From NCBI GenBank assembly GCA_963575745.1, contig CAUYUJ010020560.1:479826-543825 (forward strand): a stretch of DNA of 64,000 nt, written 5' to 3'. Below the pieces are notes generated by a model. That model saw nothing but the letters and a program-made list of their open reading frames with translations. It had not been told where the DNA came from and searched no databases. Origin of the DNA: Prorocentrum cordatum (taxonomy: Eukaryota > Sar > Dinophyceae > Prorocentrales > Prorocentraceae). Position 1 is the stretch's first letter; every line of letters starts with the position of its first letter. The translations under genes and the position numbers were made by a program. Of the stretch, positions 1 through 64,000 are shown one piece after another.

Positions 1-735
<735 letters not shown>

Positions 736-810
736 TGGTTGTAGTGAACGAGTAGGAGTAATGGGAGGAATCGTAGTAGCAGTAGAAACACTAGTAGCAG
801 GAGTAGTACA

Positions 811-1020
811 AACGAGACACTGCTATCAATTAGCTCATCTCCGAACGAGACACTGCTATCAATGGATTTAGGTACCAGCGAGACCATGCTATGAATGGGT
901 GTAGCCCCAAACGAGACACTGCCATCAATGGACTTAGTTTCGAACGACTCACTGCTGTCGATAAGTGTATCTCGAAACGAGACGATTCGATCAATGGATG
1001 TAGGTCCAAACGAGACAGGA
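811..1020. repeat. 36-bp tandem repeat, about 5 degenerate copies
   Basis: A unit with core AACGAGACACTGCTATCAAT recurs every 36 bp with substitutions. Being a multiple of three it keeps a frame open by chance (a 12-residue periodic peptide). Nothing supports coding. Confidence 0.85.
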
Positions 1021-1310
1021 CCAGGCCAGGGCGCCCCCCCCGTGACCGCTTCTCGCGGCGGGGGGAAGCGCCCCAGGAGGTGGTCAGAACGCACCCTGGC
1101 CGGAGCAACCCCCCCGTGACCGCTTCTCGAGGCCAGGGGGGGCGCTCCATACTACACATAAGTACATACAGATGTATAAAAATATTACATATAAGAACAT
1201 ACATATGTATACATATTAAAACGTCCTGGATCCCCGCAACTGAGGCTCCAGAGGCCAGACGCCATGAAGGCAAATCTTGAAACGTCCTGGATCCCCGCAA
1301 CTGGGCCCCC
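1021..1310. repeat. Two short direct duplications
   Basis: CCCCGTGACCGCTTCTCG occurs twice, about 75 bp apart, flanked by GGCCAGGG. Further on, CGTCCTGGATCCCCGCAACTG-like sequence occurs twice, 61 bp apart. An AT-rich stretch with CATATGTATACATAT lies between. No gene is seen. Confidence 0.7.
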
Positions 1311-1361
1311 AAAGGCCGGAACCGCTGAGAAGAACCTTGCGTATCCTTCCTCGAACTCCTC

Positions 1362-1425
1362 CTTCCTCCTCCTCCTCCTCCTCCTCCTCCTCCTGCTCCT
1401 CCTCCTCCTCCTCCTCTTCCTCCCT
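1362..1425. repeat. (TCC)n microsatellite
   Basis: Nearly pure TCC triplets on the plus strand with one TGC interruption. This is one of more than twenty TCC/GGA arrays in the window. Confidence 0.95.
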
Positions 1426-1494
1426 CTGAGCACACCGTGGCGCTCGGCAGGAGGCATCTCTCCTCCTCACTGCTCATGGGCTTTCGGATGCATC

Positions 1495-1797
1495 AGCCTG
1501 CCTCAGCGTTTGCCTCAGCCTGCCTCAGCCTCAGCCGCAGCCTCAGCCTCACTTGAGTTCCCCCATATCAGGCGTGGACCCGCGGCACCCCCGACTGACT
1601 TTCCCCATTTCAGGCGTGCACCCGCGGCCCCCCGACTGAGTTCCCCCATATCAGGCAAGCACCCGCGGCACCCGTCAGCTGAGTTCCCCCATAGCAGGCG
1701 TGAACCCGCGGCACCCCCGACTGACTTTCCCCATATCAGGCGGGCACCCACGGCACCCCCGACTGAGTTCCCCCATATCAGGCGCGGATCCCCGGTT
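1495..1797. repeat. CCTCAG hexamers then a 42-bp tandem repeat
   Basis: A short CCTCAG run precedes about six copies of a 42-bp unit containing TTCCCCCATATCAGGCG and ACCCGCGGCACCCCCGACT. Alternate copies carry GAGTTC or GACTTT, hinting at a two-unit higher-order repeat. Confidence 0.85.
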
Positions 1798-1907
1798 TTC
1801 CCCGGCATCCCCCGGATCCTGCCCAGACCCCCCTGGGGAATCAGGATGCTCTCTTTTGACCCCACTAGAATCTATCAGTCTTCGCTGTTAGGTAAAAATC
1901 AAGCTAC

Positions 1908-1985
1908 GCATCGAGCTGCATCGCCGATGCATCGACGATGCGGCGCGATCCTCCGACCCCATCTACTCGGCCCCCGTCCAGAGTG
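1908..1985. repeat. Dispersed repeat family G, copy 1
   Basis: Contains the family hallmark: GCATCGGCGATGC-type palindromic hexamers followed by GGCGCGATCCTCCGACCCC and ATCTACTCGG. Five further copies lie in the window. Confidence 0.8.
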
Positions 1986-2213
1986 ATTAGAACAGCTCGC
2001 ACAATCTGGGGGCTCGCACGGAGCGACATCAAAATGTAGCGGGCGAGGGGAAGCCGCCGCACCGGTGGTCGTAGGGCACCCGAGAGGCCATGCATCACAT
2101 CAAGACCTCGACCCCGCGGCCCGCTCTGGCAGTCCCTGCTTACATATGATTGGAGCCCCTCCGGGCCTGCCTGCCGCAAGAGGGCGGCATATTCTCGCCG
2201 GTGGTCACTCCAC

Positions 2214-2365
2214 TATGAGGAGGAGGAAAAGGAGGAGGAGGAGGAGCAGGAGGAGGAGGAGCAGGAGGAGAAAGGAGAGGTCGTCGTCGTCGTCGTCCTT
2301 CCCGTGAGGAGGAGGATGAGGTGGAGGAGGAGGATGAAGAGGAGGAGGGGGAGGAAGAGGAGCAT
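2214..2365. repeat. (GGA)n microsatellite with CGT interruption
   Basis: Purine-rich triplets on the plus strand, interrupted by GTCGTCGTCGTCGTC in the middle and ending in GGAAGAGGAG. Coiled-coil-like Glu/Arg frames across it are microsatellite artefacts. Confidence 0.93.
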
Positions 2366-2875
2366 GAATTGATTGCCCCGAACCCCAGTCATTCTACTTG
2401 CACGCCATTCCCAAGCGCCCCGCCGACCCCTCCGCCGCCTTTCCAAGCAGCGCTGGGCCGAGGTGGGCGTGCGAGCGCGCCCCGACTTGCGTGAAGTCCA
2501 GCTTCCACTTCGGGCCTCGCCCCGCCCTCCCCCTCCCCCTCCGTGCAGGTCAGCATGCTGGAGTCGGGCGAAAGACCAGGGAAGCCAGCAGGTACCGACA
2601 CAGCTACTCCTTGGACCTCTCGCGGGGTGCGTTCTGACCAGAATCTCGAGGCGAATCCAGCTGCGGCGACGAGGGCCGCCCAGGAGGCCCAAAAAGGGGA
2701 AAACGAGGGAAGGGTAGAGGTGTGGGTACCTCTTCCTCCTCGGAGTGCAAGCAAACGTGCTGGAGTCGGACGAAAAACTGCCTCGACGGAGGCCGATTCG
2801 GACTGCCGCGCCAGCCGAGCCAGCCTCTCCCGCACCCCGACTCGAGGGCCCAGAGTTGGATGCTCATTCTGGGGA
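2366..2875. repeat. Non-coding GC-rich segment with internal duplication and a family I unit
   Basis: GTGCTGGAGTCGG(G/A)CGAAA occurs twice about 205 bp apart. A family I motif (GCGGCGACGAGGGCCG, related to CCGTGGCGACGAGGGCC elsewhere) lies near 2665. No open frame here has natural protein composition. Confidence 0.55.
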
Positions 2876-3062
2876 CCTTCCTGCAGACACTCGCTCCACT
2901 CGTGCGTCGAAGCTGCGTCGAACGTCCGTCGATGTAAGTCGACCCTGAGTCGACTCTGAGTCGAACCCGAGTCGAACTTGAGCCGAACCCGAGTCGAACT
3001 GGGGTCGAAATTGGAGTCGAACAGCTCTATCAGGTGGGTCCCGGGCATGGTCCCCAAAGCGA
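2876..3062. repeat. Dispersed repeat family F, copy 1
   Basis: About ten degenerate decamers of the type GAGTCGAACC are framed by ACTCGCTCCACTCGTGCG on the left and AGGTGGGTCCCGGGCATGG on the right. The same frame and decamers recur at 51.9 kb, so the array is an internal part of a mobile or duplicated unit. Confidence 0.8.
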
Positions 3063-3485
3063 GCAAGCACCTCACCAGAAGGCCCCTCCGCAAAGGGGGT
3101 CCGCGCGCCCCCCCGCCGACGGCGGCAGACCTGCCCGGCAAGCCCACGTCGCCGCCCGCCGCCCCCCTTGCGCGCAGGGACCGACCGTCCCGGCATGCCT
3201 AGAGGCCTGCCGTGCGCTGCTCTCAGCGGGGTCCACCAAACGAGGGGCGACCCTGAGAGGGGGGCCCGAGTTCGATCCGTTGGCGCACCGAGCTGCCGCA
3301 GGCAGATGCCCCCCGCATGCCCAACCCATCGGCCACTATCGGGAGCTGCCGGCGGCTGGGGGGCATCTGTTTTTGGGCGGTTCGGTGCAAAACCCGATCG
3401 AACTCACACACACACACACACCGGGGCACACACACACACACCCTTTAGACAGGATTCCGTTCTTAGAACAAAAATTCGGAAGCAA
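3063..3485. other. GC-rich intergenic segment with CA repeats
   Basis: No gene is recognised. A (CA)n run interrupted by CCGGGG lies at 3407-3446. A loose inverted pairing of CAGATGCCCCCC and GGGGGGCATCTG lies at 3303-3372. Confidence 0.5.
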
Positions 3486-3628
3486 CGCATGGGAGCCTCC
3501 CATACCATCTTGTCGCTAACCGACGCTAAGTCAGCGCTATCTCGTCGACTCCCAGACGCTAATCGACGCTTGTCGACGCTAAAGGACGGAATTACGAGGG
3601 TATACTTGGCCCCCAGGATTTGCTACCA
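3486..3628. repeat. Dispersed TIR element family E, copy 1 (short)
   Basis: It starts with CATGGGAGCCTCCCATACCA, carries CGACGCTAA-type internal repeats, and ends with GGATTTGCTACCAG. It is shorter and more decayed than the copies at 43.7 and 52.2 kb. Confidence 0.75.
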
Positions 3629-4403
3629 GACAACAGAAAAGTTCTGATAACGGAAGCAGCATTCTGAGAACGTGAGGCCGAGGTGGTAAAACAAGGCCGC
3701 CCCAGCTGGACACGTGCTGAGAGCATCCCGCGCAGACCACAAGAAGCTCTCAGAGATTTGGACGCCAACCATGGGTACGGAAAAAATGGGTACAAGGCCC
3801 AACAACAAATGTTGTCCCAAACCAACAGCGGCCGCTGTTGGGCAGGCGGCCTTCTGTCTCGAATGGACACAGGCCGCGGCGGCGTGGACAGAGAGTCCTG
3901 CTTAAAATGAACAGGATCCACCGTTGGGCATTGTACCCATTCTTTCCGTGCCCAGTTCGCTCGTGCAGAAGATCGGGGATGGACAGACCTCCCTTTAGTA
4001 AAACGTGGTTTAGTGAAAACGACCTGAGGCCCAAACCTGGCGGGCGCAAGCCTGGAAAATAACGGCCGCGGCGCCCTCTCGAGAACCGAAAACGGACAAT
4101 TCACCAATCGACGTGTCACTGTTGGGGGTTCTGTCCACCCCCGAGAAGAGAGCACTCCTCGGTGGGCCCGTCGGCGGGCCGGGACGCTTCTCGCCTCTGC
4201 CCGGCCCCCCCGACGGAGGGGCGCGCGGCCTCCAGCGACAGGCCGGCGCAGGGCTCCGGGTCCTCCCGGTCCTGCCGCGCGCGCGCGGGAGGCGCGCGCC
4301 CCCCGTAAGTGGGAGGCACCTTCCGGGTCTCCCTTGCCCGACCCCCCCTTGGTTGGGGGGGGCTCCTCGCTCCGATAGAGGCCTCCTGGCCTGAGGTGGG
4401 GCG
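3629..4403. other. Intergenic segment with a long imperfect inverted repeat
   Basis: Arms at about 3768-3806 and 3930-3963 are near reverse complements (GGGTACGGAAAAAATGGGTA against TACCCATTCTTTCCGTGCCC). A NotI-containing palindrome (CAGCGGCCGCTG) lies between them. The rest, to about 4400, is GC-rich and holds no gene. A 289-codon minus-strand frame across it lacks normal composition. Confidence 0.6.
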
Positions 4404-4540
4404 TATCCCCCTGCAGGGGGATTTTCGACGAAAAAAAAAGATACTCAAAAAATACTCCCAAACTGTCAAAAAGATACTCGAAAACATTGTCCCCAGACTA
4501 TTTTTGGACTATTTTTGAATCTTCCTCCTGTAGAGGGACA
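4404..4540. repeat. TIR element family H, copy 1
   Basis: The left end TATCCCCCTGCAGGGGGATT and the right end CTTCCTCCTGTAGAGGGACA are inverted repeats of each other. The AT-rich interior has GATACTC/AAATACTC repeats. Family G follows immediately, as it also does at 38.46 kb. Confidence 0.75.
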
Positions 4541-4554
4541 GGCCCGACTTAATC

Positions 4555-4795
4555 CTAGCCGTGGTCGGAGTAGGTGGGGTCGGAGCATCGCCCCGCATCG
4601 ACGATGCATCGGCGATGCAGCGGCGATGCGACGGTGAGGCACCGGCGATGCATCGTCGACGTCGGCGGTGCATCGGCGACATCGACGTGAAACAAATCGG
4701 GCCCGACATCGAGACGCATCGGTGATGCGTCGGCGATGCGTCGGTGATGCGGCGCGATCCTCTGACCCCATCTACTCCGACCCCACCTGGGAGGC
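4555..4795. repeat. Dispersed repeat family G, copy 2 (expanded)
   Basis: More than a dozen GATGCATCGGCGATGC/GACGTCGGCG-type hexamer pairs are bracketed by GGAGTAGGTGGGGTCGGA on the left and TCTGACCCCATCTACTCCGA on the right. The brackets form a TIR. The palindromic hexamers could fold into many alternative hairpins. Confidence 0.8.
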
Positions 4796-4814
4796 CTAGA
4801 TTCGAAGAGACAAC

Positions 4815-5215
4815 GCCTCCTCCTCCTCCTCCTCCTCCTCCTCCTCCTCCTCCTCCCGTGGTCCTCCCCCTTCGCGGCCGTATGGGGCAGCTTCTGGAAA
4901 AGGTCGTCACCAGAACAGTGATCGAATCACAAGACAGCTCGCCGCTTGGGCCCCACCGCCAGCCCAAAACGGCGAGAATCAATCGGGCGGTCCCCCCGCG
5001 CATTCGAATGCCCACACTTTATCCTCGTACAACTCGTATTACCCCCCGTCCTCCTCCCCGTCCTGATCGCCGTCGTCGTCCTCCTCCTCGTCTTCCTTCT
5101 CATCCTCCTCGTCTTTCTCGTCTTCCTCCTGCCCCAGCTCCATCTCGTTGTCCTCGTCTAGGACCTCGTCCTCGTTTCTCCTCTTGCTCCTCCTGCTCAT
5201 CCTCCTTCTCTTGGC
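4815..5215. repeat. (TCC)n arrays around a short unique stretch
   Basis: A pure TCC run spans about 4815-4858 and a TCC/GTC-mixed pyrimidine run spans 5045-5215. Between them lies GC-rich sequence with no recognisable gene. Confidence 0.85.
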
Positions 5216-6140
5216 ACCTCGGCGGCCGAGAATAAAACCGTTTCCCATCGGTTGCGTCATAGGTGTCGCCCTCGGCGGCCGAGAAAAAAGCCGTCAGTTA
5301 TCCGTTGCGCCATAAGTGTCGCCTTCGGCGGCCGAGAATAAAACCATCTCCTATCGGTTGCGCCATGGGTTGCGCCGTCGGCGGCCGAGAATAAAACCGT
5401 CTCCTATCGGTTGCGCCTTAAGCTGCGCCCTCGGCGGCCGAAAATAGAACCGCCTCATATCGGTTCCGCCATAGATTGCGCCGTCGGCGGCTGGAATTAA
5501 AACCGTCTCCTATCGGTTGCGCCATAGGTTGCGCCCTCGGCGGCTGAGAATAAAGCCGTCTCCGATCAGTTGCGCCATAGGTTGCGCCCTGGGCGGCCGA
5601 GAATAACACCGTCTCCTATCGGTTGCGCCATAGGTTGCACCCTCGGCGGACGAGAATAAAGCCGTCTCCTATCGGTTGCGCCATAGGTTGCGCCCTCGGC
5701 GGAAGAGGATAAAGCCGTCTCCTATCGGTTGCGCCATAGGTTGGACCCTCGGCGGCCGAGAATGGAAGCGTCTTCTATCACTATATCTTATAGGTTGCGT
5801 CCGCGGCCGAGAACAACACCGTCTCCGATCGGTTGCGCCAGACGTTGCGCCGTCGGCGGCTAATGATAAAGCCGTCTCCTATCGGTTGCGCCATAGGTGT
5901 CGCCTTCGGTGGCCGAAAATAAAGCCGTCGCATCGGTTGCGCCATAGGTTGCACCCTCGGCGGCCGAAAATAAATCGACTTATATCGGTTGCGCCATAGG
6001 ATGCGCCCTGGGCGGCCGAGAATAAAACCGTCTCCTATCGGTTGCGCCATAGGTTGCGCCCTCGGCGGCCGAGAATAACACTGTCTCCTATCGGTTGCGC
6101 CGTAGGTTGCGATCTTGGAGGCCGAGAATGAAGCCGTCGC
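5216..6140. repeat. 53-bp satellite, about 17 tandem copies
   Basis: The unit reads CTCGGCGGCCGAGAATAAAA then CCGTCTCCTATCGG then TTGCGCCATAGGTTGCGCC, with 53-bp spacing. The segment CGGCGGCCGAG is highly conserved while the linker varies (AGGTTGCGCC or AGGTGTCGCC). The last copy fades at about 6140 into GGTGCGACCAGTCAG. It is uniform in one orientation and, lacking unique spacers, is not a CRISPR. Confidence 0.93.
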
Positions 6141-6884
6141 GCAACTGGTGCGACCAGTCAGTTCAGTGCAGTTCAGTGAGTTTACCTCGCGAGAAACAAC
6201 TTCGGGCTACGCCCGACAATGCGAGGAAACATCAACATACGATTTCGAAGGTCCGAGGGATTTCTGAGATCTGCGCTGGCGCCAAGGAGCAGGGCCCAGC
6301 GCATGCCCAAGGAATCAGCGCGGACGTCCGAACATGTACGCTTACACCGTTTTGGCTTCTTCGAAACGATGGGCTAGCAAGCCCGATGAAGTGGCCACTC
6401 AGCTGGACCAACCCAAATTAAGCCAGGATCCAACCAGATTGGAGTAAATTGCACGGGACTGTGCGGGATTAGCCCGTTTTCGACCACCGATATACCAGCG
6501 CCGATGCAGAATTTACCTCACAGACACTGCATCCTGACACCCGAACTCGGCACGTCGCCCGCGAGATCCTGCGCCGCATAACTGCTCAGGTAGCCCCTCC
6601 CACTGGTACCCTCGCGCTGTGAAAAAGTACCCAGGCAACGTACCCAACCCCCTTGCAACGAGTGCCCACAACAACGCGCCACATTGTCACGGATGGTGGC
6701 ATGCAAGGGAGCTCAATTTGCCGTGAACGAGTAAGTGGGAGGCACGCGTGCTGCACGACTCGCGGGGGATCAGAGTGGGACAACGCCTCAAAATCATCAT
6801 GATCCAATATTGCGTTGTCTTTCACAACAAGGCTCCCTGCATGTCTTGACCCCTTCCCGGACCAACTGTCTATCCTGAACACAT
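6141..6884. other. Low-repeat intergenic segment with family J copy
   Basis: No gene is recognised. The part around 6420-6530 (ending CGATATACCAGCGCCGATGC) is similar to 41495-41650 and defines family J. The remainder looks single-copy within the window. Confidence 0.5.
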
Positions 6885-7345
6885 TTTTACGGTCCCGGGT
6901 CCCGGCGAGGGCCCCCGGAGGCCGGAAACTGCTTCAGATTTGCGAGGATGTCAGGGCCAAGGTCGCTCCCTCCACCACGGAGGGCGCCCCATTTGGAGCA
7001 GGAGCAGGAGCGCCCGAACTCGAATCCGTAAGTTGGATCGGCGATTGACATGAATCGGATCGGCGGGAATCGGCGGCCAAGTCGGGAGACATCGAATCGG
7101 CGGAAATCCCCAGGCCTGTGGGCCCCCATGGAGAGACCGGAACCCGCAGTCCAATCGAATCGGCATCGGAAACCATCAACATCGACTCTAACCGGAGGAA
7201 AACCGAGAAGAGCCAGGGGCGTTCGACAGGGGGGCGTCCGAGAGGGGGGGGGGAAGGGGCGCAAATCATGGCCGGCGGCACGTGCGCGGCCCAGGAGGGG
7301 GGCCGGGGACGCACTGAAACAAGAAGAGGCACCCTCAAATCTGGG
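6885..7345. repeat. Mosaic of families S, K and L
   Basis: Family S (GGTCCCGG...GAGGGCCCCCGGAGGCCG) is followed by family K, with repeated GATCGGCGG and CGGCGGAAATC motifs also seen at 11.5 and 35.2 kb. Family L (ATCATGGCCGGCGGCA then TGCGCGGCCCAGG) follows and recurs at 23.1 kb. No coding. Confidence 0.7.
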
Positions 7346-7565
7346 GAGACATCATGGCCCCCGCCCCTGGCTAGCCATCACCCCCCTCGACCGCCCCCGA
7401 AGCAACCTTCGGCTAGGGGGACAGAGCAGAGCCGCGCTGTGCCGAGCCGGCCGCGTCCGGGGAGGCGATGTCGAAGCCCGCGAGCTCGGAGGGGGGCGGG
7501 CCCTCGGGCTCGTCGTCCTGAGGCGGGGAGGTCAGCTGCGAGAGGGGCGACCACGATCACCTTGA

Positions 7566-7690
7566 CGCTCTCTCCTCCTCCTCCTCCTGCTCCTCCTCCT
7601 CCTCCTCCTGCTGCTCTTCCTCCTGTTCCTCCTCCTCCTCCTCCTCCTGCTCCTCCTCCGCCTCCTCCTCCTCCTCCTCCTCCTCTCGTT
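7566..7690. repeat. (TCC)n microsatellite
   Basis: TCC triplets with TGC interruptions on the plus strand. Confidence 0.95.
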
Positions 7691-8025
7691 TCGAAGGCCA
7701 GGAGAGGTGGTCCAGGCCCAGGGCATCCCTCGATTTGGGCGTCACGCTGGAGCCCCCTACTGGGGCTCTCTCTCTCTGGCCTCCTGAGGGCAGTGCCTTT
7801 CGTTTCGAAAGCCAAGAGTGGTGGTCCAGGCCGAGGGCGTCCCGCGATTCGGGCGTCACGATGGAGCCCCCCATGGGGCATCTTTGGCCTCGTGAGAGCA
7901 GCTCCTTTCGTTTCGGAGACTAAGAGAGGTGGTCCAGGCCCAGGGCGTGCCCCGATGTGGGCGTCACGCTGGAGCCCCAATGGGGGGCTCCCTTTGGCCT
8001 CGCGAGGGCAGCTGTGGAAGCCGCG
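7687..8025. repeat. About 110-bp tandem repeat, three copies
   Basis: Copies begin at CGTTTCGAA/CGTTTCGGA near 7687, 7801 and 7909. They share GGTGGTCCAGGCC(C/G)AGGGC, GGGCGTCACG(A/C)TGGAGCCCC and GGCCTC(G/C)(C/T)GAG. Unequal copy lengths break any common frame. Confidence 0.85.
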
Positions 8026-8049
8026 GGGGCCTCCCAAGAGACCCTGGGA

Positions 8050-8212
8050 GCAGCTCCAGCCAGGGACGCCTCCCTGAGAGAGCGAGAAAACAATCCTCGT
8101 AAGAACCACCCCGACAAGCGAAGCCGTGTAGTACACGCATCCAAGGAAGGAATCGGAAAGGACAGGGCTTTTGAGTCAACGCCCAAGGCTTTTCAGTAAA
8201 CGACAATTGCAA
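8050..8212. other. Spacer with short repeat M
   Basis: CACCCCGACAAGCGAAGCCG here and CACCCCGACAAGCAAAGCCG at about 9700 define a short dispersed repeat. No gene is seen. Confidence 0.5.
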
Positions 8213-8400
8213 TAGGAGCTCGACCACAAGAAACCTTCCACCTGAAACCAAACCCTGATGCCCCAAGACGATCATGGATTTCTTGGTGCGGGAAAATCAT
8301 GATCTCCAAGCAAAGCCATCGAAACCCAAGAAACCCAGGGCACCATGGAGGCAAGCAGGGTCTCTCTTGGCATGGGTTCCCACTGTATGCGGGTCGGGGT
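8213..8400. repeat. Dispersed repeat family N, copy 1
   Basis: Shares CTCGACCACAAGAAAC, a central TTGGTG(C/T)GGGAA, and GAAACCCAGGGCACC with 43105-43285. It carries AT-richer tracts than its surroundings. Confidence 0.7.
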
Positions 8401-9257
8401 GGCTCTTCCACACTTGATCCCTAGCCATCTGAATTGTTCGTTTCAGCCCGCGGGCCCCAGGTCTCGGCTTCCTCCCGGGGGCCCAAAAACGGCGAGCGGA
8501 AGCAGAAACGCATGGAAATGCGCCAAGGTTGAGGAGTTCGATCCTTCGAAGGTCTCACCCGCAAGGTGCGTCACCGCACCGCGTTGACACCTTGGAGACC
8601 CGGGCTGCCCGCCGAGAAAGAACCGGAGAACGGCCAAAATCAACTGTGATGAGCACCCCGGCTCTCCACCACCGGCTCACCACATGGTGTGGTCCCCGCA
8701 GTCTGGGGACCTCCGAAGCACCCGAAGGCGGGTGGCAGTGGGCAGTCCTGGGGGAACATCGCGGAGTCGCACGCGCTGCTGTCCTGTGCCCCCCCCCATG
8801 GCGCGCGCGCGCGCCCCCTGATGAAGGATTTTTGGATGAAGGATAGCTCGACTTTGTCGATGAAAGATGATGTGATAAAAGATGGGGTTCGATGATGTTT
8901 AACAATAGAGACATCCCTAACCCTTTGCGAGGGGACCTAAAGTAGGAGGGCGAAGAAAATTGGGGATAAGGGGTCTTCTCTGCAGATGTATCAAACCAGA
9001 CCGCCCAGACTTCTTATCTCTGATGCAGAGTCGGGGACCTGAGTATGGCCACGTTTCCACTATGCTTTTCGGGTTAGAGGTTCCTTGATCCTCGATGAGA
9101 TGAAATAATTGGTGATGCCGTTGAAGGCTGAACGACTTCTGCCGGCCTTCGACTCGCGCTGTGATGAATCTCTCTATGGCGAAGGCGTCGATTGACCCTC
9201 TCCCCACGATTGAATATCTTCCTGACGTCGGCGTGGAGAAACACGGGCTCCACACCG
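8401..9257. other. Intergenic, no gene recognised
   Basis: Mixed-composition sequence. GATGAAGGAT/GATGAAAGATGATG degenerate repeats occupy 8820-8895. No family shared with other parts of the window was noticed. Confidence 0.4.
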
Positions 9258-9345
9258 AGCCGCATCGTCGATGCATCGGCGATGCGGCGCGATCCTCCGA
9301 CCCCACCTACTCCGACCCTACATCTACTCGGAGGCCTAGAGCCGT
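9258..9345. repeat. Dispersed repeat family G, copy 3
   Basis: GCATCGTCGATGCATCGGCG is followed by the GGCGCGATCCTCCGACCCC tail and ACTCGGAGGCCTAGAG, the last also present after copy 2. Confidence 0.8.
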
Positions 9346-9439
9346 TTGATCGACCCCCTCCCCCCCCGCCCGCACACGGCGCGGCACGCAGGCCCTCTGG
9401 GACAAGCCCTCCCTGCCCCACTCTCGGACTCCGCGCGCT

Positions 9440-9612
9440 GACGCGAGACGACGGCGACGCCGACGGCGACGACGACGACGACGACGGCGATGTTGACGGC
9501 AACGGTAACGACGACGCAAGGACGACGACGGCGACGACGAAGGCAACGACGACGACGGCGGCGACGACGACGGCGACGGCGGCGGCGACGGCGACGACGT
9601 CGACGAGGGGGG
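9440..9612. repeat. (GAC/GGC)n trinucleotide array
   Basis: Runs of GACGACGACGGCGACG with AAC interruptions. All six frames stay open through it (poly-Asp, Thr, Arg, Val, Ser), which is not evidence of coding. Confidence 0.93.
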
Positions 9613-10190
9613 GCGGCGAGGGGAGCAACGAGGGTGACGACGGGGGCGAGGAGGACGACGATGGCACCGACCGACCAGAACAACCACCATCAAGAGAAAA
9701 CACCCCGACAAGCAAAGCCGTTAAGCAAATGCACCCGACGGAGGAATCGAACACGGCAGGCCTGTTTAGCAAGCGCTAGATGTGGGGGTGGGGGCGTTGT
9801 TTCTCCATAGAGTTTCGTTCACTCGCCCATGATCCTTCAGACTGGGTCAGCTCTGGCCGACACAGCGAACAACGTGGTGAAAGGACTGTCTTTGTAGGGA
9901 CCCCACAAAGGACGTACTCGCCCAACTATGTACATGAACGCTGCCCCCTGACCCGCGAGACCTGCCGCGTGATACGAACATTCGTGCAATGCGAACTCTC
10001 GAAAACAACGTGGATTCATGTACGTGTACGTCCTTCTTTCGCTCCTGACTTTGGGCGTTTTCGCTCGTTCGCTCGTCACCGGTCAGACCGGGTCAGCTGG
10101 GGCCGAAACCACAAATTGGGTATACGCTCTGAGCTGCGCCTCTGCTGGGCCGATCCGTTCCCCCCCCTTCGGGGAGTGCACGCACCTCCG
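9613..10190. other. Intergenic with a ~243-bp spaced direct duplication
   Basis: Related segments around 9820-9870 and 10063-10115 share TCGTTC(A/G)CTCG then CAGAC(T/C)GGGTCAGCT then GGCCGA. No gene is recognised. Confidence 0.5.
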
Positions 10191-10204
10191 CAGAGAGGAA
10201 TATC

Positions 10205-10330
10205 ACTCCTCCTCCTCCTCCTCCTCCTCCTCCTCCTCCTCCTCCTCCTCCCCCTTCTTCTCCTCCTCCTCCTCCTCCTCCTCCTCCTCCTCCTCCTCCT
10301 CCTCCTCCTCCTGCTCCTCCTCCTCCTCCC
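10205..10330. repeat. (TCC)n microsatellite
   Basis: Near-pure TCC triplets on the plus strand, interrupted by CCCTTCTTC. Confidence 0.95.
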
Positions 10331-10840
10331 TGTGCCGAGGCGCATGCCCAAAACAACTCCCTGGGGGCCTGGAAATTGGCACCGCCACCGCCACCACAGT
10401 GGGTTCCTCCATGGGGGGGAGGAGATGCGGTAGAGGGAATCAATTACTGAACACTCTCCCTCCCCCCCAAACTGAATGTTGGCACGCGCGGGGGAGACTG
10501 CGGTCGAAGTGCATCTCATCAGACCCACCGCCAACTTTGAACATTGGGGGGAGGGGGAGGCGTTGACGGATGAGTGTGGCAAGTGTTCGCTAATTTGTTC
10601 CGAGGCCTGTGACCCTGGATGCTCATGGTAGAGCCCGAATGTTGCCATCCGCTAGTGTTTTGTGTACCAAAGGCTCCCCACACCCCAATCAGATTCCACC
10701 CCACGGGGCCACGATCGGAATACGAGAACCACGCCCCGGGGAGGGACATTTGCATACAACATCCACGACAAGGACCCTCGCCCACCCCCCAGGGCGTTCG
10801 GTCTTAGTCTACAACTTTTGCAGGTAGCTGCCAAAAGTGT
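10331..10840. other. Intergenic, no gene recognised
   Basis: GC-rich sequence with several poly-C/poly-G runs. No natural-composition reading frame and no family seen elsewhere was identified. Confidence 0.4.
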
Positions 10841-10916
10841 TAGGTCGAGCATGTCCTCCTACAGGCGGGTCTTGGAAGATAAATGAGAGAAATAAGTAAA
10901 CACATGCCCGACTCAA
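10841..10916. repeat. TIR element family H, miniature copy
   Basis: The left end GTCGAGCATGTCCTCCTACA matches the family TIR. The right end ACACATGCCCGACTC is a partial inverted copy. The interior is AT-rich. Confidence 0.55.
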
Positions 10917-11869
10917 CACTGTCACCGAGATTGGGATCCTCGTCCCCCAGTGGAGGCGACCACAAAGACGGGTGCTGGTACCAACCGCTGGGCCAACCGA
11001 ACGCTGCAGACCGCGGAGCAACAGCTCCTCCCGCACCACTCCGCGACAAAGGGACAGGAGCGCCCAGTAACGAGTCGATGAGCCGGATCGGCGATCGAAA
11101 TGATGGGGCGTCGCTCAATGGGGGGGCGACAAATGAGCGACGATCAAAAAACGAGTCTTACGCGACATGACGTAGCGACCTTGCGCGGCGGCTTACGCGG
11201 GCCGCCAGCGCGGCACGCTACATTGGAGACGAGGGCGCTTATGCGCGAGCTTACGCGGGCAGCTTAATGACATGCGAATGTCGGCGCAGACGACCCCGTT
11301 TTCGGGCGTCGCTCAAATGGGGGGGAAGAGAGGTGCACTTCTCGGGCCCTGGAGGGCCCCCATGTCGGGGGTCCTAAAGGGGCCCCTTGGGGGGCCCCGA
11401 AGGGCCGCCTTTCTGCAGCCCTCGCTGCCTCCCCCCACGTGTCGCCCCCCCGTTTGCGCGACGCCCAGAACGAACCGGGTCGGCGGAGGTCGGCAGCCAA
11501 GGCAGGCGACGCCGAGTCGGCGGAGATCGGCGGGCCAGCAGGCCCCCATCGAGAGACAGGGCTCCAGATCTCGGGCGGGTGGTGCTGGGGGGAGAGGAGG
11601 AGAGGACCCAACACACAGGATGGTTGGGAATGATTCGGAATGAGGTGTGTGCCGAAATGGGCGGGAGGACGCATCCGGACTGCGCCACTGGGACCTTCGG
11701 TGAGGCTCCCTGTGGGGTCACGGAGCTTGTAAAGGATATACCGTAACGCAGTCCGCAACACCCGAGGGAGCCGCGAAATCTCAAATGGACCCCCTCCGCC
11801 GTGCCTTCCAGGAGCCTACGAGTGGCGACAGATGCGCAGCTCGCAGCCGCCCAATGAGCACAGCAGGAG
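10917..11869. other. Intergenic with family K fragments
   Basis: GGATCGGCGATCGAAATGA near 11083 and a fuller stretch at 11455-11590 (GGTCGGCGGAGGTCGGCAGCC, GAGTCGGCGGAGATCGGCGG) belong to family K. GCTTACGCGGGC occurs twice at 11190-11270. No gene is seen. Confidence 0.55.
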
Positions 11870-12075
11870 GAGCTAGGAGGAGCTAGGTGGAGGAGGAGGA
11901 GGGAGGAGGGAGGAGGGAGGAGGGAGGAGGGAGGAGGAGGAATGCAGGAGGAGGAGGAGGAGGAGGAGGAATGGAGAAGGAGGAGGAGGAGGAGGAGGAG
12001 GAGGAGGAGGAGAAGGAATGCAGGAGGAGGAGGAGGAGGAGGAGGAGGAGGAATGGAGGAGGAGGAGGAGGAGTC
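11870..12075. repeat. (GGA)n microsatellite with GGAGGGA variants
   Basis: A purine-rich plus-strand array. AATGCAGGAGG and AATGGAGGAGG interruptions recur several times, indicating local segmental duplication. It ends in GAGTCGAGTCGAGTC. Confidence 0.95.
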
Positions 12076-12769
12076 GAGTCGAGTCGAGTCGAGAGCCTCG
12101 GCAGCGGTGCGGTTCGGGTCGGAAAACTCGATTCGCGTGTAACTCGCTTTGAGCGAGTCGGGTTACTGCTGGCAGGTTTAAAGGCGGACACTCGAGGGAG
12201 CCTGTGGGACCCTCTTGACCGACGAGGCCTTGGGCCCACTTCGGCTCAGGGCCGAACCCCCTGTGTCCATGCTCAAAAACACTCAGTCCAGGGCGGTGGT
12301 TTATGACACTGTGGCCCATCCCCACCGCACTTGGGTCGGAAGAAACGCTATTTGCTTGTGTCGAAGCCGGCCGTTTCTACTCGTCGCTGCATTATGAAGG
12401 AACCACACCCACCCCCCCTACCCCCACTCCCCTACTCCCCGCTCCAAAGCCGATCCCTGCCCATTCGGCTGGGCACATTCATCTCTACACAGAGCTCCTG
12501 CAGCCTCGGAGGACGTCCGAGGTGAGCTGCTGGGCAGCACTGTCCTGAGGAGAGGAGGCCCTACAAAAGAGAGGATGACACTTCGCAATGCCTCCAGGAG
12601 GGCTGCTGGCACGATTTGGCGTAAGCCTATGTGTTCAGCACTTCTCATAGTCCGCAAGGCCCCGAGGCCTATACGCGTGAGACTGCTCGCTATTGTTCAG
12701 GCTACTGAACGAGATCTCGGCTGCGCAAAGACCCTCCAGACAAGTCCCCCCACTCCCCCCACAGACCGT
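12076..12769. other. 3' flank of the retrotransposon
   Basis: No gene is recognised and, reading leftward from the retrotransposon, no poly(A) tract or simple tail. The right edge of the transposon's 3' untranslated region cannot be placed. Confidence 0.4.
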
Positions 12770-15700
12770 TCATTTGCGTTTGCCGAGTCTCGAAAGCAGC
12801 TCTGCTGCCCTCACGCTGCCTTTGGCTGCTAATTGCCTAAGCTCGTGAATTTTTACTTGCTGTTTGCTTGCCTCGTTGGTTGCTGCCTGCTTGCTGGCTG
12901 CTGATCGACCTACTGTCTGCCTCACACGTGTGCGAGCCTCTCGCGCAGGTAGTTCTGGAGGCGGCGCTCCAGTGCACTCGGCGGCGGCGCCCCCACTATG
13001 GCATTGCCCCCGCTGTTCGTGATGGCCACGTGGGTCGCTTGGCGGAGGTGGTAGGTCTGGGCATGCTCCAGCTTGATCGGCATCTGTCCCTGTGCTTCGC
13101 GCTTCAGGTTGATCTTGGTTTCGTTCTCCTCTGTCCACGGGCTCATCGCCAGCGCGTTGAAGAGAATGTGTATCTTCCATCTCGTGCCCATCCCTGCCTC
13201 GCTGTATGCCTTCTTGACCTTGAAGTACGGCAGTATGTCCCCGAAGAAGTCCACGTGGATGACGTTGATCAGCATGGCGAACTGCTCGAGGGTCTCTTTG
13301 TACGGTGACGGCGTAGTAGTCAGGCTGGCCAGCTCCTCGAAGAACGTCGCTCCGATGTACACGTGCGGCGAGCCCAGATTCTTCGCTCCGTTCTGTACCT
13401 TGTTGGCGTACTCTTGGCCCTCGTTGGCTCCTGCCTCCGACGGCGTGTGCTCTCCCTCGACCAGGTAGAAGTCCCACAAGCTGCCCGAGAGTTGTCGCAC
13501 GATTTGTGCGTTGTTGAGGCACAGCTTCTCGATCGTCACCATCTCGTCGTCCTTGTTCACCTCGTTGGCGGATCCATTCGACTTGCCATTGCCTGTCTTC
13601 CCCTTGCCACCTCCGTATTTGTTGGGTGACTGTGCTGCGCTGGCGTCGAGGTCCATCGTCTCCGATCGTGGTCTTCCTCCGCTTCTCGCTCCGTACGATC
13701 GCCACATCGTGCTCGTCGCCCTGCGGCTCGTGGCTCGGCTGATGCTGTGTCTTGTCAGGCCCTGGCGCGTGCTGCTGCACGTGGTCCAGATGACTGTGTA
13801 GTTCAGTATCCTCGTGGCGGCAGAAGCCGCAGTAGTACACTGGTAATTCATCGAACCGAAAAGCGAATGACGTGGAGCGAGTCGGGCAAGAACGAGGCGA
13901 CCGTTGAGACATTGTGCGAACGTGTCGCAGGCACGATGCTCGACTCGCAAAGGCTGTGCGACACCACGGGCATACATTTGTCGTGACCAGTAGCGCATAC
14001 AGGTTCCTCATCTTGTGTGCGTGCGTCACATGTGCTGTTAATGCCTTCATGCTGTTGAACGTGCTTGCGCATATAGTGCCGTCTTCGTTCTCGTGCGTGC
14101 ATATGAACTCCTCTGCGATGCTGCTGTTGCTGCTAACGTTGCTCTGGACCTCCAGAATCCCCATCCTGATCGCATCCTCCTCCGAAATCTCCCGGAGTCC
14201 TAGATTTTGCAGTACCTTGTTCCATCTTGTAATGTTCTTCGTGCTCATAAGGGGCCTCAGGGAGCCTATGTTTATCTTCACAAAGATCTTACTGAGGGTG
14301 GAGTCCTGGAACGGCAAGAGGACGTTTTCCTTATCAGTCCATGCTTCGCCAAAGTCTCGCGCAAACTGCGCTACGAACTTCAGATCCTCAAGACACTGCA
14401 CTGCCCAAGGAGTACTATATTTTGTCAGCGTGCCAACTTGGTTGAGCCTGCGCCTGCCCAGCTGCATGTCGAGCTCTGTTGTCCCGAACATGGCCGTGAG
14501 CACCTGACGATGGTTGTCAGGCTCCCTCGAAATTTGCTGCCACCAGCGTATTCTCTGAATTCTCAGCTCTGTGGCAGTGCGGCTAAGCTTCCAATGATCA
14601 AAAACTTCGCTGTTGGATATCGTCCGTACTCGTCCGTTATCGTATTCAGTAGCCGCACTGCCTTTCATGAGACATCTGAGGAGCTTGGCGAGTGTCGAAT
14701 CAATCTCGTCAGTAAACTCCTTCGGCAATACGAAAGCTGTGAGACCTGTGATCGCTGCGCTGTAGACAAAGCATAAGAAAAACATGCGGTGCATCTTGAA
14801 CGGGAGGTGCTCGTGCCATACTTGTCCTAGTGAACGCCATGCTGCACGCGCTCCTCTGATGCGGCTCTTGAGTTCTGTCCTGAGAACCCCGTCGAAGCTG
14901 ATGATCGGTCCAAGGACCCTGACTTCCCGAAGAATTTCTCCCTGTACCTTTTTCTGTCTCCCAAGTTCCCTGGCCGCCTCAAAAGAGCCTGCGCCTGCAA
15001 GTGCGATCATGTGGTTCGTCTTATCCATGTTCAGGTGGTGCCCGTTCGTGTTGATGTGCTGCTGCAGTGTGTGCGTCGCGTGGTTAAGCTGCTGTGTGAT
15101 GTACTTCGCGTTCGGTGCGTATGCATGTACGTGTACTCTGGAAACATCATCTACGAAAAGTCCAATGCCTATGTCCACGGTGGCCTTGCTGATCGGACAC
15201 TGGCCACGCAGCAGGGAGTAAGAGTAATCTGCCTCCCCCAGATACGAGTTCCACTCGCTCACAGAGGGTGAGTAAATATCAATAAAGTCTCCTGCTGCAA
15301 GAGAGTGTCCCATTGTTGTGCCAGTCTGCGGCAAGAAATCGGCTTCACCGTTTATTGCATTGATGTGTATGCTCGCGTTGTCTATCGCCTGGATCATGAG
15401 GTGCGTGTTTTCTGCTCTGCTGCAACGGTGGTGATGTGCTTGCAGTTTGTCGCGTGCCGTGCATGCGAACGCGTTCGTGCCATCGTAGTTGGACATGCTG
15501 TGGCTTATTCGTGCTGTGCGGCATCTCCAGCAGGCAGCAGATAAACTCAAGATGGCGCCCTCTCTCCGACGACCTCGTATCCCCCCGCGTGCGAAATCTG
15601 GCGCCCTCGGTCTTCGAGATGTCCTCTGGAGGTGTCCGAAGTATGACATTCCAAAAGAGTCAAAGCAGTGCAAGATTCTCTGACCTTTAATCCCCTGCTT

Positions 15701-17506
15701 GGAATTATTCTTAGGCGCTGCGTAAGCCTGTGATCTAATGGCGGTGAGAGGAAAGGCTCCCGTGAGCCGAATAAGTGCCAGTAGATCATTATAACGACGA
15801 GAAAAATTGACTGGCACGTACTTCCTGTCATGCTCGTTGGTGTAGCGCCTCTCGTCGATGCCCATGCACAACGCCTCGGCCAGAACGCCCCATGCGGGGC
15901 CCGCACGCCGCTTGGGCGCACGTCGCAGATATGTGATCTGGCCAGCTCTGTCCTGTCGCACGTGTTCTGTCAGTTCTGGCGAGCCGTGCAAGTGGGGCAT
16001 GAACGACTTGTCTGCGGTCCACTCGTCCCAATCTATCTGTCTGCAATCCATTCCTCCATCTTGAGGTTTGCTTCCAAGACCATCTTTCCATTCACTCAGC
16101 GTCATACTCTGTCGTGGTGCAAACAGCAGCCTCTTTTTCGGTCCTCGGCCTCGTCCCGCCAGTTGAACCCGCAGTCGATGTACTTCTGCATGTCGTCCCT
16201 GCTTCCAAGCCTTAAGAATCTCAGCAGCTAGTGTCTCCATCTTCTCTTTCTTCTGTTCCTTACGTAGGGTCTGCATTCTGCGCGAGAGTCGGCGTAGCTC
16301 GTCCTCTATCTCATCGAATGCTGTGCTTCCATTCCCTGTAAAACTCTTCAGCCCCGTCGCATGTAGTTGGTCCCGTAGCCGCCCGCGCATACGCAGTAGT
16401 TCCATTCGTCTCTTTCTGTGACCTTCGTAGTCCACTATGTCCTGCTTCTTGGCTGGGAAGACCTGCTGCATTGCCTTGCGTATGCTTTCCGAGAGCTTGT
16501 TCCACGCTACCTGGACATCACCTCGATCCCATATTTCACGCCATGGTTCTTCTGGGATGACGGTCGCCTCCTTTTCCAGCTCTCTAAGGTATTCAAGACG
16601 TCCCCTGCCGCTGGTATATGCGGCCATCATAGTGTCTCTGTTGACGGCGGGGGTGTACTTGCCATGGAAGACCTCTTGCGGCTTGATGTCAATTTCCATC
16701 AGCACTGGGACATGGTCGTGGAGGTGGGTACTTATATATCGTTGCAGTCGCCTTCCTAGCCCCAATAATGTATTCAGTCTTTGTATACGTCCTCTCATGG
16801 CTGCTGGTCCCGCTACATGGTCTATCTTACTACTATGGGGTCCTTTGAAGAAAGTAGGCCCCGTCCTCCAGTACGTGTCGAACATGCTGAGGTGATTTTC
16901 CTCCAGAAAGTCCCGAACCAGACGAGATACTTGCGATTCGTGTGTCAGTTCGGCCGTGCCAATCTCCTCACTGTCATGTTGCACAAATCTCTTGCCCGTC
17001 TGGTCCATTTGGTATCCGAACCCGCAATTCCAATCTCCTGCCACTATCGGTACACATGCATGGCCCAGTTTGTCAATCTCGTCCGATATCCAACGAAGAA
17101 TCCTTTTTGTCACCTGTCGAAGCGTATTTGCTGCCATCCCCTTCGGCGGCACATAGATCGGGAAGATGGCAATCGACAATCCCTGCATCGCAAATCTCAC
17201 CATGCCCACTCTGCCTGTGATCCCCAGCTTTGTCGGCGGCACTGCGACCTGCTGTATCGATCCTTGTACGCGCTTGCCGTACAGGACCGCTAACCCGCAG
17301 GAGTTGTTCGTCGTGCGCGACTTGCGCCAGCCCATCTGCACGCACTTGTGGTTGGGCAGTTGGCATTGGGTGGCCGTCATGTCGGCGCTCTCTGCCCAGC
17401 GTCCAGTTCCTATGCATATCACAAAGTCTGTGCATTTTGTATGTGTGGATATCTCCTCCAATCTCGTAAAATCTGCCCATTGAACGTTATGGTAAATCAG
17501 CTTCAT
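12770..17506 (-). CDS. Non-LTR retrotransposon polyprotein: endonuclease, reverse transcriptase, zinc fingers
   Basis: One uninterrupted 1,578-codon frame starts at the ATG whose first residues lead straight into the endonuclease fold. Residues 1-280 resemble APE-type endonucleases: HNVQW near 6-10, AGDWN at 156-160, SKIDHV at 226-231 and DHVPV at 264-268. A reverse transcriptase follows: motif A NYDGTNAF near residue 670, motif B TTMGHSLAAGDF, and motif C FVDD near 783 in place of the usual YADD. At about 1134-1240 lie three C2H2-like fingers (CTHENEDGTIC...H...H; CPWC...H; CGFC...H...H). These domains would nick DNA and prime reverse transcription in LINE-type retrotransposition. After about residue 1280 the frame turns Arg/Gln/Gly-rich, and the +1 frame looks like the real protein, so the tail to the stop at 12770 is probably not functional. 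No stop or frameshift breaks the enzymatic part. Base composition is less GC-rich than the surroundings. Confidence 0.88.
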   Translation of the reverse strand: MKLIYHNVQWADFTRLEEISTHTKCTDFVICIGTGRWAESADMTATQCQLPNHKCVQMGWRKSRTTNNSCGLAVLYGKRVQGSIQQVAVPPTKLGITGRVGMVRFAMQGLSIAIFPIYVPPKGMAANTLRQVTKRILRWISDEIDKLGHACVPIVAGDWNCGFGYQMDQTGKRFVQHDSEEIGTAELTHESQVSRLVRDFLEENHLSMFDTYWRTGPTFFKGPHSSKIDHVAGPAAMRGRIQRLNTLLGLGRRLQRYISTHLHDHVPVLMEIDIKPQEVFHGKYTPAVNRDTMMAAYTSGRGRLEYLRELEKEATVIPEEPWREIWDRGDVQVAWNKLSESIRKAMQQVFPAKKQDIVDYEGHRKRRMELLRMRGRLRDQLHATGLKSFTGNGSTAFDEIEDELRRLSRRMQTLRKEQKKEKMETLAAEILKAWKQGRHAEVHRLRVQLAGRGRGPKKRLLFAPRQSMTLSEWKDGLGSKPQDGGMDCRQIDWDEWTADKSFMPHLHGSPELTEHVRQDRAGQITYLRRAPKRRAGPAWGVLAEALCMGIDERRYTNEHDRKYVPVNFSRRYNDLLALIRLTGAFPLTAIRSQAYAAPKNNSKQGIKGQRILHCFDSFGMSYFGHLQRTSRRPRAPDFARGGIRGRRREGAILSLSAACWRCRTARISHSMSNYDGTNAFACTARDKLQAHHHRCSRAENTHLMIQAIDNASIHINAINGEADFLPQTGTTMGHSLAAGDFIDIYSPSVSEWNSYLGEADYSYSLLRGQCPISKATVDIGIGLFVDDVSRVHVHAYAPNAKYITQQLNHATHTLQQHINTNGHHLNMDKTNHMIALAGAGSFEAARELGRQKKVQGEILREVRVLGPIISFDGVLRTELKSRIRGARAAWRSLGQVWHEHLPFKMHRMFFLCFVYSAAITGLTAFVLPKEFTDEIDSTLAKLLRCLMKGSAATEYDNGRVRTISNSEVFDHWKLSRTATELRIQRIRWWQQISREPDNHRQVLTAMFGTTELDMQLGRRRLNQVGTLTKYSTPWAVQCLEDLKFVAQFARDFGEAWTDKENVLLPFQDSTLSKIFVKINIGSLRPLMSTKNITRWNKVLQNLGLREISEEDAIRMGILEVQSNVSSNSSIAEEFICTHENEDGTICASTFNSMKALTAHVTHAHKMRNLYALLVTTNVCPWCRTAFASRASCLRHVRTMSQRSPRSCPTRSTSFAFRFDELPVYYCGFCRHEDTELHSHLDHVQQHAPGPDKTQHQPSHEPQGDEHDVAIVRSEKRRKTTIGDDGPRRQRSTVTQQIRRWQGEDRQWQVEWIRQRGEQGRRDGDDREAVPQQRTNRATTLGQLVGLLPGRGRAHAVGGRSQRGPRVRQQGTERSEESGLAARVHRSDVLRGAGQPDYYAVTVQRDPRAVRHADQRHPRGLLRGHTAVLQGQEGIQRGRDGHEMEDTHSLQRAGDEPVDRGERNQDQPEARSTGTDADQAGACPDLPPPPSDPRGHHEQRGQCHSGGAAAECTGAPPPELPAREARTRVRQTVGRSAASKQAATNEASKQQVKIHELRQLAAKGSVRAAELLSRLGKRK
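12922..13656 (-). CDS. Overlapping 3' frame of the retrotransposon, 244 residues
   Basis: In the +1 frame relative to the polyprotein, an ATG opens a protein starting MDLDASAAQ, then a Gly/Lys linker (GGGKGKTGNGK). A 200-residue region of ordinary composition follows, including SLWDFYLVEGEH, LGSPHVYIGATFFEEL and HVDFFGDILPYFKVKKAY. The hydrophobic pattern and aromatic content are normal, unlike the Arg/Gln-rich alternative frame. Similar sequences are, to my knowledge, common in dinoflagellate transcripts and retroelements, but I cannot assign a function. It could be made from its own start, by +1 frameshifting from the upstream frame, or mark an old indel. The frame is open further upstream, to 13998. 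Confidence 0.6.
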   Translation of the reverse strand: MDLDASAAQSPNKYGGGKGKTGNGKSNGSANEVNKDDEMVTIEKLCLNNAQIVRQLSGSLWDFYLVEGEHTPSEAGANEGQEYANKVQNGAKNLGSPHVYIGATFFEELASLTTTPSPYKETLEQFAMLINVIHVDFFGDILPYFKVKKAYSEAGMGTRWKIHILFNALAMSPWTEENETKINLKREAQGQMPIKLEHAQTYHLRQATHVAITNSGGNAIVGAPPPSALERRLQNYLRERLAHV

Positions 17507-17996
17507 TGCGGCAATATGTAATAAGGGAGGGTGGAGTAGATCGTGACTTGCAGGAACTGTCCCAAGTCGGCCCTGGCCCTCGCGTGCCGCCCTCTACGCC
17601 TCGCACATCATTGGTCGTGATGGCATGTGGCGCTGTGGGAGCTCGCTCGGGTTTTGGGCCCTGACAGCTCCTAGGAGGAGGAGGAGGAGGAGGAGGAGGA
17701 GGAGGAGGAGGAGGAGGAGGAGGAGGAGGAGGAGGGAGGAGGGCGTGGGGGGCCATGGCCCCCCCCCGTGGACGCCACAGCAGGCAATCATCTCATGCTG
17801 CCGGGGGCGGCGGGGGAAGGGGGCGGCACGTGGCCTGCTGCGCGCAAAGCCACCATGCCTGTCAACATACAAACGCACCACAACCGTGGGCGCAAACCGG
17901 CAAACCCGCACGCACGCACACACACACACACACACAAACACACAAACACACACACACACAGAGAAAAACTGCCGTCACGTGGCAGTAGTGATTGAC
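17507..17996. other. 5' flank of the retrotransposon with GGA and CA arrays
   Basis: A (GGA)n array fills about 17665-17745 and (CA)n with GCACGCAC fills 17905-17962. No promoter element or second ORF of the retrotransposon is visible upstream of its start. Confidence 0.6.
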
Positions 17997-18157
17997 TGAA
18001 GGGGCCCTGGGACACTCAAATAAACACAAATAACAGGATTTCTCATATGTTCCCATCTTTTCTGGGTGCTTGTCTTCCCCCACACTTCCCATATTTTCCC
18101 ATATTTTCCTGAGAATCGACGATTAATTGTGTCTGTATGTGTTTTTTCCCCTCCTGA
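17997..18157 (+). repeat. Dispersed element family C, copy 1, with 5-bp duplication
   Basis: It begins TGAAGGGGCCC(T/A)GGGACAC, has an AT-rich interior with ATATTTTCC and ATCGACGATTAATTGTGTC, and ends TTTTCCCCTCCTGA. TTGAC immediately flanks both sides, consistent with a 5-bp target-site duplication. Confidence 0.8.
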
Positions 18158-18619
18158 TTGACAGGGGCTGTTGGGAGGGGGGGGGACGTACTGCCCAATG
18201 TGGCACACCTGGTGCACGCGGCGCAGACGGCATGTGCGGCACACCTCGCGGGCGTCGCACACCTACCTGGCTGGCGTCTGCATGGGTTCCCGACGGATGT
18301 CGGTGGCGACCCCTGCCCATACCGAGACTCTGGTGCTGCCTGTGTGCTGGGAGGGCGGGTGCGAGGCGGCCTGTCGTTTTTGGGTGGCCTGATCAAAGCT
18401 CCCTATTGAGAAGCAACCCCTCCCCCGGGTGACCGGCAACCAACCAAGACCCATGCCGACCCCCCCCCACCATCCGTGGCAAAAAACCGTGCGCAACACA
18501 CGACGCCCCCAAATCTGGAGCATGCCCAGGCGCCCCGCGACCACTCTGCGTTGGCATCTGACAGGGGCGGCGGGGGCGCCCGCACACTGCTTGCTGCGCG
18601 CAAGCCCACCGTTCCTGTC
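18158..18619. other. Intergenic, no gene recognised
   Basis: Contains loosely repeated GGCACACCT(G/C)G(T/C) units at 18195-18275 and several poly-C runs. Predicted frames look like noise. Confidence 0.4.
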
Positions 18620-18830
18620 ACAGCACGATGCAAAAGACAACCGGACCTGAGACAGAAGCGCATCCCTCAGGAGCACAAGACCCTCCGCCAGCAAAAACAC
18701 ACACAGAACATCCACGGGTGCCCTCCCCAGGATGCACAAGAGCACCCAACCAGACACGAAGAACATCAAGGCACCCTCCCCGAATCGACCTCGATCTTAT
18801 ACCTCGGTCCGACTGTATGTGCGGGCGCCC
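18620..18830. repeat. Dispersed repeat family O, copy 1
   Basis: Shares GACCCTCCGCC(A/G)GC, AAAAACACACAC, CACCCAACCAGACAC-like and ACCCTCCCCGAA(T/C)CGACC with 20605-20770. It ends near TATACCTCGGTC. Confidence 0.75.
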
Positions 18831-19109
18831 CGAAACCACTGTGCCTAGGCTTTCGATGAGGATGCACGGGTGCTACTTCTGTGTTGGGAGGGCGGGTGGG
18901 AGTGAGCGAGACGGCTTGTGCCTTGTGAGCAGGAGGTGGCTTGACCTCACCCCCCACCCCAACCCCTGGACCTGGACGGGGGCGGCCGCGACCGATTGGA
19001 ACGTCCAAGATGGCCTCGGCGAGAAAGCAAAAGTCCATGATTGTCCAAACAAGTGAGGGTAGATTCTGGCCTTCGAGGGGAGGGGGGGGCTAATTAAGCA
19101 CCCCCCTTC

Positions 19110-19345
19110 TTTGATCGCACTCCTTCAAGATGACCCGCAAATGGCCCCCAAGGCTCCCAAGAGTCCCCCAAGAGGGCCTCAAGAGGCGCCGAGGCGACCC
19201 CGAGAGAGAGGTCCCGAAGAGGCCCCCAAGAGGTCCCCAAGAGGTCCTCAAGAGGCTCCAAGAACGGGACCGCCAAGGCCCCGAAGGCGCCCCAAGAGGA
19301 CCCCAGAGACATCCGAAGAGACTCCGAGAAGCATCCAAGAGGTCT
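19110..19345. repeat. Degenerate CCAAGAGG array (family P), copy 1
   Basis: Irregular 10-14 bp units of the form CCCAAGAGG(C/T)CCC. The array yields Pro/Arg/Gln-rich frames on one strand and Leu/Gly/Trp/Ser-rich frames on the other. The same kind of array occurs at 37.6, 54.7 and 57.9 kb. Confidence 0.75.
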
Positions 19346-19359
19346 CTGGCCTTTCTGCG

Positions 19360-19450
19360 CGCCCTCCTCCTCCTCCTCCTCTTCTTCTTTATCCGCATAT
19401 TCCTCCTCCTCCTCCTTCCTCCCCCCCACTCCCCCCTCCTCTCCCGTCTC
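19360..19450. repeat. (TCC)n microsatellite
   Basis: Impure TCC/TTC pyrimidine run interrupted by TTTATCCGCATATT. Confidence 0.9.
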
Positions 19451-20261
19451 TTCCAATGTTTCTTCCATCCTACCCCTCTTGGGGGATGACGGCTTCCCCA
19501 ACCCCTTATTCCACTGAATGCCCCTCCGCATCACTGACCAGAGCAATTTGCCTGGGCTTTGCTTCTGGATTGGCTGGTGGGGTTACACGAAGCGTCCAGA
19601 ATCTTGACAGAATCCCCGAGCCTGGGGAGGGCCCCAGAAAGCCAGAAACGGTAAACAAAACTCAGGACTCGTCCTCTCAGGCATCAAAACCTGCCTCCAT
19701 CATGGCGAATCCCGCCCGCTCCAGTCGGAGCGCGCCCTGCGACGAGCCGGCATCGCCGCAGCCCTGCTGAGGGGCCGCGGCCGGGGAAGGCGGCGAAGGC
19801 ATGGGCGCGGCGGCCAAGGGCGGCGTTGGCATGCTCAGCGCCTGCGCGGTTCGGGGAAATCGACAATCGACAAGCCCGTTCCACTTCTCGCAAAGTAGCT
19901 ACTCGCAAATGGCCTGGGGGCGCCAGGGGGACTTACGATGCATTAGCATCGATGCAGGCATGGGTCTGTCGGACGTCTGCAAGTCGGCACTTTGCGAGGA
20001 GCGGAACGCGCTCGGTGAGACAGAGGGTGTCTGTCCCTGGCCCAAGGTGCCCCCACTCTCCATCGCTCGGACGTCCATTCCCTGTGCTTTTTGTTGGTAT
20101 CGTGCGTGGCTTTTTCGCCAAATGCTCAAGGATGCTCCTCGATGGTCCAGGGTTGCCGGGGAGGCCCGAGTGGCCTCTGTAGAGCACTCCTCACGAGGCC
20201 CAGGGCCGCCCTCGGCAACCCCCGAGGGCGGGGGGGGCCTGGCGGGAGGTCGCCCAGATGG
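19451..20261. other. Intergenic with family T copy
   Basis: The part at about 20050-20160 (ATCGCTCGGACGTCCATTCC, then GATGCTC(C)TCGATGGTCC) resembles 29395-29525. GGCGGCCAAGGGCGGCG-type repeats lie near 19790. No gene is recognised. Confidence 0.45.
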
Positions 20262-20415
20262 GGCCGGAGCAGGTGGGGTCGACCGACCACACCGAGTCGC
20301 CGATGCACGGGTGGCGTCGGGCTGAAGCAGGGCGAGCTCTGCATCGCCGATGCATCGGCGACGCCGAGCAGCCCTCCGACCCCATCCGCTCCGACCCCGT
20401 CAGGGGGCCTGCAAA
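20262..20415. repeat. Dispersed repeat family G, copy 4
   Basis: GCCGATGCATCGGCGACGCC core with flanking GGAGCAGGTGGGGTCGAC and CCTCCGACCCCATCCGCTCC, which pair as an imperfect TIR. Confidence 0.75.
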
Positions 20416-20489
20416 AGGGGGATGGGATCGAATATCGGGGATCGAGGCCTCGGGACGCTTCGGTACCGCAGCTCCCCAGACCTCTCCAG

Positions 20490-20770
20490 GGTTGCATCCA
20501 GACCAGAACTTCGAGGAGAACCCAGCCGTGGCGACGATGGCCACCTGGGTCGAGCGGTGGCATCGGTATCTCACAGTCGGACCTATTGGCCAGAACGATC
20601 CCCTGAAGGGCCATGGGACCCTCCGCCGGCCAAAAACACACACCGAGAACAGCCAAGGGTACCCTCCCAAGGACCTGCTCAAGGACATCCAACCAGACAC
20701 AAAGAACATATGAATTACTGTACCCTCCCCGAACCGACCTCGATCGTATACCTCGGTCTGGCTGCATCTC
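20490..20770. repeat. Family I unit followed by family O copy 2
   Basis: CCAGCCGTGGCGACGATGGCC marks family I; this motif recurs at about 2.67, 42.3, 49.8, 57.5 and 59.25 kb. Family O follows from about 20605 with the same internal order as at 18.6 kb. Confidence 0.65.
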
Positions 20771-21110
20771 CTCCACCGACCTCGGGGACCTCTTCTGAGC
20801 CGCCGGAAGCCTCCGCGAAGGAACCTGCTGGAGGCCCCGCGGGGCCCTCCCACAGAGCTGCCTCGCGGGGCGCTCCGCGGAGGGCACCTCGGGCTTCCGG
20901 CGACCTCTTACGGCAGATTATGTGCGTCGTGCCGACCTGGGCGTTGGCTCCTGACGCCGCGGGGACCGTTCAAACTCGAACGATCGGCCCGCTCAAAGAA
21001 AGGCCGATGTGGGGCCACGCGCGGCGTTCAACCTCACAAACAACCGCGCTGGGGTCGCCGGTCGAGTCGACACGACGCGAGCCTGCCGTAGGGCGGTGGG
21101 GGGCAGAGTC
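20771..21110. other. GC-rich intergenic, no gene recognised
   Basis: No shared family and no natural-composition frame was noticed. Confidence 0.4.
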
Positions 21111-21243
21111 AGATCGGGCATGTCCCCCTATATATACAGATGGATGTTGAAAGAACAAGTAAAAAACAAATAGTCCACAAATGCCGTAAAATTGCCAAGC
21201 ATTGTCAAAACGTCTTCCTCCTGTAGAGGGACACGCCCCACTG
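21111..21243. repeat. TIR element family H, copy 3
   Basis: The left end CGGGCATGTCCCCCTATATA and the right end CCTGTAGAGGGACACGCCCC are inverted repeats. The AT-rich interior is about 90 bp. This is the cleanest short copy of the family. Confidence 0.8.
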
Positions 21244-21984
21244 ACGGGCAGAGGGGACCCCCCCGCCAGCCAGGAGCGGCGCCCCCCCGCCACGCGTGAC
21301 CTCCCCGCGGGGGGAGGGCGCCGCGCGGCCGCGCCGCGCCCCACGGGCCAGGGAGCAGGCAGAGCAGCACGGCCAGCGGCGCAGAGAGGCCTCTCTGAAC
21401 GTACAGTCGGGGCGTTGACCTAAGGAACCCTAAATAAGGAACGAGGCCCCTCTTTCCCATAAGTCACACTTCGATGTCCCGTGGGAAACTTAAGGGAAGC
21501 CCGAGGCAAACTGCAAAAGGATCAAGGAACACAGAGCCCCTCCCCAACGAAAGGCGTTCCTTCTTCGGGGCCCCGACTGTACAGTGCGGGCGCGGCCGCA
21601 AGAAGCCCTCGCAAGAAGCCGAACCCTGAGAGAACCCGTGTCCCGAGGTGCACCCGACGGGACACCTGGAGCACCCTGAACGCAGCAGCTCCTTCAACGG
21701 CTGCGGGAAGTCACCGGGCAGCGCGAGGAGCGAAGAAACCCAGGATACCCTGGCGAAATTCAGATGGGTTCTTGATGCGCGCCCCCACTGTACCACTCGG
21801 CCGGAAGAAGCAGCTAGAAGCATGAAGCAAGAAGGCGTTGAAAGAAGATTGGGCTCCGTCCGCCCCCTGGGGAGGACGGAGAAGGTGAAGCCACTCGATC
21901 ATTGAAGCAGGAAGGCGCTGAAGGTAGACTGGGATATGGGAATCCAAGACTACCCACTTTCAACAACCGATGGGTAACCTGTCG
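21244..21984. other. Intergenic with a short direct duplication
   Basis: TGAAGCA(A/G)GAAGGCG(T/C)TGAA occurs twice, near 21821 and 21903, each in an ~80-bp related stretch. The CCCCGCGGGGGGAGG palindromic region near 21300 is very GC-rich. No gene is recognised. Confidence 0.45.
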
Positions 21985-22120
21985 GAGAGGTACGCGCGGG
22001 CTTCTCGGATCGGCGCTGGACCCCCCTCCCCGGCGCGCGGAGCGCGGAGCGCGCAAGGGGCAGCGCCAGAGGCGCCGCCAAGGGGCCCCAACGCCGATCC
22101 AGGCAATCCGCGCGGACCTC
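21985..22120. repeat. Introner-like element family A, partial copy 1
   Basis: The core is CTTCTCGGATCGGCGCTGGA, then GGCGCGCGGAGCGCG, then GGCGCCGCCAAGGGG(C)CCC, then CCGATCCAGGCAATCCGCGC. This is the same palindromic order as in intron 2 of the methyltransferase gene. The outer ends are not preserved. Confidence 0.7.
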
Positions 22121-22136
22121 CGAAGTGGTGGAGTCG

Positions 22137-22298
22137 GGCTACAGTCGACCCGTATAAGGATGAACGATGAGGATGCAAGGGCCTTGGACGCCCATTGAAA
22201 AGGTTCTCGAGCGGGGCGCGGCCAGCGAAAGCGGCCAAGGATGGGCCGAAGGGGCAAGGATGCAATGGCCCATCCTTACTATGCGGGTCGACTGTATT
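22137..22298. repeat. Inverted-repeat (hairpin) element
   Basis: The arms GGGCTACAGTCGACCCGTAT plus AAGGATG and CATCCTTAC plus TATGCGGGTCGACTGTAT are near-perfect reverse complements about 105 bp apart. It looks like a foldback element; no second copy was noticed. Confidence 0.65.
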
Positions 22299-23084
22299 CT
22301 TCTGCCTATCGGCAACCTCCTCAGCTCCAGTGGGGCAGGGGGGGCGGAGGTCTCTGTGCAGCCGAGAGGCAGCGCAGCGAGAGGGGGGAAGAGGACAGTA
22401 CGATGATGCAACACTTGATTGGGCGACTGGCCGAGCTCCATCGAGGACAGCACGCGGAAGGGGGAGTAGCGCCTGGGCATACGACGCTCCTGGGAGATGT
22501 CACGCATAGCACAGACCTTCGCTCAAGAAGGTAAGACCACTATATGGGCCATGCACTCTCCGAGCACGGGATCCGCCCACCCGAGGGACCGCGGCAGAGC
22601 CCGAGGGACGCCTGGGGAGGAAGCGGACAAGGAGGAGGAGGGTGGGACAAACACATCGAATGAAGGAGATCGGACTGCGAAAAGAAACAGCTCCTTCAAT
22701 CCCCCCCCCCTCTCGACACGCTCGCCCGCAGGCGCCGGCCCTCCTCCCCTTCCGCTGCTGCCCCCTGGGGCCCAGACGCCTCCCTGGGGAACCCGAGGAG
22801 AGTCCCTGAGGCCTCCAAGCCATGCGCGGGAGACCACCAGGGCCGCCAAGACGCCCCCCCACACCGCCTCAACAGTGCCCGAGCAGCCTCCGCGCGGAGC
22901 CCCCAAGAGGCGCCACGGAGGGCCCACGAGGCTCCGACGCACCCCCCCCCCCAGGACGCCCTCCCCAGGAGGCCCCGAGAGGCCCCCCCAAACATGGCCT
23001 TCGCTTTCAAAGCTTGTACGCGTTTGCTTTTTCCGCGCCGTTCGGTCCAACACCGCTCCTCTTTCGGGGGCGGCCAAGAGGGGG
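22299..23084. other. Intergenic with a P-like segment
   Basis: From about 22800 to 23000 the sequence resembles family P (GCCCCCAAGAGGCGCC, GCCCCGAGAGGCCCC). No gene is recognised. Confidence 0.45.
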
Positions 23085-23170
23085 GGCGCAGATCATGGCC
23101 GGCGGCAAGTGCGCGGCCCAGGGGCGGGGCCGGGGACGCATTGAAACGAGAAGAGTCGCCATGAAATCTC
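23085..23170. repeat. Dispersed repeat family L, copy 2
   Basis: Matches 7235-7345 over GCGCAGATCATGGCCGGCGG, AGTGCGCGGCCCAGG, GGGGACGCATTGAAAC and AGAAGAG. Confidence 0.75.
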
Positions 23171-23237
23171 AGGAAATATTGGCCTACGCATCCACCTTCC
23201 CCTGCCGGCGCCGTAGACGACCCGAGGGGGCTGATGA

Positions 23238-23415
23238 GGAGGAGGAGGTGGAGGAGGGGAAGGAGGAGATGGAAGAGGAGGAGGAGGAGGAGGAGGAGGA
23301 GGAGGAGGAGGAGGAGGAGCAGCAGGAAGAGTAGGAGGGGAAGGAGGAGGAGGAGGAGGAGGAGGCATGGAGCAGGAGGAGGAGGAGGAGGAGGAGGAGG
23401 AGGAGGAGGAGGAGG
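23238..23415. repeat. (GGA)n microsatellite
   Basis: Plus-strand GGA triplets in two blocks separated by GCAGCAGGAAGAGTAGGAGG and GGCATGGAGCA. Confidence 0.95.
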
Positions 23416-23666
23416 GGTCGCCTAAGCCCTTCGGAGAAACCCTCCACCCCCCCTTAGTCATCTCTGCCCTCTTGGCCGCCGCCGACACTTGCGGTCCTCC
23501 AGCACCCAGCAAGGAACCCACCGAGCGCGAGAGCCCCCGGGAAGGCCCCCGGACGGCCCCACGAGAGCCCCGCGGTGGCCCGAAGGGGCCGCCAGAGGGG
23601 CCCTCAGGGGCGGCCCGAGAGGCCCCCGCCCACACTGCCCAAGGGGGCCCCAGCACGGCCCACCAC

Positions 23667-23818
23667 TGAAGGGGCCCAGGGACACACAAATAAATATACA
23701 AATCCAAGGATTCCCCATATTTTCCAATATTTCTAAGATTTTCGTCTTCCCCCCCCCACTTCCCATCTTTTCTGGGGGATCGACGATTAATTGTGTCTGT
23801 GCCCTTTTTCCCTCCTGA
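23667..23818 (+). repeat. Dispersed element family C, copy 2, with 5-bp duplication
   Basis: Same ends as copy 1 (TGAAGGGGCCCAGGGACACA ... CCCTCCTGA), flanked on both sides by ACCAC. A family B half-element follows 7 bp further on. Confidence 0.8.
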
Positions 23819-23825
23819 ACCACGG

Positions 23826-23945
23826 GCCCGAGAGACTTCCCGAAGACACAGAAAACTTCTCAGAAGGCCGGAAGGCTTCTGAGAAGCCCCGCCGCCTTCT
23901 GAGAAGGCCTTCCCCCTCTCACTTCCCCCCTCGCTCGCCGCCGAG
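23826..23945. repeat. Introner-like element family B, partial copy
   Basis: Only the half ending in the terminal repeat is left: AACTTCTCAGAAGG, GCCTTCTGAGAAGGCCTTCC and CACTTCCCCCCTCGCTCGCC. The terminal CTCGCCGCCGAG corresponds to the 3' splice end of intron 1 in the methyltransferase gene, read on the opposite strand there. Confidence 0.7.
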
Positions 23946-24440
23946 ATGGAAGAAGAGGGCCCCAGGGGCGAACGGGGGGCCGAGGACACCTCCCTTGGCC
24001 AGTTCCCCCCCTGGCGTTGCCCCTGGCTTCAGAGGGTCGATCGAGAGCTTCGAGATAAAGTGGCCCTGCTTAGGCGCCTTGAGGGGCTGCCACCGCGACC
24101 CAGTGGAATGCCGAAGGGCGCGCCTTTCTCTGGAGGGGCAACGATAGGAGGGGACTGGCATAGGGGGACGCATAGGCCTATACTCGGCGACGACTCACCG
24201 ATAGATCCGCGATAGGCCCCCGATGATGCGTCCGCACGTTGCTAGGCAAACTGGGGCTATCGGGCCCCTATCCGGCGATCAATCGACGATTGGGGGTCGG
24301 TGCATCCCCTCCTATGCCCATCCCCCCCTTATCTTCGCCCCCGATCTCCACCCTCCGCTCACCATCCCCGCCCCATCCGTTGCCGCTCGCCCCAATCTGG
24401 GAACCGCGGTCTTGATCCCGGCGGGGGTGCGTAGACCGAG
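23946..24440 (+). other. Possible exon fragment after a family B end, then spacer
   Basis: Directly after the family B end an ATG opens an 89-codon frame. Its first ~55 residues (MEEEGPRGERGAEDTS, then LQRVDRELRDKVALLRRLEG) have plausible composition. Without homology or a partner exon this is weak. The rest of the segment shows nothing. Confidence 0.2.
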
Positions 24441-24813
24441 GAGTACGCGCACGCGCACGCGCACGAAGCAGTGCACGCGGGATGGCGCGCGAACGCGCGC
24501 GCCCACGCCTGCACTTGCTTTCGCTGAGGCTCTCGCCCCTGCTCGGTCACGCGCGTGCGCGCTCGCCTTTAACGCGCTCGGGCACACTTGCGCTCTCAGA
24601 ACGGTGCTATGTGTTGTCTGCGCGGCGTCGCAACGCATCCGCAAAGCAACGACCTCGCCACGAAGGCAATCGTGAACCCAACGGATGCCAGAGTTAGTTC
24701 GCACACATAGGCGGTGCACCCACGTGCAAGGGGTCACCGCACATGGATCCAAGTGCCCGCCAACGGAAAGCGCAGGCCAGGCGAAGAAATGCATTAAGCC
24801 ATGAGTACAAACA

Positions 24814-24849
<36 letters not shown>

Positions 24850-24853
24850 TTCA

Positions 24854-24889
<36 letters not shown>

Positions 24890-25060
24890 CACACACACAT
24901 ACACACACACACCACACACCACACACCACACACCACACACGCACACGCACACGCACACGCACACGCACACACACATACACACACACACACGAAGGCAAGC
25001 GCACACAAACACACACACACACACACACGCACACACACACACATACAAACGCACACATGC
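24440..25060. repeat. Alternating purine-pyrimidine arrays (ACGC)n and (CA)n
   Basis: GCGCACGCGCACGCGCACG at 24445-24470 leads, after a spacer, to a long (ACGC)n block from about 24815. Mixed (CA)n with ACCACACACC units follows to 25060. Such alternating tracts favour Z-DNA. His/Thr and Cys/Val frames across them are artefacts. Confidence 0.9.
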
Positions 25061-25329
25061 GAGCCCGTGATGTGAGGTTCAGGACAGGATGCTCGCCACT
25101 GCATGCCAGCCTCAGGCTAGGAAGTGTCCTCCGGTAGCCGCACGGACTCAGACACACAACGAATGCACGAACCCGCTCCACGCAGATACAGAAGAGGCAT
25201 CCGAGACGGCCCCAGGTCAGCGAATTACGTGCCCCAAAGATGGCCCCCCGTGGCCCGTAGGATTGTCGAATGTAGTCCGACGCGCCACCAAGATGGACCA
25301 GCATGGTCCGCAAGAGGGACTGCTCTGCA

Positions 25330-25555
25330 GGCGGAGGAGGAGGAGGAGTAGGAGGACGCAGGAGGAGGACGGAGGAGGGTTCGTCCTCCTCCTCCTCCTC
25401 CACCTCCTCCTCCTCCTCCCTCCCCCTCCCCCTCCCCCTCCCCCTCCCCCTCCTCCTCCCCCTCCTCCTCCTCCTCCTGCTACTGCTCCTCCTGCTACTA
25501 CTCCTCCTTCTTCTACTCCTCCTTCTTCTCATACGTATTCCTCCTCCACCTTCAG
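25330..25555. repeat. Head-to-head GGA and TCC arrays
   Basis: A GGA block (25335-25378) meets a TCC/CCCTCC block (25385-25555) at AGGGTTCGTCCTCC, so the strand polarity of the microsatellite flips within 10 bp. The result is a long potential hairpin. Confidence 0.85.
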
Positions 25556-26535
25556 TCTTCAGACGGTCCCCGGGGCCCATGGAGGGCCCCGGGAGGCCCG
25601 GAACGGCGAAGTAGTTACCTCAGAACCCGCCTCCCTCAGGATTGCCTCATTGCGAGAGGGAGATAAGGAGGACCAGGAGGGAGGACCGAACGAATGAATG
25701 AGCCTTGGATCCCGCCGAATCGACCTTTGACATCCCTCGCTACACTCAAATCCTTGCTCCTAGGATCTGGCTGATATTCTCTGGATCACCCAATCACTTC
25801 ATGCCGAGGGACTCCTGTCGCCATCCAGCGAGGAAGGAGGGAGGAGGATGAGGAGGAGGATGAGGAGGAGGAGGAGGAGAACGGAGGAGGATTCAAGGCC
25901 CCCAAACCCTGCGGAAACGGACAGCGTGACCTTGGCACCCCAACGACCTCACCGCGCGGCCCGTCACCGCATGGTCTTGGGACATCGGAGGCCCCGGTCG
26001 CCCGAGACGCCCTCGGAGAACGGCACGAGTTCCACCACCGTGCGGTGACCCTGGACCCCCACAGACTCACCACAGCTTGCCACCAGAAATAATGCACACG
26101 TCCGAGCGATGTCAAGACACTGGCCCCCCACCGAATCTTGGCCTCGGGGTCTCTAGCGGCCGTTCGGGACGAGTTGGGCAGATCCCCGGAACGCGCTCGC
26201 GGCGAGGCGCCGCTCCTGGAGAGCGCACCCCGAGGCGTCAAAGATCCCCAGCAACCAACGCAAGGCGTGCTAACGAACGAACGAACGAGCGAAGCAGCCA
26301 TACGCCAAAAGCGCGTGGGCAAGACAGGCAGAGCGGCACGCCCGATGCGTGCAATAAAAAGTTACGCCAAGCAGCCTGCCAAAGTACAGAGACACGAAAT
26401 TCAACATAGTGACATGGTAACCAGCGCAGAGGCGCACGGCAACCACCGAGAACGTCCAAATCTCCACCCGCTGATCCACCACGCGCTGTGGTCACCGCGC
26501 CGTGCTGGGGGCCCCCGACAGGACGGAGCAGGGCC
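25556..26535. other. Intergenic with a short GGA array
   Basis: A (GGA/ATGAGGAGGAGG) run lies at about 25830-25890 and AACGAACGAACG at 26273-26290. No gene is recognised. Confidence 0.5.
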
Positions 26536-26539
26536 AGAC

Positions 26540-26660
26540 CGAGACAGTGTTGCTCTTCGTCCTCGTGCTGTTCTCGTTGTCCCTCGTCTTCTCTTCGTTC
26601 CGCCTCTGCTGCAGAACGAAGTCCAGCCGAAAACGGTCCACAACACCGTTACTGGCGGCG
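26540..26660. repeat. Dispersed repeat family Q, copy 1
   Basis: Shares GTTGTCCCTCGT(C/T)(G)TCTTC, TTCCGCCTCTGCTGCA and CCACAACACCGTT with 29655-29770. Confidence 0.7.
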
Positions 26661-26689
26661 CGCCAAATTTGGCAGGGGGAGGGGGTGAG

Positions 26690-26795
26690 ACTTCTTAGGA
26701 GGCTGCTTCACAGAAGGCGCCCGCCCTGCATCTGCAGATCGGGCCCGCGCCCTCTAAGCAGGGTGCTTCTGAGAAGCCCCCCCCCCCTCCCTCAT
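26690..26795. repeat. Remnant of family B
   Basis: ACTTCTTAGGAGG, TTCACAGAAGG and GCTTCTGAGAAGCCCC are decayed versions of the family B CTTCTCAGAAGG palindromes. Confidence 0.45.
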
Positions 26796-27094
26796 ACCAC
26801 CCTCTGCGCGTGGCCGAGTTTAGGTCGAGCCCGCGGACGGAGGATGGGACGCACAGATAAGGAACCGAACTTTATACACCGATGTTTTTTTTCCGGTCCC
26901 GCACTGAAAGTCGCACATGAAGAGGGATTATGGTGTATACGGCATCCTGGTGTATACTTGTTTCATTGTTTCCACGGGAAAAACGGGTAAACAAGTATAC
27001 ACCACAACACCCCGACGTCGCCCCCGACCCTCAACACTTCCTGAGATTGCAAAACAGCCCGCCACTGGTAACGTATATGCTCCAGTTTCCGAAC

Positions 27095-27275
27095 AGAGAC
27101 ATACTAGCACTGTGTGTCCTCCTTGGAGGCGCGCGTCCGACCCGAACAGAAAGCATACCCATCTGGCAGTAGATCCTTCCCCGAGTGGTGTGGCCAGGAA
27201 GCGCCCGCCACGACACATGTACGATAGGATGTCTCGGTGCGCGCGTCGCCCCTGGGGGAGAGGGGGGCGGCGCAC
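27095..27275. repeat. Dispersed repeat family D, copy 1
   Basis: Hallmarks are GTCCTCCTTGGAGGCGCGCG, CGACCCGAACA, TGTGGCCAGGAAGCGCCCGC and CTCGGTGCGCGC. Copies recur at 39.8, 51.8 and 63.9 kb. An AT-rich stretch with GGTGTATAC repeats precedes it at 26930-27005. Confidence 0.75.
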
Positions 27276-27431
27276 ACCTGGTGGATTTCGGAAACCCTGA
27301 ACCCACAAACGTGTTCATCCCTTGGGGGCGCATCTTTTACTTCCGCCCCCTTCCGCCAGCCTCCGCCGGCGGAATCGCTATCGTCATACTTCCGCCACCT
27401 TCCGCCGACCTTGCGCCGTCCTCTCCTTCGA

Positions 27432-27850
27432 TCCTGGAAGGCAAGGCCCTCTCTGGAACGCCCCGCCTAGCATTAGCATGCTGGGGTGACGCCGAGACCC
27501 AGACACCCGACGTCATGATTTTCCCACAACGTGGACCACAAGAAGTCTGGACCCCTTGAGGACCCGTTTTTCGCCCTGAGTAAATCTTTGACGGCCCTGG
27601 GGCCCCCGTCGTGATTTTTGTCCAGATCCCTTCCACGGGACCAGTTTTTCGTCCTGAATTGTTTCTCGACGGCCCCGTGGCACCGCGAGGGCCCCCGGAG
27701 GCCGAAAACGGGGAAAATCATCCCGTCGTGGTTTTTTCAGTTTTTCGTCCTGAATCGTTTTTTGACGATCCCGGGGACCGGTGAGGGCCCCCCGAAGCCG
27801 AAAATAGCGACAGACGTCCCGCTGTGCTTTTGTGTCCCAGCTCGAGGGGG
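27432..27850. repeat. Family R unit and three direct copies of family S
   Basis: Family R (GGCAAGGCCCTCTCTGGAAC ... GCTGGGGTGACGCCGAG) recurs at 28138-28200. Family S follows in three head-to-tail copies sharing GTTTTTCG(T/C)CCTGA, TTTGACG(G/A)(C/T)CC and GAGGGCCCCC(C/G)G(A)AGCCGAAAA. Related S sequences occur at 6.9, 41.8, 42.8, 52.4 and 63.4 kb in either orientation. Confidence 0.7.
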
Positions 27851-27892
27851 CTCTGCGGAGGAGGTCCCCGACGGCAGCATGGAGCACAATCG

Positions 27893-27965
27893 AGCTCCAC
27901 GTCGGCGATGCAGCGCCGATGCATCGGCGATGCGGCGCGATCCTCCGACCCCATCTGAGAGAGTC
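27893..27965. repeat. Dispersed repeat family G, copy 5
   Basis: GCGCCGATGCATCGGCGATG followed by GGCGCGATCCTCCGACCCC. A family C element begins 6 bp downstream. Confidence 0.8.
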
Positions 27966-27970
27966 CTACA

Positions 27971-28132
27971 TGAAGGGGCCCAGGGACACACAAATAAATA
28001 CGCACAAATAACAGGATTCCCCACATTTCCAAATATTTTCTTGGTTTTTGTCTTCCCCCCCACTTCCCACATGTCCCCATATTTTCTGGGAATCGAGGAT
28101 GAATTGTGTCTTTGTGTTTTTCCCCCTCCTGA
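27971..28132 (+). repeat. Dispersed element family C, copy 3, with imperfect 5-bp duplication
   Basis: Ends TGAAGGGGCCCAGGGACACA and CCCCCTCCTGA as in copies 1 and 2. The flanks are CTACA on the left and CTAGA on the right, a 4 of 5 match consistent with an older insertion. Confidence 0.78.
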
Positions 28133-28137
28133 CTAGA

Positions 28138-28462
28138 GGAAGGCAGGGCCCTTTCTGGAACGCCCCACACAGTGTGAGCGTGCTGGGGCGACGCCGAGGA
28201 GGAGGCCCCCGCCGCGGAGGCGGGGGGAGGGCGGCACGCACACGGTATCACGGGGAGGCTGGAAAGGAGCGCAAGGTGGGAATTCCGTCAGAGTGGAGGT
28301 GGCCAGGGTCGGGCAAGACCAGCAGGGGCTGCGACGAGCACGAAGAAGCTGGGACGACAGGGTCGCCGGGGCGGAGGAGAAGGAGAAAGGACAGCTGGCC
28401 AGGCGTGGAGAGAGAGTGGAAGTGCTGGCCCCGGCCACTTTCTTGGAAGAGAAGGCGGCGTA
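28138..28462 (+). other. Family R unit then coding-like duplicated segment
   Basis: After a family R copy, a short frame ending VLAPATFLEEKAA then stop (to about 28464) has plausible composition. Its GAGAAGGAGAAAGGACAGCTGGCC-type segment is repeated in altered form right after the family A element at 28640-28700. It could be the remains of a coding repeat, but no homology is recognised. Confidence 0.3.
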
Positions 28463-28640
28463 AGCAGAAACTGTTGGCGCTCCGCGCGGGTTTCTGGGAT
28501 CCGCGCGGGGCCCCCCGCTCTGGCGCGCGGAGCGCGCCGGGGGCGGCGCCGGAGGCGCCGCCAGGGGGGCCCCAGCGCGGATCCAAGAAATCCGCGCGGA
28601 GCGCCCAAGGCTTGTGTTCATGGCGTTTGTTCCTCTTCGA
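28463..28640. repeat. Introner-like element family A, copy 2
   Basis: It starts AGAAACTGTTGG, has the palindromic core GCGCGCGGAGCGCGCC with GGCGGCGCCGGAGGCGCCGC, and ends GTGTTCATGGCGTTTGTTCC. The order matches the intron at 56427-56621. Confidence 0.75.
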
Positions 28641-29100
28641 GAAAAGGAAAAGACAACTGGCCAAGGGTTGGAATGAGCGGGAAGGCCAGCCTGGGCCACC
28701 CTTCCCGGCCTCCCCGCTGCATGCCGGGGCGACGCCGATCGAGGAAGCCTCGGCCGCGGGGGCGGGGGGGGGGGCGCGGCGGCCGCCTCGGCGGGCGGGC
28801 GGCGCGCGCCATGGTCCCGCGGGGCGGGCGCAGCGCGCCCCGGGCGGGGCGGGGCGGGGGGGGCTGCCTGGGCGAGGCAGGAGGCGGCGCGGCCGACGGA
28901 CGGGGCAGCGTCAGAGGAGGGCGGGGAGGAGGAGAAAGCGAGGGCGCAGGCGGGGGAAGGGGAGGAGGAGGAGGAGGAGGAGGAGGAGGAGGAGGAGGAG
29001 GAGGAGGAGGAGGAGGAGGAGGAGGTGGAGGAGGAGGAGGAGGAGGAGGAGGAGGCGGAGGCGGAGGCGGAGGAGGAGGAGGAAGAGGAGGACGAAGAGG
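28641..29100. repeat. GC-rich segment grading into a (GGA)n array
   Basis: The first 280 bp are >80% G+C with GGGGCGGGGCGGGG runs and no credible frame. From about 28920 plus-strand GGA triplets with GGC variants dominate. Confidence 0.8.
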
Positions 29101-29770
29101 GGTGTGGGGGGGGGGACTGCCCAGGGGGGTCGGAGGCCGCAGCGCGGGCGGGCATCCCGAGGGCGCAGGCGTCCAGGGTCACGGGCGGCGAACATATCCA
29201 GATCCACGCCCTCGCGGTCAAGACTCGGGAGCCGGATCCCGGGGACTCGCGGTCGTATGGATACCTTCCGCGCGGACATCCGCAACAAAAACGCCCCGTA
29301 TCCACGGGGTCGCGGCCCAGGGGCCCAGCCAGCGAGGCCATGGATACGGATATGTTTTCCACCCACGACAAGAAGCCTCCCAAGAAGGCCCCAAGCTCGC
29401 CATCGTTCGGACGTCCACTCCTCGTGCATATTTTCGGTTCCGCGCGAGTTGTCGTGGCCCGATGGTCGAGGATGCTCTCCGATGGTCCTCGCCGAGAACA
29501 ATGCATTCGTCCGAACGATGTCCAGCAAGATGCACAAATCCTCACTTTCCCAATAAATGTAGATGGATATTCTGGTTTGCAATGTTTGGGCATCCCGATC
29601 TCCAAAATGGCTCAAGAGGCCCCCATGACCGCTCCAAGATAGCCAAAGAGGCGGATCACCCTAAACAATGTTTGTTGTTTTCGTGTTGTTTCCGTTGTCC
29701 CTCGTTGTCTTCATTCCGCCTCTGCTGCACAACGATATCGAAACGATAACGTCGCCACAACACCGTTCAG
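29101..29770. repeat. Intergenic mosaic with families T and Q
   Basis: The first 290 bp show only short GC-rich duplications (GGCATCCCGAGGGCGCAGGC, ACGGATATG). Family T at 29395-29525 matches 20050-20160, and family Q at 29655-29770 matches 26540-26660. No gene is recognised. Confidence 0.6.
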
Positions 29771-29894
29771 GTCGACCCCGTGCAAGGGAGGATCGCTCCG
29801 TGATCTCCCAAGAGCACCTCAAGATCTAAGCCAGGACCTCGACGCGTACATCCCAATCGAGGGTTTGAGCTGTCGAGGAGACTCCACAGGTCTG

Positions 29895-30095
29895 CAGGGC
29901 GACGAAGAGGAGGAGGAGACGAAGGAGGAGGAGGAGGAGGAAAAGGAGGAGGAGGAGGAGGAGGAGGAGGAGGAGGAGGAGGAGGAGGGGGAGGGGGAGG
30001 GAGAAGGGGAGGGGGAGGGGGAGGGGGACGGGGAAGGGGAGGGGGAGAGGGGAACGGGGGGGGGAGGGGGGGGAGGGGGAGGGGAGGGGGGAGGA
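29895..30095. repeat. (GGA)n grading into (GGGGAG)n
   Basis: A plus-strand purine tract changing from GGA triplets to GGGGAG hexamers and then poly-G. It is G-quadruplex-prone. Confidence 0.93.
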
Positions 30096-30224
30096 CAAGC
30101 TAGGTGCGCTCGCGTCATATCTGACATCCGACCCCTCCCTCCCATCCCTTACCATGGCGTAGATCCCCTCTCTACTCGCACAGTCGGATGTCGAGCAAGG
30201 CAATGATCCCGAAAGGGTACGCGA

Positions 30225-30480
30225 TGCATTGTAGAGCACGGCGTGGCATGGCGTAGAAGAGCACGGCAAAACGTAGTATGTCACAGCATGGCGTGGCGTG
30301 GCGTAGTGAAAGATTGCATCACAAAGCTTTGCAACGCAAAGCATGTCATCGCACAGCGGCCCCGAACATAACATTGCATAGCATGGCGTTGAAGATCCAA
30401 ACGTAGCATGGCCTAACACGACGTGGCGCTTAAGCACGGCATATCACAGCTTCAGCTGGAGGCATGGCATCGCGCAGCGG
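30225..30480. repeat. Degenerate GCATGGCGTA repeat
   Basis: Irregular units of the type (A/T)GCATGGCGT(A/G)G and GCACGGCA recur without fixed period. A similar degenerate array is at 58.5-59.0 kb. Confidence 0.6.
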
Positions 30481-30521
30481 AACGCAACCGAGCATTGCAT
30501 TGCATACCGTGGCCTGGCACG

Positions 30522-30735
30522 GAAATGACGCCAGCGCTGCAGCGGGAGCACGATTCGGAACGAGCGGAAGCGCGGAAATGAGGCCAGCGCTGCAGCGGGA
30601 GCACGATTCGGAACGAGCGGAAGCACGGAAATGAGGCCAGAGCTGCAGCGGGAGCACGATTCGGAACAAGCGGGCCCCGAAAATGAGGCCGGCGCCTCAG
30701 CGAGAGCAGCATTTTGAAAAACATGCAGGCGAAAA
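30522..30735. repeat. 53-bp tandem repeat, about four copies
   Basis: Units start GAAATGAGGCCAGCGCTGCA and continue GCGGGAGCACGATTCGGAAC, with starts at 30522, 30575, 30628 and about 30679. The unit is unrelated to the 53-bp satellite at 5.2 kb. The period is not a multiple of three. Confidence 0.9.
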
Positions 30736-31169
30736 CCCTACTCCGGGGAATCCTGTGTAAAAAACAATACGCGGGAAAGGGGCGAACACTCCCAGCCCGT
30801 CATCAGGGGAAGGAGGAGAGTAGTATTCATATTGACTAATTGTGGAGGAGGGAATGGGAATAGGAATGACGTCGAGCAAAAGTCCAAGCACGGACCCCTG
30901 CTGCGCTGAGAAAAGGGGGACACGGGCAAACTGCAAGCTTCGCAGTCGGCCCGAGCCCCTGGGGGCCCCTCCTTCTCTTGGGGTTCAGCCCTCGGCCCGC
31001 ACGGGGCCCCTCCACCATGCAGGCCAGACGCTTGTGCCTGGCCCAATTCCGCCACGAGCGACTCTCCCCGCGCCGCCCGCAGCAACCTCTGGACAAGGCG
31101 GGCTCGCCTCTCCTCGTCGGATTCTGGCGACAGTGCCGAGGCACCTCCCCCACCCCCGTCCGACGACGA
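30736..31169. other. Spacer downstream of the GC-rich retroelement
   Basis: Minus-strand frames show RLVQRLLRAARGESL-like fragments near 31040-31100 that may be eroded coding sequence of the neighbouring repeat. Nothing can be assigned. Confidence 0.35.
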
Positions 31170-32150
31170 CCTCACAACACCACCCCCGCCTCCTCCACAC
31201 GGCCTCGCCTCCGCAGCATCGAGCCGTGGAGTCGCGCCAGGAGCTCCGCTCCCGACCGCAGCCCTCCGAGCCCCTGGCTGGGAGGGGCCAGCAACGGGCA
31301 CGCCTGCAGCGGCAGGCGACGAAGGCGCGTCGGGAGCACCACTCCAGACAGCAGCCCCTCGCGCACGAGGCAGCTCGCGCACGGGAGCCTGGGGGCCGCC
31401 AGCCAACACTGGGCCTGTCGGTCCCGAAGGAGGCTGAGCATCAGCCAACGGCCCCCCCCCTGGAAGGAACGGGAGCTGGCCGTCGCACCCCCCCCCCCCC
31501 CCCCCCCCGCCAGGTCGCTGCAACCCGACGGTTTGAAACCAGGGCTAGGGGTCGCAGCGGCCTTGGGAGCCACCTCCGATCTCTCAGCACAAATGTCGCC
31601 GAGCGAGCTCGCCCTCTGCACAGCAGGCCTGCTCGCAGCAGCAATACTCCTTCCTCCGCCCGACGTCGCCACCCCGCCTCCGTCCTCCGCGAACCTTGGA
31701 GGCGCGCCAGGAGCTCCGCTCCTGACTGCAGCCCTCGAGCCCCCGACTGGGAGGGCCAGCGGCAGGCTCGCCGGCAGCAGCCGGCGACTGAGGCGCGTCG
31801 GGAGCGCCACTCCTAACAGCAGCCCTCCGAGCGCGAGGCGCGGCATGCACAGGACTCTGGGGGCCGTCAGCCGACGCTGGGCCCGTCGGCCCCGAAGGAG
31901 GCTGGGTGTCAGCCAGCGCCCCCCCCCTGGGAGGCGCGGGAGCTGGCCGTCGCCCCCCCCCCCCGCCGCCAGGTCGCGGCAACCCGACAATTTGGAACCA
32001 GAACTAGGACGCACGGCAGCCTGTGGAGCCGCCTCCATCCTCGCAGCACAAGTGTCTTCGAGCGTGCTCACCCGCCGCACGGCAGGCCTGCTCGCAGCAT
32101 CAGTGCACGTCTCCCCCTCCGACGGCTCGACGACGACCTCCCCGCCCCTC
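31170..32150 (-). repeat. ~465-bp tandem duplication with poly-C slippage tracts
   Basis: GCCAGGAGCTCCGCTCC recurs at 31236 and 31706 (470 bp). The AGCACAA(A/G)TGTC...GGCAGGCCTGCTCGCAGCA segment recurs at about 31585 and 32047 (about 460 bp). Read on the minus strand, each unit carries a Pro/Ala/Arg-rich peptide (SRPAV(Q/R)R(A/V)S, PSGPTGPASADGP). A run of at least 17 C at about 31490 and a shorter one near 31950 separate the two frames needed to read a unit. Probably decayed coding sequence of the retroelement upstream on this strand. Confidence 0.65.
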
Positions 32151-32330
32151 TCAGTGCTGCCAGGCAGGCTTCGAGCATCGTCAGGCACCTCAGCCTCCTC
32201 GTCGGGCGCGCGTCCGCCCGCAAGGGTGGCGAGGACCTCCTTGGCCTCCAGGGTCTTGCCCCTCTTGGGGCGCTGCCCCCGAGCTAGCACACGGAGAACA
32301 CGCTTGCGACTCGTTGGCAACTCCTGCGGA

Positions 32331-33917
32331 TCAGGGCGCGGGGCCGCGAAAGCCCTGCCCACCCTGTCGGGCCCGTAGGCCCCGCGCCGCCGACGCCGCG
32401 CCACCGTGCCCGTGACAGTGACGTCGTGTCCTCCAGGCACGAGGATGCCCTGCCCCTCGAGGCCCGCCCACCCCGCCCTCAGACGGCCCCCCCCCCGTCA
32501 CCGCGACCAGGAGACGAGCCCCCCCGAGGCCCCGCCCCAAGAGATCCCCCACAGGCGCCACAGACGGGTCGGCGTTGGCGCGAGCCTCTTGGATCGTAGT
32601 TTGCAGGAAAGCCACGGCAGAGGGGACGCATCTCTTGTCGGTGCCTCCCGCAAGCTGTCTGCGGGTCTCCGCAGTCTTGGCCGAGCGTCGGCACCTTCTG
32701 CAGAACAACCTATCTCCTAGCTCCACAAGATCATGCTCATGCAGCGCGAGAGTCAGCCTAGGTTGGGCCGGGCCCTTGTCCATCGTCTGGCCGTCGGCGC
32801 CTTCGGCCGCGCCCCTCTCGGACCAACTCGAGCCTACAACTCCGCTGGACTGCCCGGGCGAGGCAGCGAGCATGCACCTTGGCACTCGAGAGGCAGTCCT
32901 TATAGAGCCTACAATGCCCCTCAGGCAGCTTGACCGACAGGGCCCCAAGCTTGGCGAACAAATCCGCCCACCTGTTTCCGACGACCCAGAGGAAGGGGGG
33001 CGGGGAAGGACCTCCAGGAGCGGGAAAAGCACATCCTCATCACTCAGGTGGGACGGTACCCAGGCGAAGCGGGGGGGCTCACGCTGGAGGCTGTTGAGCT
33101 GCCACCAGACGCTCGGGCAGGCAGCACTCGGCGCCGACAAACTAGCCCCCTCCCCAGCCTTCCACTGGCGCCCTTCGTTCACAAGCCCGAGCAGATCTCT
33201 TATAATCGGCCTCACTGACGGCATGTGCTGGAAGGCCTTGAGCCCCGCAGCTCTCTCCGCTTTGCCTACAGTCTGCTGGCCGCATGCGAGACCGCCGCGC
33301 GCCGCTCTCACATGAACTCCGCTGGCATCAATCATGGCGGCATCCCAACCGCACCGACGCAGTTCGGGAACATCACCGTGGTATCCCGAGCCGTCCGTGA
33401 ACACTCCCTCGCTCCAACCTTCACTCGGCGACGCCCAGTAGCCGCAGAGAAAGCTCGGAAAGTCCTCTGGCGGCGGTGGCGCAGCAACGCGCGGCCACCG
33501 TGGGATGCCCGCGCAAACCGCGCAGGAAACCGTGTCCTGGCGCCCCTCTCCTACAGGTCCGTGATCGAGCATCGCATCCCTAGCCGCAGCCAGCTGGGGA
33601 TCGAGGCCACACTCCTCTTCATCGTCCAGCAGTCGCTGTGTCAGCGCTGGGCACTCGACGAAGGCATGCCCGAGGGACTCCATCCCATGCGGGCACGCTC
33701 TGCAGCCCTGGTGCTCACAGAGTCCTGTCTTATAGAGCTTGGCCCGAGGCCACAGGGAGTCAGCCCAGAGACTGCGAAGCGCCCCCGTCCTCCCCGCCCC
33801 AGTCACCGCCGCCCCCCGCCCCCCCCCCCCACGCAGGCACGCAGGCCTCTCGGCCACAGCGGCGGCGTCTGGGGGCAGGTGCAGCGCCCCGCTTCCCCGC
33901 GCACAATGCACGAGCAA
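32331..33917 (-). pseudogene. RNase H and zinc-ribbon part of a decayed retroelement
   Basis: Counting from the first codon of this 528-codon frame, residues 67-89 form a Cys/His cluster (CEHQGCRACP...H...EC). RNase H-like motifs follow: TDGSG with D175, E221 in GKAERA, D241 in IIRDLLG and H290 in WVPSH. Just past a CCCCCC run near 32995 the expected last catalytic aspartate is found only in another frame (GNRWADLFAKLGA), so a homopolymer indel breaks the domain. About residue 385 onward the original frame again makes sense, with a zinc-ribbon-like ELGDRLFCRRC. RNase H would remove RNA from the cDNA hybrid. The element reads downstream from the reverse transcriptase at 34.0-35.0 kb, separated by at least one more frame change. 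Confidence 0.65.
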
Positions 33918-33948
33918 CTCGTGGCGTCATGGTGCGCCGCGATCTGCC

Positions 33949-34962
33949 TCACCTCTGGATCCCCTGCCTCAGGAGGTCTCGAAAAAACCGTGGTGGAGTT
34001 GCCAGCAATGGAATCACTGGTCCTTCATCAGGTTTGACCATCAGCGACGAGAACATCACCCAGCCTATACGTTTGCACGACAGGATGACAACCTTCAGCG
34101 GTCCCCTGGCCGCCGCCCACGTGAGCTTGTCGTCGCCGACCTCCACCTTGTCCCGCGTGGCTCTCCAGGCCCGCTCCAGCGCCCACGAGCTGATTTCCTG
34201 GTGCCAGATTACCCTGGCGTGCTGCATGATCGGCTCGACCGTGGCAACGAAGACCGGGTCGTAGTAGGGGTTCCGCTGGCTCGCCAGGTAGAGAGTGATG
34301 CTGCCTCCTCGCCCACTGGCACCTGCCAGTCTCGCCGCCTCCGAGCGCATCGCGCCCAGCTCACTCGGCGAAACGCCTCCCACCGCAGCTCCATGCGCCG
34401 TAGAAGGCAGCAGGCCCGTCTGCCACAGGCAGGAAGCCTTGGCGCCAGCGGCCCTCCTCAACGTCCTCGCTCTTCTCATTCTTGGCCTCCACTTCTCGAG
34501 CCTGCTCTTAGCCACCGTCCTTCTCGCCGTCGTGCCGTTGAGCTCGTGGCCGAGGTTCCTCATGTGCTGCTTGGGGCGGATCTTGACCTTCGAGGCGAAG
34601 GGCTTCACCGCCGTCTGGCCTCGCCACGACGAAGCAACATACCCCGACTTGCCCACCTGCAGCTCCAGCCCGACCTCCGCCGCCTCGTACTTGTACCTGA
34701 GCACCGCCTCCCAGAGCACCCGCGCGCCACGCAGGTCCTGGCCCACCCACTGGACCGAGGTATCGTCCGCCAATGTCCTGGGGATGACGTCGAACTTGGC
34801 GAGCCTCTTGAGCGAACGTGCCGTGGCCACCACCAGCACCGCCATCGAGTTGGAGCAGCCCGCCAGGATGCCCTGGTGCGCCGTGTAGCCCGTCGATAAC
34901 GGACCAAACGCCTTGAGCCTCCTCGGCACGTGGCGGTACTTCAGGATCGACCACATGAGGCG
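33949..34962 (-). pseudogene. Reverse transcriptase C-terminal fragment
   Basis: From RLMWSILKYRHV the frame shows a motif B-like GILAGCSNS, the catalytic LADD of motif C within PRTLADDTSVQWVG, and a thumb-like region (KASCLWQTGLLPSTAHG, GVSPSEL). The N-terminal half including motif A is missing, cut off by a short (GGA)n run at 34968-34993. At the other end the frame closes at 33949, while the element continues in a different frame into the RNase H. Its ADD motif and high GC distinguish it from the FVDD element at 15 kb, so these are two different retroelement lineages. Confidence 0.65.
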
Positions 34963-34967
34963 AAGAG

Positions 34968-35400
34968 GAGTAGGAGGAGGAGGAGGAGGAGGACCATTGC
35001 TAATAGAAAGGGGCCCCATGGCCCGCCCCGCCCCGGACCGCGCGGCTTCGCCACGGCTAGCGGGGGCCCATCGCGGATCCATCGGCGAGGCGCCGCCGCT
35101 TCAAGCTCGATGATCCCCCCTCCTGCGCTGTCCCCCCCCACGACGTTGCCCCTCACCCTCGATGGGCGCCAAGGGGGGGGGAAGGGGGGGGGGGCTGCAA
35201 GATCGAATCGACAAGTCGGATCGGCGATAGAAATGGATCGGATCGGCGGGTATCGGCAGCCGAGCAGGGCAAAGTCGAACCGGCGGAAATCGGCAGACAT
35301 GTTGGGCCGCATTGAGAAATCGGAATCCAAAACAGAATCCGAAGTCAAATCGAATCGGAATCGGAATCTATCGAAATCGAATCGAATCGGAACAATCGAA
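34968..35400. repeat. Short (GGA)n, family K copy and AATCG array
   Basis: A GGA run borders the retroelement. Family K (GGATCGGCGGGTATCGGCAG, CGGCGGAAATCGGCAG) follows at 35205-35310. Then AATCGGAATC/AATCGAATCG pentamer-like repeats run to 35400. Confidence 0.7.
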
Positions 35401-35584
35401 ATGAGGGCTGCATCCTCGCGCCGGGGAATCGAGGCTCGAGTTTCGAGGATCGAGCTCCGAAACCTTCTCGTTTCTTGGGGGGCCCTCCAAAGGGCGCCTC
35501 GCTGCCACGGCCGGGTCCGACTTGAGTAGACCAGAGAACAAACGACGCCAATCCACCTACGGCCCCAGGGGGGCCGCGGGGCGC
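35401..35584. other. Spacer, no gene recognised
   Basis: GC-rich, with one TTTCGAGGATCGAGCTCC segment. No feature is supported. Confidence 0.3.
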
Positions 35585-35705
35585 GTGGGTCACTTTACAA
35601 CCAGAAGCGCACTTTACAACCAGATGGGTCACTTTACAATCAGCATATAAAATCCAAGAAGGGCACTTTACAACCAGGAAGGGCACTTCACAACCAGGCA
35701 AGTAA
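35585..35705. repeat. Family U array, orientation 1
   Basis: Five copies of CACTTTACAACCAG-type units with 18-30 bp spacing. The reverse complement of the same unit forms the arrays at 37160-37375, so the two arrays face each other across about 1.5 kb. Confidence 0.85.
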
Positions 35706-36720
35706 AACACACAGATTGAATGCACGCGTGCCTTTCCCTAAAATCTCCGTGGGCAAGCGCAAGGGTGGCTTTGGGCTCTTTGAGGCATGTTGGTTGTAAA
35801 GTTGCCCATCGCGCACGAAGAAGCACTGCGCGCGAGTTGGCGATGCGGCGACCTGGTGCGCTATGGCATGTTGCGTGCTGGTGGGCGGATTCGAGTTTTG
35901 ACCTGCTCTCTAAGCTCTGTCGGTCACTTCTGTCATTGCTTGCTCTGCCTTTTTTTTCTGACGGGCGAAGGCTAGTCGCGCAGGACATACGAATAAACCA
36001 TGATCCCGTCCAAGACTGGAGCTGCATGGCAGTGGAAAGCTGTAGTGGGAGATGTGGTGGAAGCGGGGGCTACAATGGGAACTGCATGGTGTTGGGAAGC
36101 TGCGGTGGCAACTGTGGTGGTCGCCAGGCAACGTGGAAACTGTGGTGGTAGCTGGGCTGCAATGGGATTTGCGGTAGTAGCGGGGGGTCAGTCGGAATTG
36201 TGGAGGTAGCGGGGCTGCAGCGGTAAGTGTGGTGGTAGCAGGCACAAAGGTGGCGGTGATGCGCTGTCACGGTGGCTCAAGCTGCTGCGCTGGCACGGTG
36301 GCTGAGGCTGCTGCCCGAGCACGATACCTGCGTTGCTGCGCTGGCACCGTGGCTGACGCTGGAAGAAACGATCTTCGAAATAGTTGCATTTATTCGGGAC
36401 GTTGAACCTCGATCTTCCAAGACGAGGAGCAGCAGGGGGCCAACTGGAGCGGGCGCACTTAGCCCCTTGCAGAACACCGTGGGGCTTCAGGGGCCAACGT
36501 GGCCCAAGAGACCCGCGGTGCCAATGGCCTAGTTCCCTGGAGCGCTGGGCCCTTGTGGAGGCCACTGGGCTCGCTTCCTGTGAGTGATCCCTAAAATGGG
36601 CAGCGCGTCGCCCTGAGCCTTCCTACGTATGCTGTCGCCTTATTCCCGTGCGAGCACGGGGCCCTTGTTGAGGCCGCTTGGCCCCTGCTAGCAAGCCCTG
36701 TCTTAGTCTGCTGGGCTCAG
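35706..36720. repeat. Interior between inverted U arrays; degenerate GTGGTGG and CTGGCACGGTGG repeats
   Basis: One further U unit (TGTTGGTTGTAAAGTTG) lies at 35788. From 36020 to 36240 degenerate ~30-bp units with AACTGTGGTGG and GGAAGCTG dominate. GCTGCGCTGGCACGGTGGCTGA-like ~33-bp units fill 36260-36365. No transposase or other gene is seen inside. Confidence 0.6.
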
Positions 36721-36725
36721 AGCGC

Positions 36726-36985
36726 CAGAGCGTCCAGGCGCTCGGGCTCAGAGGCATCGCTGGGGCCTGCTCAGAGCGTCCAGGCGCTCGGGCTCAGAGG
36801 CATCGCTGGGGCCTGCGCAGAGCGTCCAGGTCCTCGGGCTCAGAGGCATCGCTGGGGCCTGCGCAGAGCGTCCAGGTCCTCGGGCTCAGAGGCATCGCTG
36901 GGGCCTGCGCGGGGCGTTCAGGCGCTCGGGTTCAGAGGCATCGCTGGGGCCTGCGCAGAGAGTTCAGGCGCTCGGGCTCCGGAGA
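36726..36985. repeat. 46-bp tandem repeat, 5-6 copies
   Basis: The unit is CAGAGCGTCCAGGCGCTCGG followed by GCTCAGAGGCATCGCTGGGG and CCTGCG. The period was verified between 36726 and 36772. It is not divisible by three, so the open frame across it rotates between copies. Confidence 0.95.
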
Positions 36986-37143
36986 GCCCACGTGTTCTGG
37001 ATCATTTTTCAGAGCGTCCGCGCGCCCTGGAGCACTTTTGAGAGCGCCCACTTGCTCTGGAGCATTTTTCAGAGCGCCCAATTGCCCTGGGGCATTTTTC
37101 AGAGCGCCCACTTGCTCTGGAGCACTTTGCGGAACGCCCAAAC
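36986..37143. repeat. 30-bp tandem repeat, about five copies
   Basis: The unit is CCCACTTGCTCTGGAGCA followed by TTTTTCAGAGCG. It abuts the 46-bp array and shares the CAGAGCG word, suggesting one array grew from the other. Confidence 0.9.
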
Positions 37144-37159
37144 ACGCATGGCCACTCTG

Positions 37160-37375
37160 AGCTGGTTGTAAAGTGGTCCGTTCTGGTTGTAAAGTGGCCC
37201 GTTCTGGTTGTAAAGTGGTCCGTTCTGGTTGTAAAGTGGGCCGTTCTGGTTGTAAAGTGGGCCGTTCTGGTTGCAAAGTGGACGGTCTCGATGAAAAAAC
37301 ATACTTTCCAATCCTATGTTGGTTGTAAAGTAACCCATCTGGTTGTAAAGTGGTTGTTCTGGTTGTAAAGAGACC
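37160..37375. repeat. Family U array, orientation 2 (21-bp units)
   Basis: Six perfect-period 21-bp units TGGTTGTAAAGTGG(T/C/G)CCGTTC run to about 37290. After a spacer, three more GGTTGTAAAGT units lie at 37320-37375. They are the reverse complement of the array at 35.6 kb. Confidence 0.95.
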
Positions 37376-37446
37376 GAATCTCGGGCCGTGGGTGGGGTGG
37401 TGCCGTTTGTGCTTGTAGAAGCCTCCTTTATGGGGTCTGAGTAGAT

Positions 37447-38465
37447 GTAGATCGGGAATGTCCCCCTACAGGCGGATTTTGACGATAAATTCGCCGGCCC
37501 AACGGGCCAGAGGCGTGCTAAGATCTCCGGTAACTGGTTAACAATTCTCTAGTTCGCGCGCGCGGGGCGGCCCCTGGGGGTCCCCGGGCGGAAAGTACCC
37601 CGGCAAGGTCCTGAGAGAGTCCCGGGAGGAGTCCCCCAGAGCGCTCCAGGAGCGCTCCATGAGCGCACCAACAGGGCTCCGAGACGTCCCCGAGAGCCCC
37701 AAGAAAGGCCAAGAGGCCCCCAAGAGGCCCCCAAGATGGTACACGAGGGGTCCGACATGCCACAAGATCGCTCCAAGACGCCCAAGATAGCCCCCAGACG
37801 CCCCAAGAGGCCTCCAAGAGCACTCCCAAGAGGGCCCCCGGAGGCAAAATTCATTGTTTTTCCTTAGGTTTTTGAGAGATTTTGGAGCTTCCACCTTTTC
37901 GGCTTCCCGACGCCCCAAGACGGCCCAAGTGGCCCCCAAGATCGCCCCAAGAGGGCCCAAGAGGCCCCCAAGAGGGCCCCAAGATGGCCCAAGAGGGCTC
38001 GAAGACGGCCCAAGAAGCCTCCAAGACGGTCCAAGAGGGCCCCAAGAACGCCCCCAAAGGGGCCCCAGAGAGGGAACACGAAACAACATTTCGAGCCCTC
38101 GGCCCTAAGAAGCCCCTACGAGGCCCCAAGAGGCCCCTAAGAGGCCCCAAGAGGCCCCCACGAGGCCCTCAGGAGGCCCCCAAGAGTCCCCCAAGCGGCC
38201 CCAGGAGGCCCCCCAAATGCCCCCCCGAGCGCCCCAGGAGTCCCCCAAGCGGCCCCAGGAACCCCCAAAGCGCCGCATTGACACCAGGCCCTCGGGCAAA
38301 CGGCAGACATGAGACTGTATGGGCCGGCGGAATGAGCGAAGCGATTAAATAAAAAATATCAAAAAGAATCATCAAATAGGCACAGAAATACTTACAACAT
38401 CGTCCCCATACTATTTTTCTGATTTGTTTTGAATATTCCCCCTGTAGAGGGACACACTCGACTTA
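37447..38465. mobile_element. Long family H element carrying a family P array
   Basis: The left end GGGAATGTCCCCCTACAGG and the right end CCCCCTGTAGAGGGACACAC are inverted repeats about 1.0 kb apart, the same ends as the 113-137 bp H copies. Most of the interior (37555-38290) is a family P array in two blocks around a non-repetitive joint (CCTTAGGTTTTTGAGAG, TTTTGGAGCTTCC). The sequence inside the right end is AT-rich, as in short copies. There is no transposase, so it is non-autonomous. Confidence 0.65.
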
Positions 38466-38570
38466 GGAGTAGATGGGGTCGGAAGATTGCACCGCATCGC
38501 CAATGCACCAGCGATGCCCCGGCGATGCCTCGGCGACGTCGCCGATGCATGTGCGCCGTCGGCGTCGAGT
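38462..38570. repeat. Dispersed repeat family G, copy 6
   Basis: It begins immediately inside the H right flank (GACTTAGGAGTAGATGGGGTCGGA) and holds GCGATGCC(C)CGGCGATGCC palindromic hexamers. The same H-then-G order is found at 4.4-4.8 kb. Confidence 0.75.
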
Positions 38571-38599
38571 CCCCCCCGCGCCCCCTGAGAGGCTCCCAT

Positions 38600-38697
38600 G
38601 GAGGCCTCCCCCGGAGACACAGACAACTTCTTCTGAGAAGTCCCGCCGCCTCCTGAGAAGACCTTCTCCTTCTCGCTTGCCCCCCTAGCTCGCTGAC
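38600..38697. repeat. Introner-like element family B, partial copy
   Basis: AACTTCTTCTGAGAAG, CCTCCTGAGAAGACCTTCTC and CTTCTCGCTTGCCC then TAGCTCGC match one half of the methyltransferase intron 1 element. Confidence 0.65.
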
Positions 38698-38719
38698 GGG
38701 CCTGCTTTCCACCACCACC

Positions 38720-38990
38720 ACCACCACCATAAGCTGGAGGGGGAGGGGGTCCTCCTGCTCCTCCTGCTCCTCCTCCTCCACCTCCTCGAACTCCTCCAAC
38801 CTCCGCCTCCACCTCCTCCACCTCCTCCTCCACCTCCACCACCTCCACCTCCTCCTCCTCCTCCCTCCTCCTCCTCCTCCCTCCTCCTCCTCTCCTCCCC
38901 TCCTCCTCCTCCTCCCCTCCTCCTCCTGCTCCTCCTCCTCCTCCTCCTCCTCCTCCTTCCCACTCCCCTCCTCCTCCTCCTCCCCCCTCC
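38720..38990. repeat. (TCC)n with (ACC)n and (CTC)n variants
   Basis: Pyrimidine-rich on the plus strand, opening with ACCACCACCACCACCACC and CACCTCCACC mixtures before pure TCC. Confidence 0.95.
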
Positions 38991-39169
38991 AAACCCCTGG
39001 TGGTGGCGGTGGCAAACACAAGCCCGTCGCTCGCCGCCGCGCCGGCGGCCGGCCCCCGCGCGCCGAGGGCGCGGGCGGGGCGCGGCCGGAGCCCCGCGGC
39101 GGGCGACAGCGCGCCGGCGAGGGCGGGCCGGGCCCCGGCCCAAGGGCGCGGGTGCGCACCCGGGAGGGT
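38991..39169. other. GC-rich spacer
   Basis: GCGCGCCGAGGGCGCGGGCG-type GC tracts; no feature. Confidence 0.3.
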
Positions 39170-39345
39170 CAGCGCCCCTCTAACGGGGACTCCACTAACG
39201 GGTACTTTGGCCAGTGACCTGGCAAACCCGATCCTCCCCGATGTGGGCAACGCTGCAATGACAGAAAGAGGCCTAAAGTGGCAACTTTCGGCAATTGCCC
39301 AAAGTACCCGTGAGTACCCGTTACGGTGCCGCTGAGAGGGGAGCG
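39170..39345. repeat. Inverted-repeat (foldback) element
   Basis: CCCCTCTAACGGGGACTCCA plus CTAACGGGTACTTTGG on the left pairs with CCAAAGTACCCGTGAGTACC plus CGTTACGG...AGAGGGG on the right. The outer tips are CCCCTCT and AGAGGGG. It has a MITE-like layout of about 170 bp with no second copy in the window. Confidence 0.7.
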
Positions 39346-39354
39346 GTGAAGAGG

Positions 39355-39770
39355 GCCGGCCCAGGGACACACTTTTTGATCTGCGGGGCGAGGGCGAACC
39401 TCTTCCGCTAAAGGCTAGGCGGGCTACGCACAGCATTAATTCGGGGGACAGGGCACAGGAAGGCGGGGCCTCAGGCGGCCAATCCCAGGGGCACACGCAC
39501 ACACACACACACAGGCGAGGGCCCAGGGGCACACTTTTTTTTTGATCCGCGGGTCGAGAGCGCACCTCGTCCGGTCGAAGCTGAGCGGGCCGCGCACAGC
39601 TTGAGTTAGCAAAGAGGGGGGGGGCAGAATGAGGGGCCTCACGTCAAGGCCAGGAGGGGGCAAAGCCCCGGGGTCAGGCGGTGCCGAAGACGATGTGCTT
39701 GCAAAGGAACGCCTTGGACACCCAGGGGCACACAAACAACACACACACACACACAGGCGTGGGTTTCTTA
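39355..39770. repeat. Tandemly duplicated ~165-bp unit with CA arrays
   Basis: CCCAGGG(G)(A/C)CACACTTTTT and GATC(T/C)GCGGG occur at about 39361 and 39521, then GCACAGC(A/T)T(T/G)A(A/G)TT. (CA)n followed by AGGCG(A/T)GGG occurs at 39487-39520 and 39740-39770. Confidence 0.75.
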
Positions 39771-39771
39771 C

Positions 39772-39960
39772 TCTGGGACGCACAAGGACATACCAATACT
39801 ATGTGTCCTCCTTGGAGGCGCGCGTGCGACCCGAGCATGTAGTGTACCCATCTGGTAGTCTATCGTTTCCCGAGGGGTGTGGCCAGCAAGCGCCCGCCAC
39901 GACGCATACACTATTGGATTTCTCGGTGCGCGCATCGCCCCGGGGGGGCGACGCACATAT
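39772..39960. repeat. Dispersed repeat family D, copy 2
   Basis: GTGTCCTCCTTGGAGGCGCG, CGACCCGAGCA, TATCGTTTCCCGAGGGGTGT, GGCCAGCAAGCGCCCGCC and CTCGGTGCGCGCATCGCCCC align with the copy at 27.1 kb. Confidence 0.8.
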
Positions 39961-40204
39961 AGTCTAAGTATGTGGCGGTGACGCCGATGATTCGGCGTGT
40001 CGGCATTGGGCATTGAGAGACAAAAGGGGGGGGGGGGGGGAGGTGGGGGGTCTGGCTCTGGACCGCCTCTGCTTGAGGCGACCGTTCGCAACAATGCGTC
40101 CTGTGGGGGAGCCTCCACCCGCCGGAGACAGGCGTCAAAAGCAGCAAAGATCTACTCCATGGGGGGTGGGGAGGGGGGGGGGGCAAGGGCCTGCGCCGGT
40201 CGGC

Positions 40205-40391
40205 AAAACGATGAATGAGAAACCGATTGCAAGAAAGAGGCGCAAATACCAGGATTCCATTTTTGTGTGTTGAGATATACGTTCTGGATGTTCGTATTAC
40301 CCTCCACTCCCCTTGTTTTTTCTCCCGTGTTTTCCCGGGGATCGACGATTATCTGTGTCTGTGTGTTTTTTTGTTGCCCCTCCTGAGTGGT
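40205..40391 (+). repeat. Dispersed element family C, diverged copy 4
   Basis: The right half matches (TGTTTTCCCGGGGATCGACG, ATCTGTGTCTGTGTG, TTGCCCCTCCTGA). The left half is diverged and its boundary and flanking duplication cannot be placed. Confidence 0.55.
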
Positions 40392-40422
40392 ATCGTCGTG
40401 CGACGGGAGTGGTGCCGTCATT

Positions 40423-40626
40423 CGGCGGCGAGCGAGGGGGGGAAGTGAGAAGGAAGGAGAAGGCCTTCTCAGAGGGCGGCGGGGTTTCTCAGATGCCTTC
40501 CGGCCTTCTGAGAAGTAGTTGCGCCGAGTCTTCGGGGAAGGCTTCCGAAACTTCTTAGAAGGCCGTGGGACTTCCGAGCCTTCTGAGAGGGCACGCCCCT
40601 GCTTACTTCCCCCCCAGGGCCTCGCC
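40423..40626. repeat. Introner-like element family B, full-length copy
   Basis: TIRs are CGGCGGCGAGCGAGGGGGGG then AAGTGAGAAGG on the left, and TTACTTCCCCCCCAGGGCCT then CGCC on the right. The interior holds CTTCTCAGAGGG, CCTTCTGAGAAG, GTCTTCGGGGAAGGCTTCCG and GAGCCTTCTGAGAGGGC in the same order as intron 1 at 56662-56867. No flanking exon can be assigned with confidence. Confidence 0.75.
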
Positions 40627-41494
40627 TCCGAGAGACGTTGCAGGAGCCTTGGAGCATCTGGAGGTCCTCGTATTCTTGCAGGCAGCGTGGAACACCGGTA
40701 CATCCTGCAAGTCCTGGAGATCCTGGAGACCTTGGGACGCAGCATGGCCATGACCCCTGGCTCCTCGGAGCATTCGCTAGACGTCGATCTGAATTCAAGG
40801 TGATCGGAAGGAGGGGAGCGGCGAAAGCAAGAGGTAGGAAGGCGAAGGACGTGAATAGGACTTCGGGCCGACCAGGTAGCAGGTATAGTTAGAGGTGGGA
40901 GCGCGCCGAACGTAGACTGGGAACTGAGAGTCCAGAAATACATGCTCTCAACGATCAGTCTGTGTCAGCACACAAGCCGCGTCGCCACCAGGCGGAAAAA
41001 TCATGGGCGCAGGTACGCCGAGGCGCACGAGGACGCCGGGGAAGAATCCGCGGACAGACCCACGACATGCCGAACCCCCCTTCGAAACCAGAACGGGCCT
41101 CTCGTCCCAAAGCCTGTCGGCTGTGCTGGATGCAGGCACGCCAGCTGCAGAGTGGAACGAGTATCGTGGCATGGCCGGACAGGATACCGAAACCGTCGGT
41201 ACGCCTTTCTGCTTTGGCGCGTGGCGAGGCGTGCCTTGAAGTGCCGCGTCGGCATGCAACATCGCGAGACCACCATCGGTGGAACGGTGTCTCTCCGCGC
41301 GCGGGCGCGCGCGCGCGGCGGCGCCCAGGCAGGGCGGGGCAGATCCTCGTCCGCCAGGTGGTGCAGCGGGTGGGACCCCCTCCACCTGTTCTGCTTGTTG
41401 TACTCGTCGATGTTCCCTGCAGGGAGGAGGATCAGGCAGCAACTCCCGTCAAGCCTCTGTGAGAACGAGTAAAGGCTATTCAGCCCGGTTGCAA
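40627..41494. other. Intergenic, no assignable gene
   Basis: All three plus frames are open for 80-180 codons between 40940 and 41475, partly because of a GCGCGCGGGCGCGCGCGCGCGG tract at 41292-41315. None has recognisable motifs. A plus-strand frame at 40640-40800 (YILQVLEILETLG) has reasonable composition but sits in CTGGAGATC repeats. Confidence 0.35.
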
Positions 41495-41650
41495 GGCCAG
41501 TCTGCTACATCAGGCCAGATTAAGCCCAAGATTAATCTGGGTCGCATGGGATGGAGCGGGCTGAAGCGTGATTAACACGATTTAACGAGATTTGGCCGGT
41601 TGTCGATCACGGATATCCTAGCGCTGATGCTGAACTGAACCTCCCAAGAA
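41495..41650. repeat. Dispersed repeat family J, copy 2
   Basis: CGATCACGGATATCCTAGCG and CTGATGCTGAACTGAACCTC match 6420-6530. GATTAACACGATTTAACGAG repeats are present. Confidence 0.6.
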
Positions 41651-43104
41651 TTCCATCCCGAAGGAGAGATTCCCTGACATCCTCGCGTCGTGGACAAATC
41701 GCGACTGCAAAATGTTGACAAGCTTCGTCCCGGGGAGGCCCTTTACCGGGCGCCGAGGGGACGCCAACATAACGACTCGGGACGAGAAGCCGGTCCCCGG
41801 GAAGGGATCCAGACGTCTGGGGAGCCACGTCGTAAAAAAAAAAGCTACGACGTCGGATGTCTGGGAGGAGAGGTTGGTGGCGCGCAGCTGGTCATCTTCG
41901 TCGTCGTCGAAATCGTCGTTCTGGTACGAGGCGTCGATCGACGTCGTCGCCGGCGTCATGGTTGTCAATGCTCCCGGCAAGGGCTATATCAGCTGCAGAG
42001 TGGCGAAGCAGCGTGGAGCGTGAGAGGCACTGCAAAAGGAACATACAACTCTCGTGCAAACAAAAAAGAAAAGAGCCCGTCCTGTCTGCGACCGCGCGAT
42101 GCCGTCGAAGGACGTGATGGCGGCGCCTCCCTCGCCCCGAGGACCCTCTGCGAAACCAAAACAATCTACGTGCGGAGCCTCTGTGCCGCGTCGGCTGGGG
42201 CGGCACCGGCATCAGCTGTCGCCCCACGTGCCTCACAACGCACTACGCTGGGGGGAGAAGCAGATGCCCGCACCGCTTCTGCTGGACCTCTCCTGGGGTG
42301 AACTCGGATCAGACTTCCGCGACGGACACCGCCGTGGCCACGAGGGCCCCATCGAGGAGGCCTCAACCAGTGAAGACGAGGAAGGGTATCGGCATGCTGT
42401 CTATCTTGTAGGAAGATGAACATGCATAAACACAAGCCTTTGGAGCTCCATGCGGATGTCTTGTGTCGGCGCCGACCCAAGATATCGGTGCAGTGTGTTC
42501 TTGCTTGAGGGGAACAGTATCGGTATGTTGTCTTCCTCTGAGACACGTGCAAGTGCACTTCCCCTATCCAGTCCGCGCAAACTGCTTCACTGCTTGGTAG
42601 TCGTCGGCCTTACTTAAGCTCAATTGCTGCCGCAGACGCGTGCGCATATGATTGTCCTCATTTTCTGCGCCCTCGACCATGCTCATTCGAAACATCCAGC
42701 GCGCTCCTCAGACATGCTTGTCTTTCGTAAAAATACGACAAACACATTGCGGCTCTTCTCAGCCTCTGGGGGCCATCGCCGGGCCCCGGGACACGTCAAG
42801 AACGACTCTGGATGACGAATGTTGCCACCTGGGGGAAAATGGTCGGCACTCCCGGGGACCCTTCTTCCTCAAAAAGCAAGACATCGTATGTCTGGATCTG
42901 ACCACTGATGCGTGAACGCGCAGTGCAGACACACGAGAGAAACGGCAGCCGATCACAAGACATTGGAATGTGCCGCCGCACCATGGCGCTGGACCACCAA
43001 CAACCACCAACAACCACTCCCTGGCGTGCAGAGCGCGTGCTAAGGGGTCTCAACGCAGAGCCGAGACATCCGCGCGAGCATCCAAAAGCGTATGTTCACA
43101 GCAG
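41651..43104. other. Intergenic mosaic with S and I units
   Basis: Family S in reverse orientation lies at about 41770-41850 and 42770-42850. A family I unit (CGCCGTGGCCACGAGGGCCC) is near 42335. CTTCGTCGTCGTCGAAATCG lies at 41895. No gene is recognised. Confidence 0.45.
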
Positions 43105-43285
43105 GGGCTCGACCACAAGAAACATCCCACAAGAACCCCAACGCTGTGACCCTATGACGTCCACCGATTTTTTGGTGTGGGAACGCCACGCCTGCCGTAG
43201 CAAAACCATCGACCCCCCGAGAAACCCAGGGCACCCTGGAGGCAAGCGGGGTGTTTCTTGCCATGGGTCTCCACCTGTGTGACAG
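43105..43285. repeat. Dispersed repeat family N, copy 2
   Basis: GGGCTCGACCACAAGAAAC, GATTTTTTGGTGTGGGAACG and GAAACCCAGGGCACCCTGGA align in order with 8213-8400. Confidence 0.7.
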
Positions 43286-43740
43286 CTTGTCGCCCTCGCG
43301 TCGTGGGCGAAAAACATCTCCGTACGCGCGGCCTCGCGGGCCGGGCCCCCGGGCCGCGCCCCGCGGCTAGGGAGCGGTGTTCTTCGCAGGCGTCCCGTGC
43401 GGAACCCGTCTGTGCCACCGCGTCTCCGCTGGATCGAGCCCCGGAATCCAGGCCGCGAGGGCGCCGGTCTGGAGCTGTGCGCCTCTCGTGATCGATCCCA
43501 ACCGGTGCTGCCGTATCGACTGCCTCGCTGCCCCCGGCCGCCCGACCTCTCAGCCGCGTGAGCGCGCGGAAGACGGCACGCCTGGCGGCGCACGCGGGGG
43601 CAAAGTCGCAAGGCGGCGTACTTGCGTCCAGCAAGTTCGTGTCGTGTCGGCCTGCGGCGACCTCGCCGCCAGGTTCAACGTTGAGCGCCGTCGGCGACCC
43701 AGAATTGGTCGATGTTTAACGATCTGACGTTTCGGAAACG
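43286..43740. other. GC-rich intergenic, no gene recognised
   Basis: No family shared with other regions and no credible frame was noticed. Confidence 0.35.
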
Positions 43741-43743
43741 TTC

Positions 43744-43966
43744 GGTGGCAACTCATGGGAGTCACCCCATACCACCTTCTCGGCTCTTGCGAATCGACGC
43801 TCGACGACGCTAGATCGACGCTAATCGACGCTAAGTCGACGTTAATCGACGCTGGCCGACGCTGAATCGGCGCTATCTCAACGACTCCCAGACGCTAATC
43901 GACGCTAACCGAAAGACATAATTGCGAGGGTACACCAGGCTCCCATGATATTTGCTACCGAGGGAA
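43744..43966. mobile_element. TIR element family E, copy 2
   Basis: The left TIR GGTGGCAACTCATGGGAG pairs with CTCCCATGATATTTGCTACC on the right. The interior holds nine or more ATCGACGCTA-type repeats, then CTCCCAGACGCTAATCGACG and AATTGCGAGGGTACACCAGG. No coding capacity; MITE-like. Confidence 0.8.
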
Positions 43967-44304
43967 CGATCCCCACGGTGTCAGAATACGGCGCCGAAGT
44001 CGCCACGACACGAGCCTCCCGTGCACGGAGCGGCACGCGCGGAGATGAACGAGCGGACGGCCCGACGAGCACACACCTCCGACGCGACGCGATGTTCTGT
44101 TCGGCAAGCCCAGGCGCCACTCCTCGACGTCGGCCCCCGGGGCTCGTGAATTATCGGGCCTGGCTTGGCGTGGCTTCATAGGAGGGGAAGGCGATCAACA
44201 TGTCTTTTTTGGGTGGGGGGAGAAGCGAGCACCTGGCGTGCCCCTTTCGGGACCCAGGGGGCCCCTTTCGGGCGCACGAGGCGTACCTCCCTGCCCCCAC
44301 CAGC
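43967..44304. other. Intergenic, no gene recognised
   Basis: GC-rich sequence leading into the pyrimidine tract. Confidence 0.35.
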
Positions 44305-46455
44305 TCATCGCCCACCCCCTCCGCCTCCTCCTCCTCCTCCTCCTCCTCCTCCTCCTCCTCCTCCTCCTCCTCCTCCTCCTCCTCCCTCCGTCCCTCCCCT
44401 CCTCCCCTCCTCCCCTCCTCCTCCTCCCTCCTCCCTCCTCCTCCTCCCTCCTCCTCCTCCTCCGCCTCCTCCTCTATCTCCTCTCCTCCTCTCCTCCTCC
44501 TCTCCTCCTCCTCCTCCTCTCCCTCTCTCCTTCCCCTCCTCCTCTCCTCCTCTCCTCCTCCTGCTCTCCTCCTCCTCCTCCTCCGCCTCCTCCTCCCCTC
44601 CTCCTCCTCCTCCTCCTCTCCCTCCTCCTCCTCCTCCTCCTCCTCCTCCTCCTCCTCTCCTCCTCCCTCCACCCCCTCCTCCTCCTCCTCCTCCTCCTCC
44701 TCCTCCTCCTCCTCCTCCTCCTCCTCCTCCTCTTCTTCTTTATTATTGTTGTCTGATTCGTATTATTCTTAGTCGTCTTCTTATCTTCTTCTTACAACTA
44801 TTATTCTTATTAATATTATTAGTACGACTCTCCCTCTTTTTCCTCTCCTCCTCTTTTCCTTCTTCCTCTTCTTCCTCCTCTCCCTCTCCTTCCCCCTCCT
44901 CCTCCTCCATCCTCCCTCCTCCCTCTCCTCCTCCCTCCTCCCTCCTCCCTCCGCCCTCCGCCCTCCTCCCTCCCTCCCTCCTCCTCCCTCCTCCTCCTCC
45001 TCCTCCTCCTCTTCCTCACTCCTCCACCTCCTCCTCCTCCTCCTCCTCCGCCCTCTCCTCCTCCTCCTCCTCCTGCTCCGCCTCCTCCTCTCCTCCTCCT
45101 CTCCTCCTCCACCTCCTCTCCCCTCCCTTCCGCCCTCCTCTCCTCCTCCTCCTCCTCCCGCTCCTCATCCTCCTCCTCCTCCTCCACCCCCTCCACCCCC
45201 TCCTCCTCCTCCTCCTCCTCCTCCTCCTCCTCCGCCTCCTCCTCCTCCTCCTCCTCCTCCTCCTCTTCGTCTTCTTCTTATGTTTCGTATTAGTATTAGT
45301 GTTCTTCCTCTTATTCCCCTTTTTCCTCTTCGTCCTCTTATTTATTTTCTTTCTCTTCTGTCTCTTCCTCCTCCTCCTCCTCCTCCTCCTCCTCCTGCTC
45401 TCCTGCTCCTCTCTCTTCCCTCCTCCCTCCTCCCTCATCCCTCCTTCCTCCTCCCTCCTCCTCCTCCTCCTCCTCCCTCCTCCCCCGCCCCCGCCCTCGC
45501 CCCCTCGCACGGCCACGAGTGCGGCATCTTCGGCGCTCAGGACCGCCCTGGGACGCGCCGCCCCGCGCCGTGCCCCCTCCTCGGGATCCTCCGACTAACT
45601 TTTTGCCCCCCTCTTTTTTGCGACTGCCCCTGTCGCTCTGCATTCTGCCCATTCAGTCCTCCTCCTCCTCGTCCTCCTCTCCCCTCCATCCCTCCTCCCC
45701 TCCCCCTCCTCCTCCCCCACCTCCTCCTCCTCCTCCTCCTCCTCCTCCCTCCTCCTCCTCCTCCTCCTCCCCCTCCTCCCCTCCTACTCTTCCTCCTCCT
45801 CCTCCTCCTCCCTCCTCTCCTCCTCCTCTCCTCCTCCTCCTCCTCCTCCTCTCTCCCTCATCCTTTTCCTCCTCCTTTCCCCTCCTGCGCCTCCGCCCTC
45901 CCCTCCTCCTCCTCCTCCTCCTCCTCCTCCTCCTCCTCCTCTCCTCCTCCTCCCCCTCCTCCCCCTCCTCCCCCTCCTCCCCTCCTCCTCTCCTCCCTCC
46001 TCCCTCCTCCCTCCACCCTCCGCCTCCTCCTCTTCCTCCTCCTCCTCCTCCTCCTCTCCCTCCTCCTCCTCTCCTCCTCCTCCTCCTCCTCCTCCTCCTC
46101 CTCCTCCTCCTCCTCCTCTCCTCCTCCTCCTCCCTCCTCCTCCTCCTCTCCTCCTCCCCCTCATCCTCCCGCTCCTCCTCTCCTCCTCCTCCCTCCTCCT
46201 CCGCCGCCCTCCTCCTCCTCCTCCTCCTCTCCTTCTCCTCCCCTCTCCCTCCTCCTCCTTCTCCTCCTCCCCCTCCGCCCTCCTCCCTCCTCCCCCTCCT
46301 CCTCCTCCTCCTCCTCCTCCTCCTCCTCCTCTCCTCCTCCTCCTCCTCCTCCTGCTGCTCCTCCTCCTCCTCTTCTCCTGCTCCTGCTGCTCTGCTCCTG
46401 CTCCTCTCCTCCTCCTCCTCCTCCTCCTCCTCCTCCTCCTCCTCCTCCTCCTCTT
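44305..46455. repeat. 2.1-kb polypyrimidine (TCC)n tract
   Basis: The plus strand is overwhelmingly C and T with TCC, TCCC and TCCTCTCC units. Two AT-richer islands (44735-44825 with TATTATTATT-type triplets; 45270-45360) and one mixed island with CGGCCACGAGTGCGG (45505-45650) interrupt it. It could form intramolecular triplex (H-DNA). Frames of several hundred codons across it (Pro, Leu, Ser or Arg, Glu, Gly runs) are artefacts. Confidence 0.97.
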
Positions 46456-47116
46456 TCAAGCACAAAATGTGTATGTACCTTTCCCCCTCACCAGTTCATC
46501 GCCCACCCTCTTAGCAACGCACGGCCCAGGACCATCAAGCATGGATCCTGGATCCGGGGCGGAAAGCTACCCGCGGGCAAGCGTTTGGGACCTCTGGGGC
46601 CGCGGGTTGACACAACTCATCTGGGCGGACGCTGGGGCAAACATATCAGAAAGAGAACAAACCGTCGAATGAAAAACAACAGCCGTCCGGCTCACTGACC
46701 ATCCGCTTACCCAACATGCCCACCCAGGCCACAAGCTCGTGATTAGTCTGGGCAAGGTCATGCTCCTGGAAATAACACGTACATGCTCGTCCAAACCAGA
46801 CCGTGGCCTTGAAATCCCTCTCCGACCATCAACCGGCATGCGACCCATGGCGATCATTTCATTGCTGCGTGCAGCGCCACTCGAAATCCCACATCAGAAG
46901 TCTGGCTCCGCAGTTCTTACACTTCAAAACATGTTCTGCGTCGCGCAAATAGGGGCGGGGGGGCACTCTTGCAAGGCAAGGCATCCTGGGAGGGCTCTAC
47001 CCCTTCTTGGAGGCTTCAAGGAAGGTGTCTTGAAGGGCAGGATGGATTCTGCGTGGGAGGCGAGGACCTCCTTAGAAACCCGCCCCCATCGCCCGCCGAC
47101 GCGCGGCATCACCCTC
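46456..47116. other. Low-repeat segment, no gene recognised
   Basis: Balanced composition and few repeats. Overlapping frames of about 100-130 codons on both strands show no recognised motif. Confidence 0.35.
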
Positions 47117-47377
47117 CTAGACTAAAAAGACGGCGGCGCACTTCTCTTCTGCCACCTCCGCTCTCTCGAGCTGGTCCACCATCTCGTCGGACTCCTTGAT
47201 TGAAGCCTCGCTGGCAGCCGCACTCGCCATTTCGAGGCTGGGATGTTTCTGGAGCGAGGCGCAACAAAGTCTCGAGCTGGCAAGTAGTTTCGTACCTTGA
47301 CATGGGCCCCCATCGACGATGGTTCTCCTCAACTCACCCCAAGTCGACACAGCAGATGGATCAATGAAGGGAAACAT
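47117..47377 (-). CDS. Possible small gene or exon, 86 codons
   Basis: The frame from the ATG reads MFPFIDPSAVSTWGEL and ends with an acidic, Ala-rich helix-like tail (EMASAAASEASIKESDEM, DQLERAEVAEEK) before AAVFLV and a stop. The tail composition is typical of real protein and unlike the repeat-derived frames around it. An AAG|GTACGA splice-donor-like sequence lies within, so exon limits are uncertain. No homologue is recognised. Confidence 0.3.
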   Translation of the reverse strand: MFPFIDPSAVSTWGELRRTIVDGGPCQGTKLLASSRLCCASLQKHPSLEMASAAASEASIKESDEMVDQLERAEVAEEKCAAVFLV

Positions 47378-48147
47378 TCCCTAGACAAAAAGAGAGTGCC
47401 ACGCGCCTTAACTACACATGCACGCTACCGCACAAGTCCACGATATGTTGCCGAGGCGCTAGGCAGCAATCCACCACCTCGCTGAGAAATACCCCACCCT
47501 CACCAAACGACCTCTAATCTGGACTTTGAAACCGCGCGGACCTTTCAGCCTTGAACGACCTCCTTTCTCAAAGAGCCTCTCCACTCATCCTTCCGAGTGG
47601 ATTCCGCGCCGAAGCCTGCTTCCTGTGCCGGTGATCCCCAGAACGTGTGCTCGTGACAACGTGTGTGTTGTCCACCGAAGCCCTTCAACACGACGCGGCC
47701 GATGCAACGAGGCCCGAAGCATTCGGCTCACACACGTCCTGAGGGTCATCGACTGTGGGTCATGCACCCCTCCGGTAAACTGAATGCAAGGCTTTCCGCG
47801 ACGCGTCGGCGCCCAGAGACCCCTGAATTCCGATGTTGATGAGATTACTTCGAGCTTTCCGTCGGCGCGCGCACACCGCGCCGCGCGCGCAACCGAACAT
47901 TGAAGTTGGGGGCGCGGGGTGCGTGTGGGGGGGAACTTGCGTCAAGGTTCGCGGAGGGTTGTGGGGCCTGGGATAGGCACCCGGAGGGTGACTGGACTGT
48001 CACGCCCGCGCCCGCGGTCCACGCCGCGCCAAGGGCAGCGCGGACCTGCCGTACTGGCATTCAAACAACCGGCGTCGCGACTCTTCTCTCCACGCCCCAG
48101 ACATCCGGACCCCCTACCCGACACCAACTTTTTGTTGGGACGCTCGC
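47378..48147. other. Intergenic, no gene recognised
   Basis: Mixed composition, with no family shared elsewhere noticed. GCGCGCGCACACCGCGCCGC near 47865 is a short alternating tract. Confidence 0.35.
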
Positions 48148-48880
48148 CATCCTCCTCCTCCTCCTCCTCCTCCTCCTCCTCCTCCTCCTCCTCCTCCTCC
48201 TCCTCCTCCTCCTCCCTCTCTTTCACACCTCCCCTCGTGGCTGCTTCTGCTCCTCCACACCACGCCTCCCTCACCCCCCCGGTATCTCCCTCTGCTCCCC
48301 GTCCTGCTCCTTCACCCGTGCTTCAGACACGAACCACCCTCCTCCTGTTTCTCGTCCATAGCCAGCTTCTCCGCCGCCGCGCCCCTCCGGGTGCTGCTGC
48401 TCATCCTCGGACACCACGACGAGGAGGCGGCGTGCAGGCTTGAAAGATTTGCGCACGCACGCACGCACACACATACATACCTACAGTCACACATGCACAC
48501 ACGCACACTATACGCTCGAGCGCGCACGCGCACGGGGACGCGCATGCGCACACAGACACACACACACACACACACGAGCGCGCGCGCACACACACACAGG
48601 CACACACACAGACACAGACACATTCACATATACACACACACACACCCACACACACACGCACCCACGCACACACGCGCGCACACACGAACAGACACAAACG
48701 CATTAACACATACACGCAGACACAGAAACACAAAACCATACACACGCATACACGCACACATGCACGCACGCGTTCGCGCACCCGCACACACACACTGTCT
48801 GGCGTCGGTACCGTGCGCGTCAAAGCATGCGTCAACGCAAGCGTTGGCGCGCACACACACACACAGACACACAACGAGAA
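48148..48880. repeat. (TCC)n array, spacer, then long (CA)n/(ACGC)n array
   Basis: Pure TCC fills about 48148-48215. From 48455 to 48880 alternating CA, CG and CACG units dominate, similar to 24.8-25.1 kb. Confidence 0.9.
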
Positions 48881-49574
48881 TACAACATTCAATACACATG
48901 CGCCAGATTTGCCAGTGACGTGCGCAAGTCAGAAAACATTAGAGTTGGGACGCTCCCTCCGCATTTCCTGCTCCTACGGATCATCCCGATCGTGTGTCTC
49001 ATCTTCCTCCTCATCATCCCTCCGCTTCCTCCTCCCCATTACTCTCCTCACGATCCTGTGCCGTCCTCGGGAACATGATCCTCCTCCATTCTCCTCTGCG
49101 CCGCCCTCCCCTCCTCGCCCCGTCCTCCTTACGCCCTGCTCTCCTTCCATCTCCCGTCTCCTTCCTCTCGTTCCGCCCCCCCGCCCCCCCCTCCCGCCTC
49201 TCTTTCCTATCGTTTAAGGCTTGACGACATCTGCCGTCCCCCTACCTGCGCTGCAGTGGCAGCGGTTTGCTCAAACTGCCCCCTGATATGTATGGAGTTA
49301 CCTGGATGTACCCTGATTTACCTGGGGTCACCTCGGTCGTCTGCATGTACCTGGATTGATTTGGCTCGATCCCCACACATCGATTGGCGAAACGTCGTCA
49401 AGACCTTAATGGTGTTTGTCGCCCCCCGCCCCCCCCCCCCGCCCCCCCCCCCCCCCCCCGCCTCCTCAGTCGGCCCTGCCCCCCCTCCTCAGAAGGGCAA
49501 TCCTCGGAGAGGGGGCCACTTGATGACAGCGGCAACTCTTCTGCCTGGACCAGAACCGCTCATAATCGATCAAC
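48881..49574. other. Pyrimidine-rich spacer
   Basis: C/T-rich from 48990 to 49210, with GTACCTGGAT-type and TTACCTGG repeats at 49295-49355 and a poly-C tract at 49428-49460. No gene is recognised. Confidence 0.45.
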
Positions 49575-49741
49575 TTGACGGGTCGATTTACCACCTCCAC
49601 TACCATGGGAAGCAGGAGGAGGAGGAAGAAGAGGAAGACGAGGAGGGGGACGAGGAGGAGGAGGAGGAGGAAGAATACCTCCAAATTCTCCCTTCTCCCC
49701 CGTCCTATCTATGGAATGTGTGGTGGAAGTTTTGCCCATCG
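49575..49741. mobile_element. TIR element family W with (GGA)n core, copy 1
   Basis: The left end TTGACGGGTCGATTTACCAC then CTCCACTACCATGGG is an imperfect inverted repeat of the right end CTATGGAATGTGTGGTGGAA then GTTTTGCCCATC. A GGA/GAAGAGG core lies between. Total length is about 167 bp. Confidence 0.7.
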
Positions 49742-50395
49742 TATTGGGCCCCGCCCGAGATCCATCCGGACTTTTCGTTCGAGGAAGGATTCCAGCCGTG
49801 GCGACGCGGAGCCTCGGGGGGGTGCCCAGAGAGGACGAGAGAAACGCCATGGGGGCCGACGCGGCTACCCACTCGAAGGGTCTAACCCCGCACGAGGGAA
49901 GACAGGTAGGAAGGACCAGCAAGGGGCACCCCGACGGCCAAGAGTGATGGGTCGATTCTGCACCGCCACTACCTCAGGTGGAAAAGGGAGGAGGAGGAGG
50001 AGGAGGAGGAGGAGGAGGAGGAGGAGGAGGAGGGGAGGAGGAGGGGAGGAAAGGAGGAGGAGGAGGAGGAGGGGAAGGAGGAGGAGGAGGAGTAGGAGGA
50101 GGAGGAGAAGGAGGAGGAGGAGGAGGAGGCGGAGGAGGAGGAGAGGGAGGAGAGGGAGGAGAGGGAGGAGAGGGAGGAGGAGGAGGATGAAGAGGTTGAG
50201 GAGGAGGAGCAGGAGGAGCAGGAGGAGGAGGAGGAGAAGCAGGAGAGGGAGGAGAGGGAGAGGAGAGGGAGGAGAGGGAGGAGAGGGAGGAGAGGGAGGA
50301 GAAGGAGGAGGAGGAGGAGGAGGCTAGACTAGACCTAAAGAACTCACGCGCGGGACCCCTCAGGATCCCTCCCTGAGCGTAGGCTGAGACTGGGT

Positions 50396-51472
50396 TTAAC
50401 CCCAGCCTCCGCCCACGCCGACCTTGTAGACGAAGTCCCACAAGGCAATGCCGGCCTCCGCGACGGCCCCGATCACGAGCCGCCTCCAGTGCCTGATCGC
50501 CTTCACGAACTTCTTGCGCTTCTGGAACATTACGAAAGCCTCGGGCCCCGACACGTACGCGAGGCCGCTCCCAAGGCTGATGTCCTTCGCGACCTGTTTG
50601 CCCTTCACCTCCATCTGCTCGCCTGCGCCCGCGTCTCCACTGGCCTCCTCGGTGTTGGGCACGCCGAGCCAGGCGCTGGCAACGTGCGTCCGCGCTCTCC
50701 ACCAGGCCGCCCCCGCGACTGCAGCGCCACGCTGAAGTTCAGCATGGCCTTCCGGATGCGCTGGCGGCGGCAGCTTCCCATTGCCTGCAGCACCACCCGC
50801 GTCTGCCTTCCAACCCCTTTCACGGGGAGCGCCAGGCTCAGCCCTGTCTGCCGTGGCCAAGGGCCCACAGCCGAGCCCTTCCAGCACCGCCCCAGCGACA
50901 TCCACACAGGACGGCAGGCGGGCCGGCTGGCCCCAAGCCCAAGACGGCCCCGGGATGTACGGCGTCGCGGTTGAGCGCAGGGGCGTGCGCCGCGAAAGCG
51001 CCGCTGCTGGTAGAAGCACTGCTGGCTCCTCCTCGCAGACCTCCGCCACGCACACCTGCACGGCGCTCTCCGAATGCACTTGCGGGCCCAAGCGAGGCCC
51101 GCGCCTCGCCGCCCGCAGCTGGCGGTCGTCGGCGATCGACACGTCGAGCCCGCCCACCGCCGCGTGCAGCGCGACATCCCTGCGCAGCTTCTGCGTGGAC
51201 GTGGGCTGCATCCCGCGCAGGAGGGCGGCGAGGGCGGGGGCCACGGCCGCCAGCCGCCTGCCCACCTCGCCATCGGCCACCGCCTCCAGCAACGCCGAAT
51301 GCAGCGCTCGTGCCTCCGCCAGCTCCGAACGCAGCCGAGCTGCGTCCGCCAGCGCCGCACCGAGCCCGCGGTCCACAGCAGCCACTGCACGCCGCCTGGC
51401 AGCGGAGCGCTCCGCGCGCGAGCGCCGCTGCCCCGCCTTGGAATCGCCGCGCGGCGACTCCGCCCGTGCCAT
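50396..51472 (-). CDS. SL-tagged intronless gene (retrogene), unknown function, 358 residues
   Basis: The ATG lies 34 nt downstream of a complete spliced-leader sequence, fixing strand and start. The frame runs without interruption to a TAA. Residues 1-30 are Arg/Ala-rich. Residues about 38-88 are a probable amphipathic helix or coiled coil (LRSELAEARALHSALLEAV, RLAAVAPALAALLRGM). The middle is Pro/Ala/Gly-rich. The last 60 residues are basic and aromatic (GPEAFVMFQKRKKFVKAIRH, then WRRLVIGAVAEAGIALWDF), perhaps one membrane segment. No family is recognised. About 70 nt of 3' sequence precede the (GGA)n border, and no poly(A) remains. Lack of introns, the leader and insertion into a W element identify a reverse-transcribed mRNA. 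Whether it is expressed is unknown, but the intact frame argues against long decay. Confidence 0.7.
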   Translation of the reverse strand: MARAESPRGDSKAGQRRSRAERSAARRRAVAAVDRGLGAALADAARLRSELAEARALHSALLEAVADGEVGRRLAAVAPALAALLRGMQPTSTQKLRRDVALHAAVGGLDVSIADDRQLRAARRGPRLGPQVHSESAVQVCVAEVCEEEPAVLLPAAALSRRTPLRSTATPYIPGPSWAWGQPARLPSCVDVAGAVLEGLGCGPLATADRAEPGAPRERGWKADAGGAAGNGKLPPPAHPEGHAELQRGAAVAGAAWWRARTHVASAWLGVPNTEEASGDAGAGEQMEVKGKQVAKDISLGSGLAYVSGPEAFVMFQKRKKFVKAIRHWRRLVIGAVAEAGIALWDFVYKVGVGGGWG

Positions 51473-51506
51473 TTTCTCGAGCCCGCCCGCCCGCGCCCGA
51501 GGCTGG

Positions 51507-51528
51507 CTTGAGCCAAAATGGCTACGGA
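51507..51528 (-). other. Dinoflagellate spliced-leader (DinoSL) relic
   Basis: All 22 positions match the published DinoSL consensus, with T at the variable first base; the 3' part reads GCCATTTTGGCTCAAG. It is followed not by a GT donor, as an SL RNA gene would be, but by CCAGCCTCGGGC and then an ATG. It is therefore a leader copied from mature mRNA rather than an SL gene. Its 5' end abuts the (GGA)n array exactly. Confidence 0.95.
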
Positions 51529-51626
51529 GGAGGAGGAGGAGGAGGAGGAGGAGGAGGAAAGGGAGGAGGAGCTCCCCGTCCCCGACCTACCCGTGGTAGT
51601 GGTGGCAACAAGGTGCCCCATCAGAG

Positions 51627-51745
51627 GACGGGGCGGGGGCCTCCGTGAGCTCCTGGGCGGTGTCCTCGCGGCCGAACGGCTCCAGGTCGCCGTAGGGCAT
51701 GTCCCCGTCGACGTCGAACGACGACTGCGGCCGGCGGTCGGGTGA
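51627..51745 (-). CDS. Possible exon ending at the W element border
   Basis: A minus-strand frame reads DRRPQSSFDVDGDMPYGD, LEPFGREDTAQELTEAPA, PSSDG, acidic and of natural composition. The last residues run into the W terminal repeat. It could be an old exon whose neighbouring intron is the W element. No homology is recognised and upstream sequence in this frame is repeat D. Confidence 0.25.
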
Positions 51746-51771
51746 ATGAATCTCCCCCCTCTGGGACGAAT

Positions 51772-51885
51772 CAAGACAAACTAGCACTACATGTTTTCCT
51801 TGGAGGCGCGCGCCCGACCAGTATGCCCGTCTTGTAAAATATCGTTTCCCGAACGGTGTGGCCAGAAACCGGACGCTCGTTCTGA
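51772..51885. repeat. Dispersed repeat family D, copy 3
   Basis: TTTTCCTTGGAGGCGCGCGC, CGACCAGTATG, TATCGTTTCCCGAACGGTGT and GGCCAGAAACC align with the first part of copies 1 and 2. The rest is replaced by family F. Confidence 0.75.
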
Positions 51886-51890
51886 GGACC

Positions 51891-52070
51891 TTCGTGGAGA
51901 CAGTCGCTCCACTCGTGCGACGAAGCTGCATCGAGCGTCCGTTGTCGATTTGAGTCGACCTTGAATCGAAGCTGAGTCGAACCTGAGGAACTTGCATCGA
52001 ATTAGGGTCGAACTAAAGTCGAACAGATCCGTTAGGTGGGCCCCAGGGAGGTCCCCCAAACGAGCATCTA
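51891..52070. repeat. Dispersed repeat family F, copy 2
   Basis: GACAGTCGCTCCACTCGTGC, GAGTCGAACCTGA-type decamers and TTAGGTGGGCCCCAGGGAGG follow the same order as at 2876-3062. Confidence 0.8.
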
Positions 52071-52156
52071 AAATCTACCTCCTCCGCTCCCCGGTGGCCA
52101 AAATCACGGCGGAATAATGTCTGTGGACAAGTTCGACCTCCACGGGCGATCACCTT

Positions 52157-52377
52157 CGGTGGCAACTCATGGGAGCCTCCCATACCAGCTTGTCGGCTCT
52201 TGCGAATCGACGCTGCACTAGATCGATGCAAACCGACGCTAAATCGACGCTAATCGAGACTAGCCGGCGATCAATAGGCGCTATCTCATTGACTCCCAGA
52301 CGCTACTCGACACTAATCGATGTTACAGACGGAATTAAAAAGGTATACCAAACTCCCATGATTTGCTACCGAACTCT
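52157..52377. mobile_element. TIR element family E, copy 3
   Basis: The left TIR GGTGGCAACTCATGGGAGCC pairs with CTCCCATGATTTGCTACCGA. The interior has AATCGACGCT-type repeats and CTCCCAGACGCTACTCGACA. Length and layout match copy 2. Confidence 0.82.
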
Positions 52378-52890
52378 CTGGGCCCCGTGACCGTGAGAAA
52401 ACGACTCAGGATTGAAAGCCGGTTCCCAGGACGTGGTCCAGTCCTCTGGGGAGCCACATTTCAAGAAGATCACGATGGGAAGGAGTCGTCTCTCCCCGTT
52501 CTTGGTGCTCCTCCGCCCGAGCCTCATCCTCCTCCTCCTCCTCCTCCTCCTCCACCTCCTACTCCTACTCCTACTCCTCCTCCTCCCCCTCCTCCTCGTC
52601 CTCCTCCTCCTCCCCCTCCTCCCCGTCCCGCCTCCCGTCGCCCAGACAGGGATGAGGGATGAAGGGGGGCCCGCTTCCCCCAACCTCCACCTAGTGCACT
52701 GCCAAATACGCCTCCCTGCTCGCGGTCCTTCTCCTCCTCCTCTTTCGCCGCCCTCCCTCAGCTCCTCTTGCCCCTTGCCCCTGCTGGTGCCCCTGCTCTA
52801 TCGTCTGCTTCAACTCCTCCGTCCCCTCCTCCTCCTCCTCTCCTTCCTTCTCCTGCTCCTCCTCCTCTCCCTCCTCCCCAATCCTGTTCT
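52378..52890. repeat. Reversed family S unit then (TCC)n arrays
   Basis: GACTCAGGATTGAAAGCC and CCAGTCCTCTGGGGAGCC are family S read backwards. TCC arrays with CTACTCCTACTCC variants occupy 52525-52625 and 52730-52885. Confidence 0.75.
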
Positions 52891-53740
52891 TAATAAAGGA
52901 GTCCTCCCTGTCGCACCCCCAGGCGTGGTGGTAGATCGGGCTGGGCGTTTCAACTGAGACCTTCTCACACCTTGCTAACCTGGAGCTTGAAATGTGCCAC
53001 AGCTTCATGGATGGTTGGGGGTGGTTGTCAAAATGTGGCTCTCGCCTCAGTGCCGCGCATGTTCGCTATGCATCTTTGCATCCGTACCAAGGACGGTGTT
53101 CGGTTATTCTTCAAGGATGGAGGGGGGCTAAAGAACAGAAAAAAATTAAACCCATTAAACAATTGCAATAGCAACTGGTCACAGACCTGTCCCCATGGAT
53201 GGACGCACAAGCATTGTGGCACAGCCGCACAATGCGAGCGTCAGACGCAGGCATCCAATTCGAGGCGATCGCCCCATCGCCGCACACATTCGTCAAACGT
53301 GGCTGCACTCACACGGATGGAAGGCGGACCTTGTTCAACGGGTTGCTCTCGCCCTGCCGCCGCGCACACTCTTCTTCCGAACGCGGCTCCCGTCCAAGCG
53401 CCGGGCACAGTCGTCTTACATGTCTGCGGCAGCTTCGAGGATGGAGGGGGGGGGGGTCGTCTTCAAAATGGTGGTCTCGCCTTGGCACCGCGCACTCTCA
53501 CCGGACACGTCTCCACAGCATCACGTACCTAGAGGGATCCATTTCAAAATCTGGCTGTCGCCTTGGCGCCGCAAACACCTGCCTTGAGGCATTGCCGCAA
53601 CTTCAAAGATGGAGGGGAGGGTAAATGATGCTCACAACTCAGCGTCGCAACAATGCCCTTTATACGCTTGCACTAGCTTCACGGGTTGAGGAGGGCACCC
53701 TGTCAAAATGTGGCTCCGCCAGGATGGAGGACTACTCTTA
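52891..53740. repeat. Degenerate ~100-bp tandem repeat
   Basis: From about 52980, units of the form CTTCAAGGATGGAGGGGGG, TCAAAATGTGGCTC and CTCGCCTTGG(C)(A/G)CCGCGCAC recur 5-7 times with variable length. Frames drift, so the ~130-codon plus-strand frames here are not credible genes. Confidence 0.65.
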
Positions 53741-53956
53741 ATCAACATGTAGCTCTAGCCTGAAACTTCACTTGGTTTCTCGACCCAGAGCTTCAGCGCA
53801 CGCAGCGCTGCGCGGATCCGTGGCTTTTTTTTGTTCAAGAGGGGGATGCCGCTCGAGCATTTTTCGAAACTCCAACTACGCAGGTGGGGGGAGGGAGTGC
53901 GGGGGGCGGCCCTCCTTCGAAAGCTGAGCTCTCGCTGGACTGGGGGAAGACAACAC

Positions 53957-54118
53957 GGCAGAAACATGAAGCCTTTGGAGGTCCGCGCGGATTCCTCTTG
54001 GCCTTGAAGACCCCCCCCCCCTGGCGCGCGGGGAGCGCGCCAGGGGCCCCCAGCGCGGATCCAAGAGAATCCACGCGGAGCGCCAAAAATACTGGTGTTC
54101 ATGGCGTTTCTGCTTCGT
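53957..54118. repeat. Introner-like element family A, copy 3
   Basis: AGAAACATGAAGCC, TTGGAGGTCCGCGCGGATTC, CTGGCGCGCGGGGAGCGCGC, AGCGCGGATCCAAGAGAATC and GGTGTTCATGGCGTTTCTGC appear in the same order as copies 2 and 4. The central palindrome is slightly shortened. Confidence 0.75.
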
Positions 54119-54649
54119 CGAAACTCGCCGTATACCTCCTGGAGCTGTGGGATCTCTGTCTCTCGCTTTCTTCACTGCGCGCCACTCAGGGTGCCAGGCG
54201 ATTCCTCTTACGAGCCGAGCCCCCGCCTTCAAACGGCAGGCCCAACCGTGCCGGCCTCTCTGGGGGGGGGGGGCTCCCTGGAGTGAAGAGGAAGATTCGC
54301 AGGGGGGCGTGCGAGCAGGGGCCCCAGGACTGGAGGGCGTCTTGCAGCATCGTTTGTGCACAATTCGTATACTCTGGTTATCCGCCCTGGTCATCCTCCT
54401 CCTCCTCCTCTTCCTCCTCCTCCTCCTCCTCCTCCTCCTCCTCCTCCACCTCCTCCCCCTCCTCCCACCTTCTCCTCGTGTCCTCCACGTCAGCCGCCTC
54501 GCCTACGGCCGTGCAGTGATCCATTTCCTGTAAATCTCTTCCCTCGGCGTCCCCCTGCTCTGCCATCCGCGAGGGGGAGGGGTCCCGGTCCCGCGTCGGG
54601 GCTGGCTCCTCAAGAATCCCCACCTTCTCTGTGCAAAAATGTCTGGTGG
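54119..54649. other. Intergenic with (TCC)n array
   Basis: A TCC array lies at about 54390-54470. The rest shows no gene or shared family. Confidence 0.5.
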
Positions 54650-55260
54650 GGGCATCTCGTGTTCGGCCGGGAAGTCAGGGGACCATTTTGGGGGGCCGTC
54701 TTTGGGGGGTTTCAAGGGTCTACCGTTTTGAAGCCGTCTCGGGGGCCCCTTCGTCCGTCTTGGCGCCCCGTCTTGGGCGTCACTGGGAGTCATACCTACG
54801 TCGTCTTGGGCCTATCTCGGCTCGTCCTGGGCCGCTTGGGCCGTCCTGACCCTCTCAAGGGAGCCGACTGTTGAGGCATCTTGAGGCCCTCGTGGGCCTT
54901 CGTAGGCCCCTCTTTGAGCCTCCGTGGCGCCCTTTTGGGCTGTTTCAGGGTTTGGGAATGATCTCGGGTGCCTCTTGGGCGGTCTAGGACGCTCTGAAGG
55001 CGAAGAGAGCGCGCAAAGATGCTGACACCACGCAAAAAAAGCCGATGCCCATGATTTTAAGATCTTGGGGGCCTCGTCGGGGTACTCTTCAAGCGGTCTT
55101 GGGGCGTACTGGGCCATCGTGGATGCATCATTGGGTGATTGTGACGCCGTCCTTGCCCGTATTGGGCATGTGCAGGCCATCGTGGCGGCTTCCTGGCGGC
55201 ATTTGGATCTGGACGCCTCTTGAAGCCAAAATCGCCGCCCCGAAAGCCACCAGATGGGTC
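54650..55260. repeat. Family P-type array, reverse orientation
   Basis: Degenerate (C/T)(C/G)TCTTGGG(C/G)C(C/G)-type units, for example CGTCTTGGGCGTC and TCGTCCTGGGCCGC. These are the reverse complement of the CCAAGAGG arrays elsewhere. Confidence 0.65.
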
Positions 55261-55617
55261 CCCGCCCCAAGCACACAGCGGGTTACAAGGGGGGGAGGTT
55301 GGAAAAGTGCCGCCCCAGGGCCTGGAGACCTGGTCGCCGCTTATGCGATAGCCTGCAGCACACTGCTGTGAGCTGCTGTGCACCGAGATGATACGCTGTG
55401 CCTGGCAAGGTCACTGCTCTGCGATGCTTGTTCTGCCTCCGTCTTGGAACGCTCCTGCAAGAGACGCTGCGAAGCCGACGGAGACTCCTGGAGCCGACCT
55501 GAACAGCGCACGCCGCCGCGGCGCTACGTCTGCGATCCCGCCACGCCGGTTGCACGGAGGCTTAAACGGTCGAACCGAAGCGAAGGCGGTAGACGGCGCG
55601 CTCTGGCCGGGCGACGC
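55261..55617. other. 3' flank of the methyltransferase gene
   Basis: No repeat family and no second gene recognised. It probably includes the 3' untranslated region, but no polyadenylation signal can be pointed to. Confidence 0.4.
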
Positions 55618-57059
55618 TCACTTGCGCTTGAAGGCGAAATGGTCAATCCACTTGCCGCACCACTTGCCCTTCGGTGCGCCAGTGCGCTCAATGTCGCAGT
55701 CGTTGAACTTGTCGACCTGCTCGAAGCCGTGCTTTTCTAGGTAGGCGAAGAACTTCTTGTAGTCCATGCAGTGAGAATGGCAGTCCTTGGCCCCCACCGG
55801 CATGTCGCCTTCGATGAGCAGCAGTTTGATCTGCCCGCTCTCGATGACGGGGCCCAGCTGGTCCATCATGTCCTGGGCGCAACCCTCGCAATCGATCAGC
55901 AAAGTGTCAACCTTCTTGCCGAGGGCAGACTCCACCTCGTGGAGGTGGTAGCCGGGCACCACAACGCCACCCTTCTGCAGCGCTCTGTTGGAGTAGCCGC
56001 GCTTCACGTTCAGCTTGGCCGCCATGTGCAGGTCCACCGAGCTCACCGCGCCACGGAGCAAGTGGGCGTTGCACTCGTGCGACTTCAGGTTCGCCTCGAG
56101 GACGTCCCACACGTTCAGGTCGGGCTCCACGACCACCACGTTGCCGCTGTTGTTGAGCTTGCGGGCGATCTCGCAGCTGGTGGTGCCGAAGCGCGCACCG
56201 AACTCCATGACCACGGCATCTGGGGGCACCCAGTCGCGCACGAGGGCGTGCTCGGGGAACTCGGTCTCGCAGTGGAGACCCTCCCCCTTCCAGCTGTCGC
56301 AGCCCTCGGACACAGTCCGAGCCTGGCCAGCGAACCTATGGGAGGGGCTGAAGAGCTCGTCCTTGAGCAACTTCTGGACCTTGGCCTTGGTGTTGCGGGC
56401 ATGGGCCTTGTCGCCGTGGCCGTGTCCTCGAGAAACAAAAAGTCACATAACCATAATATTTCGGAGGTCCGCGCTGATTTCTGGGATCGGCGCTGGACCT
56501 CCCTCCCTGGCGCGCGGAGCGCGCCAAGGGCGGCGTCGGCGGCGCCGCCAGGGAGCTCCAGCGCCGATCCAAGGAGTCCGGGCAGACCTCTGGGAGTTTG
56601 TGTTTATGCCGTTGCTTGTTCCTCGATGTCCGTGGCCCTGGACCTGGCTGTGGCCATGGCCCTTATCGGCGGCGAGCGAAGGGGGGAAGTGAGGAGGAGA
56701 AGGCCTTCTCAGAAGGCATCGGGACTTCTCAGAAGCTTTCGCGCCTTCTGAGACGTTGTTTGTGTCTTCGGGGAAGGCTCAAAAAACTTCTCACAGGGCC
56801 GGGGGACTCCCGAGCCTTCTGAGAAAGCCTTCTCCTTCTCATTTCCCGCCCAGGCTCGCCAGCAGACCTTGGCGCCGTGGCCGTGGCTGTGTACGTGGCT
56901 GTGACCATGGCTGTGACCGTGGCTGGCGACGTGGGCGTGCGCCGCGCCATGCTTCTTGGGCTCGGAGTGGCCGTGGCCCTCCGTCTGCAGGGCCAGCGCC
57001 GACACCGGCGCCCACGGGGCGACAAGCAGCGCAAGCGCGCGAGACATGGCGCCAGGCAT
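55618..57059 (-). CDS. FkbM-family SAM-dependent methyltransferase, three exons, secreted or luminal, His-rich
   Basis: Exons on the minus strand are 57059-56868, 56661-56622 and 56426-55618. They join to exactly 347 codons including TGA (346 residues). Residues 1-24 (MPGAMSRALALLVAPWAP...) are a signal peptide. A later in-frame ATG at 57047 is an alternative start. Residues about 27-82 are His/Gly-rich (ASHGHSHGHSHVHSHGHG; then GHGHGDK) and could bind metal. The methyltransferase domain follows: MEFGARFGTTS at 151-161 (SAM motif I), VVVVEPD at 174-180, and LLIDCEGC at 253-260, the position of the FkbM-typical acidic motif. The substrate is unknown; FkbM proteins are usually O-methyltransferases. 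Intron 1 is a family B element (GT-AG) and intron 2 a family A element (GA-AG). Both interrupt the His-rich codons. A W element lies 20 bp upstream of the first ATG. Confidence 0.85.
56427..56621 (-). mobile_element. Intron 2: introner of family A with 7-bp duplication
   Basis: The 195-nt intron begins GAACAAG and ends CTCGAG, giving a GA-AG intron with G following, an arrangement reported for dinoflagellates. TCGAGGA occurs at both junctions, as a target-site duplication would. The interior is a nested palindrome (GATCGGCGCTGGA ... TCCAGCGCCGATC around GGCGCGCGGAGCGCGCC). Three related copies lie elsewhere in the window. Removing it restores frame (Arg-Gly-His-Gly-His). Confidence 0.8.
56662..56867 (-). 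mobile_element. Intron 1: introner of family B
   Basis: The 206-nt GT-AG intron (GTCTGCTGGCGAGCC ... CTCGCCGCCGATAAG) is bounded by long imperfect TIRs (GGCGAGC, GGGAA(A/G)TGAG, GGAGAAGGC, TTCTCAGAAGG). AAGG at both junctions may be a 4-bp duplication. A full-length relative lies at 40.4 kb and partial ones at 23.8 and 38.6 kb. Removing it joins ...GHGAK to GHGHSQ in phase 0. Confidence 0.8.
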
Positions 57060-57079
57060 GGCCCGAAAGCCACGGTAGG

Positions 57080-57387
57080 GTTGATGGGCGAATTTTCACC
57101 ACCGCTACCATAGGTAGGACAAGGACGGAGTCCTTCTCCGCCTCCTCCTCCTCTTCCTCCTCTTCCTCCTCCTACTGCTCCTCCTCCATCTGGTCCTCCT
57201 CCTCCTCCTCGTCCTCGTCCTCCTCCTCCTCCATCTGGTCCTCCTCCTCCTCCTCCTCCTCCTCTTCCTCCTCCTCCATCTCCTCCTCCTCCTCCTCCTC
57301 CTCCTCCTCCTCCTCCTCCTCCTCCTCCCTCCTCCTCCCCTCTCTCCTACGCCTATGGTAGTGGTGGTGGCAAATCGGCCCATCAAC
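57080..57387. mobile_element. TIR element family W with (TCC)n core, copy 3
   Basis: GTTGATGGGCGAATTTTCAC then CACCGCTACCATAGGTAGGA on the left is mirrored by TCCTACGCCTATGGTAGTGG then TGGTGGCAAATCGGCCCATC on the right. About 210 bp of TCC repeats with ATCTGG interruptions lie between. It is the most complete W copy. Being just 5' of the methyltransferase start, it may contribute its 5' UTR, trans-splice acceptor or promoter. Confidence 0.82.
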
Positions 57388-57894
57388 GGCAAGTTGATGC
57401 AGGGAGTACTTAGGATCTAAGCAGGGCGAGTTGAGACAGCGGCAGCTCAAAGTCGGTCCATGGACGTCTCCAGGGGTCCAAACGCACCAGATATCCAAGC
57501 TGCGTTCCGCCGTGGCGACGAGGGGCTCTTCCGAAGGCAAACTCCCGTTGTCTCACCGCGTCCTCCTCTGAGTATGGACGTGCCAAGGGAGGAGATCACC
57601 CTGAGCCTCGGAGGCACCGGCGGGGGTTCGGGATCAATGAAGGATGTACCGCAGCAGGTGCTCCCCGGAAGGATTTTTTGCGGAACGCCCGCCCAGCAGC
57701 AGCGGCCGGGCGCCTCCCGTGCCGGTGGAGGTTCTGTTGAGTGAAGACTGCCGTCGTCCCAGCTGATGGGACGGAGGGTCCACCATGCTAGAACTAGCTA
57801 AGGTTAAAGAGGAGCCAACACATGGCTGTGCTATGCAATTATACCCCATGATTTGCAATACCATTACGTGTCACTCATCGTAATCCGCCACAGT
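57388..57894. other. Spacer with family I unit
   Basis: CGTTCCGCCGTGGCGACGAG then GGGCTCTTCCG near 57505 is a family I unit. No gene is recognised. Confidence 0.45.
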
Positions 57895-58505
57895 GCATGC
57901 ACGGAGTGGACGGCCAAGATGGCCTCCAAGACGGTCAGAACGACAACAGAACGGGTCAAGATGGCCTAGGACAGCTCAAGAGCTTCTCGAGAGAGCCTCA
58001 AGACGGCTCAAGATAGCCCAAGAAGGCCGCAAGACGGCCAAGGAGGCGCCCAGTACGGCCCGAGAGAGCTCGAAGAGGCCTTCCTGCAGAGCCCGAGGGG
58101 ACACAAACCATTGATTTGCCTCAGGTGTTTGAAGGATTTTGAGGTTCTCGCCTGTTCAGGCTTCCGACCACCCAAGACGGCCCAAAGGCTTTGAAGAGGC
58201 GTCCAAGATAGCTCCGAGACAGCCCAAGAAGCCCCCAAGAGGGTCCCTAGTCGGCCCAGGAAGACGGACAGATCGGCCAATGGGCCCCAAAAGAGGGCCC
58301 CAAGCCGGCCGTGAAGAGCTCCTAGGGAGCAACAAGACGGCCCAGAGTGGCCTCTTGGGCTGCCTTGGGCGGTCGGACACCCGAACATGCCAGAACCTCA
58401 TAATCCTTCCAACACCTCAGGGGATTCAATGGCTTTGGCTTCCTCGGGCTCTCCAGGAGGGCCTCTTGGAGACCTCTTGGGGGCTTCTTGGGCCGTCTTG
58501 AAGCC
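57895..58505. repeat. Family P array with conserved joint
   Basis: CCAAGA(T/C)GGCC-type degenerate units on both sides of a non-repetitive joint (CCTCAGGTGTTTGAAGGATT then TTGAGGTTCTCGCCTG then TTCAGGCTTCCGACC). That joint matches the one inside the long H element at 37.86 kb. The array switches orientation near 58340 (CTTGGGC units). Confidence 0.7.
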
Positions 58506-58509
58506 TTGT

Positions 58510-58980
58510 TGGGCAGCCGCATAGCTTGCACCCCATAGGTGTTCCCGCATGGCTGGCACCACGTAGCTTACACCACATAGCTTACACCTCACAACTTTCA
58601 ACGCATAGACTTCCACGTAGATTGCACCGCATGACTTAAACCACATAGCTTGCATCGCCATGCTTACACCTATACGGCATTGTTTACGCAACGTAGCTTG
58701 CATCACGTACTTTGCACAACAAGCTGGCAAACACACACACACAAACACACACACACAACTAACGTACATTGGAATGCAATGCCATGCGATACAATACCTT
58801 CCAATGATACGAACCGCTATGCAATGCTGTGCTACGCCATGACATGATGACATGCTATGCCACGTAACGAAACGCCATGCGACCCGACGCAATGTTCTAG
58901 GAGCTGCTACGCAATGCTACGCCTTGCGTTACCACGTGGTGCACTGCATTGCATCTCAATGCATGCGCACGCCTAAAGCA
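58510..58980. repeat. Degenerate CATAGCTTGCACC and ATGCAATGC repeats
   Basis: Loose units CACCACATAGCTTACACC dominate to about 58700. A (CA)n run at 58735-58760 and ATGC(A/G)AT(A/G)C words follow. Comparable to 30.2-30.5 kb. Confidence 0.6.
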
Positions 58981-59044
58981 GCCTGCCCATACGTGGTGTC
59001 GCTCTCGGATAAGCTATTTAGCAAGCCGTGGGTACCCTCGACCG

Positions 59045-59105
59045 CCATCACGCCTGCTCTGTCAGGTGGCTCTCGAAGGGGGAACCACCCTGACAGAGCA
59101 AATTC
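59045..59105. other. Perfect-stem hairpin
   Basis: CTGCTCTGTCAGGTGG and CCACCCTGACAGAGCA form a stem of about 15 bp with one bulge, around a ~20-nt loop CTCTCGAAGGGGGAA. It could be a structured RNA or a foldback remnant. Confidence 0.5.
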
Positions 59106-59389
59106 ACGTGCGACAAAAAAGGGTGGGGTCTACGTGGCGAGATCGGTTGCCCTAATCACGGTGCCCTGCCATGCACTTTTCAGGAGCTGGCCCCGAACAG
59201 ACTGCCTGCGACGTGGGCCCAACTGTTGAGAAACCCACCAACCGTGGCGACGAGGGCCGTTCAAGAGGCCTGGCAAAGGGAAAACGCGGAAGATGTAGCT
59301 TTATGGGTACCGCTTCCTGCTCTGACCCAACTGTAGAAACGATCGTCGGCATCACAACTGGCGGGCAAACGTCCTCGGTCGCCAGTGCG
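59106..59389. other. Spacer with family I unit
   Basis: CACCAACCGTGGCGACGAGG then GCCGTTCAAGAGGCC belongs to family I. Nothing else is seen. Confidence 0.4.
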
Positions 59390-59700
59390 GACGTCCTCCT
59401 CCTCCTCCTCCTCCTCCTCCTCCTCCTCGCCCACTCCACCTCCTCCTCCTCCTCCTCCTCTTCCCCCTCCTCCTCCCCCCCTCCTCCTCCTCCTCCTCCT
59501 CCTCTCCTCCTGCTCCCCCTCTCCTCCTCCTCCCTCCTCCCTCCTCCTCCTCCTCCACTTCTCCCCCCCCCCTCCCCCTCCCCCTCCCCCTCCCCCTCCC
59601 CCTCCCCTCCTCCTCCTCCTCCTCCTCCTCCTCCCTCCTCCTCCTCCTCCGCCTCCTCCTCCTCCTCCTCCTCCTCCTCCTCCTCCCCGCCCCCTCCCCC
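59390..59700. repeat. (TCC)n with (CCCCCT)n
   Basis: Plus-strand pyrimidine array including a (CCCCCT)n block at 59570-59608. Confidence 0.95.
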
Positions 59701-60040
59701 TCGAGAACGGGGGATTGTGGAGCCCCTCGGGGTTCCAGAGCGCTTGCGCGAGGCTTTCACACTGAGTTCGCGCGTGCGTCTTTCAGTGCTGTGCGTACTC
59801 TGTGGCGTCCTCCTCTCCTTCCGCCTCCCTCCCTCTCCTCCTCCTCCTCCTCCGTTTTTTCCTCTCCCCCCTCACCCCCCCCCAAAAAAAAGCAGGCATT
59901 TTGTTACAGTTTTTTTTTTTTGGGGGGGGGGGGTCGGCGGCGAAAAAAAAAGGAATGCGACGTGGCCTCATCTGCCCTCCCCCCGAGAAGGATTCCTATG
60001 GAACGCCCCCACAGGAAAGCCTCATAGCGACATCCTTTAC
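59701..60040. other. Homopolymer-rich spacer
   Basis: Poly-C, poly-A, poly-T and poly-G runs cluster at 59870-59955 (for example a T run followed directly by a G run). No gene is recognised. Confidence 0.5.
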
Positions 60041-62660
60041 ATGAGGGTTCCTATCGAAACCCTCCACTGAATGATTCCGACTGAAATCACCCACATATGG
60101 AATTTCTTATTGAAATCACCCGCAGAAGGATTGATATTGAGATGCTTCGAAAGGAAGCACCCCCTGTTGGCATTGCATTGGCATTGGTTTGGCAATGGTT
60201 TGGCATCGCATTGGCATTGCGTTGGCATTGCGCTTGGCAGTGCGTTGCTAGTGTGCTTGCCTTTCGCAAGCATTGCGCTGGCGAGTCCCAATGGATCCCT
60301 CCACCGAAGGACTCCGATCGAAACCTTCTACAAGAAGGATTCCTATTGGAAACCTCCACAAAAAAACGGTTCCTATTGACACCCCCCACAGAAAGATTCC
60401 ATGCGAAGCCCTCCGCTGAAGGATCCCGATTGAAATCTACCACAAAGGATTTCCACCATTGGCAGTGCATTGGCATGGGGTTGGGATCGCTTTGGCATTG
60501 GTGGCATTGCGTTGGCACTGCGTTCGCATTGCGCTGGCATTGCGCTGGCGAGTTCCAACACCTCTCTTCGCATACTGATTCCTGTTGAACCCCCCACAAG
60601 AAGGATTTCGATTGGAGCATCCCACACGAAGAGTTCCCATTGAACTCCCTCATGGAAGGATTTCATTCGACGCCCTCTATAGAAGGTTTCTTCTTGAACC
60701 CGACCACAAACGATTTCTTCCATTGGCATTGCATTGGCATTGCATTGAGATCGCTTTGGCATTGGCTTGGCATTGCGTTGGCATTGCGTTGGCATTGCGC
60801 TGGCGAGTTCTAATGGCTCCCACCCACAGAAGGATTCCTATGACAATCTTGCTTGATATTGAGATGCTTCGACCCCCCCCGTTGGCATTGTATTGGCATT
60901 GGTTTGGCAATGGTTTGGCATCGCATTGGCATTGCGTTGGCATTGCGCTTGGTAGTGCGTTGCTAGTGTGCTTGCAGTTCGCTGGCATTGCGCTGGCGAG
61001 TCCTAATGGAACCCTCCACATAATGGCTCCGATCGAAACCTTCTACACGAAGGACTCCCATTGACACCCTCCACAGAAGGATTCCATGCGAAACCCTCCA
61101 CTGACGGATTCCGATTGAAATCCACCACAAAAGATTTTCTCAATTGGCAGTGCATTGGCATTGGGTTGGGATCGCTTTGTGTGGCATTGCGTTGGTACTG
61201 TGTTCGCATTGCGCTGGCATTGCACTGGCAAGTTCCAACACCTCTCTTCGCATAATGCTTCCTGTTGAACCCCCACAAGAAGAAGGATTCCGATTGAAGC
61301 ATCCCACAAGAAGAGTTCCCATTGAACTCCCTTACGGACGGATTCCATTCGAAGCCCTCCATACAAGGATTCTTCTTGAACCCGACCACAGACAATTTCC
61401 CCCATTGGCATTGCATTGGCATTGAATTGGTATCGTTTTGGCATTGGTTTGGCATTGCGTTGGTATTGCGTTGGCATTGCGCTGGCGAGTTCTGATGGCT
61501 CCCCCCACAGAAGGATTCCTATGAACATATTGCACAAGAAGGGGTACTTTTGAACGCCCCCACATGAAGGACTCAAAGTGACCCCCCCACAGAAAGATTC
61601 GAATCGAAACCCTCCACGGGAGGATTCTATCGAAATCCTCCGAAGAAGGATTCGTAACCAAATCATCCACATAACGATTCCTAGTGAAATGTGTTGGAAG
61701 ACAGGAATCCCGCCATCGGCATTGCATTGGCATTGGTTTGGCAGCGGTTTGGCATCGCATTGGCATTGCGTTGGCATTGCGATGGCTGTGCGTTAGCAGT
61801 GCGTTAGCATTGCGTTGACATTGCGTTGGCGAGTCCTACTCAAACGCTTCACAGAAGGATTCCTATAACACATCCCCACCAAAAAGGATGCCTATGTAAT
61901 CCCCCCCATCAGAAGGATCCAAATTGAAATCCTCAACAGAAGGGTTCCATGCGACGCCCTCCATAGAAGGTTTCATATTGAAATTCCCCGCATAAGGGTT
62001 CTTAGAAGGATTGCAATTGAAATCTGCCACAAACAATCCCTCCCATTTGCATTGCATTGGCATTGGTTTGGCATTACTGCTTCGGCATTGCGCTGGCGAG
62101 TTCGAATGGCTCCCACCACAGACGGATTCCTTACCTTCCACAAGCAGGGATCCTTTTGAAAGCCACCCCACATAAAATATGCATACTGAAACCCCCCACG
62201 AAAGGATCCAAATCGAAACCTTCCACAGGTAGGATTCCTTTTGGAATCTACCACACAGGATACCCCCCATGGACAATGCATTGGCATTGAATTGGGATCG
62301 CTTTGGCATCGGTTTGGCATTGCGATGGCAAAACTTTGGCATTGCGTTGGCATTGCGCTGGCGAGTCCTAATGGCTCCCTCCGCAGACGGACTCCTCCTG
62401 AAACCCTCCACAATAACCATTCCGATTGAACCCACATGAAGGATTCCGAGTGAAACCCTCCAAATGAGGATCCTTATCGACACCCGTCACGTAAGCATTG
62501 CTATTGAAACCCTCCGAAGAAGGATTCGTAATGACATCATCCACAAATTATTCTCATTGCAATCCACCGAACGAAAGGGTTCCCCCATTGGCATTGCATT
62601 GGAATTGGTGTTGGTTGGGAATGGATTTGTATCGCATCGGCATGCGTTGGCCTGGTGCAG
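60041..62660. repeat. 2.6-kb composite satellite of two alternating motifs
   Basis: Blocks of ~27-30 bp units (AAGGATTC(C/G)(T/G)ATTGAAA, then CCCTCCACA) alternate with blocks of GCATTG words (TTGGCATTGCATTGGCATTG, ending GCGCTGGCGAG(T/C)TC). About eight block pairs are present. Some long segments recur at 680-725 bp: GATATTGAGATGCTTCGA at 60131 and 60856; TCCAACACCTCTCTTCGCAT at about 60552 and 61236. This implies higher-order repeats. No frame survives from block to block. Confidence 0.92.
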
Positions 62661-62935
62661 GAGATAGATAAAGAGAGGGAGATAGAGAGAGACAAAGAGA
62701 GCGAGAGAGAGAGAGAGAACACTAGAGAACGATATAACGAGAAAAGGTTAGTAGGAGGGGATCACGACGAAAAGAAAACTTGCACAAAACAATCAACGTT
62801 TCAGGGTGAAAGAGCGTTTCACTCGATAAAAACCGTATGAAACGACGAGGGGCTCCACAATCCCCCGGCCTCTCCTCCTCCTCCTCCTCCTCCTCCTCCT
62901 CCTCCTCCTCCTCCTCCTCCTCCTCCTCCTCCTCT
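62661..62935. repeat. (GA)n-rich run and (TCC)n array
   Basis: GAGAGA-type purine runs at 62665-62725, a 140-bp unique spacer, then pure TCC at 62868-62935. Confidence 0.9.
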
Positions 62936-63924
62936 CGGTCCCCCCCCTTCCCCCTCCTCCCCCTCTCACGGGCGCACGCTGATATGGATTACGTTGTCCG
63001 TGGATATGCCGCGCAGAGGCGCCCCCCGAACCATGGCGCCAGAGCCGCCTCGGTTGGCGACAAACCGCGCGGACCTGCCATGGAAACGGATACCGTCCCT
63101 GACCCACGAGCCTGCAACCACGGTTGCGCTTCCTCGACTCTCGGCCGCCCCCACCCCCTTCTCCTCCCCCCCCGCGGCGGCCCCTCCTCCTGGTCCTCCT
63201 CCCCCCCCCCTAGTTCGGCTGCACGCAGGGCGTGGCCCCGGGTAAGAGTGACCTCTGGTGCGCGGCTTTTTGGGGGGGCCGCGGGGGGACCAAACGCAGG
63301 CGCGCGCAAGACGCGACTGCTGCCTCGCGCTCGGCGATCGGGGGGCCCCAGCGGCCCCGCACCGAAGGTCACTCCAGCGAAGGGTCACTCGTACGCGTAT
63401 CTGGAGATCCGATGTGGTGATTTTGCTTCGGACCAGATCTCCCCAGGACCAGGTTTTCGTCCCGAGTCGTTCTGTTGACGGTCCTCGGGCCTGGCGAGGG
63501 CCCCTAGAGGCCGCAACCTGCGAAAAACCTCCGCCCTCATGTTTTCAATGCGGTGGACCTCTGGGTAGTCGACCCCTCCCGCCCCCCCCCCCGGAAGCGG
63601 AGAGGCACCAGGCCTCCTCTCGGGGCCGCGAGGCGTGGTCGGGGCGGTCCCACTCCCCGACCGTCCTGGCCTGGCGGACGCGGGTGAGCGGCGGAGGCCA
63701 AGACAAAGGCCAGCTCAAGGAGCCCCCTGCTGCATCAACTGCACCTGCTGCACATGCAAGGCTGACGCATATGTCTGTGCGTGCACGCTGGAGATCACTG
63801 CACTGTGAGGAGGGTGGCGAACTACTCAAACCAAACATGCGGCGGCAGCCGCTCACTGCACGGAACAGCACTGGCCGATCGGGACCCCTGTAAGGCACGC
63901 AGACCCCGACGGGGCCGATACACA
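62936..63924. other. GC-rich intergenic with family S unit
   Basis: Family S lies at about 63400-63530 (GGTTTTCGTCCCGAGTCGTT, GAGGGCCCCTAGAGGCCG). The rest shows poly-C runs and no recognised gene. Confidence 0.5.
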
Positions 63925-64000
63925 GAGGGACGTACTAATGCTATGTGCCCTCCTCGGAGGCGCGCGTCCGACCCGAACACATCGTATGACCATCTTGTAG
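63925..64000. repeat. Dispersed repeat family D, copy 4 (cut by window end)
   Basis: GTGCCCTCCTCGGAGGCGCG then CGTCCGACCCGAACACATCG align with the first 75 bp of copies 1 and 2. Confidence 0.75.

Follow-up and report, generated by a model that had tools for sequence, protein, structure and literature searches.

In a 64,000-nt stretch of Prorocentrum cordatum DNA (the window, that is, the whole stretch analysed), a W element that was already present probably received, within its (TCC)n core, the reverse-transcribed copy of an SL-capped RNA from a multicopy ORF family; the enzyme was most likely that of a non-LTR retrotransposon (LINE) of the L005 kind. We assign this reading a probability of about 0.72. 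The evidence for it consists of the layout of the locus, a genome-wide excess of such neighbourhoods, a LINE with the same layout and with both endonuclease and reverse transcriptase domains, shared 3' ends, and a tail hairpin. The presence of mRNA-derived copies and of a candidate LINE in TCC/GGA repeats suggests both the landing site and the machinery.

On the minus strand, the locus reads W end, (TCC)n, intact DinoSL, 34-nt leader, 358-codon ORF, 74-nt trailer, (TCC)n and W end. A preliminary description of this DNA had proposed this layout, and every part was located in the order it gave:

51595..51623, + strand: W terminal inverted repeat, upstream half (outer end TGATGGG/CCCATCA)
51526..51571, - strand: (TCC)n array immediately 5' of the SL (reading GGA on the + strand; TRF)
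51507..51528, - strand: complete DinoSL (0 mismatches), which forms the 5' end of the retroposed unit
51473..51506, - strand: 34-nt leader, common to other family copies
50396..51472, - strand: intact 358-codon ORF without Pfam domain (relatives annotated in Prorocentrum cordatum)
50376..50419, - strand: tail hairpin 1, 18 pairs, overlapping the stop codon (ends set by hand from alignment columns)
50352..50369, - strand: tail hairpin 2, 7 pairs (ends set by hand from alignment columns)
50322..50335, - strand: 3' terminal motif GGTCTAGTCTAGCC
49987..50321, - strand: (TCC)n array immediately 3' of the unit (reading GGA on the + strand; TRF array 49987-50323)
49945..49973, - strand: W terminal inverted repeat, downstream half (ends in CCCATCA like the upstream half)

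The exact DinoSL (TCCGTAGCCATTTTGGCTCAAG) lies at 51528-51507 (-), so that the 22-nt leader reported earlier was recovered with 0 mismatches. It was the sole match in the window at ≤3 mismatches (21-nt core; 0 in 100 shuffles) and also at ≤6 mismatches (22-mer). TRF detected the array on both sides of the unit, as had been described, and the trailer, previously put at ~70 nt, measured 74 nt, the shared unit ending at 50322 with GGTCTAGTCTAGCC. With a DinoSL directly upstream of its coding sequence, the window unit carries the 5' mark of a DinoSL retrogene. The longest TCC-type array in the window, a 2.1-kb CCT array at 44318-46453, had no SL inside.

The 358-aa ORF gave no Pfam hit; thus, no endonuclease or reverse transcriptase domain was recognised in it. 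Four protein relatives were found, two of them named Prorocentrum cordatum, and one (P0001) had the same length and the same ends as the ORF of family copy L018. The dN/dS values were 0.53-0.77 for the window ORF against five copies and reached 1.03 among the copies themselves, indicating that the ORF is under weak constraint at most. Copies L010 and L013 carried net frameshifts. In view of the weak dN/dS and these frameshifts, we do not claim the label "functional gene" for the ORF.

To the list above we add three uninterrupted elements in the window for comparison:

57082..57385, + strand: W element with TCC core
49575..49742, - strand: W element with short TCC core
38695..39028, + strand: diverged W-like element, likewise with a TCC core (ends approximate, judged by eye)

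Against the W element at 57082-57385, the left half aligned over 48 columns and the right half over 35, each with a score of 21. The two halves matched its two different ends in the correct order, and the top 24 places listed for each half (window 60-mers, 10-base steps) were W or W-like copies throughout. The terminal repeat halves noted earlier around the unit therefore both match one W element, and the statement that they have no other partner holds within the window, the range checked. The W motif occurred 462 times genome-wide and the reversed motif 0 times; three of four fetched motif places held full W elements, 154-188 bp long and with a core of TCC, and the fourth had no clear partner end. 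Because the copies have a TCC core and the two halves match in order, W is a TIR family with an array core, and the SL unit lies within that core. This family is genome-wide, and with its terminal inverted repeats and many copies it has the features of a MITE. Inverted-repeat scoring of raw 150-bp array flanks gave a clear signal for two W copies and overlooked the split W. By eye, a 3-bp CTC was present on both outer sides of the split W, which could be a target-site duplication; none was clear at two other W copies.

The best reading is that W is a bystander whose core offered a landing site for the SL unit. Capture of the gene by W (Pack-TIR type), instead of landing of the gene in W, would also place the unit between W ends; it is nevertheless very improbable, since both boundaries of the unit, the SL and the family 3' end, fall inside the array, and a general comparison of the other copies' flanks revealed no common neighbour beside the arrays. 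W resembles the MITEs and introner elements of P. cordatum, as presented in passages of PMC10666404, in having short inverted repeats and in being too short itself to encode a transposase. It differs from them in its TCC core and in being merely a landing site, and no intron status is claimed for it.

TCC and GGA arrays proved to be strongly preferred neighbours of SLs throughout the genome. In the 4.13-Gb assembly (21,875 contigs), the DinoSL core had 14,218 exact copies, and the reversed control had 0. Within 30 nt upstream, (TCC)3 was present at 2,789 of 7,017 reverse-strand copies, versus 302 of 7,017 at the background distance of 400-430 nt; the array enrichment beside SL relics that the preliminary description had anticipated was thus borne out. 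(GGA)3 occurred within the same 30 nt at 1,021 of 7,017 copies, so that sense exceeded antisense repeats by 2.7 to 1 (the two sets may overlap slightly). Reverse counts alone were used because forward gapped patterns score several starts per SL.

An unselected sample gave a similar picture; it took the leading 48 entries from a list of 100 SL places and, coming from contigs 1 to 32, was a non-random draw. At a 15% threshold, 34 of 48 SLs had TCC (23) or GGA (11) upstream; at a 30% threshold, the numbers were 22 and 10. In the 60 nt downstream of the SL, TCC/GGA repeats were found at 0 of the 48 loci, and random 60-mers from the same loci had TCC in 4.3% and GGA in 3.3%. TRF placed a repeat within 12 nt of the SL at 40 of 47 loci, with a TRF coverage of the loci of 13.2%; L070, which has only 16 nt upstream, was scored as a miss among the 48 and left out of the 47. 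These 40 repeats were TCC-type (23), GGA-type (11), or of six other kinds (AT, TCA, CACATA, GACACA and two minisatellites), and in the remaining seven loci no repeat adjoined the SL. These findings demonstrate that the landing bias toward TCC/GGA repeats is real and large.

A host mRNA might have been recycled by unspecific machinery and have persisted in arrays because they are harmless sites. In keeping with such a plain retrogene, arrays are common in this genome, and L060, a WD40 gene by Pfam, has an SL without an array; however, a background of 4-13% cannot yield 54-85%, and LINE copies are placed likewise, which makes this explanation improbable. (L008, with an array, contained a KOW motif just above the Pfam cut-off; Pfam hits among the 50 SL-downstream frames were few because many frames were cut at 1.5 kb.) We also give little credence to growth of the arrays after insertion, by slippage from the initial TCC of the SL and from a pyrimidine 3' end. 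The ends would be compatible with an array, as TCC begins the SL and the LINE continues into CTC, but GGA arrays precede 1,021 of 7,017 SLs, W elements have TCC cores without any SL unit, and AT, TCA and other repeats also reach SLs.

The candidate for the machinery is L005, the fifth SL listed, which continues through L079 and L081 as one open frame of 1,869 aa, counted from inside the SL. Pfam recognised Exo_endo_phos (7.8e-7) and RVT_1 (5e-16) in L079; L005/L079 thus has the endonuclease and reverse transcriptase domains of an APE-type LINE, and its sequence matched R2 and L1 ORF2 chains in PDB. TCC arrays stand at both ends of this LINE, which enters (TCC)13 34 nt past its stop; its 3' tail differs from that of the window unit. 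A search with its last 201 nt gave 73 candidates, of which 40 were scored as matches, and every one of these extended to the final base of the query. The 20 best matches after L005 itself all stopped at the same place (20/20). Fifteen of these 3' ends lay in TCC, some of it short or imperfect, one met TCC after 10 nt, three were in degenerate pyrimidine-rich sequence (two with the same flank) and one was in (ATC)n; GGA followed at 0 of the 20 examined. At the 5' ends, 11 predicted full-length places were read: an SL was present at nine and no SL at two. TCC stood directly upstream of seven SLs and some 13 nt away from another, and one 5' end had a damaged SL and no adjoining array. The L005 family thus shows the same repeat kind and the fixed orientation of a microsatellite-specific LINE. 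For L047, another listed SL, the 3' end, placed by distance, also lay in TCC.

Several results weigh against the LINE account. Reverse transcriptase was confirmed by Pfam in only one LINE, L005. Of the 30 unselected SLs with an upstream array, 27 had no downstream array within 1.5 kb, and three had one in the same orientation. Distant ORF relatives lie outside TCC, and the seven of 47 SLs without an adjoining repeat and the difference between the L005 and window tails also speak against it. By eye, L045, L049, L062, L071, L072 and L073 were LINE-like at the cut end of the frame, and Pfam gave no supporting hit for any of them. L045 lies behind GGA, and GGA runs again at +2.9 kb; L072 had broken frames and no TCC/GGA run of four units in 6.5 kb downstream.

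A ~130-bp direct repeat was observed outside both TCC arrays of the L005 LINE (upstream of L005, downstream of L081); it may be a tandem unit, a SINE-like repeat or a long duplication. At L091, the 3' end of a LINE is succeeded inside the same array by another SL-like unit; arrays can therefore hold elements in series.

A DNA search with the window unit gave 53 matches, window included, and no intron-containing parent was recognised among these copies and fragments. Seven other copies were 93-98% identical across most of the unit. A sense TCC array was located 5' of all 15 copies of the window and sister subfamilies (L009, the window's own, to L021, L023 and L038; the SL of L011 is decayed). 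Thirteen more distant ORF relatives (L022, L024, L026-L036) had, by eye, no 5' TCC array: seven (L026-L028, L030-L033) follow a 20-nt minisatellite, two of them with the same flank, no SL was seen at L034, and the remainder adjoin other sequence. The unselected SL loci L074 and L077 were dropped as ORF relatives, as their blastp E values were only 0.018 and 0.056.

At the 3' end, GGTCTAGTCTAGCC or a variant ran directly into TCC at each of the 25 loci where this end was read (25/25), and a single junction phase was found across them. These loci comprised 15 read first and ten newly fetched ones, picked by the GGTCTAGTCTAGCC motif and not by TCC; a search with this motif gave 25 places. The TCC run after the motif was imperfect at L111 and L113. 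At L105 (190-519), two family tails stand in tandem, the inner one being followed by the second tail and not by TCC. The ten new loci had 66-140 nt of tail in common with L018 or the window unit, and most carried other bodies in the 400 nt upstream, where no LINE was recognised. Because the tail is shared and most bodies differ, the family looks modular, with an SL leader, a variable ORF and a common tail. The outer flanks of the 15 copies (3' flank for 14) were unrelated, apart from three upstream pieces (L009/L012, L009/L013 and the TCC-rich L013/L018); short TCC runs were in common downstream.

The unit had been described as a recycled-mRNA retrogene. Its SL-tagged nature stands, but it is no one-off, since 25 retroposed loci share a TCC-abutting 3' end. 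The best reading is a non-autonomous retroelement or retrogene that bears an SL tag and was copied in trans by a LINE targeting microsatellites, and we infer that a LINE of the L005 class acted on it. Spread at the DNA level is unlikely. A (TCC)n-flanked unit excised or copied by recombination between arrays, and then re-entering other arrays, would account for the single 3' phase at the 25 loci examined, for the predominance of 5' phase 0 in the window family (7 of 13) and for the constant orientation within families. However, the repeat beside similar SL leaders varies (TCC, GGA, AT or GACACA) or is absent, one of the LINE copies has its 3' end in (ATC)n, and L016 and L018 each have an SL plus a second SL relic, which requires RNA cycles. 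In L016/L037 (C9100:6752-7978), ~180 bp interrupts a family copy, as an intron, an introner or another insertion.

The window tail folded better than 200 of 200 shuffles (z -4.25), and the L010 tail gave z -4.09 with a slice shifted by 12 nt and missing the final bases. In an alignment of 22 tails, for which L025, L105 and L111 were set aside from the 25, 91.7% of hairpin cells were paired. Ten cells were changed on both sides, a number above that in 500 shuffles, and the covariation score was reached by 0 of 500 shuffles; the double changes were confined to two hairpin pairs, 324 of 500 shuffles reached as many, and 477 of 500 equalled the alignment in further pair types. RNAalifold's own consensus contained two pairs with double changes. 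Covariation support for the predicted tail structure is moderate at best. The L005 3' hairpin alone was not significant (z -1.55; 20 of 200 shuffles).

Integration into the microsatellite, as suggested in the preliminary description, is supported as regards landing in the array; pairing between SL and array is unnecessary, because SLs also adjoin GGA, AT, TCA, CACATA and GACACA and because junction phases are mixed. The 23 unselected TCC cases fell into phases of 9, 6 and 2, with 6 unclassed, and with these numbers a junction microhomology rule was not adopted. Target-primed retroposition by LINE machinery explains the locus better, because the (TCC)n-SL...(TCC)n arrangement recurs in a LINE that encodes both an endonuclease and a reverse transcriptase. 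The LINE endonuclease would nick the GGA strand inside the microsatellite, the RNA 3' end would be used for priming on that strand, and the cDNA would be extended up to the trans-spliced SL cap, whose end would then be joined to the other side of the array. The unit would thereby come to lie in sense with the pyrimidine strand. The LINE would copy its own SL-capped RNA and, in trans, others. From the one (ATC)n case and the mixed repeats beside similar leaders, we argue that the array is target rather than cargo. The constant 3' phase would be expected equally if the RNA end paired with the nicked strand and if the array edge was inherited.

Tentatively, the array may also be an expression device, although we consider this rather doubtful. 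Re-splicing removes the first seven SL nucleotides, according to passages of PMC12014239; (TCC)n and the SL's own CCGTAG may therefore act together as a ready-made acceptor for trans-splicing, in which a polypyrimidine tract is followed by AG. A sense unit behind TCC could be transcribed, lose the first seven SL nucleotides, regain a full SL and land again, and TCC as landing pad and splice signal would sustain a self-renewing cycle for LINEs and host-like ORFs. If so, transcripts should carry SL + CCATTTTGGCTCAAG when their unit is preceded by TCC and lack it when the unit is preceded by GGA.

Target-specific non-LTR retrotransposons were reportedly the subject of a study by Kojima and Fujiwara in 2004. 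Microsatellite-specific ones exist, and the target-specific clades named in the relevant passages of PMC4640811 are R1 and Tx1 with APE, and HERO and NeSL-related with RLE. L005 resembles these elements in its APE endonuclease and reverse transcriptase, its insertion in a simple repeat and its fixed orientation (PMC4640811, as far as those passages go); it differs in its dinoflagellate host, its TCC/GGA target and the trans-spliced SL at its 5' end. Genome-encoded DinoSL retrogenes of dinoflagellates are already known (PMC6050394, in part). As in the passages of PMC6050394 and PMC12014239 on these retrogenes, our units have a genomic DinoSL 5' of an intronless ORF, and some copies have a double SL; here, in contrast, a large share lies beside microsatellites, and at least one is a LINE. 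Those passages name no landing site and refer to a retrotransposon reverse transcriptase in general terms. We found no report of SL copies in microsatellites or of SL-tagged LINEs in the literature searched (subscription papers and preprints lay outside the search), nor, in that literature, the joining of microsatellite-specific LINEs with DinoSL retrogenes at the scale of thousands of SL copies that is presented here.

Genomic DinoSL copies have so far been counted as recycled host mRNAs. If many of them are LINEs or LINE riders, retrogene counts and the bursts inferred from them need revision. The retroposition machinery of dinoflagellates becomes testable as a target-specific LINE, and microsatellites, abundant in the huge genomes of these organisms, would gain a role as an insertion platform.

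SL-leader families share merely the SL and 47-110 nt, L005/L047 excepted. In the groups L003/L068/L073, L006/L048, L028/L061/L070, L020/L041 and L057/L059/L063, the sequences diverge after this shared stretch, and it looks as if different bodies reuse one 5' module. The trypanosomatid LINE/SINE-like elements with a 5' 77-nt Pr77, as described in passages of PMC8190864, likewise combine different bodies with a short shared 5' module, which differs from the module here, an SL plus a leader of 47-110 nt. SL units were also observed in a 20-nt minisatellite of the ACACAGGAGCACGGCAGA type (L026-L028, L030-L033, L042, L061 and L080), sometimes two within about 2 kb.
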